Positions 1 through 64,000 of a stretch of DNA of 64,000 bases are shown one piece after another (the stretch's first letter is position 1; each line of letters starts with the position of its first letter). The DNA is from Sanghuangporus weigelae (Eukaryota; Basidiomycota; Agaricomycetes; Hymenochaetales; Hymenochaetaceae). The notes under the pieces were generated by a model, which worked only from the letters and a program-made list of their open reading frames with translations, was not told where the DNA came from and did no database searches. Position numbers and translations under genes: made by a program. The DNA is taken from NCBI GenBank assembly GCA_033182465.1, contig CP137321.1, positions 1,116,001 through 1,180,000 on the forward strand. Reading direction: 5' to 3'.

Positions 1-554
1 TTTCTGCCAGCACGACGTGAGATGCACGAAAGTCACGTGCAGGAAAAGATTAGATGATCGCCCTTCCTTCAAGTTCCGAGGACCGATTATCCACTCTTCC
101 CGTTTCTACCATTTTGACTTTGACCAGAGTTTTCCGTCTCCAATGAATAGGTATGACCAACTCTAGGTACTCGATTTTCTTCATTCGTACTGATCTGGTG
201 TATTGATACTTAGAGGTCCAATAATACTTGTAAGTAATTTGCAATAGTTGTGTACGTCCATGATCTTACGATCTTTGAGGAAGACGATCGAGGAGGCAGA
301 GGTGAGTAGAGTTCACAAGTACATCGCATGAATATTAACTAATCATAGTATTGCAGTATATCCTGGATCAATTTGTAACTAGATAATTTCTGTCTACTGA
401 GTACGACTTCATCACTCATGATCCTCGCATGTACCAGCCTCCTCCGTCTCCTGACGAAAACGAAGTAGCGACGAGACTGCGTAAGCGCTTTCAAGACCTT
501 CTGCAAGCGCTAAGAACAAACGCGGAAGGGGAATCAAAGAAATGCGCGGCGTAA
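1..554 (+). CDS. 3' end of an unrecognised protein gene (partial)
   Basis: The clearest part is an open stretch from about 402 to the TAA at 552-554. It encodes a hydrophilic C-terminus with a Pro-rich start (MYQPPPSPDENE) followed by a charged helix (RLRKRFQDLLQALR). Upstream, about 250-300 reads as RSLRKTIEEAE and is followed by a good intron (GTGAGT to TTGCAG, branch-like TTAACTAAT). After that intron the frame reads YILDQF and then meets an in-frame TAA at 388-390, unless a very short (27 nt) intron is removed. I do not recognise the family. The gene is convergent with the coilin-like gene, whose stop is only 36 bp away. The exon structure is uncertain and the 5' part lies outside the window. 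Confidence 0.3.
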
Positions 555-589
555 AGTCCTAGAACTCCATACATGCAGACATCTCCAAT

Positions 590-2504
590 TTAGACTTTCA
601 CCAATCTCCATTGAGTCGTCAAAGCATCTTCAAAGGAGTATGTCATATCTTCCACCGCCATGCTATCAGACTCAACAATCTCGCCCTCGGCATGAGTAAA
701 TGAACCAAATGCTATGTTGTCTGATCCAGGCCTCTGAATAGGCTCAACGACGATCAAGGAAGAATCATGCTTGATTTCCTTCACGCGGGCAACGTGCACG
801 AGAGTTTCCGGCGTGAATGTTGTGGGATTGATGGCGAGAGCCTAGACAAGAAATTACAGCATACTTCCCTACTTTGAAAGTCCGGAGGCGTACCTTCCAG
901 CCGACAGTAACTCCTGAAGCTAACGATGACGGATCGGCAACAATATGCATCTTCTCCCAATCTCGATCTACCGATTCCCAGTCTAACTCTGGTTCTCCGT
1001 AGTTGAGTATCGTATCATCATTACCAGATATAGCTTCATCTGTCGCCAGCTCGTCACCGTACGTGTCTCTTTGCTTGACTTTCTTCTTCTTATCCCAGTT
1101 CTCCGATTCGACCTCGACGGAGGTGACGAACATATTAGAAGGTAAAAGCCCGTTAGCTTGCTTTTCCGATGGTGTAACTAAACGAGCAACAGGAAATGCA
1201 GTGCTCGACGCAGCAGAGTAATATGTTGTGCCCGATTCGGGCGGTGCCCCAGCATCGTGCGTGAAGACCATTCTCTGTGGGGCGACGCCGACCATGGACT
1301 GCTTGAAGCCTTTCTTCTTATTTTTGTTTCGTAAAGAGGTAATCATACTGTCAATATAGGGGCCCTGCTCAACAGGAGGCGTAATCGGAATATCTTGTTC
1401 ATCGCCAGTACTGTCCGTTTTAGTTTCAAGGACAGTGTTACTCTTAGCACCCAGTGGTACCGCATTCACCGAATCCATAAGAAGTGCTCGAACTGTCGCC
1501 TGTTCCAGCTCTTTTTGTTGCTTCTCATACATGCGTTTCATCCGGCGGCGAGCATTCCTACTGTGTGTCGATGGTTTACCCTGGCCTGGAGGGACATGGT
1601 TTGTAACCATCTTATTTTGTGTGCTGCTATGATAAATTAGCAATGCGGAAGTAGAACAATAGATGCATATTGACTAACGCTTGGAGAGACCGAGGCAATT
1701 CCGAGGGCCGCACCTTACTTGTGAAGCTTGACGAAGATGATGAATCCGATGACGAATCCGATGTAGTGGATGTCGTCGCTGAACTTGAAGTAGAGGAACT
1801 TTCAGTACTGCTAGTAGAATCTGATTCGGTATCTTCGTCCTCAGAAGTGGAAGGGACGGGTAAGGAATGTGGTGTCCTGCGGTCTCGCTTCATCAACCTT
1901 GCATGGGTGTCTCCATCTTTGGACTTGGGTGTAGTATCCAGTGGCTGTTGCAAAATATTCTTGCGCAGCTGTGCTACGGGGACTGTATCGGTGCCTTTGC
2001 CTTCGGAAATAGATGACGGAAACAGTAGTCGTTGCGTAGTATTCCCGGGCAAATCAGGAAGCCGTCGCTTTTTATGATAATATTCCGTAGATTCTGGCAT
2101 GAAAGATGTTCAAAGGGGAAACGATTCTCAGCGCACGGAGCATACTGACCTTGGTCATCCGTGGGTTTACGTTTTTGAAGACGTGATTGTCTTCTGGTGT
2201 TACTCGAAATACTAAGGAACACCAACTTATTGAGATCAAGTTTGATGTAAATTATCGCGACTTACTGAACAAGATCGTTTTCCTGTATTACGTCCAGACC
2301 TGAATCATCCAGGAGTTCGAAATCGTCTATGAATAAACTGATTTCGGTGGGAGCACCAATGGTTCCATCCTCAGCTAACTGCCGCAACCGAGAACAGAGC
2401 TGGGACTTTACACCCAAAATATCGATGACTGAGCCATCGTTGGGAATGTCGAACCACGCTTTGAGTGGCTTGACCGGTGGTCTTGATGCGACGCGAAACC
2501 GCAT
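590..2504 (-). CDS. Coilin-like nuclear body protein
   Basis: Start ATG is at 2504. Exon 1 ends at a GTAAGT donor (2265) and joins in frame to an acceptor at 2212, giving HISSNTRRQSRLQKRK. The first ~80 residues look like the ubiquitin-like N-terminal domain of coilins (LKAWFDIPNDGSVIDILGVK, then LFIDDFELLDDSGL). The middle is low-complexity and Ser/Thr/Asp-rich (about 1700-1900). A basic patch SRNARRRMKR follows near 1545, typical of coilin nuclear/RNA-binding motifs. The C-terminus (about 590-960: GVTVGWKVRLRTF, then LVHVARVKEIKHDSSLIVVEP) fits the atypical Tudor-like domain. Coilin scaffolds Cajal bodies and snRNP maturation, and is known to diverge strongly in sequence. Family assignment rests on the order of the two end domains, so it is probable rather than certain. 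At least four exons. Confidence 0.65.
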
Positions 2505-2685
2505 CGAAAGCTTCGCGTCGTGCTCTGAGTCGGCGGAGGGAGGAAAGAGCGGCGAAAGAAAGGTAAGGTAGAGGATCGACGGGGAAGTACGTAAAAGGCA
2601 AGGCTCTAGTTACTTTACTTGGACTACAACCTCGCGATCGTTTAGCGGCACTCGTAAATATTCCGCCTATCGCTCCTTAGCAAGA

Positions 2686-4520
<1,835 letters not shown>

Positions 4521-4896
4521 TCGTGTTGACGGGATTTCGCACACCTTTATCGTTGCTTTTTAGTTATTTGCTTTCCTTACTGCAGTGCAATCGGCCGTGG
4601 ATATTTGGGAACAAAACTGTACAATTCTCTTTTCTCCATTTACTCAATGGTTACATCCGTAGAACGGGTGGCCTATATTAAGCTCATGAGATAATCTCCG
4701 TTACATGTTGGAGACCAAGTTAAAGTCCTTACCTAATCGAACCTTCGATTCGTCCCAGAAAGGCAATTCTGCGTACATAAGCCATAGGATTCATGACTTT
4801 GATCGAATCGAAGTCTGGCGCAGCGCAGGACCAGAGTTGTCCACATACTGTCCAATTCTCAACCATTTTTTATTCGTACTTCTCTTTTCCTCTACG
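4521..4896. other. Intergenic spacer between kinase gene and SNF7
   Basis: 376 bp between two same-strand genes, holding the kinase 3' UTR and the SNF7 promoter. An open frame runs through 4705-4896 into SNF7, but nothing family-like is encoded before the conserved N-terminus, so the MMSGFMGYF start is preferred. No repeats or RNA genes seen. Confidence 0.5.
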
Positions 4897-5834
4897 ATGA
4901 TGTCCGGATTCATGGGCTACTTCGGAGGGAGAAAGGACCCTAAACAGTCCACGCGCGAAGCTATTGTAACGCTGCGCCAGCAGCTCCAGATGCTGGAGAA
5001 GAAAGAAGAGTATCTCCAGAAGAAGGTGGACGAGGAGCTCAAGAAGGCGAAGGCTAACGCAGTCACGAATAAAGCAGGTATGCTTCCAACTACATCGCAA
5101 TGCACGATGCTCTCCGACGCGTTATGTTCATTTCCCTATATAATTTCGTTGAATAAGCCGCCACTGCCGCATTACGACGGAAGAAGGCGACTGAGCAAGA
5201 ACTCGATCGATTAGCGGGAACACGTTTGCAATTAGAAATGCAGATTAACACACTGGATTCTGCAAACTTCAACCAGGAAACGATGGCTGCGATGAAGAAG
5301 GGTGCTGACGCGCTCAAGACGATTCATGGCAACTTGTGCGTGTGCCGCAGGCATCTCCTGATACTGCGCAATCTATTGACTCGTCCTTACTCTACGCCTT
5401 CCTATCTGCAATCGTAGAACACCTGAACGAGTTGATGCTACTATGTCTGCTATCAACGAGCAACGCGAGATTGCAAATGAGATCTCAGAAGCAATCTCAA
5501 ATCCACTGAACACTGGTATTGATTTGGACGACGTACGTTTGAACATCGTTAGCTTTAGTTTATGTCTTCTCATATAATTTATTACACAGGACGAGCTGAA
5601 GATGGAATTGGGTGAGCTGGAGCAGGAAGTGCTCAACGACCGTCTGGCAGGTGCAGACCGCGCCCCAACCACAGCGTTACCAAGCGCGAGAGAAGAACGT
5701 GAGTCCTTGAAAATATATCCTTATCCATAATCCAAGCTTATAATTTCTTATGTTCAGCGGTACGGAAGCAAGCTATAGCGGAGGACGACGAGGATGCGCA
5801 ACTCAAGGAGTTACAAGCAGCTTTGGCTATGTAG
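4897..5834 (+). CDS. SNF7: ESCRT-III subunit Snf7/Vps32 (CHMP4)
   Basis: The main filament-forming subunit of ESCRT-III on endosomal membranes, for multivesicular body sorting, and in fungi also for Rim101/PacC pH signalling. The N-terminus MMSGFMGYFGGRKDPKQ is the usual amphipathic/basic start. It is followed by the long helical hairpin (REAIVTLRQQLQMLEKKEEYLQKKVDEE, then ATEQELDRLAGTRLQLEMQINTLDSAN). The core ends in the MSAINEQREIANEISEAIS helix. The acidic C-terminus (DELKMELGELEQEVLNDRLAG, then EDDEDAQLKELQAALAM) carries the MIM-like helix bound by Vps4 and Bro1. Five exons with introns of 50-80 nt. The start could be either of two adjacent ATGs (4897 or 4900). The stop is TAG at 5832-5834. 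Length of about 220 aa matches the family. Confidence 0.93.
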
Positions 5835-6318
5835 ATCTCACTTATCTTTCGGCGGGTCCTCTTCTTTTACTCCTATCCTCTTGTCATTCCATTTCTCCAC
5901 CTCTTCTTCCACATTCTTTTTATCTGCTGTGCATTGTAGTCATGACACGAGAGCCCTAGTGAACTGTAATCTACTGCATAGGAGGAACCAAGAATTCTTA
6001 TAATGATGCCTATTTCTCATTCTGCAGCAGAACGGAACGACGAACGAGACTGGTTACCAGCCACTTATTAATGTTCTACAAATACAAGCCAAATAATATT
6101 GACATGGGCGACTACTAGCAATGCTATACGGAAATGAGACAGTCCGGACATGCAAAAATGCGTTGCAGGTTAGATCAAGAAATAAGTAAAGGGTAAACAG
6201 AGCAGGAGTATGCCATGAAGCAAGTAATATAGTACACCAGCAGAGCAGACGATGGATGATTCGTGGTATAACTGTGGCCCGAAAAGATCCCGAAGAATGC
6301 ATGCGAATAGACGACCAA
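5835..6318. other. Convergent 3' spacer SNF7/NEM1
   Basis: 484 bp between the stop codons of two convergent genes. It should hold both 3' UTRs. The short open frames here match nothing recognisable and no repeat was seen. Confidence 0.5.
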
Positions 6319-8042
6319 CTAGAACCCACGAAGACCGAGTATATGTCGTACATCGCTTGTGAAACGTAGGGAATCGAGAACGGGTAACAGGTCCAGAAGT
6401 GCTTCGTCGTTAGGGTCATGTGTCCAACCTTCAATCGGAATACCGTTTGCTAGCGCGTTTAGAAATGAGATTCGTAGTAGTATTCAATAAGAAGAAGTAA
6501 TCCACCTTTATTAATATCGTAGCTCGCAGGAGAATTGTCTATTAAGCAGATACGGGCAAGATCCTCATTCAAAATTGAGAGGTCTTTCGAGTATGAGCCG
6601 TTGGGTAATTGTGTACAATGCTAGTGAAGATCTAGCACTGAGCGCCGAATCACCCTGTTGGAGTGGTTACTCACCTCGCGGAAAAATCGAAGCGAAATGA
6701 TACCCCGTCCAGCATCTAGCCAGTCTATCACAGGATCCGCATATTCCTTCATCGAAGCGGTGAATATCACCAGCGTGTACCATGCCGAGACCTAACATTG
6801 ATAATCGAACGCGTCATGAAGCAGAGTAATCAGAGAATTCGACAAAAATCGGCTCACTTTGCGCAAAAAGTAATCAACGAAGGGTCGTTTGTATACGTGG
6901 TAAAGTGTACTTCGTCCACCCATGACCACTTCAACGATATGCCCTGCCCTTCTATTACGTCCAAAGCCGATAAGGCTCCCAAGGCTGAACCATCCGCCAC
7001 TACGCGAAGGTAGTAAAGGTCGAGTAGTAGAATGAATGAGCGTCTCGTCCAAATCCAGCACTAGTGTTTTTCGGGTATGAAGCGGAGTCGCCTTTGCAGG
7101 GGACGAAGGTCGCGTAGTAGAGACGTGACCTGTTCGTTTGCCTGGCAGGGTGCTACAAATTGGAGAAAGTGCCGGCGAAAGCGCTGAAGTTGACGAAGTC
7201 GCAAGAGGAATTGATGAATTGTCCCCTTGACTGTTAAGTTCGTCCTCTTCTGGTGGGTCAGGGGGAATGAGATGAAGAGCGGGAAGGCGAGGGGAAGGTA
7301 GATTCGTTTGGCTAAGTGGAGACGGAGTGGGAGGTTTGGTCTGAGGTCGCAACGCGATGTTTATAATTGACGACGCTCGCAACCGGACATATGAAGTCCT
7401 GTCCGGGCTCGCTTTGGATCTCGCCTGTCGTATACGTACGGCGTCTGCCTCCGCCTCCTTAGTTCCGCTGCTTGTTTCTGGACTTGTAAGGGAGTACTCC
7501 TTCTCAGCGCCTTTCCCCTTTGCAATCCGAGATTCGTCCCGTACAGGACGTGTCAGACCTTTCCATACGGTGTATAGCCAATTTGCAAAAAGAAATAGGA
7601 CCTGAAGAAAGTACAGCTTCCGAATCCAACCGAGTTCTCTAGATGAAACAGCTTTAGACTGAGCGGAAGATACAGGAGGCATGGGCTGCGTCAGCGTTGA
7701 AATAGGTGCCAGGGTGTTGGGTTCGGTGGCGAAGGTTGCATCTAGAGATGGACTGGAGGCGGGCACAGACGGTGAGAGTTGAAACCTTGAACTGCTGGGA
7801 GTAGACCCCGAACGCTTACGGACACGGACAGACTGCTGTGTGTGTCGTTGTGGAATAAATTGTTGTGGCAAAAACAATGCACGGCCAAATGCCCACGATT
7901 GGGTACGTTTCAACGATGGCTGCGGATAATCTGAGTCACCTTCTGGAATAAGCTCTCCTGTGGGAGTCGAAGGAGGAGTTATGGGAGTTGAAGACGAAGC
8001 GAGGACGTCGAATTGTCTGGAAAGGTAAGAAAGCGAGTTCAT
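6319..8042 (-). CDS. NEM1: Nuclear envelope phosphatase Nem1 (CTD/HAD family)
   Basis: The catalytic subunit of the Nem1-Spo7 phosphatase, which dephosphorylates the phosphatidate phosphatase Pah1/lipin at the ER/nuclear envelope and so controls the balance of storage lipid and membrane. A Ser/Pro/Thr-rich N-terminus of about 140 residues precedes a hydrophobic segment ([18 protein letters not shown], about 7560-7620), then a disordered linker and the FCP1-like phosphatase domain. The DxDxT motif is [11 protein letters not shown] (near 7050). Downstream exons supply [32 protein letters not shown]-like residues and the typical end [23 protein letters not shown]...VRHILGLR. Stop at 6319-6321 (minus strand). 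At least four introns near the 3' end. All catalytic motifs are visible. The Spo7 partner is not in the window. Confidence 0.92.
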
Positions 8043-8371
8043 GGGTCACGATCGACTGGCGAGAGCATGCACAACACTACGCGTGGCCAAGTGCGACGTG
8101 AAAACCAGAAAGGAGACTAATGGATTGAAGCGATAAAGCATGCAGAGGAGCGTTGAAGAACGAAACCAGAAAGCAGGCGAGAGGCTACAATAATGGCATG
8201 AGGAGTGGGTCGAGAGCAGATCACAGCACGCACACAGAGTAGTGCCAGCTTGAGCGTGACTGATGGGATGGGACACGCGTCTAACGGTCGTTTAATTCTC
8301 GACTATTTACTCGTCCATATCATACATTTTTACGACCCTTGCGCTATAGCGCGACAGTCATAACACATACT
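8043..8371. other. NEM1 upstream region
   Basis: 329 bp between the NEM1 start and the stop of the DJ-1-like gene, both on the minus strand. Probably the NEM1 promoter and 5' UTR. No element recognised. Confidence 0.4.
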
Positions 8372-9306
8372 TCAGCCTAACAACTTTTCCTTAATGGCAT
8401 GTCCCAAAGGACCAGCCGATGCTGGGTTTTGGCCAGTCAGGAGATTACCAGACACCACAACTTTCACCTGGATAAATTCAACGTCGTTCAGTGGTCAGCT
8501 CTGATAAACCTGCACAATCTACAGACATGCTACTCACAGCCCATGCATCCGCACGAACGTATTTACCGCCAAGCTCCTTAATACGTGTTTCCAACAAGAA
8601 TGGAACATCCTGCAAATAACCGAGTCAATTCGAACGAAGATAATGCATGTTATTTGCTTACCTTTACTTTGCCAGCCTTTTCTTCTTCCTCGTTCGAGAA
8701 TCCTGTAGTTTCCTTGCCGTAGAAGATGGACTGTCCGTCGTCTCCTTTAACTCCTACGAGTGCACTAGACCAATGCGAAGTCAGATGAAGTACAATAGGG
8801 TCTGAAAACGGAGTACGCACGCAGGACCATGGCAAACCGCGGATACAATCTTGTTCTGCTTATAGAACTCGCTTGCAAGCTTGATATTAACCGGATCCGA
8901 GGCGAGATCGATGACGGGCCCGTGGCCACCGACGTAGAAGATCGCATCGTAATCATTCGGATTCACGTCCGTGAGTTTTTTGGCATGTGCAAACTTTTCT
9001 TTCACCACATCATCTCGGAGAAATTTAACACTCTCATCATCCGTGAAGCTCTTCACGCTATCCGGATCCACGGGAGGATTGGGACCAGCAGGAGCAGCGA
9101 AGTCAATCTCGGCGTCATGAGACAGGACTTCGTATGGATGGGCTGCTTCTGGTAGAAACCAGCCCTTTTAAATTTGCAGCACCAATGATTTCAGAAATCA
9201 GATCAGCATGTCAGACAGGATGTAAGAGGAGAGTTAAACATACCGTTGGGCTTCCAGTAAGAGTCTGACTGCAAGAAGTAAAAATAAACAGAATTTTTGG
9301 AACCAT
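8372..9306 (-). CDS. DJ-1/PfpI family protein (Hsp31-like, class I GATase fold)
   Basis: N-terminus MVPKILFIFTS is the first Rossmann strand. The middle (GWFLPEAAHPYEVL, then DFAAPAGPNPPVDPDS) and FYVGGHGPVIDLASDP are characteristic of the fungal Hsp31/glyoxalase-III-like DJ-1 group. The nucleophile elbow AVCHGPA carries the conserved Cys next to His. The chain ends VVVSGNLLTGQNPASAGPLGHAI, the standard C-terminal motif. Family members act as glutathione-independent glyoxalases, chaperones or deglycases in oxidative and carbonyl stress. The exact activity cannot be read from sequence, though the GGHG and CHG motifs support a catalytically active member. Five or more exons. Stop at 8372-8374 on the minus strand. 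It shares a ~290 bp divergent upstream region with the alanyl-tRNA editing gene. Confidence 0.88.
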
Positions 9307-9595
9307 CGTTTATAAGTATCACGGATGAAAGTCGTTATGAGGGGTGCTTTGGTGCGGTGTGACGATGGAGGCTAGCTGTGAGACGGGACAGTCCTTAGTA
9401 AACTACCACCGACCTCCAACCTATAAGCTAAATAATGAGCTCAAAACCATTCGTGCGTCATAGCTGGCCATAACCGATTCCATTCTAAGCCGCAAATCTC
9501 ACGTCGATCTCAATCTAAAGTGTTATTGTAAAAGGCGCGTGAACTTTCCCCGGTTCTCGAACACTGTCCCTATCATTCACAACCTGCCTGGAGTT
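9307..9595. promoter_or_regulatory. Divergent promoter region, DJ-1-like / alanyl-tRNA editing gene
   Basis: 289 bp separate the two divergent start codons, so both promoters must lie here or overlap the genes. No specific binding motif is claimed. Confidence 0.4.
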
Positions 9596-11257
9596 ATGGC
9601 CTCTGCAGCTCTTGTTCTTCCTGTCGTCCCAGTTACGCCTCCGGACTATCATAGAATAATATCGGATAGGTTGAGGATACCGGACGACAAATCTCTTCCT
9701 GTTCCGGTGGGGTTACTAGCTTGCCAACGTCAGCATTCCTGTGTGTATAAATGTAGAGAAACCTCACTTTGGCCCTTAGGTGACCCACTACTTAGAGAGA
9801 TTGCTACTACTGTCGTTAGCTGCAATACTCATAAAATTGAGCAGTCCCAGACGAATAACAAAAAGAAAAGGTCATCTGCAGCTCAAGAAAAGCTCTTCGA
9901 AGTGGTCTTGCATGATACCGTTCTCTTCCCAGAGGGAGGAGGACAGCCTTCAGATATTGGGCTTATCAGGTCGGCAAGCGGAGAAGAATACCAAGTCATT
10001 GAAGTCAAGCGACGTGGTGGACATGCCATCCATTTCGTAAAACCTAAGGACGATCAGGTTATCGGGCTAGAAGTCGGTTCACATGTCATCGCTGCGCTTG
10101 GTGCAGATGGATATATGCGCAGACTGGACCATGTAGGTCTCCTAGTCACAACTATACCTGAGCTACATTTAACTGACCACCATAACACAAGATGTGCATG
10201 CACACGTCGCAGCATCTGTTATCGGCCCTCCTGGAGACTGAATTAAACTTACCCACGCTTTCTTGGGCACTTACTTCATACCCTACCCCTTCATATGTGG
10301 AGCTCACACGATCCCTCACACTCGAAGAAATAGCGCAAATACAAGCGAAAGCGCATAAGCTCGCTTATGAAGGTCGGAGAGTGCATGTGGAAGTCGAGCC
10401 ATTGGATTCTGAGAACCATCCCGGCGTCGCAACTCTGGATGGAGGAAGAACTGTTGGTAAGGCCTTACCAGGCGACTACACTGGAGGCATCAAGCGAACC
10501 GTAATCATTGATGGTGTCGATAAGAATCCGTAAGTTGTTTCTTTGAATGGTACTATCTAGAAGCTTATTGATACTTGATAGGTGCTGCGGAACCCACCTT
10601 CCTTCATTGTACAACCTTCAATTATTCATTCTTCCTCAGACCGAATCTCTCGCACGCGGGAATACGAGCACTTCTCGCTTATTTTTCCTATGTGGTCCAC
10701 GCTTGCATGCCCATCTTGCAACATCTCACGCGCTTCTTACGGATGTTGCTGGGATTCTGTCATGTGGGACTCCAGTTGTACCAGCACGAGTGTCACAAGT
10801 TATTGAGGAACGACGTCGTGTCGATAAACGCGCTGAGGAACTCGAGTTTGAACTTGCGCGTATTATCGCAGAAGGACTGCTAGGTGAGATGAATAATAGC
10901 GGCGATCCTACGTTTGTCAAGCACTACCATCGTACGGATGATTCTGCTCGCGCTCTTGGATTCTTGCAATCCATAGCTTCAGCGCTTATAACAGGCTCGC
11001 CCGCACAGGCAAAGTATGCATTAGTGCTGACATCCTCTCCGGTCGAGAAGAGAAGCACCAGCGTGACTACTGTGCTTGTCCTGGGATCAGACGATGAAAG
11101 GACGAAAACGATGGGAGATGCCCTGAAGACACAACTCGGCGTGAAGGGAGGTGGACGAGGCGTACGTTGGAGTGGAAAATGGACTGGTGTATGGAAAGAA
11201 GGAAAGGAGGGTGCCACCGTTGAAGAAATCTTGAAAACCGCGCAAAAGACAGATTAG
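9596..11257 (+). CDS. AARSD1: Alanyl-tRNA editing protein (AlaX/AARSD1 type)
   Basis: A free-standing trans-editing domain related to the AlaRS editing domain; it deacylates Ser-tRNA(Ala). After the start MASAALVLPV the chain reads VGLLACQRDPLLREIATTVVSC (spliced over 9729-9779). It then shows FPEGGGQPSDIG, the conserved GGGQ loop, and the zinc-binding HTSQHLL (HxxxH, exon beginning about 10191 after LDHM), with CCGTHLPSL (CxxxH) near 10583. The last third is a coiled-coil (ERRRVDKRAEELEFELARI) followed by the Ala-rich C-terminal domain of the eukaryotic AARSD1 group. All four zinc ligands are present, so it should be active. Introns near 9729-9779, 10131-10190 and 10531-10581. The first is 51 nt with no stop, so retention would stay in frame. 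Stop TAG at 11255-11257. Confidence 0.92.
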
Positions 11258-11434
11258 GAATTGCTATAGGAGACAACGGATACCATGTATTGAAGAGCAC
11301 AGATGCAGATGCTTGTCGTGTACAATGCTAGAACATAGGAAATAATAGAAATTTAGGGAGATTGCTTGGTAACGTAAAAGTATGCACGATGCGCAATTAG
11401 ATACTTCCTTCGATAAACCTGCCAAATGATAATT

Positions 11435-12583
11435 CTATTGCACATTGTCGCGTCTCGTCTCGGAAGGACCGTGGCCAGATACCGTGGATGATTTGGCCTT
11501 GGTATGTTCGACATCCTTGGATAACTCGACATTGCTCTCGTCAATTCCAAGTTTATCAGAGACTAGGTCAATGTCCACATGGTTTACTGTAGAATCCGGA
11601 TCAACAACACATAATTTGAGAACTGATAATACAGTTCCTTACCGCCAGGGAAGTCCTCCATGTTAAAGGACGCCTCTTCGGAAGGTGACTCTGAGCCATA
11701 GGATAGTTCGCCTGGTGCTTGAACATTATTGTCTTCGGGAGCTTCGCTCTCAACTTCCGCGGCAGAATAAACGCGCAAGTCGTCATCAGCATTCGGGGTG
11801 TACAAGCTCCAGGGTCGAAGAGGGTTGGTGCCATCAGCTTCGAAATCAGTGTCGCTAGGCATTCGTGCAAGTGGAAAGTAACCAGCTTCGTCCCCACTAT
11901 CCTCCTCGGGCGTATCGTCATCCATATCGTAGTCAACTTCACTTGACGTTACGACATCGAAGTCTCCGTCGTCTGTATACCAATCGTTATCTTCGTCTTC
12001 CTCGGGAATGTACTCCCCTCCATCGGATGACTCATAATCTGCTTCGTCAATAGGGGTGAACTCGAAAAATATGCGCCGACATGTAGGACAACTTCCATGC
12101 TACAAAGAATAAGGACATATTCAGCGATGTCTAAACTTCTGATACAGAAAGAGCATACATGTGATTCGATCCATTCGGCAAGACTATCGGAAGCAGCAAG
12201 ATCAGCACTTAATTCACGAAAAGGGACGAGGTACTCGCTCTTTTCTGCAGAAAATATGACCGCAGCTTGCCAGCTTCACCACACCCATCATTTGTATCTG
12301 TCTCAGACTGGGTTTGTCTACAGATAAATCCGACGCGTCTTCCCCCCCTCCCCCCGCAGCCTCATATTCCTCGCAAATGGAATCTAAAGGCAAAAGGCAA
12401 ATCGGGCATGAGTCTTCATGGCCGACTACACTACGTGTGAGCGAGGGGAGAGCAAGAAGGTTGACAAGAGCTTGCGTGCTGCACGATGGTTAAACACAAT
12501 AAGTCCACGGGTATTCTTTAGAGCTGAGTTTATACCTACATTTCTCGTTCCTTCTGCTCAAAGAGAAAAGACGGGATCGGCAT
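11435..12583 (-). CDS. RING-finger protein with long acidic C-terminus (putative E3 ligase)
   Basis: Start ATG at 12583 gives MPIPSFLFEQKEREI. A 107-nt intron then joins in frame to VVGHEDSCPICLLPLDSICEEYE. The RING continues SCGHIFCRKDLAEWIESH and GSCPTCRRIFFEF, giving CxxC...CxHxxC xx[D]...CxxC, a pattern common in small fungal RING proteins. The link RK-DLAEW needs a GC-AG intron (55 nt, near 12189-12243) with a canonical CTGAT branch site. The C-terminal half is strongly acidic (DEADYESSDGGEYIPEEDED and similar, about 11700-12050) and ends TRRDNVQ at 11435. Such architectures usually mean a ubiquitin E3 with an unstructured substrate or partner tail, but no substrate can be inferred. It is divergent from THO2 across 302 bp. 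Confidence 0.8.
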
Positions 12584-12885
12584 TGAGCGAAGTAGATGCC
12601 TCAACAAGCTGGTTGGCTTCAACGAGTACACCTACGCTTCTTTTCACAATAAAACACTTCAACTAACAAACACGGTTGAGCACGTGTTAGACAGACGCGA
12701 CGCGACCTGCACGTGACTAGTTTTCCAGAAAAGGCAAATTCGGTCGGTAAGGTTAGGTAAGGACTCCAGAGAACAAGAGTCCACAACAAACGCAAGGACT
12801 TCGTTACCGACTTGTTCCTTTCTAGACATCCAAGCCACTTTCTGAAGAGGCGCATTTGACAGTGCTCTCTTTCCGAGCCTTGCTC
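12584..12885. promoter_or_regulatory. Divergent promoter region, RING gene / THO2
   Basis: 302 bp between start codons of oppositely directed genes. It contains several ACGTG-type cores (for example near 12681 and 12711), but no factor can be named from these. Confidence 0.4.
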
Positions 12886-15800
12886 ATGGATGTTGTATCA
12901 CATGTGAAGACGTGTCTAGGCAAATGGCAAAGTGGAGGAGAGGCTGAATGGTGTGTTGTTTTCCAACTAGGCGCCGTCACTTGACGTGCATGCTGACGAT
13001 TCTTCCAACAAAAATCCTCATTTTCCTTTCCCTGAAGCCGTTCGTTTCTTACGTCTCATCACTGTCAAATTGATGATCCAGCCTCCTCTGATGTGCTTGC
13101 AACTGCGTATCAGAGTCTGTTACACGCCGTATTGCGAATTTGGTCTCCGGAGTCCAAGCCTCGCCTGGCTTCTGAGGATCTTGTTGCATTCATTCAGAGC
13201 GTATTCGCGGAGCTACCGTCATCTTCTTCCCCGTCGGCCGAGCGCTCGCGAAACCTCGTCTCGTTTGGCGAATTGCTCGTTGACAATATCTGGGCAATTG
13301 ACGGCGAATTGGACGAAATCATTTCCGACGCAAAGGGCGCTGTTGCAAGCCGTTCGTCTGACGTCGAAAAGGAGAAGGGCAACTCAGATGAAGCTGCGAA
13401 GGCTTCGGAAATGCAGAAGACCGCCGAAAGTGATAAGCATACGCTTTCTCAGCTATTGAAGTTACTTCTTGTGAGCGTGATCCTCGTCTGGCTAGCCATC
13501 TAATTTCTTATACCGTTTCTTCTTTTTTCCTTGCTTTTCAGAGAGCCAGTATTGTAGATGCTTACTTGTGTAGAGAGCGTTTGGATACGGCACTGTTGAC
13601 GTTTTCTGGTCTTATTGCGGATAAGATGCTATTCGAAAAGAAAGAAGTCCGAGCACGGACGGGTTTATTGTACGTCAGCATTCCGTTGAAGGTTCAAGAT
13701 AGACTCTAATAACTCGCAGCTACAAACAAAACAAATTCAACCTACTTCGCGAGCAATCCGAAGGGTATACGAAACTCACTACGGATCTCATTGGCAGTCT
13801 TGGTCCCCCAAACGACCCGTCTTCTGCTCTACCACTGGAAAGTTTCGAGACGGCACAAAGCAGAGCCGCTTCGGTATGGGAGCGTGTGGTGAGCTTAATC
13901 GGATATTTCGACCTCGACCCGAATCGAGCGTTAGATATCATTCTCGACGTGTTTTCCGTGAACATAGCGACGCATTGGCACTTCTTCCTTTCTCTACTGA
14001 CCTCTTCGCCTTGGATCGGAGAACATACTCGCCTTAGGGACTGGACTGAAGATATTCGTGTCGATAGTCAAGCTGACCGATATCGTGGAAAGACTTTGGA
14101 CGAAATCCTCCATCTTGCTGAGAATGGTGTTAAGGGACCTGATACTCCGGCTAAGCCTGCTGAACATACCAAACCAAAGGTCCTTGCGCAAGTATTAGGC
14201 TTCAAGTTCAGACATTACCAAGTTCGTCCCCGTCTTAACCGTCTCCGACGATCGATACTTACTATATTATTCCCTCGCAGTCGCCAGATATAAAGGCCTC
14301 ATGTCCCAGAGGTCTATACTTAGTCGCAGCATTACTTATACGCGAAGGATTCATCTCGTTAGAGGACCTTTATCCACACGTGCGTAGCTTCTTCTTAAGT
14401 TGCACTCAATAATAACTGAGATATGCTACAGTTGAGTCCTTCCGATGACGATATGCCGAAACTTCAGAAGAAATACATGGATGATGTGCAGTCTCGCATC
14501 AAATCTTCCTCGAATAATTTGCTTGCTATGGCGGCCCCGCTTGAATCATCGTCCTTGAGCTACTCATCAAGGGTGAAAACTCCCGCTGTTGAAGCGAAAC
14601 CTACTCCGGAAGCGAAGGAGCCACCTGCTCAAAAGGCAATGCTAGCAGTGGCACTTCTATCTGTGGGTGTGCTTCGTCCGGCCGTAGCTCTCATTACTCG
14701 GTATACATGGCTCGTTGACGTACATCACGAGCTTGCCGACTTGCTTTTGCGAGTACTTAAAGCATCCATCAACCCGCTCTTCGAGAAGCTCTTCAGTAAA
14801 GAGCGCAACAAAGGCTTCCTCCAACCCCGTCCACGATACGCATCCCCTGGTGTACTCGTTCATCCCGTACGCAAACCGCAGCTGACATTGTGCGCTCCTC
14901 CCCCACCGAGTACAAGCACGCAAGATTTTGTCTTTTTCTACCCTCAGTGGACAGAATGGGTACCCGTCTGCGAGGGACCGGACGATATTGTCGATATCGT
15001 AGAACCGCTGATGCGATTAGCTGGTGTACATCTCAGTCGTGATCCGCTCTTTCTTACGAAATTGCTACGTATCGGCAGGACCCACCTTAGTCAATCCGTA
15101 AGTCGCTAATTACGGAGATATATTACTCATAATTGAATTTCCTATTGAAGATTACTGGCGAACTGGAGAATAAAGAAAGCAGACGTTCCTCACCGATTTT
15201 GGATCCAGAGAATCGCGCGCAAGGGTTCTGGCTCCACACTGCTCGACGCTATCTGCTACCCGCGCTATCAATGATGCCTGGAAATGCTGTTTGCACTGTC
15301 GAGGTATGGAACATCCTTCGATTTTACGATGTGACCGTACGGTGGCGTCTGTATGGAGAGTGGAGAGATGATACGTACAAGACGCATCCGGAGCTCAATG
15401 TTCAACGAGTCTTGCGAGAGCGCGAAGCCAAGGGGATTCTTCGTCGCCTCTCGTCACAGACAGTCGAGTCGCTCGCTGGTACTGTAGCCAAGATGGCGCA
15501 TGCAAACCCATGTATTTTCTTCACGAACGCTGTGAACCAGATACAAGCGTACGATAATCTGGCGGACGTCGTCATCCAAGCATTACGTTTTGCGACTAAC
15601 ATGGGTTTTGACGTTCTCGTCTTTCTGGTTATTGATGCTTTGGCCAACCCACACAAGGATCGTATGAAAGAAGATGGTGCAAATGCAGCTGATTGGTTGC
15701 AAAGTGAGTACTACGTTTTGATGACACCTGGCTGCATTCTAACTGATGATCTTAGGCCTCGCAACTTTTAGTGGGGCACTCTTCCGCCGTTATAGTACGG

Positions 15801-18800
15801 ACTCATCATCTCTGCTGCGATATATCGTACATCAGCTCTACAATGGTCAGACATCAGAGATTGTCGTCTTAGAGAAACTTATCTACCGGATGGCTGGTAT
15901 CGAACCACTGCCGAGCTTATCAGACGCTCAGATTACGGCAATGGCTGGTGGACCAACATTACGTACTGAAGCTGTTGCATCTGAGCTTCGAGGTGCTGGA
16001 CTTGACACATCCGAAGCTTTGACGAAGGGGCCACAGCGACTTGGAAAAACCTTGATCGATACGAAGCTTGCATTCCCACTTCTTGTTCAGGTGGCACAGC
16101 AACGACAGGCTTGCGTCTTCAAGGCGAGGGATGCTCATCTCAAATCCATCGCTCACCTCTTTGATGCAACTCACGGAGTGCTCAATCAATATCTCGACTT
16201 ACTCACAACTCCTATTGTGGTCCCACTCGACGAGTATCGCAAGATTATCCCTCCATTGCCCGAGCTGGTTAATGTTTATGGTGTCAGCCCAGCCATTGCA
16301 ATGCAAATCTACCGTCCAATGCTTAACGACGCTATAGCGGTATGTTTAAGAGACCTTATGGCTGACATCTTCCGTTAATTTTGATTTAGGTACATGCTAG
16401 CACATGGTGCAAGGCAGGGGCCGCGGCTCAAGAAAAAAGGCTTAAAGCAGCTTTGGCGGCCAAACGCGAACCAAGTGCTCACTCGACAGCATCGGTTGAA
16501 GGAATAGATTCTGCTGCTGCGCATGCTAAGTCAGAGCGGAGCACCGCAGTCGAGAAAATGGAGATCGATGGGACTGACACCAAGGCTGGTGCAAGCATCG
16601 CAGGTGCGGCAGAGATGACAGCGGAAGTGAAGTCCGAAGACAGCGATTCTTCAGCGGTAGGTTATACTGATATTAGCCGATTTGCCGAACTCAGTCTGTT
16701 GCATTTGCTAGGATCCATGGGTGCCTGAACTTCATGCGCTTTTCGAAGACTGCAAGCAAATATCACCTGGGAATACATTTGATGTCATCGGGTTAGTCTT
16801 GCTTATGGAAGAATGCGACTTGACTGACTCGCTGATCTTTATTAGCCCTGGTTTCTATCTTTCCTTTTGGCAGATGTCTAGCTATGACCTATATTACCCG
16901 AAGGAAAAGTATATCGAGATGGAAAGGTCTCTTCTCGCTACAAGTGATTCACTAACGACAAAGGCGCGACAAGCAGAAAGATCAACGGACAGATCGACCA
17001 GAGCCTCTGCTACTGGCTTCCGGGCTCAACGCGATCGGTATATATTAGCGATAACCGAGACGCGGAAAGAGAAAACTGTTCAAGAGTCAGTCTTTCGTTA
17101 TACGACGGGGGAGGGTGGACGTCTCGAACGAGAGAAGAAATATTGGTTCTCGCACGGTTAGTAGCTTACAATCACGAAATGATTTATGCTCAAATAATCC
17201 CTAATGTAGTTGCCTCAGGTAACGTGAAGGGCGGGACTTTCATCCGGTCTCTCATTGAACACTGCGTACAACCTCGTTGTCTCCTCTCGCCTATGGACGC
17301 CGTTTATTGCGCACGGCTTATCCGTACACTGCATGCGCGCGGGACGCCCGGATTTCATACTCTCATGTGCTATGATAAGGTGCGCTAATGGCTTGGTTTT
17401 TTTCTGTCCTTGCCACTTACGAAGTCACAGTTGCTCGGCGATCATGTGAAAGTCGTGATATTTACATGCAGTGAAAATGAGGCACGGAATTATGGTCAGT
17501 CATGCTTTTATTAGGGCATACTGATTAATACTGATGAGATGGCGTTTTGTCAGGCCGTTTTCTGAGAGTGATACTACAAGATCTCTATGAGTGGCACAAG
17601 GACCAAAAGGCTTATGAAGCGAGTCTCTCGCGAAAGGAAGATTCAAAGACCATTCTGCTTCCTGGCCTACAGCCCCAGTGGTCAAAGGACGGACCTTCTT
17701 CCCTGGACGATCTTTTAAAATGGTCTGGCTTCAGGTCTTTCCTCACTAAATGTCATCGAAAGTTGGGCCAGGTAAGTGTATTATATCCGTGCTGGTTGCT
17801 CATACCTCAACGTCCTGAATGCTTTGATCTAGTGCTTCACGGAATGCATTCAAGCGGGCGACTTCATGCACGTTTACAATGCTGTGCTGGTGCTCAAGGA
17901 AATAATCGAAGTCTTCCCGATTGCTACTGTCAACGAGGTTGTAGGTTCAAGAATTGACCTCGAAATCCAGAAGCTCGTCCAATCTGAAGAAAGAGGCGAT
18001 CTCAAAATCCTTGCAAGAGCGTGCGTTCGTTATTTTGAGCTCGCTGGCTTTGATGTTCTCAATCCTATCTCATGTCCAGCTATTCATCGAGCTTAAAGAA
18101 ACGAGAGAAGCTATGGGCTATGCCGAAGGAGGCTCAGCCTTCGAAAGTGAGTGATCACATATAGATCCCTAATCAGAAAACTGAGATTATTGCAGCTTGC
18201 CGCCGGAAGGGCCACGTCTTCTCACTCTGTTAATCAACTGGAAGAGCCACGCGAGACGCCAGCCGTCAACCTTCCAACAGGGCCGCGTTCCTCTCAACCG
18301 TCCCTCCCGCCTGGTCCAGAAAAAGTAGTTTCAGTTGCGATCGAGCGTCCTTTGTCCGCGGCTATGCTTGCTCTTGAGAGGTTTGTCATCAGATCACATG
18401 TCTTCTGGCTGCAGAGTCTAACAGTTCTCGAATGCTAGTGTCCCGAAGCCCGAGGTCGTAAAGAGGAATAGAGATACGAGATCTCTCGAAGTGGCAACTG
18501 CCGAGGCTTCGAAGAAGGAGGACCCGATGCAGGTGGATCGGCAGCTTAACGGACACGATCAAGTCCAGAACAAGCTTCCTCCGACTACTGGGACTACTCG
18601 CCTCAAAGATGAAGTTCAGTCCCTCCGTCCATCAATTCCGCCACGTCCCGGCAAAACCCCATTATCCACTTCTTCGAATGATCTCCGCAAAGAAGTTTTG
18701 CAGGGAATGAATGCAATTTCACGTCCCGCAACACCTTTATCATCGCCTGCGACCAATGTAGCTCAGAACGGGCTGAAAGACTCGACCCAGTCCTCTCCGC

Positions 18801-20441
18801 GACTTCCCAGTCGTGATCCTGGTTCACCAATGCCTCCTCCAGCTGAGCCTAGTCAAGCACCTCACGCTCAGGAGCTCCGAAATTCACGTCGTTCTGAAAA
18901 TATTCCAAGTAGTCCCCGTGAAGCCGCTGAGGTTCCTCCTGCACGTCGTTCGTCGTCTCCCGCGACCCGACCTGGTACTAGAAATGCTAGTGCAGACAGC
19001 AGAGCAAGCGGTGAGGGTAAGCGCGATCGACAGCGACATGAAAGATCTTCGGAGACTGGGGAAGGGAAGCGTTCAGTGAACGCGGATCTGCCTTCTAGAG
19101 CAGAACGCAGCAGTGGTGTTCATCGAGATACTCATGGTCGTTCTGAGCGTTCAGGACGCGATCGAATTCCTGGAAGTAGCACGCGTGACACGGATCGAGA
19201 ACGAGACTCGGATCGTGACAGAGCTCGCGATCGTGATAGGGATAGGCCACGAGACCGCGAGAGGGAGAGGAGCCACCGTAGTGACCGCGAGTCTCACCGT
19301 GATCGTGATCGTGATAGAGAGCGGGACAGAAATGAGCGCGATCGCCATCGTCGTGAAGATAAGGATCGTGAACGTGAACGCAAACCATCTGGCCAAAGCA
19401 AGGAACCAGATCCACCCTTGAGTCATACTTTGCCCGCACGGCCTGATGGTCAGCGTCATCGTACACACACGGATTCATCACCAGGGGATGTCAGCCTCGG
19501 AAAGCGTAGAAGAACTCCGGATGACGAGGTAAGTTATGTCGGATCTTTCATCGAAGCTTACCGTCTGACTACTTTGTAAGTCGGAACGGAGTGCCAAAAG
19601 GTCAACTCGCCAGCGAGAAGACCGCTCGCGCAAGCATTCTGAAAAAGATGCCAGTCGTGAACCGAACCGAGAGTCCGATCGGCGGCGGAAGGAAAAGGAC
19701 GTGGAAGAAGATGAATTGCATTTGAAAGGTGCTGGGACAGAGAAGGCAGAAAAGGTAATTTATCGTTATTCACTCTTAATCCACTGATTGTAGATGTTGT
19801 TCGAGCAGCCCTATGAACGCTCGCGTGAGAATGAAGTGCCTTCCAATATCCCGGCTCTGAAGGTCACCGTTCCCCCACCTTCAGCACCCCGAGCGATGGC
19901 TGGTCCGTCTCCGCGAGTGACCGGACATGGTGATACTTCGCCCGCCGTAACTCGTGACAAGGAGGACCGGGAGCGCTCTACAAGGGACCGGGTAGATCGC
20001 GGTGGTCGAGGGGAAAGATTACAAGCGGGCCGGGACGTTCGTAACGATAGGTCAGATAGGTCCGAAACAAAGGAACGGGACGACCGAGATCGTTCAGATA
20101 GGAACCAAAGAGGAGAGAGGGAATGGAAGGAAGGCCCAGGAAGAGGGACGCAGAACGGGACCGCTCCCTCCCCTTCCCTGGGAAGCTTGCGAGACAGAAT
20201 CAGCCATGCGCCTTCGGCAAGCTCTTCGAGAGGAAACGTAGCCGGTGACGATGATCATGGCGACAGGCTTAAACGTTCATTGTCTGATCGCGATAGAGAG
20301 GGCTTGCAAATTGCTGCGGCGTCAGCAATTAATACTCTGCCATCTCAGCAGAAGTCATCTTCCAAAAGGATTCGGATTGATCGGTCAAGAATTGGCGGGG
20401 ACGGTACCTCTGGTTCAAGCAGAAGATCAGTCAGGCAATGA
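12886..20441 (+). CDS. THO2: THO complex subunit 2 (Tho2/THOC2)
   Basis: The scaffold of the THO/TREX complex, coupling transcription elongation to mRNP packaging and export. At over 7.5 kb it is the longest gene here. Start [22 protein letters not shown]. Two small introns (to about 12972 and about 13036) lead in frame to [18 protein letters not shown]. The N-terminal and central helical domains run through about 17,750, with VGFKFRHYQ-like, [59 protein letters not shown] and [20 protein letters not shown] segments diagnostic of the family, then [22 protein letters not shown]-like residues. The C-terminal ~800 residues are disordered and rich in RD/RE/RS dipeptides (about 19,180-19,390 and 19,960-20,160), matching the nucleic-acid-binding tail of Tho2. 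Roughly 18 introns; the stop at 20,439-20,441 is the end of the last open exon. Confidence 0.88.
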
Positions 20442-21554
20442 AAACTTAAACATTACTAGATTGTTTTCCAATCGCCTTCTGTCTTTTGTTTTCGACAACC
20501 ATTGTAGATCACTCTTGTTGACACAGAACTCGAATTCCGATAGAAGCACTCGCTTGAAGATGCTTCTCTTCTTTGCTCTTCTGGATTGTTTCTTAAATGT
20601 GTGTGTGCAGGGATACAGTAACTGTGAGTGGTTTCGACGCGTAAAAGCTATTATCGTCAGCCAATTCCGGGTTCTCAGTTTTCAGGCGGTCGACAGAAAC
20701 ATTCAAACATAGTAACGGCATCAGTGTGATCGAGTTAATGCTCGTTGGGTTAAGAGGGTATTGCAGGAATGCTAATTGAAGCGAGTCTGCCAACCGCCCC
20801 ACAGTGTTGCATGACGCCAAGATGCATGCATTGTCAGAACTCTAAAACGTATTGCTACAAATCTATAATCGCGCTCAGTCTGAGTCATTATAGGCTGTAG
20901 TAGTATTGAGGAATGCCGTCGTGGCCAGCGGCCGCGCTGGGAACACGTGCAAAGAATACCAACCCATGTTCCTTGATTTCGAATCTAAGCATTAGCTTAT
21001 CTCCGATCAAATGCCCGTGCGTGCGTGCTGAGAACCTAAAGAAGCATCACGCCTCGGTGCTTGGTCCCAAATCCTGTGCACCAAGTCAAGTCCTCCGAGT
21101 CGGGTAGGTTAGATTTGGAACCCGAAGCGAAAGAAACAAGCACGATAATAAAGTCCACCAAAGCACGCATTGACCTTGATTCCTTTGACATATTAATATT
21201 CTGTCGGGGTGTGGCAGCAGCGTATGTGTGCCGCCAGTGACTAAGAAATACAGTGCATACGGAATTACAAAACTTTAGTCTACTTTGGCCTTCCGCTTAT
21301 CCAGTATCCATTAAGTAAATGTGATGAATCTGTAATGTGTGAAAATTGGCAGTGAAGAACAAAAGGTTAGAATTTGCCAGGAATTCGGCGAGTTGAATCG
21401 TAAGTAATTGATGAGTGTATAATGGGGCATTGAAATCGTCGGACATCTATCGAGTCCGTGATGGAGTTGGATCCTCGAATAAGTTGACGATGCTCATGTT
21501 GAATATGCAAAAAACTGGCTGGGGTCGTTAGTAAACGTCTAAACGCTAATGCAT
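20442..21554. other. Convergent spacer THO2/GTP cyclohydrolase
   Basis: 1.1 kb between two convergent stop codons. It should hold both 3' UTRs. A few open frames of 60-100 codons are present, but none has a recognisable motif, a supporting intron pattern or similarity to the neighbours. No repeats or structured RNA seen. Confidence 0.45.
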
Positions 21555-22837
21555 CTAACGTGTCTTTGAGTTCACAAGTGTCAGAAATTCTTCTCGGGTC
21601 TTTTGTTGGGTCCTGAAACATCCCAGCATGCAGGACGTGATCGTGGCTGAACCAGGCTTTTGCACGCCCCTCATCGTCATGCACAAATGTCTGTTATGTT
21701 CCAGTCGTCAGCGGAGAATAATGGCCACAGACGGATGGAACGCACGTTGCCTCCATAACGACAGCCACACCACGAGGTTTGATGGCTTCTTCAACGGCAA
21801 TGGCAATTTGTTTGGTGAGCCGTTCCTGAACTTGCAACCGACGGCTGAAGGTTTCTGCGATACGCGCAAGTTTTGACAGTCCAAGAACCAGTTTTCTTGG
21901 AATATAGGCAATGCTGATCTGAATGAAAGAGCGTGTCAGAAACCGCAGCATCGAGCATGGGAGTCTGGAGGCTGTAATATACTGAGTGGGAAACACAATA
22001 GCATGACCAAGTAACGGGGTAAAGATGCGAGTGTCCATGTAACGGCCACATAATCTTCGCAATGAAATCATTGACCGGCGAAAGATGAAACAAATGGATG
22101 GGGATATGCGAAATTAAGGAAGACGACTGACTTTTCCCGTGAAGGGCACGAGGTGGTGCTCACATAACGAGAAGATGTCGATGTCGCGTACAATGACCAT
22201 CTCGTCATGGTCTTCCGGAAAGATTGCATCGTTAATCACGTCTGAGAAAGGAAGACAAAGAAGAGGAATGAGATTTGCAGGTCGGGCGGGAATACGAGAA
22301 GTTCATACCCGTCAATCGCTCTTCATACCCGCGCGTCATCCACATGAGAGCCTGAGCATATCTCTCGGGAGTCCGTTTCAACCCATCTCTGTCTGGATCT
22401 TCGCCTATGCATTCAAGAAGAGTGCGAACTGCGTCGGATAGCTTTTGTTCTCGGGCTACGCGCTGAGCTGGAGTGGAATAGAGCCTCGAGAGAGTAGACT
22501 TTGCGGGCCAGCCAAGGCCGTTGGGATCCGGAAGAGGAGACTGGGTGCCATCAGCCATAAGAGGGGTAGATGAGCCTGAGAGGGGTCGGAAGCCGTAGCC
22601 CTCGCGCTGAACATGCTGGGAATGCGGGGCCTGCTGAGCTGTTACGGCTGAGGATGAGTGCTGATCGAGCTGTTCATGCCGCTCACTCTCGCTGTTGTGA
22701 TCCTGCTCGGCTTGGCTTGAGAGAGAGACAGATTGCTGATCGTCATCGAGAGCCACGCTGTACTTGCCACCTCGAGGCAGCTCTGCGTGCATGCGCAGCT
22801 TTGCAAGCGAATTAAGGACGGCGTCGTGGCTTTCCAT
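21555..22837 (-). CDS. FOL2: GTP cyclohydrolase I
   Basis: Catalyses GTP to 7,8-dihydroneopterin triphosphate, the first step of folate/pterin synthesis, as a homodecamer. A Ser/Gln-rich N-terminal extension of about 110 residues precedes the domain starting [41 protein letters not shown]. Later exons give [23 protein letters not shown] (CEHH zinc-ligand region), [58 protein letters not shown] (second zinc Cys) and [17 protein letters not shown]. Active-site His and Cys residues are present. The intron between [11 protein letters not shown] and ISIAY is 213 nt (21919-22131), several times the local norm. Start ATG at 22837. Stop at 21555-21557 on the minus strand. Confidence 0.94.
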
Positions 22838-23364
22838 GCTCTGCTGCTCTGCTTTGCTTTGACTATAATAAATAAAATGTGGTAGTACTAAGCGTCAGGA
22901 CGACGGAAAAGGCGAAGGAGGAAATTTTTGGGCGATCTGTGATAGCTGCCTAAAATAGAAAGCAAACGTCCAAAGAAGGCATGTACTAAAGGTTAACGTG
23001 AGAAATAGATTGCCGGCTCAGAACTTTCAAAAAAGGAAGGCTGAAAGGACCGGGAATATTTTCTACATACAAATAGATATCCCTGTTGGCGCTGGCCGTG
23101 CACGGTAAGAGACGGGTGTGACGGCGGGGTCTGAGTTTCTGTTACGGTCAGCCAGGGCGTACTACGCGTGCGGATACAAGCGGTCTGAGAGTGTGGCTGT
23201 GTCACGTGCGCGCGAAAGTAAGGCTTGAACGACCCAGCGTTAAGTATCCTCTCGTCCTGTCCACTCATCTACTATCTTTGCACAAAGTCTTCCAAAATGG
23301 CGGCCCATCCTCTCTCGCCTTCAAATACTCTTCCCCTTCAGACTCTCCATTCTATCCCCCAGTT
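22838..23364. promoter_or_regulatory. Divergent upstream region, GTP cyclohydrolase / ABC transporter
   Basis: 527 bp between the divergent start codons. The transporter frame is open upstream of 23365 to at least 23191, so its true start could lie inside this region. No motif claimed. Confidence 0.35.
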
Positions 23365-26327
23365 ATGCGCATCTTCCCTCCCGCTCTCTTCAACTCGATG
23401 TCCTCTCCTTCAGGAGATCTTCTTTCAAAACCATTCCTCGGCGAGCCACATATCATCTCAGATCCTAATGCGCAGCAGTCCGCTGTCTCTCTTTTCGAGG
23501 TCTGGAACGCATCCAGACAGACAGCCGTAACAAGTGAAGAAGGAAAGGACGCCAATCATGATCATCTGCAACCGGGCACCCCAAGGAAATGTAATTTGCT
23601 CAATATTTCCTTGGCAATTACAATACTTCAGCAAACATTCCTTGACATGCTGCTACTTCTTTGGGGTCTGAATCCAGTTCGGACTACTGCTCTTATTTTC
23701 CTTACTCTTGTGAGAGGTGTACTGCCTGCTTTCCGTGGATACTCCCAGGCATTAATCTTAGACGAGGTAAAGAATTCTTCTCGACGTGCCACTATAATAA
23801 ATACTTACTTTAAAATATTCTAAAGCTTCAAGTGGTTGTCACTTCTGGAGACTATGCTTCTGCGCGGCTTGGGCGCCTCATGCGTCTTGTCCTCAGAGAA
23901 TGCTGTCGCATGCTTGCAGAATCTCTTTTCGATACGTTTGCGTATGTGGATTCATTTTATTGGCCTTTTTGTTGCGAAACTGATGCACCGCTCTGGTGTT
24001 GCTATCATGTAGCAATCATAACGAGAACATAGTGCATAGTTCCATGCGCTTCTATGTGGAACACCGACAGCTTGAACAGCGCCTTCGGTTGGATTTACCG
24101 ACGCTCTCCGACCCGACTGTGCGGGATTTATTACACGAGTCCGACCTTTTCGTACGGTCATTCACCGGCCTCGGATTTGGTTTCGGCCTCTTCTCACCTC
24201 TTGATCTCGTACGAGCTCTGTCCTCAGTCGCAGAGCTTGTGAGCCAGCTCATAATCTTATACTCTGCTTCTAGAGTGTCATCCTCGGCATTCTTCGCGGG
24301 CTTTTTCGCAGGCCCTTCAGATAATCACTCAGTCACACATCTGCCACTTCTTGGCGCCGTCTTGTTGCCTTCGCTGCTCTCTTTTATTGCGTCATTCCTG
24401 CCTCGTCTGCCATTTTCATACGCAGATTGTAGCACCGGAGATGCGTTATATTCATCTGCAGAAGCTCGTGAAGCGGAGCGTGCCGAGCGAATGCGTTCAA
24501 TGGCGCATGCGGAACCGTTCCGAGCTGAAATCGCTCTTTTCGGGTTGGCTCCCTGGATCCTTGATTCCTGGTCTGTAGCCCGGAAGCGCATCCTAGGTCT
24601 GGAAGTGCAGCACGGTGACCTGTACTCCGGAATCACACTCGGTGCGGGTCTTAGGTGGCTCCTGACTCAAGCAAATGTGTCAGAGATGCTCGTATTGCTT
24701 CAAAATGTCAGCCTCAGTTGTTGACTTGCGTATTTGCGGGTCTAACGGTTTCTTTAGCTGCCATTCTTTATATACTCCTCGACGACATCTCTGGGTTCAC
24801 TCGCACTTTATCGAAACTCTGTGCATTCCTTACTATTCAACGTACGGTCTTTGATATGCTCATTCGAGCGTGCCTTTCAATCTATATTCTATATGGGAGC
24901 TTTCTTCGCTGCAATGAATATCGAGCCTCGGTAAGTAACTCTATGTTTTCCCTTTATCCTACATAACACCTTGTTTCTTCAAGGTTAAACCCTGAGCCAG
25001 GAAGAGCGGTGAAATACGAAAGCACGGGCAAGGGAATGAAGATAGAAGCTAGGTAGGTTTGATAGATGTTCCTCTTGAAGTTCTTGTTCCTTTCGGAACT
25101 GTTCCTTCGGCTTCCCTCGGCTATGCTATGGGCGCTAGTGGCGTAGGGTCCCGCAAAGAGCTTGAAAGTCTCTGAGTTTGCTTCGGGCTAATTCTTATGT
25201 TTAAAGGCATATCTCCTACACCTACCCAGGGAGTACAAAGCCAACCCTAAAGGTCAGTCATTAAAATATTGGGATGGTCAATCCTGACTGGACGAAACTT
25301 CAAAAGGATGTGAACTTTACAGTTGAAGCAGGCGAGACGCTTGTTATAGTTGGTTACAATGGCTCTGGTGAGGTTTGGGAACAGTCTGTATCTTTACATA
25401 AGCAGTTCTCATCACAAGGTTGGGTTGCTAATCAGGAAAAACGACGCTCTCAAATGTACTTCTTCGTATATTTGATTTTGACGCTCCCTCCCTCGACAAG
25501 CCTGCTCAACTGCTCATTGACAATATTGATATTCGCCGCATTGCTCCCGCAGAGTATCACCGGCATGTAACAGCACTGTTTCAGGTGTTCTCGAAACTTA
25601 ACGCGACAGTACGCGAGAATGTCGGTATAGGCGAACTGCGCAGCCAATTCAGGTAGCGGTTACTAGATCATATAATTTATAGTTCTCCCGTTGCTCAGTA
25701 CTTCATCAGAGACCACCCTATCCGCGAGGCTGCCGCACGCGCTGGTGCTGGACGGCTGATAAATTCGTTACCGCGTGGCCTCGATACAAATTTGGACTGC
25801 ATGGGTCTAGGGATGAACGCAATTAATCCGAACCCGTTCATGGGTGGCAATACAGACAGTGGGCGACAAGGTCTGTCCGGCGGAGAGGTTAGTCTGTTTA
25901 ATACTGGTTCTACATTTAAACTTTCATTAATAAGCTTCTGTGCTTTCTCATCTCAGTGGCAGCGTGTAGCAATCTCTCGAGCATTCATGCGCGCACGATC
26001 CGCTGACCTCCTGCTTCTCGACGAGCCTACCTCGCATCTAGATGCGCACGCGCAGAACAATGTGCTCGAGACTGTCGAGTCAATCTGCCGCGATCCAGGG
26101 ACTGGCAAACGGACTAAAACAGTCATTATTATCACCCATCAGCTGTCGATTGCCAAGCGGGCAGACAAAATTGCCATGTTTGAAAACGGGGTATGTACTT
26201 TTCTTTGGTCCAGCACACTCTCAGATCTAATGATATTCAGACTATAACCGAGTTCGGGACTCATGAAGAACTCATGTCTCGAGCAGACTCTCACTATGCT
26301 TCACTTTATCGTGCTACAGTTTGTTGA
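23365..26327 (+). CDS. ABC half-transporter (TMD-NBD, ABCB-like)
   Basis: One membrane domain followed by one nucleotide-binding domain. Hydrophobic stretches include NPVRTTALIFLTLVRGVLPAF, VAELVSQLIILYSASRV, GAVLLPSLLSFIASFLP and LLTCVFAGLTVSLAAILYIL. The NBD has ISYTYPGSTKPTLKDVNFTV and the Walker A GYNGSGKTTLS, created by splicing across about 25368-25439. It also has the Q-loop FQVFSKLNATVRENVG, signature LSGGEWQRVAISRA (split by the intron at about 25889-25957), Walker B LLLLDEPTSHLD and H-loop ITHQ, and ends ITEFGTHEELMSRADSHYASLY. The NBD looks fully competent. This type is common and uncharacterised in Agaricomycetes. The substrate cannot be inferred. The start is uncertain: 23365 (MRIFPPALF) is a conservative choice, and an in-frame ATG also exists at 23191. 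Stop TGA at 26325-26327. The junction near 24690-24720 needs a short (about 41 nt) intron. Confidence 0.8.
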
Positions 26328-26605
26328 GATGAAGGCTGGACCTATCCACTATCCATTTCATCCGATTTCACAGTCCGAATCTGCTCGGAATAGACTGCAT
26401 CATAACTTGCTGTTCGTATCTCACATCGGCTTTCGAATTTGCTTTGTAATTATTCTACAGTAGATTTCGGTCTTTCGCTACATATCAGCAGATCGCCTCA
26501 GTCTGTATCAAGAACACCCTGACTGTTTCCGTGCATAGTAACATATTCACTTTGTATCTTATTGCTTGAAATCAAGGAAGAGCAACGCATCGATTGCTTA
26601 CTCTT

Positions 26606-29600
26606 TTATAACAGACCCCGCGACGAGTGATCAAGGAAGGATACGACGCCCTCATGATGAAAGGCGTCGACAGGAATGGCATCTGGTTCCGGAGGATCGC
26701 TGAGCAAAGCTGTTTGCTCACGCTCTCCGTAAACGCCGAGTAGAAGACCTGTGTCTTTTAATCCTTGAACGAGAGAGGGCACTTTTGTCTTCAAAAACAA
26801 TTGAGCACGAGAAGAGCTGAGATCGTAAAGACTTCTCACTAAGAGATCTGCATCTAAAAAGATGCCAAGGAGATTATTTGCTTTCGCCCAGTCAACTGCC
26901 GCACTGATGCTAGACAATCTGCGGTCATCCACAGCATCCGAATTAAGGCCGATATGGCTCGAGGCGAGTGCGTGTTGCACACCGCATTCTGATGCTAAAA
27001 ATACAGGATCTTGGGGATAGTATCGAAGTCAGCACCTTCCCGGGAAAGTCAAATGGGAGAAAAAAGGCTTTCTCTTACAATTGGGCTGCTTCCAGTTCAA
27101 AGCGGCACAGATGTCCGGGTTGAAGGAGCCGAAGACAACACGCCGACGCGGCTGGAATGGTAAGTAATTATACACGGCCCTGAGTACAGAATCGGCGAAG
27201 TCATTCAAGCTAAGCATGTGAGTGTAGGCGAGCACATGCCGTTCCCGCGAGGCACAAGAAGAAAAGGCAAGGTCGAGGTATATGCCGAGAGACGTAGGAA
27301 GCTCCTTCGATGGTAATTCAGCTTCGACCGCGTGGCCGACCTACACGAATAAACTGAACTCACTTTTATGACTTCTTGCAACGGTAATAGAGAGCTGGAT
27401 AAAGCCTTATGCCATTCCGAGGGCGAAGATGCTCTGTAATTCAAGGTGCTTCCACCTCGGCATGCCACCAACTTCAATTGGTTCAGCGTTACATCGGACA
27501 CACCCAGATCGAAGTCGGATACCGGAAGTCTCCATTTGTTATACACCACAGGATGTAAGTCACGCGTCACCTGCACTGTGAGATGAATGTAATCTCCGGG
27601 TAGCGAAGATAATGTCAGCGTGTACCCGCCGATGGCAGTGGCAGATTGATTAGAAGGAGATGTATGGATGGATCCAATAGTCCTGAATGGCTGAGCCATC
27701 CTTGATGATGACTTTTGCGACTTCTGGGGTGGGGCTGCATCTGGTGTTGCCATGGATTTCCAATATGTTTCAACCGCGCCACCAACTTCGAGAGTAATGC
27801 CCCTAAGCGGCGTGATAATCCGAGCTTCAAAGCGCATCTCGAGTATCACAACCGTTAACTTTTTCCAAGTACATAATAAATTGGAACGCTTACTTCTCCA
27901 ATCATGTGAAGATGGTGATCTAGTATCGGAAGAACGAAGGCAGTACCCGACTTGCTTAGTAGCATAGAAGAGAGCACGATAGCCCGGCCTATAGTTTTGG
28001 ATCCGAAGTTAGGACAAATTGAGAATTCCAATGACATGTCATCGAGATCTGCAATCTGGAAGACGAAAAAATCGCGTTCATCTCGCAGTGGAATAGAGAC
28101 GCTGTACGGCGCTGTATTAATGTCCGGTCTACAGGACATCACAAGCTTGAAAAGAGGGGAAGAATGTGGATATTGCGCAGTCGAGGCTTTCATGATTCGT
28201 GGCGCTAGACGAACAGCTGGGTCCCTTGTTGATCCGCGAGAGAACGGGTGTCCAATGGCGATGTGGACCAAATAAGCCTTGTCCAGGAAGTTGTGTCCAT
28301 AGACACGATAAGGCATAATAGGAGGCGGAAGGGATAAAGAAGGAATCATATCCAGGTCCGTATCTGCTGAATTGTTTTGTTCTGTCGTCGGAAGAGTAGG
28401 AGGGAAGAAGCCTGCTACTGATGTGGCCGTGGCCGTTTCGGAGCTGGCCTCCAAAAGTAGGTTGCCACACGACGGATGGCCATACCATGCAGCATAAAAT
28501 ACCGCTTGTCTTCCGGTCTCATCAACGACATCTACACGACTTCCAAGTTCAAGTAGGACTCGAACACAACTTTCGTGGCCATGTCTAGCAGCGTGAAAGA
28601 GCGGTGTCCATTCATTATATTTGTCCGGAACATCCCATCCCTCGTAATCTTGGAGCAACCGGCAGAGCTCAGCATGACCTTCTTGAGCAGCAATATGAAT
28701 CGGATATTCTCCATTTGTATTCGGGGCGTTTCTTGCATTATGCTGTAATAGGAGCCGCACCACGTCGACATAACCGACACGACAAGCGAGTGATAGGGGA
28801 ACCAGATCATTTGCAACTGAAGGCGGACCTAGGTCGGCCCGACCCTCAGTAATGAGAATCTCCACGCATTCCGTATTTCCTTGAAGCACCGCGTACATTA
28901 AAGGCGTGTAATTGTCAAGGTCTAGCGATGACGGAGTCAGGCCGATAGCTATAAGCCTGGCACAAATGACCGCATGTCCGTTCATTGCTGCATAATGAAG
29001 TGCAGTCCTTCCTATCTCACAGATCAGTATATTGACAGTTAGGAGCTTGAGAGGTATCACCATAGATGTCCGCGCGATCCACCTCGACTCCTTTGGTAAT
29101 GCACATGTTAACTAGACGTTCCTCTCCCGAAATCGCGGCCTCGTGCAGACACGTCCGACCATTGATGTCATCAATGAAATAGAAATCAAGGGGTGAACAG
29201 GATACAATAAAGTCTGCAAGCGCTGGAGGCGCATCTATAATGACCTTCCAGAGAACGCGATTAACGTGTGCTTTACTTCCTGGCTGAGACAATAGCGTAT
29301 TCGATTGCTGAATGAGATCCTGGATTGCACGCTCGTCACCTGTATCTACCGCGTTCTGGAGGCTTGTCTCTAGATCACGGAACGGTGCTATGTGCGAACT
29401 GCGCTCCAACGCAATCTGATGAGTTAATAACATGTCATTAACCACGGAACCATCATTACTCAAGCCAACTGTCAGATCTGTAAGATCCAGAAGGCACTGG
29501 GCAACCACATCAGACAGCTCGCCAATAAGTTTTCGGTTAAACACAGGCTGGACGTCGACCTGACGAGAAAGGTACAGCTCTTTCGTGGTCGATTTCGACC

Positions 29601-30294
29601 TTTTGTCCCACTTCTTCAGGATCTTCCGAAAGCCAATCGCATTGATCTCTACAAATTGCTGTAACAAATTCTTGAGGCGTTCATTTCTAACTCCAAGAGA
29701 ACGAACGTATACCTGAAGTTTCGTTAAATCACGCTCCAGAACACGGAACCCCTCTTCTACGGCTTTCCATTCGACATGGTCTTTAGGAGTTGAATCTCCA
29801 GCAGCGGGAAGTAACCTTGCAACAGCAGCCATTCGTTTTGACAATAGGGTCTCTAGCCTTAGCTTGAGCTCTGCTTCCTTTTGAAGATAGAAGGTGTTGA
29901 TCTATCATAGCTGGTTAGAGAATGAATTTCATAACTATGATGGCGCGACACCTTTTCTAGCTCACGTTCGAGTTTGAAGAAGAACGCTGCCTTGTGGGCC
30001 TGAAAGTGTGGGCCTCTATCCTCATCCTTGCCCGATGCCGATAGCAACGCCAGAGCCTGGCCATCCGCAAGTTCTGGCGTCTGCGCTGCCGTAACCTCCT
30101 GTTGTTCATCCACACTCAAGGCGTATGTACCAGAACGACTAGAAACGAGAGACGAGACTATTTTTTTGAGGCCCTTGTAGTCGAGATAATACTGAGACCA
30201 TCCTGGGATTTGTTGAGCAAGGATTTGTTTCCCGAACTGTGATATGTGGATGTTAGTGCGACTGGGCCAATGAGAAGCAAGAGCGAACCTTCAT
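26606..30294 (-). CDS. PHO81: Pho81/NUC-2-type phosphate regulator (SPX-ankyrin-GDPD)
   Basis: Start MK at 30294 splices to FGKQILAQQIPGWSQYYLDYKGLKKIVSSL, the N-terminal SPX inositol-pyrophosphate-binding helix. SPX continues through about 29,620 (LKNLLQQFVEINAIGFRKILKKWDK). Next are about six ankyrin repeats (about 29,200-28,450; for example GRTALHYAAMNGHAVICARLI and EYPIHIAAQEGHAELCRLL). The C-terminal half is a glycerophosphodiesterase-like domain (DLHPVVYNKWRLPVSDFDLGVSDVTLNQLKLV, then RRRVVFGSFNPDICAALNWKQ, then ASECGVQHALASS). The HRG...E...H catalytic pattern is not evident, which fits Pho81/NUC-2 (a CDK inhibitor of the PHO pathway) better than the active diesterase Gde1. Stop at 26606-26608 on the minus strand. 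The pairing SPX-ANK-GDPD is diagnostic; PHO81 versus GDE1 is inference. Confidence 0.88.
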
Positions 30295-30400
30295 AGTCCC
30301 CGGAGGACTGCTGGCAGTGTACTAATGAACGTTGTCACTGACCAAGGCAGATCGAGAAATTTAACGGCATCGGTGCCTAGATAGTAGTCTACCACTCGTC

Positions 30401-30424
30401 GACTCGGACTCGGACTCGGACTCG
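30401..30424. repeat. Short tandem repeat (GACTCG)4 upstream of PHO81
   Basis: Four perfect hexamers in the 251-bp gap between the PHO81 start and the PEX12 stop. Too short to assign a function, but it lies where the PHO81 promoter must be. Confidence 0.7.
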
Positions 30425-30545
30425 TTGCTTCATTTTGGCACGAACGTGCTGTTTTGCTGCAGTTTGTTCACTTTCCAAAAGGTCACGTTCAGTGCTTTTG
30501 CTTGTAATCATACAATTACTCTGTAATGTAATGCAATAGATAACA

Positions 30546-31924
30546 CTACACTAATATCTTCCTTAACTGCCAAACTTGTGTAGACATGAGCGTCACTGGA
30601 CACTGTCCGTGTTCTTCTACGTGCTGATGCGCGCATCGGTAGCAGAAAACATACCCCGACGGAAGCGCTGTCGCATTTGCAATAGGACCCGAACAAATCG
30701 GACATTCGCCGTATTTCGTTGAATCGACAAGAATTCCCTGAGGATGAGGCTTTAGTAACTTTGGAGGCGGTATCCGTGGTCCAGATGGTGTCGTTGAGAT
30801 ACTGCGTGCTGGGGAAGAAGGCGAATACCACCACTCCAGGAACTTGATGAAGAATATCGCGCTAGGTAATAATATCCTAAGCGAATCCAGGAGTAGCCGC
30901 GGAGTTCGTAAAATAAGGCGGCGCAGCACGGTCAGAATCGGCTTTGGAGTAATTGGACCATTCATTGAAGTTGCTTTGACAATCGGTCGCTGATAAAACG
31001 ACGGCTCAGATTAGACGGGAGAAGATTCAAAGAACCACAAACCAGATCTTCTGGACCTAGTCGCCGTAGGTCAACACCCATCCATGATAACCAAGGTCGA
31101 TAGAATGGCGTGCGATCAAATAGATACGCGATATTGTAGCACATCAAGGATGTTTCAAATGCAACATTTAAGCATGGATAAGCTTTCTTGTACAACTCCC
31201 TGAAGCGGAATCGCAACGACTATGGCACAGGGTAATTAGTAATCCGTATAAACACAATGCAAGAAGAACAAAGCGACTCGCATCATCGCTTTGTTGAAGA
31301 CGTGCTCTTTGGTTGTGATCTTCATCGAATATAGACGGATCAATACCACCACCTAAAGCTTCAAAGCAGTCCTGCGCTTTCGCGCGCAAATAAGGCACCG
31401 CGATCTTCAAGAATGCTTTAGTATGTCCTGTAATTCTCGGAATGACTTCTACTCACCAAGAAGAAAAGAGACCGCTGGATGTCTTTTTTTCTCAATTTTC
31501 CCTCCCCAGCCGAGACACCCACTGCTGCTTTAGCTCTGCTCGTGTCGAACAATGGCTTCCTTCTTCGCTTGAGCCCATAGAAATTTTCAGCAAACGAAGC
31601 ACCTGTCGAGGCCTCAGTAAGCGAATGAAGACGTGATTGGTTGACAAACCATGGGTACGAAGATAATGCCTCTCGACGAAGAACATAAGCAAGACGTAAA
31701 ATTCCTCATGTCGATTCACGATTCGTAGCAGATAGCGAGGATATCTTTGAGCAAACACCTGGTTTTCATCAGTTTAAATAAAGTGTATTACGCTACCAGG
31801 GTAAACGCACGGATAGGACATATTTCATGGCGGGTTGAAGCAGGTCTCTCAATTGCTCCTGGGCTATCAGCTCAAAAAGAGAGGGCTTATAAGGGTCCGA
31901 TCCAACATCGTTGAAGAACTCCAT
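30546..31924 (-). CDS. PEX12: Peroxin 12 (RING-type, peroxisomal import)
   Basis: A RING subunit of the Pex2-Pex10-Pex12 ubiquitin ligase/retrotranslocation channel in the peroxisomal membrane that recycles Pex5. Start MEFFNDVGSDPYKPSLFELIAQEQLRDLLQPA at 31924 is the typical Pex12 N-terminus. It is followed by FAQRYPRYLLRIVNRHEEFYVLLMFFVERHYLRTHG, the domain with FRELYKKAYPCLNVAFETSLMCYNIAYLFD, then LRRLILRTPRLLLDSLRILLPSAIFFIKFLEWWY. The C-terminal incomplete RING is CPICSGPIANATALPSGYVFCYRCAHQHVEEHGQCPVT; Pex12 RINGs normally lack full zinc ligation, as here. Ends MSTQVWQLRKILV at 30546. About four introns. No sequence features suggest loss of function. Confidence 0.93.
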
Positions 31925-32352
31925 GGTCTGGGAGCACAAGTAAGACTGCTTCGACGAAGCAGTTTGAATAAGAAAGGGCGGTGTGTCGGCGTCGGCGTTG
32001 AAGCAGGTGATTCCTTATCCTTATTGAGTGCGCCGAGAGGTTTGCTTCCGTCCGTCGATGAGCCTGAAGGGTCTTGAATTCAACTACGTAGCACAGTGTC
32101 TAGCTTTGGCTCTCATTCGCATTGTTTGAAGGAGGAAGAGATGAAGAAGAAAGTGCCGCAGTGATTCCGAATGGCGATGAGCTAGCTCATGCTCAAGCTC
32201 AAGCTTCCCGGACTTTCAAGCACCCCCTTGTTTGGCTTCCGTCTGGTACAAACGCGTGTTAACCGCAAGGCACTCAATTCTGTCCGCACTTCCTCCTTGC
32301 TCGTCGTCCTCCTTGCCCTCTTCTCTACCAAAAGTGCATAGCGAGATGTTCA
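31925..32352. promoter_or_regulatory. Divergent upstream region, PEX12 / UPF0303 gene
   Basis: 428 bp between divergent start codons. A small alternating motif (agctcatgctcaagctcaag, around 32190) is present. No binding site is claimed. Confidence 0.35.
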
Positions 32353-33261
32353 ATGGACTGTACTCTCAACACAATTCTCCAAGCGAGGCTGAGATGGCAG
32401 CCCAGACATTATCCGAAGAGACGGCATGTCCTGGTTCTTTTCGTCGGCTGATATTATTACTTAGGGTTCTCGTTCTCCGCAGACGTATCGATTCCCCACT
32501 TTCTCTTCCAACGATGCTGTGACGCTCGGTCTATCTATTCGAAAGCGTTTTCGCGGGTCCTCGCGGCACGTTGCAAAAGGTCGTGGGCTCGTAATAAAAA
32601 TTCAAACTATTGCTGGTCACGATCTATTTTCATGTACTGTCGGAGAGCTTGGTGCAGCTAGCTCACTTGGAGATGTCAGCCTTGATGCGTGGGCTGCCAT
32701 CGATGGAATGATTAATGTTGTCAGACGAACTGGCCATTCAAGCTATTATGTTGAAAAAGGAATCGGTGCTATCGGTGCGTTTCCCTCATCTTGTTTTTCC
32801 ATACCGTTAGAGCTCAGATGGGATCTGATTCTTTGTAGGAAAGACGCCAAAGGACATTGGAATAAGGGGTGATTATTCAGTAAATGGGGGTGGTAAGTAG
32901 ACTTGTGTATTCTCAGGTGGACGAAAACGGATTGATATTTTCTTACTAGCCTTTCCGATATGGCTTCAGGTGATGCACTTCATTGTTCTTAGAGAGGATA
33001 ATATCTCAACGACGTACGCAGAACTGCCTTGTCTGCCCTATAGCTATCGTCGCTGTGTATGGAGGTTCGAGCTATGATGATCACCGAGTAAGTACGTTTG
33101 TTGATGTTTCGTACTGCCCGTCTAATCAGGTCAAACAGCTGGTTGTTACTTCAATTCGAGATTATCTCACGAAAACATACAATTTCAAGGCTGATCTGAC
33201 CGAGACTCAGTCTCCTTCAACAATGGGACCATCAAACGGTCGTCGCAGCATGGTACGATAG
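32353..33261 (+). CDS. UPF0303/DUF336 (HbpS/GlcG-like) protein, YBR137W type
   Basis: Spliced by eye: MDCTLNTILQARLRWQPRHYPKRRH joins in phase 0, over a 55-nt intron with a CTGAT branch site, to TYRFPTFSSNDAVTLGLSIRKRFR. The chain then reads GLVIKIQTIAGHDLFSCTVGE, SLDAWAAIDGMINVVRRTGHSSYYVEKG and GKTPKDIGIRGDYSVNGG. A 20-nt micro-exon (32950-32969) supplies AFPIWLQ, completing the NGGAFPI motif. Next come CPIAIVAVYGGSSYDDH and LVVTSIRDYL. This order (LGLxIRKRF, the RTGHSS block, HGGAFPI, SGxxxxDDHQLVV) matches fungal UPF0303 proteins of the YBR137W group, within the DUF336/heme-degrading-like fold superfamily. Biochemical function is not established. The C-terminus (TETQSPSTMGPSNGRRSMVR) is low in complexity. 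Stop TAG at 33259-33261. Confidence 0.72.
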
Positions 33262-33595
33262 CAAGTTTCTCCCGTCTCTGTGCATCTGTACTATCTTTGT
33301 ATTCACTATGGAGTTTCTTTTCTTCCCCCTTTTTCCGCGTCGCAGGAGTGGGTACAGAATCACGCAGTGGCAGAGGCCTATCCAACGCGCAGCATGCGCG
33401 CAGAATCTCCATTTGAAGAATACGGAGAGTGAATTAGCAGTTGCGGTGTATATTCTTAAATTATGAGTGGTGGTTTGTGTTATGTGTCTTCTCGATAACG
33501 ACAACGTAAGATTAGATTAAAAACATAATCACACTAAAGAAACAGTCGAGAAAATCAAACAAACGTAACATCAAAGACTCGCTGAAAGAGGTCCT
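33262..33595. other. Convergent 3' spacer, UPF0303 gene / mtSSB
   Basis: 334 bp between two convergent stops. Short antisense open frames here have no recognisable content. No repeat seen. Confidence 0.45.
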
Positions 33596-34306
33596 CTAAT
33601 TCTCAACCTCTGTTTCTCCTTCCGATTCTGGTTGCTGTCTACGGGCACCAAGCAACCGAAGCGTTTCTTCGAACGACACGTCAGAGAAACGTAACATATC
33701 TCAATCAAGAATGCTTACCGTGACGAAGGAAGATCTGGCGCTGTCCTTGGGGAGAGCCTGGTTCCGCGGATGCATCCGGTTCGCGCAACTCATAATTTGC
33801 CTCAACGTAGACATGAGAACCCTTGGTCAAGGTGCGAAGGTAGTCGAAAATGTTCGGCGCGAAGCAATAGATATAGTGCCAGCTTGTCCTGGCAGATGGA
33901 CGTGCTACCACGAATTTTTAGTGTCATCATTCCCTAGACGAAACCTTTCGTATGCACAGTTACTTACAGCCGTCAGGATTGGGAGGCGGCGGGGGATAAT
34001 TAGTCGTTGCAACGGTATACCTAAACAAGAATGGGCACATCAGCCCAAATTACATATGACAAGACAGACAGAAGCTATACGTACGTGACATACTCCTTGT
34101 TAGATGCTGTGTATTTTGTCTCAGGCTCCCTTCCAAGACGACCGATGAGTGTCAGTTTCGCAACGTCGTGCGAGCGACGTGCGCTGGTTGAAAAAAGCTA
34201 GATCATCGCCGTCAGGACGCGTCGTTGTTTCCAAAGAAGTGTACATACACGTTGGGCTGCGCCATTGACACGCATGGTACGAGCAAGATTGAGCATTTTT
34301 GGACAA
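33596..34306 (-). CDS. RIM1: Mitochondrial single-stranded DNA-binding protein
   Basis: An OB-fold SSB for mtDNA replication. Conserved core: ARRSHDVAKLTLIGRLGREPETKYTASNKEYVTYTVAT. A Pro-rich loop NYPPPPPNPDG is followed by TSWHYIYCFAPNIFDYLRTLTKGSHVYVEANYELRE, then RQIFLRHDVSFEETLRLL. The C-terminus is acidic (PESEGETEVEN), ending at 33596-33598 on the minus strand, and lacks the bacterial DDDIPF tip as usual for fungal mtSSB. Start choice: ATG at 34306 (MSKNAQSCSYHACQW) gives an in-frame splice into the core. ATG at 34296 (MLNLARTMRVNGAAQR) looks more like a mitochondrial presequence but does not join in frame with the donors I can see. Four exons, introns about 60-85 nt. Divergent from HBS1/SKI7 across 235 bp. 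Confidence 0.88.
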
Positions 34307-34541
34307 GTATTACTGGTGTGTAGTGAGTCGTTCGTTTATCAATAATGACAAAAAGACAAGTTCACTTTTTGTCTTCGTCGCGTCGATACAATGATAACGT
34401 AATGAGTCAATCACGTGCAACACCTCTCCCTTTAATTTCAAGATGTTGTGGATGGGAGAACTCATCTCTAGTTCAGCCAAACCACTGTATATACGTCCTT
34501 TCCAACCTCTCGGGTCTGTTTATAGCATACCATATAGCAAT
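34307..34541. promoter_or_regulatory. Divergent promoter region, mtSSB / HBS1-SKI7
   Basis: Only 235 bp separate the two divergent starts, so core promoter elements of both must be packed here. It contains ATCACGTGCA (about 34409), an E-box-like CACGTG. The factor is unknown. Confidence 0.45.
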
Positions 34542-37500
34542 ATGTCCCGCCACCGTGCCGTTAGAAACATGAATATCCAGGGTACTACTTCGAATATGCA
34601 TACACCAACCACATACTGATTCTCACTGCTTTAGAGGAGCTAGATGACGATGCATATTATGACGAAGAGGAATTAGACTTTCAATTGACACCAGAGCAAT
34701 ATGGTGCGTTGCCGTTTCAGCCGCATTGTTGCTACGCTGTACCGATGACCATGATGTATTAGATCAACTTGACGAAGTAAGGGAGCAAGTCGTCGAAGCA
34801 ATTGGATATCCGTCCGTTAGCGGTATCCCTGAGGAGTCGTTAAATGAAATCATAATATACAATGATTTCGACGTTGAGAAGACCTTAAAGTATATCGAAG
34901 GTATGCAGTTTGCTGCAGAACCGGTGCTTCTTTCCCTAACTTGCTTGTAGACGAGATGGAACGCATGGCAATAGCAAATGAACGGAAAGGTGAGCCCCGA
35001 ATCCTAGCTTATATTGTCTCGGATTTCTTCTTCTCTGCGGCTGCCGTGCAATCTCTGTCATGAATAACCTCATGAAACACGGCACATCGTGTTTGGAGTG
35101 CGAAGGTGCTTGTCATCTTCTTACTGTCGTTGCGCCACACTCTTCTGCGATTCCTTCGCTAATGCGTTGGTCTTCGGATAGAACCTGCTGTGCCTAGCCG
35201 ACTCTCGACTATTTCTGAAAGAACCGAGAAGACCGAGAGGACTCGTGCAAGTCACCAGAGTGGAGCATGGCCTTCCCGCCATGAACTTCTTGCTGTTCGC
35301 CGCCCTCCTTCGACCCCAACTCCAACGACAAGCTCGTATGGGCAAGTCCTGCACCCATCCGCGAGCACTTTCGGACTCAAACAGAGATCTTTGGAGGATG
35401 TTGAAGCGCGTTCGGTGGTTACTGCTACGTCTGATGATTACGGTCAAGTCATAGGCAAGTTTACATCGTGTTTTTTTTCTTCTTTATAGATACTAATTTC
35501 CAACTCTCATGATAGAAAATGAACGAACAGTCGATCCGAACGACATTCATCCGTCGCCATCGCTTTCGGCCATTCGCCATCTTGAGATAAGGACTCCGAG
35601 CCCGTCACCTAGCCGCTCTGTTTCTACAGTTCAAGCTCCGCCCCAGCAGAAAAATTACCAAGCATCCGGCGGTGCACTCCGGGGTCATGGGATCAGATCA
35701 TCCTCATCAATCAGCTCTCTCTCTGCCCTTCGTCAAAGCCCCCAAGCGGTAACCGAACGTAGCCTTCCCAAGACTCCACGGTCCGAACGTAGCCAAACCG
35801 GACCTGCTGTCTCCCACGCTTCGTCCATAGACCCGTTATCAGAGAAGGAAGTCAGTCCAAAAAAATCAAAACTTGCATCCCTGGCTAGCTTGCGAAAGTC
35901 TGAGGCAGCGCCCAGCCAGTCATCCATGTCCTGCACGACGACCGATACTCTTGACACTGTCGCGACTTTTCCAGCGCTTCGTCCTAGATCTCTTACCTCT
36001 CATACATCGGTTTCTATCGCTGCACCAGATCGCAAGGATGATAGGGTGGTGACGCCGAGCCTGGACCAGCAGAGGGAGAAACTGAAGATGATGAGGGCAG
36101 TCAGAGAACCCTTTGCGTTGCCAATCCCACCGCCTCATGCGCCTTCGACTCCTACTCGTTCTGAAGCGCCATCATTGAAGTCGATACCCTCCGAAGCTCA
36201 ATCAACCTCGAGGGCAAGACGATCCGAGTTGGCGACTGGTGTAACGACGACTGAAGAACCGGCACCATTTGAGAACGAGCCCATTGTAACTGAAAAGCCG
36301 ACGTCGGTCGTGGAGAAACCAACGATGTCCAAGTTGGCCCAGTTGGCTCAAGCGAAGGCGGCCAACCGGGAGCATACCAGCCGAAAGATTCAGAAACCTC
36401 GGATCCTTGACCCTCCATTTGCCGAGACAAAGTACTTGAAGCCTGCATATAACAATTCCTCTATGACCACCGCTATTACGACGTATACACAGACCGTAGA
36501 TAACATGGTCGCTATGTCTCGTGCAGACCTGCCGCCATCTTACCCTCTGAAAGGCAAACAGTCGAAGCTAGCGCTTAAGGCGAAGGACTCGGGAAACAAG
36601 CCTGCTTCATCTACTGCAGACGATGCACAGCGCGAGGCTCTCGAGCGAGCACGTAGTCACGCGCAGAATTTGCTTTATAACGGGAACGTATCACGAGTGG
36701 AACCATCCTCATTTGCTTCCCTCCTCGTCAATGATCGCGATCACATAAAACAGCCAAAGGCGGAAGAAAGCGAATTTTCGCGGAAACAGAAAGCAGAACA
36801 GAAAGCGGAGCGGAAGGCAGAGGAACGCTTGCGTCGAAGAATGCGCAAGGAAGCTTTGCTTCCTATGCACTTGCTGAACCCTTCCGTGTTGAAGTCGACG
36901 GCATTTGCATTTGATGTCCCGAGTCCCGACGATGTTGTGCTTAACTCACGTAAAGGAACAGCGTTAGACGCTGCGAGGCACGCTAGGTCACGGCACAAGG
37001 ATACTCCTGATCATTCTTCGGTACCACCAATTCGATGACAGTTATCTGACGTTGCATTGCTTTAACTTATTTATTTTGGCGTTTCATTTATTCCTTGTTG
37101 TATTTTTTGTTATTGATTTGCATTGGTCTCGGTTTTCTTGGACAATCTTGATGCTGACTACTTTTCAAAGCCGCCCGCGAACGCGAAAAAGCAGAGAAGG
37201 CGAAAAATAAACAATTACAGAGCCTAAAGTCCGGGGCGTCCTCTGCCTCAACGTCTCGCACAGCCTCGCGTGTTCCTTCTCCTACAAAAACGTCAACAAA
37301 ACAAACCGGGAGCAAGAAGACTGCAGCTTCATCAAAACCACCTCAGTACAGATCTCCGTTAGATCAGCAAGCGATGGATATATCATCTCTGCGTCTCGAT
37401 TCTGATGATGTCGAAGAGCCAGTTAATGAACCTCCGCCCAAGATTTCTATAGCCCGTGAGAAGGTTCTTGAAGAAGCTCGCAAGTCATTGAACGCAAATA

Positions 37501-39159
37501 CAAAGAAAGATGTCAGCCTTGTCGTCATTGGTAAATACTCTTTTTGCACTATATTAGTGCGTTCTAAGCTTTATATTTGTAGGACACGTCGACGCAGGAA
37601 AGTCCACTTTAATGGGCAGGTTACTTTATGAACTTGGGCTGTTAGACGAGCGAAAGAGGCTCGGGAACGAGCGTGAAAGCAACAGAATGGGCAAGGGGAG
37701 TTTTACATGGGCTTGGGAGATGGATGGAACGATTGAAGAACGAGAGAGGTAAGCATTTCCTTCGAAGGACGTCACAGTTTACTCATCAGTATATCAGAGG
37801 AGTGACCATGGATATTGCACAACAAATGCTAGGGACACCGAATAGACACATTACGGTTCTGGATGCTCCCGGGCACAAGGACTTTATACCTAATATGATC
37901 TCGGGAGCTACCCAAGCGGATTCCGCCCTTCTTGTCGTCGATGCTGCAACTGGGGAGTTCGAGGCGGGATTTGACCGTGGAGGGCAAACTCGAGAGCACC
38001 TTGTGCTTGTTCGTAGTCTTGGTGTGACTCAGGTCATTGTGGCCGTCAATAAACTGGATCAAGTAAGTAGTCTTTGCCAAAGTATCTTATCGTATGCTTA
38101 TCTTCGTTCCTAGGTTAACTGGGATAGAGACCGCTATGAAGAGATTTGTGACCTGCTCAGACCATTCCTCACGCAAACGGGATTCAACGCCTCGAGAGTA
38201 GGCTTCGTTCCGGTGGGCGCTCTGAGTGGTGTGAATCTAGCTCACCGAGACGGCGACGAGTCTAATACTCTGAACAGTTGGTACAAAGGTCCAACACTCG
38301 TTGATTTGCTGGGTGAGACTAACAGATGCATTGTGTCTGAAAGAATCCTGGCTGACCTCAAAAAAAAAAATCTTACAGATAAGCTTGAACCTCCAGCTCG
38401 GGCGCTCATGGCACCTCTGCGCTTCCCGATTTCAAATGTTTTCAAAGGGACGTCTTCCAGTGGAATGGGTGTCTCGGGAAGACTATGTAGCGGCGTTGTT
38501 CAAGTAGGGGAGCAACTGCGTATCCTTCCTGGAGACGAGACAGCCGTCGTGAAATGTAAGAGTAACTGGTGCAATCTACTACAATGGCTTTTTATTGATT
38601 GCTTGTCACAGCTATCGAGGTTGATGAAGAAAGCAAACCATGGGCAGCTGCAGGATCGAACGCTACATTATACCTCACCAACGTTGACCCGATACATCTA
38701 AGCATCGGCTCGGTCCTATGCCCTCCGTCGGACTTAGTGCCCTTAACAACTTCTTTCACGGCCCGCGTCATCATTTTCGACATCGAGTTGCCTATAACCA
38801 TCGGTGCTTCCGTAGAGTTGTTCCATCACTCATACAACGTACCTGCAAGTGTGGCAGCGATTAGCGCGACGTTAGACCGCGGAACAGGTGCGGTGGTGAA
38901 ACGCAATCCAAGAGTGCTCACTCGCGGTGCCTCAGCAGAGATTCGTATCACACTACGCACGTCGAGCATGTCGGGCCCCACTGCTCGTGCGCAAGCCATT
39001 CCGCTCGAGCCATTCTCAATGAATAAGGAGATGGGACGGTTCCTCCTCCGTCGCGGTGGTGAGACAATAGCAGCGGGTACGAATTGATCTTCCTCATTTT
39101 TTCTCTCATAAGTCTAACTTCTCTGCCCAGGCATCGTTCTTGACGTCGCTCCGAAATAA
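34542..39159 (+). CDS. HBS1: Hbs1 ribosome-rescue GTPase (long-splice product of HBS1/SKI7 locus)
   Basis: With Dom34/Pelota, Hbs1 splits stalled ribosomes in no-go and non-stop decay. Shared exons are 34542-34581, 34635-34703, 34763-34900, 34951-34989 and 35182-35454. They encode [13 protein letters not shown], an acidic stretch and the HBS1 N-terminal domain ([44 protein letters not shown]). For Hbs1, 35454 joins to 37171 ([15 protein letters not shown]). The eEF1A-like GTPase follows: [18 protein letters not shown] (G1), [10 protein letters not shown] (G2), [12 protein letters not shown] (G3), NKLD (G4), then beta-barrel domains 2 and 3 ([26 protein letters not shown], then [36 protein letters not shown]). 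Stop TAA at 39157-39159. All G motifs are intact. The transcript must skip the 35516-37038 exon, which carries its own stop. Confidence 0.92.
35516..37038 (+). CDS. Alternative terminal exon encoding a Ski7-like tail
   Basis: An uninterrupted open exon with acceptor AG at 35514-35515 and a TACTAAT branch site at 35491-35497. Joined to the shared 186-codon HBS1 N-terminus (559 nt, phase 1) it gives a 693-residue protein with no GTPase domain, ending at TGA 37036-37038. The exon encodes a Ser/Pro/Arg-rich disordered region, then conserved-looking blocks: [42 protein letters not shown] (about 36,390-36,460), [33 protein letters not shown] (FxxxL motif, about 36,690) and a highly charged helix ([24 protein letters not shown]) before [26 protein letters not shown]. 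It fits Ski7-like splice forms known from other fungi and from human HBS1L, which bridge the Ski complex and the cytoplasmic exosome. Transcript usage is inferred, not observed. Confidence 0.82.
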
Positions 39160-39683
39160 AATTGCGACACTGACATAAAATCTTGGATAAAGTAGGCGGC
39201 AATAGGATGTGATCTTAGTCTTGATCTTAATAGAAAGTACCTGGCGAAAAGTGATAGGTGTATCGCGCAGAACCAATAAACGCATGGATTACTGCAGGGA
39301 AACAAGAAAATAGCAGGACCAAAAAGTGATTAATTTACAGCTAAAACATAGATAGAACCGACCGCTCCTGAGTCAAAAGAGCAGTAGATAGTGAGATATC
39401 AGTCTATCTGACAGGGAAAATGATCATGACAGCATGAGAGGCATGAAATACTTCGTATCCCAATGACCGGGGTAGTGAAGATATCCTAGGGATCACAGAA
39501 AAGAAGAGCGGGAATCCACATAGGGAGAGGAGAATTACTGTGTCGCAAATGGAGGGAAACAACCACAACAAGGCAAACATGAAACACACACAATTGGTGA
39601 TAAGATCGCACAACAAGAGTAAGCAAACAGGTGGAAGGAAAAAGTTCATAGTTCCGCAGGGTCAAGGATCGAAAAATAACGAA
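39160..39683. other. Convergent 3' spacer, HBS1 / AMPK-CBM gene
   Basis: 524 bp between convergent stops. AT-rich, presumably both 3' UTRs. No gene or repeat recognised. Confidence 0.45.
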
Positions 39684-40838
39684 TTACTTTCTCGACGAAG
39701 GCGACGCACCGCGTGAATCGACCTTCTTGCCCTTATCCTTGCTCGGACTACGGAACACGCCCTTGAGCCTGCCAAACAACGACGTGCGCGGCTTGCGACC
39801 AAAGCTGCTCGACCTGCTACCGGGGCTACCATCGCCTTCGATAATAGGGAACGTCGTCGATGTCTTAGGCGTGGAAGGTGCCAACGAAGACGGAGGAGTC
39901 GAGGTACCCGTCGAGGTGCGTATGTGCCCCGGAGCAGAAGTGCCGTTTGCTTTGATAGGCGTTACTGGCGCTGGAGCCGGAGAGGACTCTGGTAGATCGG
40001 ACTTCTTTTGCGGTGGCGTTGATGGTTCCAGAGCGTTGGTCGAAGAACCGGCTACAGGCGTTGGTTCTGGTGCTGCATTTGGCGCAGGAGCTGCTTCATG
40101 AGTTGAAACTACAGTTTCGGCTGTAACAGGCTTTGACTCGGGCTATTAAAACAGAATTAAACTCGAAATAAACCCAAATATCAGAGATATTAATCACCGT
40201 AGTGTCAGTACTGGTGCCATCAAGGACAGGCTGGATTGGAACAGGTACACTAGGTGCGACGCCTACATTCCCGATCTGGACGATCCGTTAGCTTCGATTA
40301 TGAAACACAAATTAATACCATACCTTCTTCGGCTGTTCCTCTTCGACCACTTCTTTCTTGGGCTCCTCAGTCGCAGCCGCCACTGGCTCAGCAGCTTCTT
40401 TCCTATCGGAATCAGCAGGCACAGGCGGGGGTGCTGGCTTCGTCGGTGCATGGACGACGTTGTTCACGAATCCCGCCGCATCGGTCTCTGTAGGCTGGCT
40501 CGGGTGCGTGACCCAGTTGCCATTGACGATGAACTTGTACAGAACCTTGGTATCCCAAGGGACCGCCACCGAGCCGGTGAAGCCAGATTCTGAACGCTGG
40601 AGGTGCACAGAGGAGCTCCACTAGATTTCGAAACGATTGTGAGTGAGATGGCACCCCGGGTCAGATCCAAGGCGAGAGAACATGCGTACGTTATCGAAAG
40701 TGCCTGTTACTATTACAGAGTGGGCATCCGTGTGAGGCCTATAGACGGATCACGGTCAGGGAAGTGGAGGAGATAAATGAAAACACTAAAGCGAAATGAA
40801 ACGCACCAATTGAAAGTGAGTGTGTAAGTATCTGCCAT
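39684..40838 (-). CDS. AMPK1-CBM (CBM48-like) domain protein, Crp1/Mdg1-like
   Basis: Start MADTYTLTFNW at 40838 is joined over short introns to PHTDAHSVIVTGTFDN and WSSSVHLQRSESGFTGSVAVPWDTKVLYKFIVNGNWVTHPSQPTETDAAGFVNNVV. This is a compact N-terminal early-set carbohydrate-binding domain like that of AMPK beta subunits and yeast Crp1/Mdg1. The remainder is a disordered tail rich in Pro, Ala, Glu, Ser and Thr (for example APTKPAPPPVPADSDRKE). It ends in a basic Ser-rich segment (FGRKPRTSLFGRLKGVFRSPSKDKGKKVDSRG). No catalytic domain. Yeast relatives bind cruciform DNA (Crp1) or act in pheromone signalling (Mdg1). Which role applies, if either, is unknown. Five exons. Confidence 0.82.
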
Positions 40839-41564
40839 TTGGTTCGGTGGAGAAACAAAACGGGCCACCAGATGATTTGATTTTACAAGAAAATGAAGTC
40901 GATGGTGACTGCAGTCGTTGTCGATGGTCGTGAGGAAGAGAAGAGACGAGATGAGAAGGAACTACTTTAGAAGAAAATGCAAAGTTACTACAGCTGAGCT
41001 AAGATAGGAAATGGACGAATGGGGAACTTTCAGTCCTGGATTTATTCTAGCAAAATTGAATAACTCACCTGGTCGAGGTTGTGGGAGTCAAAACGAAGAA
41101 AGAAAAAAAAAGGCCAGTTGAAGCAGCGCGAACGCACGAGGCACGGAGGTTGTTCCGCGGATGGTCAGCTCGGACGGCTTCTGACGGAAAGTCGCGCTGA
41201 TCCAATCGGCCGTCGGCGGCATCCCGCTTGTACCCTTTCTATTCGCGGTAATGTGGCCTTTCCCTTTGTCATTATTTCAGGAATAATTTATTATTATTAT
41301 TATTATTGGCTAGAAATTTCTATAGAACACCTTGCTTTGACAGATGTGTCAAAATCGAAGTATCTGTTGTTTGTATGAAATAGGCAATCAACGCGACATT
41401 CGAAGACATAGCACGATGCAAGAGTGAACCGTGATGAAGTACTCAGCCTTGACTCAAAACGCTCAAATAGCATATGCTGTCCTGGTCTCAGCGCCGGGCG
41501 CTCTTTTATCTCCTTCCAACTCCTCCCCGTCTCCTCCCCGTCCCAGCATCAAGTACCTTCAGCC
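40839..41564. other. Intergenic region upstream of first FAD oxidase
   Basis: 726 bp between divergent genes. It contains a pure (TTA) run at 41288-41307, poly-A tracts and a C/T-rich stretch just before the start codon of the oxidase (about 41,510-41,545), a common fungal core-promoter feature. No other gene seen. Confidence 0.45.
41288..41307. repeat. (TTA)n microsatellite
   Basis: About 6-7 uninterrupted TTA units in the promoter-side spacer of oxidase copy 1. Likely length-polymorphic. Confidence 0.85.
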
Positions 41565-43397
41565 ATGGTCGTCCACTCGCCTCTCTCGAAGCTCTCCCTG
41601 CTCTTTGCAATGTCCAACTTTGATTCGTTCAAAGCTACTTTCAAGGGCGATATCGTCACCCCCGGTCATCCCGACTACGAGGAAGCTATCAAACGTTGGG
41701 CAAAGAATGCAGTCCGACGAGCAAAGGTCGTCGCATTTGTTAAGGACGCGCACGACGCGTCACTAGCCATAAAATACGCGCGGGACTCAGGACTTCCCCT
41801 GGCTATTCGCGGTGGAGGACATAATCCTGCAGGTTCATCTTCGTCCGAAGGGATCGTCATAGACCTCTCAAGATATATCAATGAGTGCCGTGTCGATCCC
41901 GAAGAGAAGCTTGCATATGTTGGTGGAGGTGCGCTCTGGAAGACTGTCGACGAGGCCGCGATCAAGTATGGCCTTGCAGCAGTCGGAGGTACCGTTAATC
42001 ATGTCAGTGTATTCGCGTCGCTCGGCTTCTTAGTCTCTAACTGACGTTTTTCAAAGACTGGTGTGGGAGGGTAAGTTCCACCAATAAGTTTAATTGCTGT
42101 TATGTAGTGGACAGTATTGACATTCCAAAAGCCTCACATTAGGTGGTGGCTTTGGATGGCTCGCCGGTGCCCACGGCCTCGCCATAGACAACTTAGTACA
42201 GGTAAGTGAAGCAGGAACACTGGAATAATATAATACATTAATTTTTACTTTCAGGCAACTATGGTCATCGCAGATGGTTCAATTGTAACTGCTTCTGAAA
42301 GTGAAAATAGCGACTTGTTCTGGGCTATACGAGGTGGCGGTTGCAACTTTGGTATCTGCACCGAATTTGTTTTCCGATTACACGAGCAACGTCCGACCGT
42401 GTATTCTGGGATACTTATCTACCCCGCTCCACTCGTTGATCAGGTTCTGAATGTCACCGCGGAGTGGTTGAAAGGCAAGCCTGGACCGGATGCCTGTCTG
42501 CTTCAAGCAATAACACGGGGACCACCTCCCGAGAATACGGTATGTCTTTTCAGGGAGTGTTGATAGAACTTTAGATCTAAAGTTTGTCAAAGCCATGCAT
42601 CGTTCTTATTCCTTTCTACAACGGCACAGAGGAAGAAGGGAGGAAAATATTCAGCCGATTTCTAGATATCGGTACAAAGTTTCCTATCCCTTCGTAGTCT
42701 CCTGGGCTGACTTGTAATCACCTCATAGGCCCCATAGATTTGACGAAGGCAGTACCATATGAGCAGCAGAACGGCCTACAAAATGACAATGTCCCACATG
42801 GGCGGAATTATTACATGCGTGGCGCCCTTCAACGTGAATATTCCCCGGCTGTGGCAAAAGCGGTCAGTGATATACTCCCGACGATATTCTGATCATTGAT
42901 CACTCACACGACCCAGATATTCAACCGCATGTGCGAAGTAACCTCAGAGGATCTCAGAGTCTCGCTCATATTCGAGCTCTTCCCGCTCGAGAAGATCAAC
43001 AGCGTGTCGAACAACGCGACCGCGTTCAACCTACGCGGACCGGACAATAACGTTTTGTGTATCAGCACGTGGGATGAAGATTCGCCAGAGGCTGCCATTC
43101 GTGGAAAGGAAGCCGCCTATGTGGTTACAGATATCGTTGCTATCGGGGAAGGACGACCCGGTGCGTCCAATAATCTGAGAGCATACGGGAACTACGGTAA
43201 GTCTGTCTGATCATCTATTTGTCCTTCGATGAATTGAACGAGATTTACTGCAACTCCTTTCAGTTGGGGATGAGAAGCTCAGCTCGGACCGAGCTCAGAA
43301 AGTATTTGGAGATAACTATCCGCGCCTTCAGCAAATCAAGAAGAGATACGACCCTGACATGATATTCTCGAACTGGTTCAAAATTATACCGGTGTAA
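41565..43397 (+). CDS. FAD-linked oxidase, BBE/6-HDNO type, copy 1
   Basis: A PCMH-fold FAD oxidoreductase. The N-terminal FAD domain has [34 protein letters not shown] and [24 protein letters not shown] (His is the 8-alpha-histidyl flavin site in the family). It continues [15 protein letters not shown] and [31 protein letters not shown]. The 14-nt micro-exon 42057-42070 encodes TGVGG. The substrate domain holds [23 protein letters not shown]. The C-terminal BBE motif is [27 protein letters not shown]. No Cys at the second flavin attachment position (His instead), so mono-covalent FAD is expected. No convincing signal peptide. Start either 41565 ([10 protein letters not shown]) or 41610 (MSNFDSF). 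Stop TAA at 43395-43397. Substrate unknown: the family includes carbohydrate and alkaloid oxidases. Eight or so exons. Confidence 0.9.
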
Positions 43398-44268
43398 CCA
43401 GCCTGACGAAATGTACGCTTTCTTGATGCAAGTCTAAATAAATAGCATATTGTCAGACTCATTCCACTTTGTCGCTGTATCGGCATCTGTACTTGTACCT
43501 GGCATCATGTCTTTCCTTCTCTTTCTATCTTTTTGCTGCAGAGTTGACCTTGAACTTCTGATTCCAAAGTCTAACCATTGATAAGAGATGCTATTTTCCT
43601 TGCTACGATTATGACATGCATGTATTTGAACGAACGTAACGTACTACGCCTTGATCGGCCTGCACAGAATCCCTGTTTTGACACAGTTTCTTCGTATCAG
43701 CCTAAAGCAGATATTTAAAAAAAATTACCTGGCGTGTCGCCTTTTTCTTCTCCGTGTATGGAAAGAAACTTTCATGTTATACTTGATATATGGTGCTAGA
43801 AGTCTGGTGGAAAAAAGAAAAAGATAGACGCATTTGTTTGCCTCTGTTTACGCCCGCTTTCCTTTTGGAGTCATGCAAACAGCACAACTTCATCCGAGAT
43901 CCGAGACTTCTCCTTCTCAGCTTTGTTCTTATCCATCGTTTACTTCGGTCTTGTTTTGAAACGGCGACTCTTTCTTTCTATTCATGTCCCATGGAGCTTG
44001 CCGGATATGCCTCTCTGGTCGAAGGAACATCCGACCTGGATATGCTATAGCATGTGAACTTTTCAAGCGACTTCCCGCAGTTGAATAGTGCCCCAGAATA
44101 AGATCGAGTGGCCACAAGTAAGCAGCCGACGGCTCCGTAGTATGACACACAGGAAACCATGGGCCCCATGCATTCTTATTATGAATTTTTAAGATAAAAA
44201 TGAGCTTTGAACACAATGTATAAGATGGCTTCGCTTTCTGCGTCTTCTTTTCTCTCGCGTACTCAATC
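43398..44268. other. Spacer between oxidase copies 1 and 2
   Basis: 871 bp holding the 3' UTR of copy 1 and the promoter of copy 2. I see no leftover oxidase exon and no repeat in it. Short open frames on both strands are unsupported. Confidence 0.45.
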
Positions 44269-46097
44269 ATGGTTCTTCATCCTACCCTCAAAGAAAATTC
44301 TACGCTCTCTTCTTCTCCAAGCTTCCGTTCACTCAAGGCTCAATTCAAAGGTGATATTGTCACTCCTGACCATCCCGAGTACGAAGTCGCTATCCTGCGT
44401 TGGGCCAAGAATGCCATCCGACGAGCGAAGATCGTTGCGTTCATCAAGGATGCAGACGACGCGTCGCTCGCCGTAAAATATGCCCGAGAGTCAGGGCTGC
44501 CTCTAGCCATCCGTGGTGGTGGTCACAACCCTGCGGGCTCATCTTCATCTGAAGGCATTGTAGTCGATCTGTCGAGATACGTGAATGAATGCTGCGTCGA
44601 TCCCGAGAAAAAGCTTGCGCATGTCGGTGGTGGTGCAGTTTGGAAGACTGTCGATGAAGCTGCAATTAAGTATGGTCTTGCTACGGTCGGCGGGACGATC
44701 AATCATGTTCGTATATGCACATATTTATAAAACCAATAGCTGATGCTAAACGTTTATACAGACGGGAGTGGGAGGGTAAGTACCATAAAATGGAGCTGTC
44801 CATTCCGACGATTCCAACTCGATGAAGGCTTACTTTAGGTGGGGGATTTGGGTGGCTAGCTGCCGCCCATGGATTAGTTGTGGATAATTTAGTACAAGTA
44901 AGGAACGTTTCCTTTTTCAAAAAGCTATCAATTCAGTAATCTTCTCTATTATTTTTCTTGAAGGCAACAATGGTGCTTGCAGACGGCTCGATTGTGACTG
45001 CTTCCGATTTTGAGAACAGTGACCTGTTTTGGGGGATCCGAGGTGGTGGATCCAACTTCGGCATCTGCACGGAGTTCGTCTTGCGGCTGCATGAACAGCG
45101 TCCGACGGTGTATTCGGGGATTCTCTACTATCCCCCACCTCTCATCGATAAACTACTTGAGATCACGGAGGAATGGTCAAAGTCAAATCCGGAACCGAGT
45201 TCTTGTCTACTTCAGGCTCTAACCCGGGGACCGGCCACGGACTACGAAGTGATTTTCCTGTGTCTTTCAAGTTACATCACATCTCAATGGAATTATAATG
45301 CAGCCGCACATATATATGATTCCGTTCCACAACGGTCCTGTGGAGGAAGGGAAGAAAATATTCAAGGCATTTCTGGATCTCTGTACGCAAGTTTCAATAT
45401 TATATACTACTTCTTTTCACTTCAGATGTCCTGTAGGTCCTATTGATACGACTGGGGAGGTGCCATACGAACAAATGAACGGTCTACAGAACGACAAAGT
45501 TCCTCACGGGCGAAACTATTATTTCCAAGGTGTCGTCCAGAAACAGTATTCCGCTTCAATCGCGAAAAAGGTAAACTGACAACAATCTTATTGTGGTCGA
45601 AATCACTGATTACTATTTCCTTTTTCAAGGCGTATGAGCGCATGTGCGAAGTCTCCTCAGAAGACTTAATAGTCTCACTAGTATTCGAATTCTATCCGCT
45701 TCAGAAAGTTAACAGTGTTGCGGACAACGCGATGGCTTTCAACCTGCGTGGAGCCGAGAGTAACATTTTCACCATCACTGCGTGGGATGATGATTCTCAG
45801 GAAGCTGCTGAGCGCGGAAAAGAGGCCACTTATGCCGTGACGGATGTCGTGTCGAACACAGAATGTCGTACAGCAGGATCAAAGAGGTCATACGGCAATT
45901 ACAGTAAGTCTTCTCGTCTGCCGAATGAATATTGCCTGTCACCTGATGGTGTACATTTCGTAGTTGGAGACGAGAAGCTCAACGCAGAAAGATCGAGGAG
46001 GACATTTGGAGACAACTACCCACGACTCCAACAGATCAAGAAGAAATATGATCCAGACGTGTTATTCTCCAAGTGGTTCCAAATTGTACCGGCATAA
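44269..46097 (+). CDS. FAD-linked oxidase, BBE/6-HDNO type, copy 2
   Basis: A close paralogue of copy 1 with the same exon plan. Start [38 protein letters not shown]. His-flavin motif [24 protein letters not shown], micro-exon 44762-44775 (TGVGG), then [21 protein letters not shown] and [43 protein letters not shown] block with HGRNYYFQG follows, and the BBE end [30 protein letters not shown]. All landmarks of copy 1 are intact, so it should be active. It differs at CNFGIC (SNFGIC here), so that Cys is not essential. Stop TAA at 46095-46097. Tandem arrangement and shared introns indicate local duplication. Confidence 0.9.
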
Positions 46098-46674
46098 GTT
46101 ATCTAACGAAAAAATTCCTGGCTCCTAATAATTGTGATCCTATATCTGTATTTGAAAAAAATTGCATGTATCTTATTTCAAGGACTGCATTTCTATTTCC
46201 TGAAGCAGAATCAGCAGAATCAGCAGAATCCCGCATATAGTTTGATTTTCTGATTATTCACACATTGTTTGATATTGTTTGCCGGCTATGTCCTTTTGAG
46301 GGCCTGATGCAGATCGCGAGATTATCCAGTTTCGTGCCAGCTCTTACCCGCGGTTGCTTCCCTTCCGGCCATCACGGATAGCTTCCCATACCTTCCTGGA
46401 TGCAGGAACGGCTGTATCATTGGCCGAAGACTCCAAAACCCAATCGTAATAATCACTGTTACCAAATTCAATGGTCCTGGTCCGTCCGTCCGTCCGATCA
46501 GATGACTGTAAATCGGCGACGATGGATCATATTATGTGCAGCTTTTCCTCGAGGATCGATCATGGTTATTCTGGGCTTCTCGGCAAAGCTTTGTTATGAT
46601 GTCGAGCGCCACTTTATTGCCGTTGAGCACAGACAGTAAATATGGATTCGATTTGGCTCCATTACCTCGCAATC
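46098..46674. other. Spacer between oxidase copies 2 and 3
   Basis: 577 bp. Contains a short tandem repeat, three 9-bp units AGCAGAATC at 46204-46230, just after the copy 2 gene. Otherwise nothing recognised. Confidence 0.5.
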
Positions 46675-48440
46675 ATGGTCCGCAATCCTCTCCTGCAAGA
46701 GAGCTCTCCGTTATATTCTATGTCAACCTTTCGCGCACTTGAGAATAATTTCAAGGGTGATATTGTTACTCCTGAACATCCTGAGTATGAGACAGCTATT
46801 CAACGTTGGGCCAAGAACGCCGTCCGACGTGCAAAAGTCGTCGCGTTCGTAAAGGATGCCATCAAATACGCACGAGAGTCCGGTCTGTTCCTGGCTATTC
46901 GCGGTGGAGGACACAGTCCTGCAGGTTCATCTTCCGAAGGGATCGTCATCGGCCTTTCGAGGTACGTCAATGAATGCCGAGTAGATCCTGAGAGAAAGCT
47001 CGTATATGTCGGCGGAGGTGCAATGTGGAAGACGGTTGACGAAACTGCGATCAAGTATGGTCTTGCTACAGTCGGTGGTACAGTAAATCATGTTTGTATG
47101 TCTTTTCGCTAGAATGGGATATTGATACATTTTGTTTGCATAGACAGGAGTAGGAGGGTGGCTCGTCTGATTCTTATTTTCCGAAGGCTCACACTTGGAG
47201 GTGGGTATGGATGGTAAGCCGCCGCCCACGGACTTGCGGTGGACAACCTAGTACAGGTAAGGATCAAAAATACAATTTAAAGAGACACCTCTCCTTCATA
47301 CCATTTCAAGGCGACAATGGTTCTCGCAGAAGGGTCGATCGTAACTGCTTCCGAGAATGAAAATAACGACCTGTTTTGGGGCATCCGAGGTGGTGGATGC
47401 AACTTTGATATCTGCATGGAATTTGTCTTACAACTGCACGAGCAACGTGCTACTGTGTATTCTGGGCTCCTGATCTATCCAGCCTCCCTCGTCGATAGAG
47501 TCTTTCAGATAACTGCAGAGTGGCGAGAAAAGAATTCGGATCCTAGTTGTTGTCTGGTTCAGGGTCTGACTCGGCGGCCGCCACCAGAACGTGAAGTGAG
47601 ACTTTGTTGGTCTATATACATGATGTCGAATCTCAGCGGGCCATGCTACAGTCCCGCGTTATTATAGTGCCATTCTATAATGGTCCCGTAGAAGAGGGTA
47701 GGAAAATATTCAAAGAATTTCTGGATCTTTGTAAGTGATCACCAGGTTATTGTTAACCTTTCATGAGTTAAATGGACTACAGGCCCATCAGACGCTACCG
47801 GAGAAGTACCGTACGAACAAATGAATTCACTTCAAAACTCTAACTTCCCGCACGGTCGAAATTATTATTTCCAGGGAGTTGTCCAGGACCATTATTCTGC
47901 AGCTGCTGCAAAAAAAAGTGTGTGGCCTCTGTACTCTGTTGTATCTCTTATCATCTCTGACTTAACACCCGCCTTAAAAGGCATTTGAGCGCGTATGTGA
48001 AGTATCCTCGAAAGATGTATCCGTCGTGCTGGGTATCGAACTTTACCCACTTCGCAAGGTCAATAGCATTCCAAAAGATGCAACGGCCTTCAACTTACGT
48101 GGAGCGGAGAGTAACATATTCAGCCTTGCAGCATGGGACGACGACTCGCACGAAGCCGCTTTGCGTGGAAAGGAAGCTGCTCATGTAGTAACTCAAAGTA
48201 TTTCGATTTCGGAAGAAAAGCCTGAAGTGTCGAATTTAACGGCCTACTATCGTACGTTTCCGATTACCACTTATTATTATTGGAAAGCTAAATAAGCTTT
48301 ATCAAGTTGGGGATGAAAAACTCAGCTCGGAGCGATCATTGAAAGTATTTGGTGAAAATTATCCGCGTCTCCAGCAGCTCAAGAAGAAATACGATCCCGA
48401 CATGCTATTCTCTAAGTGGTTCAAGATCGTACCTGCATAG
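46675..48440 (+). pseudogene. FAD-linked oxidase copy 3, decaying
   Basis: The same exon plan as copies 1 and 2, with micro-exon 47144-47157 and an intact BBE end ([30 protein letters not shown], stop TAG 48438-48440). It shows several signs of relaxed constraint. Eight residues are missing after FVKDA (compare DADDASLAVKYARESG in copy 2). VIDLSRY has become VIGLSRY. The flavin-loop exon reads GGGYGW followed by TAA (about 47,215) where the other copies have a Leu codon. GGCNFGIC has become GGCNFDIC. The TAA falls within TGGTAAGC, so use of a new donor there is conceivable but would remove the AAHGLAVDNL segment. Most likely a young pseudogene, and a host gene rather than a mobile element. 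Start uncertain (46675 or 46720). Confidence 0.75.
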
Positions 48441-49147
48441 CTGGCTGAATAGATCGGCATCGCAAACAGATATACACTGCCGGATTCACATTTGTTCTAG
48501 AAACACGCGCCTTCTGCTTCCCTGTGTTGCCAATATGAAAGTCTTGAATAATGAATAAAGAGTTCGTGCAAGATTCCCCAGATTTATTCAGATTGCGGAT
48601 CGAGGATTAGCGTTTTACCACGTATTATTTATGCATTGTTTGGCCTCCTTTCCTTTTGCAGCATAAAACAACACCTCTCTTTGTTCCATCCATGAATCTC
48701 CTTAGAAACGCGAAGCAACCTCCAAGCTTTAGCAAAGTACTTTAGGATCTTCTGTTCTTCTTTTCCCCCTTTGCTTTTGGCGATCGATGTGTATCGTCTT
48801 GCGGAAGAGAACAATAACGTACTTCCTGTGTGAATAGAAACGGGTGCCGCAGCTGTAATTGTTTCATCAAGTTCCGCCACGGTCGTGGCGTGGCCTGCTC
48901 TGGAATATATTACTGGGTATTGTCGACGTGTTCAAGTTGAGGATCCTTCCGGTCCAGCTGACTTCTCCCTCTTGCAAGGTTCTCAATACTATTTAACTAG
49001 GTACTCACGTCCACGCTTTTTGGACTCCAATCACCTTCGTCTGGCACGAGTGCTTTGTTCATATCCTTCACAATCACTTCGTATCTGGCAATCTGCGTGC
49101 TCTCTTTAACGTTCCTCACTCCCGCCCTTAATCTTGCGATCACAATC
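48441..49147. other. Spacer between oxidase copy 3 and orphan small gene
   Basis: 707 bp. No gene supported. One antisense open frame (about 48,629-48,880) lacks any family feature. C/T-rich sequence precedes the next start codon. Confidence 0.4.
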
Positions 49148-49512
49148 ATGGCCACTATTGCTTATGCCGATTCATCTGCGCGTCCATCGTATTACTCGAG
49201 CAAGGCACCTGGGAACTTCTCGGACCCTTCTTTCCGCTCTATGACACCGATAAGGTAGGTTTTATCTGTTCAGGAAATTTGAAATCCCTTTATCTGATGG
49301 CCTTTACGCCCAGGAACTGTTCCAAGGGAACTAACCGACCCTCATACCCACTGAGCGCGCTCTACATCAAATATGTGCGACGCGTTTGGAAGCGCGTCTC
49401 ACGCGCCACGCGAAAACCAGAACGCGCATCCGTCTTACCTGATGGATTTGTGTTAATCAACAATGCCCGGCTTAATGCTGCCACAAAACGAAGGAGCGTT
49501 ATGTTCTCGTGA
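49148..49512 (+). CDS. Small basic orphan protein (101 aa)
   Basis: ATG at 49148, intron 49255-49313 (59 nt, GTAGGT to CCCAG), stop TGA at 49510-49512, giving 101 residues. The splice is in frame (AG/G makes Arg). The first third is Ser/Tyr/Pro-rich (ATIAYADSSARPSYYSSK). The remainder is strongly basic (YIKYVRRVWKRVSRATRKPE) and ends LINNARLNAATKRRSVMFS. No signal peptide, membrane segment or family recognised. Support comes from a clean intron that restores the frame and an A/C-rich context before the ATG. It sits between the oxidase cluster and the mobile-element region, so a young or lineage-specific gene is possible. Confidence 0.5.
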
Positions 49513-50435
49513 GCCGTCGCGGATTTGTACTCTAGTCACCGGAGCAAACGATGAGGTCTCATTCGTGGCTTAACTTGGTCGTTGATTTGGGGCTGTCAGA
49601 TGATAATGCTTCCCGTATACCCTCAAACTTCTTCTTGACCCTGTGTTCAATGCTTTCACTCCCAGAGATTAGGCTTCACATCTTTATACCCTCATTTTAT
49701 GGACTGGAATCTCCCTCGATCTTCTTTGACATACAGAGAATCCCTGCGTGCATTTGTATCTTATCTGGCATTCACTCATGTTCTAATTTAATTAATATTA
49801 ATATTCCGAATTCGAATACTTAGTTGTCATTCATCTAAATGTAGTCCCGGATGTATCATTTGCCACTATAATGCTAAGTATTCTTGCTTCAAATAACCTA
49901 GGTATTGCCGACCAACCTGATGAACCTTGTTCCTGTGTTCGAAGTGACCCCCTCATGCCAGAAGTGATGGAACACAGCACTGCTCAACAATCTTCCAAGA
50001 GATCCTGAATAGCTCCTAATCGATTAAAGGTTGCTTCATTCACCGAAAACAGAAAACACAATCCGAAAGCCATTGATTTGATATGTTGTCATTATTATCA
50101 TAAAATATCATTTACAGAGTCCTTTGAAATAGTACACTAGAACCAGGATATAGATAAATGGGCACTGAGACACAGACAAATGAATAAAAAGGGGATTTCA
50201 AGTACAAGTAATGTTACAACAGGGCCGAAAAACGGTGTTATTCAACTAATGCGGAACTTATAAACAGCGCAGTGCAAACACAGAGGTGTAACGGGTGAAG
50301 TTGACCCAGAAAGACGTGATGCTGAAAAAAAAAGGAAAGTGCTAGACAACAATACGCCGTGTGGCGGGGTGAAGAGAGAGGGTACATGAAGATGTATGGC
50401 CCTCTACGTCGTGTTTCCGAAGGTTATGCTTCCAT
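49513..50435. other. Convergent spacer
   Basis: 923 bp between convergent genes. AT-rich, with an ATTAATTAATATTAAT-like tract near 49,790. No gene or repeat copy recognised. Confidence 0.4.
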
Positions 50436-51479
50436 TCACCACTGCTTCACGGTGAGTTGAGGCTGCCACGTTCCATACGTGACTTCCTCGATCGAGTAGA
50501 TTTTCACTTGTTCCCAGGGGGTCGAGATGGCGTTTGACTACGGAAACGCGTTAGCCAATCGAGTACCGTGAAGGAATAGAAATGTGGGTTTACCTGTAGA
50601 TAATGAATGCATGCCCTTGCTACACGTCGCACCAGGGACGAGAGCCTTACACGGCCGTCGTACCAATCGACTGGCACTCTGTAGGTAATGGTTCTGTACC
50701 CATTCCACTGGACAGTGACAATAAAAACGAGAAATCAGCTCAGGCAATTTGAAATGCGCCTGAGTCTTCTTACCGCGACCCTCAAGAAGATCTCCCCATT
50801 TCTGTCTGCGTGGAGTTCGTGCCATTTGTACATGTCTCCGCCCAAAGGCCGTACACCACTGACAGCCTCGGAAAGAGACATGCCAGAGTGCGTGTAATTG
50901 GAGCGGAACTTGATTCGGGGAACTCTTCCGTTGTAGTCAAGTCCATAACTGTTAGAACCCGAGGTACTTAGTTGTTGTCCGGGAATGGATGTATGTTGAA
51001 AAGAGACGGACGAGGAGCGGCGTGATCGAGAAGGGGTCATTGCCCCGGCGGTATAGGGCGTGTTTACATAGGGAACAGTGTAGTCTAGGTCTGTTCCATA
51101 GTAAGAGGACCGCCTGTTGAGAGCAAGGTCATCGTATGCTAGAGAAGCAAAAGTCCTTAATCAATGCACATTCAAAACTAAAGGGCTACAAGACCCACTG
51201 CTTCCGTAGTGGCTACCGGTGCGCGTAGGTGCGTAGGCCGAATAGCCTGAGGAGTAGCGTGTCTTCTGAAAACTTAGTAAACCCCCCTCAACAATTATGT
51301 GTGTAATGACTCACGTCTCCGTAACCTGCGTAATCTGCAGTATCATCGTAAACAGGATCACCATAAGGATAACGTCCATAATCGTCATAGCCTGGACCCG
51401 GCGTACGAGGTGTCGGATGACCACTTCTGCTAGAGTACGTGTGCGTGAGCGCTGGCGTCGCGTAGCCTGCGTATGCCAT
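50436..51479 (-). CDS. Conserved fungal hypothetical with Tyr/Gly/Pro-rich N-terminus
   Basis: Start MAYAGYATPALTHTYSSRSG at 51479. The N-terminal half is disordered and rich in Tyr, Gly, Ser and Pro (GYDDYGRYPYGDPVYDD, then YSSGYSAYAPTRTG, then TPSRSRRSSSVSFQ). The C-terminal half looks folded: RVPRIKFRSNYTHSGMSLSEAVSGVRPLGGDMYKWHELHADRNGEIFLRV, then WNGYRTITYRVPVDWYDGRVRLSSLVRRVARAC, then VKIYSIEEVTYGTWQPQLTVKQW. I believe similar proteins occur across Agaricomycetes as uncharacterised families, but I cannot name a domain. Five short exons. Stop at 50436-50438 on the minus strand. Soluble, no membrane segments. Confidence 0.7.
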
Positions 51480-52674
51480 CGTTGCAGAATCTCAAAAACC
51501 AGAGAACGAAGAAAGACGATAGGCGAACGAAAAGTCGCAAGACTAAGTCCTGAGAGAAGAGACCCTTTTTATACCCGATTAATATTGCAAGCCGAACATT
51601 GTGCTGCCCATAGTCCCATGAACAGGCAGGCGGACATACGCGAGTGAATTTGGTGTATTGGCAGCCTCACCTTTGCCTCGAGGCGATTTCGAAGTGCTCT
51701 AGATAAGTGCCTCGAAAGAAGAAGCGGAGTTCCTTAGAAGTGGTGATGTTCGAAGTTGACCAAAGCATAACTCTCTCAACGAGTGGAAGATCAGAAGCAC
51801 GAAGGTACTAGTCGATTCGACCGTGAGATGAGGACTAGTGCTATGAAGTGAAAGTGTCGAGTATTACCACAGACAGTCTGCGTACAACCAAGTGGAGACA
51901 GATAACGCAATTCATTAATGTTCATAGCACCTTCCGGGCTCGCGTCCCTAAGTGATGTCCAGGCGTGGTGCTAACTAAGTACGGGTGATGCACATAAAAT
52001 TTGGTTTCCCTTTCGCGAGTGACATGCTTTACATAAGCTTCCGTAGAACCTGATGGGTTTTCACTCACACCAGCAACTCGCGTTTTTTTTTCAACCTTAT
52101 AAGTCCTAGTCTCTGTTACTGGTTCTTCTGTCCATCCAATATGAAAGTACTTGACAATGTTCTGTAAGGATCCCTCTTACACTCTCCATCACCACAGTCA
52201 CTGCTGTGTGCTGATACAAATCCAATACATCAATAGATCTTTCCCGTTTGCATTAGATATAATTCAAGGATTTGCTGTACACTTGAAGTCAGGTACATTG
52301 ATTTGTGTTCCTGCAGACGTAAAAAAAAAAGAGGAACTTCATTTCTTTTTGAGAGTGTTCTGGTCTGTTCACATATGGCAGAAACCTTTGTATGCAGCTA
52401 TACCCAAAGTAATCAGTTCAGTGGGACACATAGGACCAATTTGTGTAAGGAGGAACAGAATTTTGAATGCTGATCACATTTGCCAGTGTTCACTGCATAC
52501 GTCCGAAGTTTTCCTAATTTTTCCCTTTTATTCTACAAGAATTGGAATTTTAGATGATGGGCACATATGTGTGATGCATACATGCTCTAAGTTATTCTGC
52601 TTTTTTTCTGATTTTTTTCTGTGAGAATTTGAACTAATATTCACTGATGAAGAGGCAGGAGAAGGGATGCGGAG
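51480..52674. other. Gene-free region left of the repeat complex
   Basis: 1.2 kb. The first ~200 bp is promoter of the preceding minus-strand gene. The remainder has AT-rich tracts (poly-A near 52,321, poly-T near 52,602) and one 157-codon open frame (52,151-52,624) without recognisable motifs. I do not call a gene. Confidence 0.4.
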
Positions 52675-52975
52675 CTTCATATTCTGCAAAGGTTGAAGAC
52701 GACTTTGCGTGCCGACGAAGAAATGAAGGTCAGGTTTATTTAACGGCACAGATACAATCATATGTGCTGTATTGTACTACAGTAAGACATTCTTTGAACG
52801 AATGGGTATTCATCCGGGATCAATCTTTAGAGGCGAACCAGACACTGAGATGCGGACTCGGAGAGCAATGAGGAGTTTGATCGGCTGCGATCTGCGAACC
52901 GATCTGCACAATCACGTGACCTTCGCGCGCCCTCCGGATCCACCCCCGGCCGGCAATCACGGTTGAGGGTGACCA
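52675..52975 (+). repeat. Left arm of ~290-bp inverted repeat
   Basis: Nearly identical, in reverse complement, to 61292-61579. By eye only a handful of differences: an 8-bp insertion near 52850 (gatgcgga-like), a 4-bp cggc insertion near 52948 and a few substitutions. The arms point inward and bracket 8.3 kb. One frame reads YYSKTFFERMGIHPGSIFRGEPDT and then SESNEEFDRL-type residues in the right arm, so the segment may derive from the 3' exon of a gene, which I do not recognise. No flanking target duplication was found, so inverted duplication is as likely as transposition. Confidence 0.85.
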
Positions 52976-53475
52976 AGAAAGGCACCTAGTGGTCCAAATT
53001 TTCCGAAACGTATACCGTATTTAATAGTTTACTGAGTAATCAGCTTGTCACATGATTTTTGAGCGTTAGTCATCTAAATTTCTTCCCTACAGGTGGCTCC
53101 AGCATACGGATTTGACCAGGCCCGAAGCCGAATTTTTGGTTCAACCAGGCCTCGAGATCCAAAGTGACCAGCCATCATACTGTGTTTCTGCCCCTTACGC
53201 ACACTGACCCCCTAACGCACACTCTTGTCGTTTCTCACTCAATTCTTACTCAAAATTCATGAAAATTTGTACATGGATAGCGTAGCATCTTATCTACAAT
53301 ATATCCAAAAACGGCGGGAAAATATCCAGTACAAGTCGAGTTATCGTGCACGCAATCTCATCTTTTCAGTAAATTGAGCAAATTGAATGAACCAAAATTG
53401 TTCCCACGCTATATATCCTTGCTATTAATTTTGTCTAGCCTCTGTTCGAGATGAAACTTGGTGAGAAGGTGTCTC
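52976..53475. other. Unassigned sequence between repeat arm and inserted elements
   Basis: 500 bp without a gene. Around 53,178-53,215 (catactgtgtttctgccc) it resembles the sequence just inside the right arm read in reverse (near 61,255-61,285), so the inverted relationship may extend inward in degraded form. Confidence 0.4.
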
Positions 53476-53607
53476 ACACACCGGGCAAAAACTCATTTTC
53501 GAACTGTGAAAATGTTACCCAGAATGGAAAAAGAGCCAATCGGATGAGAGCTCACCCGTTCCGATCAAAATTTCTAAGGGCGCGGAATGAGTTTTTGCCC
53601 GGTGTGT
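53476..53607. repeat. 132-bp element with 22-bp perfect inverted ends
   Basis: Begins ACACACCGGGCAAAAACTCA and ends with its reverse complement, 22 of 22 bases paired. The size and perfect ends suggest a tiny MITE or a hairpin. No clear target duplication (gtctc on the left, catgg on the right). Confidence 0.7.
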
Positions 53608-53629
53608 CATGGTTGCTGTAAGCCATGTA

Positions 53630-53654
53630 CAGTCATTTACCGGTCCTTTGAACA
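53630..53654 (+). repeat. Left terminal inverted repeat
   Basis: Starts CAGTCATTTACCGGTCC, preceded by TA. Pairs with 60219-60243. Confidence 0.85.
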
Positions 53655-53730
53655 CCCAATACAGATGCACTCACCCAGCTCACCACACAGAAGATTTATA
53701 ACTTTCAAGTACATATTCTGATAGCTCTTG

Positions 53731-54860
53731 AAAGGATCCGCTCAAAATCTCGCATCAGGATTGACGCGATCAGCAGATCTACACAATCAGCTTTCCAAAC
53801 GCGACCAGTAACCAAGCCAGCTATCACAGGCCCAAGCGATTGAACGGCCTAGGCAACAGTAACCCGTTACCACCCGAGCGCTAGAAGCACCGAAGCGGAT
53901 ACGTAATCCCGCTGACAGCTAACACCGCCGACCGCCTATTACCACGGACTACCACTCTAACGCCGCCGACCAAGCAACCAGAGCGACCTCGATCAAAAGA
54001 AGCGATCAAACTTCTTAGAAGTCCAGAAGCACAACTACTAAAGCCTAAACGCTAAAAGGCTAAAGGCTAATAAGGTTTATGGAGACCTCACTAGCATTCC
54101 AGCACTGTCAAGTCTGTGCACGAGTTTACATGGTCCTTTATGAAGTATACTACATAGTATGCACGGCAACAGTTGGTACGCGTGACTGTCACATCAAAAC
54201 CGAGCGACACCTTCAAGATACAATGCATTCCAATCCACCAAACCCAATAGTACCCAAGAAACGAGAGGAACTCACGATCACAACTCGAACCCCTGAAAGG
54301 ATCCGCTCAAAATCTCGCATCAGGATCGACGCGATCAGCAGATCTACACGATCAGCTTTCCAAACGTGACCGGTAACCAAGCCAGCTATCACGGGCCCAA
54401 GCGATCGAGCGGCCTAGGCAACAGTAACCCGTTACCACCCGAGCGCTAGAAGTACCGAAGCGGATACGTAATCCCGCTGACAGCTAACACCGCCGACCGC
54501 CTATTACCACGGACTACCACTCTAACGCCGCCGACCAAGCAACCAGAGCGACCTCGATCAAAAGAAGCGATCAAACTTCTTAGAAGTCCAGAAGCACAAC
54601 TACTAAAGCCTAAACGCTAAAAGGCTAAAGGCTAATAAGGTTTATGGAGACCTCACTGGCATTCCAGCACTGTCAAGTCTGTGCACGAGTTTACATGGTC
54701 CTTTATGAAGTATACTACATAGTATGCACGGCAACAGTTGGTACGCGTGACTGTCACATCAAAACCGAGCGACACCTTCAAGATACAATGCATTCCAATC
54801 CACCAAACCCAATAATACCCAAGAAACGGGAGGAACTCACAATCACAACTCGGACCCCTC
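53731..54860 (+). repeat. 565-bp tandem duplication (two copies)
   Basis: Copy 1 is 53731-54295 and copy 2 starts at 54296 (both begin AAAGGATCCGCTCAAAATCT). The two differ by only about a dozen substitutions over 565 bp (for example cagat/cgat-type transitions), so the duplication is recent relative to the element. Each copy has the same open frame starting METSLAFQHCQVCARVYMVL. Confidence 0.9.
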
Positions 54861-55122
54861 GAACTGCGAACCCGATAACTTGGAGAATGATTGGATGGTA
54901 TAGACTGGAGTTGCACACACCATGTCCAGCATCTACGATACAGGCAAACCTTTATTTACCGAGAGATGCGAACCTGGAGACCAAGCAGTTACAACTCCTT
55001 ATACAACGAAGGATATGGCATTACATTCGAGACATACGATATGAAGGCAAAGCATGGCTAGTCACCAGAACCCAGCAGAACCCGCCAGCAGAGCTTATGC
55101 AGTTCATGATATGCCTTGGACC
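54644..55122 (+). CDS. Open frame of the TIR element (unknown product)
   Basis: Starts METSLAFQHCQVCARVY in the second tandem copy and stays open for about 160 codons up to the border of the left solo LTR, which inserted within it. The encoded text is soluble and mixed in charge (ELHTPCPASTIQANLYLPRD, then LQLLIQRRIWHYIRDIRYEG, then PAELMQFMICLGP). It matches no family I know. The same N-terminal start in the first tandem copy (54079) is followed by only 96 codons. Confidence 0.35.
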
Positions 55123-55542
55123 TGTTAGGCGGCGAGACTAACAGACGTCGATCTCGAGGCAACCAACACAACAACAAACAACAGGCTAAACGCGAGTTGC
55201 CAAGCTAGACACAAGCTATGTCGAAGTGAAGGTAAGTAGAATTCAGCAAACTAGTAGTACAAGAGTAGTTACCTATGTCGAAGTGAAGGTAAGTAGAATA
55301 GTAAGACAAGGAATCGAAAGAGTCAAACTATCTACTTATATAGGCTTCGAGCGCGTGAAAGGTCTACTCTAATAAGGAATCACATGACGAGGGAGCGGGG
55401 TGATTAGTGAGCCTGGTAGAACGTCGTAGAACATTCTAACGAGTGGATGAGTAATCACAAAGAAAATAAAAGAAAAGGAAAAGAATATTAAAATCAAAGG
55501 ATGACGTAAGAAAAGAAAAAGGAAAATGTTCGAGTCCTAACA
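55123..55542 (-). mobile_element. Solo LTR of an LTR retrotransposon (inverted orientation)
   Basis: 420 bp with TG...CA ends: on the minus strand it begins TGTTAGGACTCGAAC and ends CCTAACA. Flanked by the 5-bp target duplication GGACC (55118-55122 and 55543-55547), so it is a complete solo LTR left by LTR-LTR recombination. It is a second copy of the family at 59703-60123 in the opposite orientation, over 90% alike by eye. It lies inside the open frame of the TIR element. A direct repeat of TATGTCGAAGTGAAGGTAAG lies within the LTR. Confidence 0.9.
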
Positions 55543-56331
55543 GGACCATACTCTACATCAACCCGACACCTTAATACTGACGTGCGAGTTATGCTTACCC
55601 TCGCTGGACCTCGAGATGAATTCCGACGAATCACATACCGAGCAGCTTACATCGCTCCAAGAGCAAAGATGCCACTCAATGATGGCAATGACATCATTAT
55701 GGAGTACTGACAGTGGAGCATTCCACATCAGAACACCACCTCTATTGTCTCAGTCAGCAACTCCACAGAATTCTGTCATAGTGGAGACGACCTTACAAAG
55801 ATTGGAGCAAAGTGGAGTGAAGCGCAGCAGGATGACAAAAGGAACAGATGTAATGGTGGAGAAAAGTGGAGTAAAGTGGAGACAGGATGAGTAAGAAACA
55901 GGACGGAAAATGGAATATCTGGGAGCATAAATAGTTTTAGAATTAGGCCCTCATTTCCCCATCTTTCGATCCTCTAAACACACTGGTGTAAAGCTTGCCC
56001 TATAGCGAGCTATTACTGTGTGCTTTGTACTATCACGCCTCTTGGAAATCCCAATCTGCTTTACTGTCACCTCGTATCTGAAAGCATCCATAACTCGGAC
56101 CGCGACTAAGAAGGCTAGTAAGGGACCGCGTGGTACAGCCAGACGTGGGTAGATAAGATCACCTCTGTACAACACACCGCTGCTTAGGCAAAAGGATCGA
56201 ACCGGTGTAACCCCGGGCCTACTCCCTAACAGCCCTTAACGAGGGCAACATTTACTAATTTTTCAAAGCTGTAAATTGTACAGGAAAAATTATTAGAGGT
56301 GAAAGAAAAAAGATGCAAGAATGTCACAAAA

Positions 56332-56778
56332 ACCGCTCCTTTGAACACCATGTGACATTAGAATTTGCTGTCACGGCGCTAGTTCTCGGTACGGCAAAAT
56401 ATGACCGCCGATCTTAGCATGTAAAAATCCCTCCTCCCATCTGTCACACTTTCTGTTTGTTTCCCCTGCATTAATTCGTAGAGTAACTGTTTTCTCTTCA
56501 AACTTTGCACAGACGCACCCATGGCAATACTTTAGTGATATGTACAGCTATCTTCTATGTAAATGGGCCAGAACAAGCTCAAGAGCAATTGTTGCAAGTT
56601 AAACTCAACCAAATACAACCAAATTAGCCAGTGCATAATTTCTCTACACTGAACGCCTCACTCAAATCTTCTGAAATTTGGTATTATAATTGGTACATAT
56701 TCTCTGCATCTGTGTGATTTTTTTCGTGACAAGGAAAGAAGAATTGAGGGAGAAAATTCGAGTGTTCAAAGGAACGGT
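56332..56778. repeat. ~447-bp AT-rich element with 18-bp inverted ends
   Basis: Left ACCGCTCCTTTGAACACC (56332-56349) pairs imperfectly with the reverse complement of 56761-56778. The core CCTTTGAACAC also occurs at the left end of the 6.6 kb element, so a related MITE nested in it is likely. Its composition is clearly more AT-rich than the sequence to its right. No coding content. Confidence 0.55.
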
Positions 56779-56779
56779 G

Positions 56780-59640
56780 TCGGTCGGTGGTGTCGTATCT
56801 GAAGGTGCTACAGATGTCCGTCCTACTAAGGGTGCTGAATGTATGAAGGGACCTCCAAAAATGGGATGCCGACGCTATCAGACTCTCAAAGACCTACTAC
56901 CCGGCAGGTGCCAGGAACCGTCGGAGACGTAATGGATGGGTCTAGGGATGCCGCTGGATAAAGGGAATAGGATAACAGGACCGCCGCTTGAGAGGGGGGA
57001 TCACAGGGGGCTGCCGACGTGGTATAAACTCGGCCACAGGAAGGTATGAAGTGTATAAGATGAATATAAAGGATAAAATGGAGTGAGTGGCTGGAGAAGG
57101 CGCCGCTGGGTCGTCTGATAGGATGCCTGGGTCGTCGGATGGCCGCCGACGTCGAATAGAGGGGCGCCGGATCACTGAACGTCAGAGTGGCAGAGGCGTA
57201 CCGGAGGCGGTGAAGGCAAGTAGAATGTGGAGTCAAACAAGAGGAGATGTCAAGGATAGTATATAGTCAAGGGGGAGGCTCAGTACATGAGGGGAGACTC
57301 AGAGTGAGGGATATCTCGAACTCTGGCGCTCGGTCTGGTACATGCTCTTGGAACCCTCGCTAGGCTTTTTAATCCTTTTGTCTACAAGCTAGTATAAGCT
57401 CTATATATACTCTACTGCTGTCGCCGACACATCCTACTGTCTGACAACATCTCCTGAGTCATCTGGGTCGCCAAGGGCCGCTGCCGGAGCGCCCAGGTGA
57501 AATCTGAGAGCGGCAACGTGAGGGAGGCATCCAATAGCATGGAATATCGAGTATCTGCAATAATACAGGCGCCGGCGGAGTTGGGCTTGGCGGCGCGAGT
57601 CGGTGGCTTGGCACGCCGATGTACCACATGCCTACCTTCCATACATGGTCTAATGGGGGCCGCCGCGTCAGGGGGAAGTCGGTGTAGACTATCAGACCCT
57701 CTTAAGCAGCGGCGAAGGCGACGGCGTTCGACCACAGAGAGGCGTCGGCGGTGTCAAAGATCGGAGAGGTAAGAAGGGATCCAACTCGTGGCTAGACCTC
57801 CTGGACAGCTTGGTGCCGTGGCGGACAATTTGACCCGGAAGCACTGCTGCCGATCGGGATGCGCGCTCAGTCGTGGGGGGGGCTCAATCGTAAGGGCTAT
57901 GGTATGATCCGCGTATAAAGGGGACGCCGCCGATAATGTACGGGACAGAGCCGCCGACGAGTCAAGATGTCGGCGTCGCGAATAAGCAGTAGAGCGACGG
58001 CGCTGTCGAGTCCTGCGAGCGGCGGCGATTACTGGTAGAGCGACGGTATCGCCGATTGCCAGGAGAGCGACGGTGTCGCCGATTACCAGGAGAGCGACGG
58101 TGTCGCCGATTACCAGGAGAGCGACGGCGTCGCCGATTACCAGGAGAGCGACGGCGTCGCCGATTACCAGGAGAGCGACGGTGTCGCCGATTGTCAAGAG
58201 GGCGATGGCGCTGTCGTTTCCCACGACGGGGGATAGCTCTGCCGATCACTTGCGCAGTGGCGAGTGAGCACGTGCCCCTGTTATTCCCTTAAACGGGGGC
58301 GGCGTCTTGTGTCGGCACACGATCTTCGGCGGAGGCGATAGAGAGCAAAAGGGCTAATAGAGACGAGAGGAGTGCACTGAGATCTATTCTGAACTACTGC
58401 TGCCGAACACTACATACATGAGGTCTATATATACTGGGGAATGCTGGGGAAGAGCGTCACAGAGGCGGCGACAGTGACGGCGCGTCACAGGCGCGCAATC
58501 GGTGCGGACCCGAAGATCGGGGCGCGCCGCGAAGCTGCCAAGACACGGGCGCGCGCTGATCGGGCTGGCGGTGATTGGTGCGGCGCATCATCATCGGGCG
58601 CGCTCGGATCGCTAAGTGGTCGCACCACACGAATATGAAACGTCAGGGGAGGCAATAATACTAAAAGGGGAATAGGCGAGTGGCCGCCGCGTCCGACAAT
58701 CGGACTCGGCACACGAAGCAGCATAGTATGAACATGAAACGTGGTACCTGGGACCTTGTAAAACCACTACCCAACGTCGGATAAGCCAATCAACAGGAGC
58801 CGACGAATATTCCATCGGCTATACGGTTCGATATCCTTCCGCCGCAGTAGCCGATACATCCGCTGCAACGTTCCAGGCACCCGCGTATCAGAAAGTGCGG
58901 CTGGCCAAGCGTACTCGGTTTGGGAAGTCTTCGAAGGACGGGAGGCGGCGGACGTATTGGTTGAGCCGCGGATCAAAGAGCGGCGGTTTGGAGGGTCTTA
59001 AGGAGCGGCGGAGGTGTAGCGGTCGGCGCACGATGGTATACTGTACAGAGTACTGAGGGGCCTGTACCGACGTACCGGTACAGGCAAGTGCGGCGCACTA
59101 CATCGGGAAACCTCGGAACCGATGATCGGAGGCTGATATCGCGTATATGAGACAAAGGGCGCATCAGCCGATGTCCCTGAGGTGTCCGATGCATCGGCGG
59201 CACTCAATACAGAGTGTGGGCGATCCCTAGTGACTAATATGAGTGGCCGGAGCGGCAGTGCTGTGGGGGACTGCCGGACTGGTGGCAGATACATCGTAAT
59301 GAGGCATGTAAGCACATATGACAATATATAGCTCCCTAGACAATGGGGGACTGCTTGGTAAGCTGTAGGAGGCGTCGGCGAGGGTACCTGAGGATGTCTG
59401 AGTGTCCGCCGCATCAATCGGCGCCAAGGGGGGCCGACTCGGAGGCATCCAGAGTCGCCGCACGGCTGTACGTATGGTAAATCATAAGATCGGCGGCACG
59501 TAGTCACTGAGGGATGTGTCCTATAGTGCCTGGTGCTGGGTAGGAGCTGTCGGCGGACCTGTCTGAGTGTCGGGGAGCCATTGGCGGATCGATCTGGGCC
59601 ATAGGAGGGCGCCGCAGTACAGTACGTGTACTGGAATCAG
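56780..59640. other. GC-rich non-coding block within the TIR element
   Basis: About 2.9 kb with GC content far above the rest of the window and many CGCCG/GGCG runs separated by tatata-type patches. Open frames exist on both strands (longest 169 codons at 58,998-59,507, minus), but they are Pro/Ser/Arg-rich translations of GC repeats with no introns or motifs. I do not call genes. Confidence 0.5.
58022..58210. repeat. 27-bp minisatellite, about 6-7 units
   Basis: Unit tcgccgattaccaggagagc plus gacggtg. Perfect or near-perfect units start at 58049, 58076, 58103, 58130 and 58157, with degenerate ones at each end. Because 27 is divisible by 3, both strands read as 9-residue peptide repeats (SPITRRATV on plus, ALLVIGDTV on minus), which explains the local open frames. 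Confidence 0.9.
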
Positions 59641-59702
59641 TGGAAACGTGCTCAAATGGTGTCTCGAGTGCAGTAGGAGTATGCCCTCACACTCTGAGGT
59701 GT

Positions 59703-60123
59703 TGTTAGGACTCGAACATTTTCCTTTTTCTTTTCTTACGTCATCCTTTGATTTTAATATTCTTTTCCTTTTCTTTTATTTTCTTTGTGATTACTCATCC
59801 ACTCGTTAGAATGTTCTACGACGTTCTACCAGGCTCACTAATCACCCCGCTCCCTCATCATGTGATTCCTTATTAGAGTAGACCTTTCACGCGCTCGAAG
59901 CCTATATAAGTAGATAGTTTGACTCTTTCGATTCCTTGTCTTACTATTCTACTTACCTTCACTTCGACATAGGTACCTACTCTTGTACTACTAGTTTGCT
60001 GAATTCTACTTACCTTCACTTCGACATAGCGTGCGTCTAGCCCGGCAACTCGCGTCTAGCCTGTTGTTTGTTGTTTGTGTTGGTCGCCTCGAGATCGACG
60101 ACAGTTAGTCTCGCCGCCTAACA
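59703..60123 (+). mobile_element. Solo LTR of an LTR retrotransposon (plus orientation)
   Basis: 421 bp, starts TGTTAGGACTCGAAC and ends CCTAACA, with 5-bp target duplication GGTGT on both sides (59698-59702 and 60124-60128). Same family as the solo LTR at 55123-55542 but opposite orientation, with different target duplications, so these are two independent insertions and not the two ends of one element. The internal region is absent. Confidence 0.9.
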
Positions 60124-60218
60124 GGTGTTGGCGGCGCTGAGATATGGTATCTGCAGTATAGGGGGAGCCATAGTATGAGTGTACTGGCACAGGAGGGGCC
60201 AGTGCGCTACAACGGTAC

Positions 60219-60243
60219 TGTTTAAAGGACCGGTAAATGACTG
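60219..60243 (-). repeat. Right terminal inverted repeat
   Basis: Reverse complement begins CAGTCATTTACCGGTCC, followed outward by TA. Pairs with 53630-53654. Confidence 0.85.
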
Positions 60244-60245
60244 TA

Positions 60246-61291
60246 TGAAATTTGAGGATCTGAAAGTTGTTCCGGGGAATTCTAGACCTAGAGCTCCCGG
60301 GGTAATGCACTCATTTTCAGAGTATGACTATGTAAGAAATCAGCATCAACAGACTTCATTATTTTTTTTCCGTGGCTTTCCGAGACACAATCACCAAACT
60401 TTTTACATACTTTGGTTTTTCAATATCAGAGAAAGCAAAATATGAAATATGAGCCTGGTAATCCATGGTGGTGAATTATTATTGTAATTGCAATTGTAAT
60501 GCTTAAAAAACATCGGAATTCTTATTCTGAAGCGCCCTCGAACGAGCCTCGAGTCGGATCGCAACTAATCTAGCATGAAAGTTGTCTTTCCTGTAAGTGT
60601 CTTCACAAAGATCTGCATTCCACCATGCAGAGAGACTGAAGACGCATCACAGAATCCCATTCATTGTAGGATTACTATACCCATAGACCAGTGCAGAGAT
60701 ATTCGATGATTCCTTCTGAATGTTGTAGTCTGACATGGAACGGACGTCTTAAGCACAGAGATATACTCATTCACAATCTAAAGAACACGCCAGTTAGGTG
60801 AGGTATTGAAGATGCACGTTGTTACGCACCAATCCTTGTCCTGGATCTTATTCTTCACCGTCTCGTTCAAGTCAGCACAACTACGCATGTCCCACTGTGA
60901 AATTAACCATTATCGAAGCCTATATGTATGCATGGCCATCCGGGAATTTCTTCTGGGCACTGAAATAGGGCATAGTGCGACCATTCTCGATCTGTTTACC
61001 AGCAAAGATGAGAGTGAGTGAGTGAGAGGAGAGCCGTCAAGACGCGACAGGGGTTTTCCCACGGTGTGTGCGTTTCAGAGCAGCGAGCACCCACGTTTTG
61101 ACCTCCTCCTCTCATAAATTCAATAAAATATTTACAACACCATTTTTCGCTTTAAAAATAACTGAAATGTAATTCTAATATGCACAATTATCTTATAATC
61201 GAGTTTTTGCAATGAAAAATACGAAGGGAGAATTTGAGGAAGGGAAAAACCCTTAGACTGTGCGTTTCGGGCAGAAATACAGTATGGATTT
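60246..61291. other. Gene-free region between TIR element and right repeat arm
   Basis: About 1 kb, AT-rich, with no supported gene. Short open frames only. The segment near 61,060-61,290 contains two degenerate direct copies of a gaaacgcaca...ggg(a/t)aaaaccc motif read on the minus strand. Confidence 0.4.
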
Positions 61292-61579
61292 TGGTCAGCC
61301 CTCAACCGTGATTGCCGGGGGTGGATCCGGAGGGCGCGCGAAGGTCACGTGATTGCGCAGATCGGTTCGCAGATCGCAGCCGATCAAACTCCTCATTGCT
61401 CTCCGAGTCAGTGTCTGGTTCGCCTCTAAAGATTGATCCCGGATGAATACCCATTCGTTCAAAGAATGTCTTACTGTAGTACAATACAGCACATATGATT
61501 GTATCTGTGCCGTTAAATAAACCTGACCTTCATTTCTTCGTCGGTACGCAAAGTCGTCTTCAACCTTTGCAGAATGAAG
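61292..61579 (-). repeat. Right arm of ~290-bp inverted repeat
   Basis: Inverted near-copy of 52675-52975. Read on the minus strand it keeps one continuous frame, GIHPGSIFRGEPDTDSESNE and onward, to a stop near 61,302. The left arm is shifted here by an 8-bp insertion. The right arm ends about 180 bp upstream of the start of oxidase copy 4. Confidence 0.85.
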
Positions 61580-61628
61580 AGACAATGCTAAATCTACCAA
61601 AAAGAAACAGACACTCAATTCGAATCGT

Positions 61629-61665
61629 GGGTGCTCCTTGGGCGCTCCTTGGGCGCTCCTTCTCG
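61629..61665. repeat. Three 11-bp tandem units upstream of oxidase copy 4
   Basis: Units GGGCGCTCCTT (the first with T for C) directly repeated about 100 bp before the start codon. Possibly in the promoter or 5' UTR. Confidence 0.6.
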
Positions 61666-61761
61666 GCATCATCAAGCTTACTCAGGCCAAGGCAGCGAAG
61701 ACATTTAAACTCGTACACCACGATGAACGGATAAATATCATCCTTCCTTCACCCATCCAGC

Positions 61762-63530
61762 ATGTCTACATACGAATCATTGAAGGCTACTTTCAAAGGC
61801 GATATCGTCACCCCATCTGATCCGGACTATGAGAAAGCCATATCCAGATGGGCAGCTAATGCGGCCAGGCGTGCTAAATATGTTGCATTCGTCAAAGATG
61901 CAGAAGATGTCAAGCTGGCTCTTGACTTCGTGAAGTCACAAAAACTCCCGTTTGCCGTTAAAGGTGGAGGTCATAACGTTACTGGCGCATCTTCATCGGA
62001 TGGTGGTTTGGTCATCGATCTATCGAGATATCTTGCTGGTGTGCGGGTAGATCCAGAGAACAAAGTAGGTTATGTGGGAGGAGGTGCACTTTGGGAAACG
62101 GTAGATAAGGCGGCGATAGAGCATGGACTCGCAACCGTAGGGGGAACAGTAAACCATGTCAGTTCATTCTTTTCCCAGAAGACGTCATACGATTGATTGA
62201 ACATTAATGTAATAGACCGGCGTTGCAGGGCATGTAATTCTTCATTTCTTCAATTAACTGAAAATTAATACCACTTCTAGCCTGACATTGGGTGGCGGGA
62301 TTGGATGGCTTTCAGGAGCCCATGGTTTAGCGATTGACAATCTTATACAAGTATGTGTTTTCCGTTGTTAGCAATATTCTCCATTGACTGGGAATCGACA
62401 GGTAACAATGGTAGTTGCCGATGGATCTATATTGACAGCCAATGAGAAGACAAATAGCGACCTATTCTGGGCCATTAGGGGTGGGGGCTGCAACTTCGGT
62501 GTTGTCACCGAGTTCGTTTTCAAGTTGCATGATCAACGTAGAACGGTTTACGCCGGCCCGTTGATTTTCCCGGGACCCTTCATCAAACTTCTGGCTCAAG
62601 TTACGAATGACTGGTTGCAAAAGGGGCTGTCTGCGAAGGAAGGCATGCTTCAAATCTTCACTCGTGGACCTCCTCCTGAAAAATTAGTGGGTATCTGATC
62701 GTGATATTGTGAAGCACGCATCCTCAATGCCCTTTCCCTAGCCCTGTGCTGTCTGTTTCATATTTTATAATGGATCGGAACACGAAGGAAGAGAAATTTT
62801 CAAACCGTTCCTCGATCTCAGTAAGTTATTATCTTAAGATATATTGTACTAAATTGACTAATCGGTCGACAGAACCACTGGATCACACTGCTGAGATACC
62901 GTACGAAAACCTAAACGCGATGCTGGTACGTACTCATTCATTCTGCAACTTCACTATCAGTCGCTCATACTTTGGTTCAACAGAACCAAACCGCTTTCCC
63001 GGGTCAATGCGTATATATGAAAGGCGTGACGTTCTCGTCCTTGAAGCCCAATGATGCAGAGACGCTTCTTGGGAAGGTCACGGAGCTTAATCCAGATGGC
63101 ACGTGTCAGATGGCGACTATATTGGAGTACTTCTCACTGGGCAAGATCAATACCATTTCAAACAATGCAATGGCTATGAACAACCGCTCGTTCCAGAATA
63201 ACGCGTTAACGAGCTGCAGGTGGGATTCCAACACTCCCGAGAATCAAGAGATAGGTAAAAAGAAAGTACGAGCTACTGCGGAACTTGTAACCAGTTTCGC
63301 GAACGACTCTGACGCGGCCGACAAGCGTGCTTACGGAAATTATGGTACGTTCAGTTCAGATCAGATTACGTCGTCGACAATGACAATGCACCTCTTCAGC
63401 CGATGAAATGGTATCGCCGGATCGAACTGCTGTACTTTTTGGAGATAACTACCCAAGATTGCAAGAGCTAAAGCGTACGTATGACCCTGAGCTGCTCTTT
63501 AAGAGCTGGTTCCCCATTGTACCTGCTTGA
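61762..63530 (+). CDS. FAD-linked oxidase, BBE/6-HDNO type, copy 4 (diverged)
   Basis: Start [39 protein letters not shown]. Flavin-His motif VKGGGHNVTGASSSDGGLVIDLSRY, micro-exon 62216-62229 (TGVAG) and [21 protein letters not shown]. Then [35 protein letters not shown] and the BBE end [30 protein letters not shown]. Stop TGA at 63528-63530. It lacks the HGRNYY block of copies 1-3, having NQTAFPGQCVYMKGV there, so its active site may differ. The micro-exon is followed by GCATGT, a GC-type donor, whereas copies 1-3 have GT. All flavin-binding motifs look intact. It is separated from the other copies by the mobile-element complex. Confidence 0.88.
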
Positions 63531-63759
63531 AGCTCGCAATGCTTTAATAGCCAGGCGTTCATTGAATAAGATTTATTGAGTTATGTAGAGAACACTGAAA
63601 TAAAGCATTGATACTTTGTAAATTGGTTTGGAACGCTTTGTAATTGTTTGCGACAAAGAATAACCGAGGGATCAAATCCATCACTGCGTCGATCCTTTCC
63701 TGGTCACCATGCTACTGCTACTTGCTTTCACGACATAACGACCTCTTCACGACACTATC

Positions 63760-63933
63760 ATGTCCACCATAAAATCTGTGTCTTCGCTGACATCTGTGCT
63801 CAAGGTGTGTGATTTCCCGCTTGCGAGTTGGCTTTGTATGAGTATGAAACCTCTGTCGCAGAAACCGAAGATATCACGGAAGCATCTCAGTCGCGTTCGT
63901 CCTGTTCGTTCGGTGCAGTTAAAACCCTATTGA
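63760..63933 (+). CDS. 5' part of a possible gene at the right edge (partial or short)
   Basis: ATG at 63760 gives MSTIKSVSSLTSVLK, then an apparent intron (GTGTGT to TCGCAG at 63861) and KPKISRKHLSRVRPVRSVQLKPY to a TGA at 63931-63933. Either a 38-residue basic peptide or, more likely, the first exons of a gene that splices onward past the window. A C/T- and A/C-rich leader precedes the ATG. Family unknown. Confidence 0.25.
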   Translation: MSTIKSVSSLTSVLKVCDFPLASWLCMSMKPLSQKPKISRKHLSRVRPVRSVQLKPY

Positions 63934-64000
63934 CTCATTTTCTTAGTACTCTTGGCTGCCAGATGTCCTCAGAGTTGACGGAAGCGTGCGTGTCTACATT

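What the first reader, a model, noticed from the sequence alone, without database searches (positions are those of the whole stretch)
34542..39159. One locus appears to encode both Hbs1 and a Ski7-like protein through mutually exclusive 3' exons
Seen: five shared exons (559 nt, ending phase 1 at 35454) can join in frame either to a 1,523-nt exon with its own stop (35516-37038) or to the GTPase exons from 37171. The first product would be 693 aa without a GTPase domain, the second a full Hbs1. Known: Hbs1/Ski7 pairs made by alternative splicing occur in some fungi and for human HBS1L. Inference: this fungus uses one gene to supply both ribosome rescue and the Ski-exosome bridge. The ratio would set the balance between the two decay routes.
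Basis: partly seen in the sequence, partly recalled or inferred. Interest (0 to 1): 0.75.

Follow-up and report, generated by a model that had tools for sequence, protein, structure and literature searches.

The report
Two-in-one HBS1/SKI7 gene in mushroom
One gene of a wood-rotting fungus can be spliced into either of two proteins, one that rescues stuck ribosomes and one that hands their messenger RNA to the cell's shredder; this arrangement is already known from other fungi and from humans.

Summary
The 513-codon frame is not chance, and its product is a conserved Ski7-like protein with exosome-docking motifs S1 and S3. I found no second SKI7 or HBS1 in the genome. The core interpretation stands but is not new: Marshall et al. 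2013 described it for Basidiomycota, with EST support in Cryptococcus and Ustilago.

One correction. The Hbs1 form very probably skips exon 5 as well: 10 of 12 annotated Hbs1-type relatives join the exon-4 residues straight to the GTPase exon, and none carries exon-5 motifs. That makes four shared exons and a 648-aa Hbs1. Exon 5 ends at a GC splice donor and belongs to Ski7.

Comparison also bears on a point Marshall left open. In 56 of 57 GTPase-free relatives the frame ends 15-51 residues after S3, behind conserved residues; fused Ski7-Hbs1 gene models disagree about the junction and look like prediction artefacts. No RNA data from this species were available, so expression and the isoform ratio are untested.

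The parts
34542..34581 (+). exon 1, shared (start codon)
34635..34703 (+). exon 2, shared, HBS1_N
34763..34900 (+). exon 3, shared, HBS1_N; the only HBS1_N match in the genome
34951..34989 (+). exon 4, shared; its GT donor (AAG|GTGAGC) is the proposed branching point
35182..35454 (+). exon 5, 273 nt, probably Ski7 form only; ends at a GC donor behind the YGQVI codons
35455..35515 (+). GC-AG intron between exon 5 and the Ski7 exon
35516..37038 (+). Ski7 terminal exon with its own stop (TGA)
36700..36735 (+). codons of motif S1 ([12 protein letters not shown])
36904..36939 (+). codons of motif S3, Patch-4-like ([12 protein letters not shown])
36943..37035 (+). codons behind S3 (NSRKGTAL... to the last residue); the first eight are conserved
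37039..37170 (+). 132 nt, 50% T, between the Ski7 stop and the distal acceptor; must hold the inferred Ski7 mRNA end and the distal splice signals
   Evidence: mRNA end inferred
37171..37530 (+). first Hbs1-only exon (linker and start of GTPase)
37583..39159 (+). remaining Hbs1 exons 37583-37748, 37798-38062, 38114-38312, 38379-38555, 38612-39076, 39131-39159 with their introns; stop TAA

Best explanation
This is the single HBS1/SKI7 gene of a basidiomycete close to Sanghuangporus baumii. Exons 1-4 carry the HBS1_N domain and are shared (frame and homology shown). From the exon-4 donor at 34989 the pre-mRNA takes one of two routes. Route 1 splices to 35182, then over the GC-AG intron to 35516, and the transcript ends soon after the stop at 37038; it makes a 693-aa Ski7 that ties the Ski complex to the exosome through S1, S3 and the stretch behind S3. 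Route 2 splices to 37171 and makes a 648-aa Hbs1 GTPase that works with Dom34/Pelota in ribosome rescue. The choice is probably a competition between the proximal acceptor with 3'-end formation and splicing to the distal acceptor. The two products are shown as open, conserved frames; that both mRNAs are made here, what the products bind, and how the choice is set are inferred.
For: Gene model and frames; chance of the open frame about 2e-10. Pfam: HBS1_N in both products, GTPase domains only in the Hbs1 product. Ski7 form: of the 70 distinct proteins lack the motif GHVDAGKST and 57 of 57 have SPDD; 56 of 57 end 15-51 residues after SPDD, 20 of 57 exactly 15 after. P0002 (727 aa, HBS1_N, YGQVI, S1, S3) lies on a 2,382-nt contig, which leaves 198 nt besides the frame, against 415 nt for the five introns of the window's gene: probably a spliced Ski7 mRNA with its own stop. 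Hbs1 form: 10 of 12 Hbs1-type models join the exon-4 residues to the GTPase exon, 0 of 12 carry exon 5. Fused models: 32 seen, of which 9 lose S3, 12 keep S3 but not the usual pattern behind it, 11 keep both; the window's fusion donor (after 36949) scores below each of the ten gene donors, and 1,622 of 3,622 GT sites of the window score as high or higher. Single gene: one HBS1_N, one Ski7 C-terminus (next match E = 1.97), one Hbs1 C-terminal domain (next match 31% identity). Partners: Ski2_N, pelota, below the family cut-off, EXOSC1/Csl4. Precedent: PMC3597508.
Against: No RNA or protein data from this species. The relatives are mostly gene models whose transcript support I could not see. The PDB match of the S1-S3 stretch to human SKI7 is weak alone (E = 4.6) and two unrelated chains rank above it. 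P0102 joins differently and P0178 is ambiguous at the exon-4 junction. Third-position GC does not single out the Ski7 frame. No AATAAA lies between 37039 and 37170. A Ski3 family search found nothing, but also rang in no control genome. The donor scores rest on ten introns of this gene.
Confidence: 0.85

Rival explanations
1. Five shared exons: the Hbs1 form keeps exon 5 and splices from the GC donor at 35454 to 37171 (739 aa).
For: The join is in frame. The GC donor scores well: 8.35 bits without position +2, matched by 11 of 3,622 GT sites of the window.
Against: 0 of 12 Hbs1-type relatives carry exon-5 motifs and 10 of 12 join exon 4 straight to the GTPase exon. Cryptococcus skips exons 4 and 5 together (PMC3597508).
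Confidence: 0.1
2. The Ski7 exon is a cassette, not a terminal exon: it is spliced from about 36949 to 37171, giving one fused Ski7-Hbs1 protein of 1,217 aa besides Hbs1.
For: The S. baumii model P0001 is such a fusion with the corresponding junction; the join is in frame in the window; 32 fused models exist; ascomycete long forms keep the GTPase (PMC3597508).
Against: The residues lost by that splice are conserved in the GTPase-free relatives; fused models disagree on the junction; the donor is weak; P0002 is probably a spliced message that ends at its own stop.
Confidence: 0.08
3. Two separate neighbouring genes: a Ski7 gene ending at 37038 and a GTPase gene with its own start downstream.
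For: At least 11 species have both models on a contig of the same length, one pair with consecutive tags (C0991_003047 and C0991_003048).
Against: Hbs1-type models that join HBS1_N to the GTPase exist in 12 listed hits, one probably a spliced message; only 132 nt lie between the two parts; ESTs join them in Cryptococcus and Ustilago (PMC3597508).
Confidence: 0.05

Closest known systems
SKI7/HBS1 of Cryptococcus neoformans and Ustilago maydis (Marshall et al. 2013, PMC3597508)
   Same: Single gene; exons skipped to make Hbs1 (two of them in Cryptococcus); a truncated Ski7-like product without GTPase proposed.
   Different: The authors left the Ski7 mechanism open; the conserved stop and tail in Agaricomycetes favour the terminal exon. 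I saw no GC donor mentioned in the parts that I read (parts 1-3 of 7 and passages).
Human HBS1L / HBS1L3 (SKI7)
   Same: Shared N-terminal part, distinct C-terminal part without GTPase in the Ski7 form, SPDD motif near the end (632 residues); S1 and S3 align in order; Marshall et al. report ESTs with exon 5 as last exon.
   Different: Little overall sequence similarity; binding shown experimentally only in human (PMC11540850).
Lachancea kluyveri SKI7/HBS1
   Same: One gene, two proteins, each complementing one yeast mutant (PMC3597508).
   Different: Both forms keep the GTPase; the choice is between two 3' splice sites of one intron.
Saccharomyces cerevisiae SKI7 and HBS1
   Same: The same two functions.
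   Different: Two genes after genome duplication; Ski7 keeps a GTPase-like domain (PMC3597508).

Membership tests
alternatively spliced HBS1/SKI7 gene | one locus with HBS1_N and an Hbs1-type translational GTPase | tested here: met
alternatively spliced HBS1/SKI7 gene | alternative in-frame sequence with Ski7 motifs S1 and S3 | tested here: met
   match to human SKI7 weak
alternatively spliced HBS1/SKI7 gene | no separate SKI7 gene in the genome | tested here: met
alternatively spliced HBS1/SKI7 gene | both mRNAs are made in the organism | not testable with these tools
   no RNA data; only two probable spliced contigs of relatives, P0002 and P0089
alternatively spliced HBS1/SKI7 gene | the products do Ski7 and Hbs1 work | not testable with these tools
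   needs complementation or binding assays
terminal-exon (truncated) Ski7 subtype as in human HBS1L3 | Ski7 form ends shortly after S3 and lacks the GTPase | tested here: met
   the window's frame ends 34 residues after SPDD; 56 of 57 GTPase-free relatives end 15-51 after

The most novel reading that the evidence does not exclude
In many Agaricomycetes the stretch that codes for the exosome-docking motif S1 is itself an optional in-frame intron (an exitron) inside the Ski7 exon, so that a third form is made: a Ski7 without its RRP43/MTR3 anchor, a possible decoy or off switch for the Ski-exosome bridge. Basis: S1 is missing from 16 of 52 full-length GTPase-free models, while eight other conserved blocks of the same exon are missing from 0 of 52 (one of the eight, S3, could not be missing because the set was chosen by it). 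In the window a 57-nt in-frame GT-AG spans S1 (36697-36753), but its donor is poor and 252 of 464 control segments are spanned likewise, so the claim is for the wider group rather than for this species.
Probability: 0.12. Interest if true: 0.6.

Novelty: new member of a known kind. Interest (0 to 1): 0.33.

Why it matters
It adds a clear case near Sanghuangporus to what Marshall et al. [quoted passage not shown] Across Agaricomycetes it gives protein-level evidence for an answer they left open in 2013: the Ski7 form ends in its own exon and does not carry the GTPase. It also shows that public databases often annotate this locus as two genes or as one fused protein, which matters to anyone counting HBS1 or SKI7 genes in mushrooms. 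The corrected exon set tells experimenters which junctions to assay.

Tried and rejected
Chance open frame: rejected. GT donor after 35442 in place of the GC donor: the S. baumii model appears to use it (..DDY then ENERT), but it scores lowest of the sites tested (-6.1) and would cut out residues 183-186, of which G is kept in 48 of 52 and I in 38 of 52 relatives. A PDB search with the whole Ski7 product gave an Hbs1 N-terminus at E 0.089 and three chains of no relation; profile A1 (24 of the 57 GTPase-free set plus window, 23 relatives used) gave only Hbs1 N-termini; only a short S1-S3 profile (10 relatives and the window) showed human SKI7, at E 4.6, behind two unrelated chains at E 0.72 and 0.78. 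A Ski3 search with PF18833 found nothing, in the controls neither. Exitron in the window: not above chance. Poly(A) signals in 37039-37170: of the strings tried only TATTTA, TGTA and TTTGTT, no AATAAA: inconclusive. GC3 did not set the Ski7 frame apart from the other two frames (0.51 against 0.56 and 0.53). A literature search for exitrons in fungi listed nothing on this gene. No structure prediction was run.

Selection to keep in mind: 'GTPase-free' means no GHVDAGKST and with SPDD; conservation counts use the 52 of 57 with at least 560 aa. One search scored only the 7,990 candidates sharing most words, and one search listed the best 120 of 4,980 hits, so 'Hbs1-type' means 12 of those 120. 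Motif blocks and regular expressions were chosen after seeing the alignment. The same-contig pairs were matched by eye from species name and contig length.
Full report
WHAT WAS CHECKED. The window lies in a 33.87-Mb, 13-contig genome. The closest protein found is from Sanghuangporus baumii, 93% identical over 96% of the Ski7 product, so the host is a wood-decay basidiomycete of or near that genus (inference). The open frame of the long exon spans 513 codons; a Markov simulation gave 0 of 20,000 stop-free stretches and a computed chance near 2e-10.

WHAT THE TWO PRODUCTS ARE. Pfam finds HBS1_N in both, and the EF-Tu-type GTPase domains only in the second. The first is a Ski7-like protein. Two protein searches returned 70 distinct proteins; 13 contain the GTPase motif GHVDAGKST and 57 do not. 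All 57 have the S3 core SPDD. Behind it stands the pattern [RK][RK]G[TS] in 52 of 57, and RQGT, RHGT or RRDT in the other five. The frame ends 15-51 residues after SPDD in 56 of 57, exactly 15 in 20; the outlier is P0017 with 174. An alignment of the 52 full-length members shows conserved blocks along exon 5 and the Ski7 exon, among the strongest SKLALLAQAK, the TTAITT block and S3. A profile of the S1-S3 stretch (11 sequences) aligns in order to the human SKI7 chain of the exosome supercomplex (9g8m_E): PSAFAS against S1 and FDFKSASPDDIV against S3. The E-value is only 4.6 and two unrelated chains rank above it, so order and position carry this, not the score. In the human complex residues 555-572 bind the RRP43-MTR3 cleft, 602-616 bind CSL4, and 617-632 just behind form a helix that touches SKI2 (PMC11540850, passages). 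That the fungal S1, S3 and the stretch behind S3 correspond to these is my inference from the chain and construct lengths.

HOW MANY SHARED EXONS. Exon 4 ends in phase 1 and exon 5 is 273 nt, so a five-exon and a four-exon form are both in frame. Among the 120 listed hits, twelve are Hbs1-type (HBS1_N and GTPase, 589-662 aa). In 10 of 12 the residues of exon 4 (ERK and close variants) run straight into the GTPase exon; P0102 joins differently and P0178 is ambiguous. None of the 12 has the exon-5 motifs LSTI.E or YG. P0089 lies on a contig of 1,987 nt with a frame of 628 aa, which leaves 100 nt; in the window the same product needs ten introns, so P0089 is most likely a spliced message (the tool does not explain the source label). 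P0002 likewise is a Ski7-type protein of 727 aa on a 2,382-nt contig, leaving 198 nt, against 415 nt for the five introns of the window's Ski7 form. I conclude that four exons are shared and that the window's Hbs1 is 648 aa. This agrees with Cryptococcus, where ESTs show exons 4 and 5 skipped together (PMC3597508).

THE GC DONOR. Exon 5 ends TAG|GCAAGT. Without position +2 it scores 8.35 bits against a matrix of the ten GT donors of the gene; those ten, each left out in turn, score 0.2 to 7.3. This is a rough scale: ten donors only, and the left-out scores carry a penalty that the GC site does not. Only 8 of 3,750 GC sites of the window, itself probably included, score as high. The in-frame GT alternative after 35442, found by reading the sequence, scores -6.1. 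It would cut out residues 183-186 (GQVI), of which G is kept in 48 of 52 and I in 38 of 52 relatives, so the GC site is favoured. GC-AG makes up about 1.0% of fungal introns (PMC7072748, table seen in passages), so this is unusual but ordinary.

FUSION OR TERMINAL EXON. Marshall et al. wrote that it is 'not entirely clear' how basidiomycetes make the Ski7-like protein (PMC3597508, parts 1-3 of 7 read, and passages). Thirty-two fused models are in my set of 180 proteins. Nine lack S3, twelve keep S3 but not the usual pattern behind it (P0144 and P0174 show variants), and eleven keep both. The GTPase-free set is uniform by contrast. In the window the fusion donor scores -3.1, and 1,622 of 3,622 GT sites score as high or higher. 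This favours the terminal exon. Against it: the closest relative, P0001, is a fused model with just this junction, and both sets come from gene models, so bias by annotation pipelines cannot be excluded.

ONE GENE OR MORE. The own genome has one HBS1_N match, one match to the Ski7 C-terminus with the next at E = 1.97, and one Hbs1 C-terminal domain with the next match 31% identical at E = 7e-5, probably a related translation GTPase. Ski2_N has one match at the same locus as one of two DSHCT loci. Pelota matches in two exons of one locus, below the family cut-off, next to one of two eRF1_3 loci. EXOSC1 has one match. PF18833 for Ski3 gave nothing here or in any control. That these are Ski2 beside Mtr4 and Dom34 beside eRF1 is recalled knowledge.

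MECHANISM. Shown: both frames, the conserved motifs, a single gene as far as searched. Inferred: the exon-4 donor chooses between the acceptor before 35182 (192-nt intron) and the one before 37171 (2,181-nt intron). The 132 nt between the Ski7 stop and the distal acceptor are 50% T and would have to hold both the Ski7 mRNA end and the distal splice signals, so the two outcomes probably compete there. Of the poly(A)-like strings tried, TATTTA, TGTA and TTTGTT occur there, AATAAA does not. Nothing here tests the ratio or its regulation.

WHAT IS KNOWN. The dual gene is established in Ascomycota and Basidiomycota (PMC3597508), in plants (PMC6143672, passages) and in human (PMC11540850, passages; also the abstract of PMC13232801, on ubiquitin binding by the shared N-terminal domain). 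Three library searches on Ski7 or HBS1L listed no paper whose title or shown abstract is about this splicing in Agaricomycetes; the library holds open-licence papers only. The finding is a new member of a known kind, with a corrected exon structure.

A SIDE RESULT. Sixteen of 52 full-length Ski7-type models lack the S1 block. Eight other blocks of the same exon are missing in 0 of 52 (S3 by selection), and three upstream blocks in 1, 1 and 2 of 52. Congeners differ: S1 is present in the model of Suillus paluster and absent from those of S. variegatus, S. americanus and S. discolor. Either the gene finders favour a donor-like string in front of S1, or the stretch is a real optional intron in these fungi. 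In the window the candidate is not above chance, and S. baumii has Ala where the window has the GT-bearing Val codon.

Noticed in passing
window 36697-36753 and Ski7-type relatives: The S1 docking motif is missing from 16 of 52 annotated Ski7-type relatives while neighbouring blocks of the same exon are not, as if an optional in-frame intron covered it. In the window the candidate is not above chance.
   Followed up: partly
window 35455-35456: GC splice donor (TAG|GCAAGT) at the end of exon 5; gene finders that allow only GT would miss it, as the S. baumii model seems to have done.
   Followed up: yes
G000:C4:1093643-1094565, about 56 kb upstream of the gene, outside the window: A pelota/Dom34 gene, whose product is the partner of Hbs1, matches on the same contig. 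Whether this linkage is more than chance was not tested.
   Followed up: no
   Followed up: partly
window 34990-35181: Intron 4 is 192 nt, against 49-66 nt for the other short introns of the gene. Several relatives have about 40 extra residues at this place, so a lost or unrecognised exon piece is possible; none was seen by eye in the frames.
   Followed up: partly
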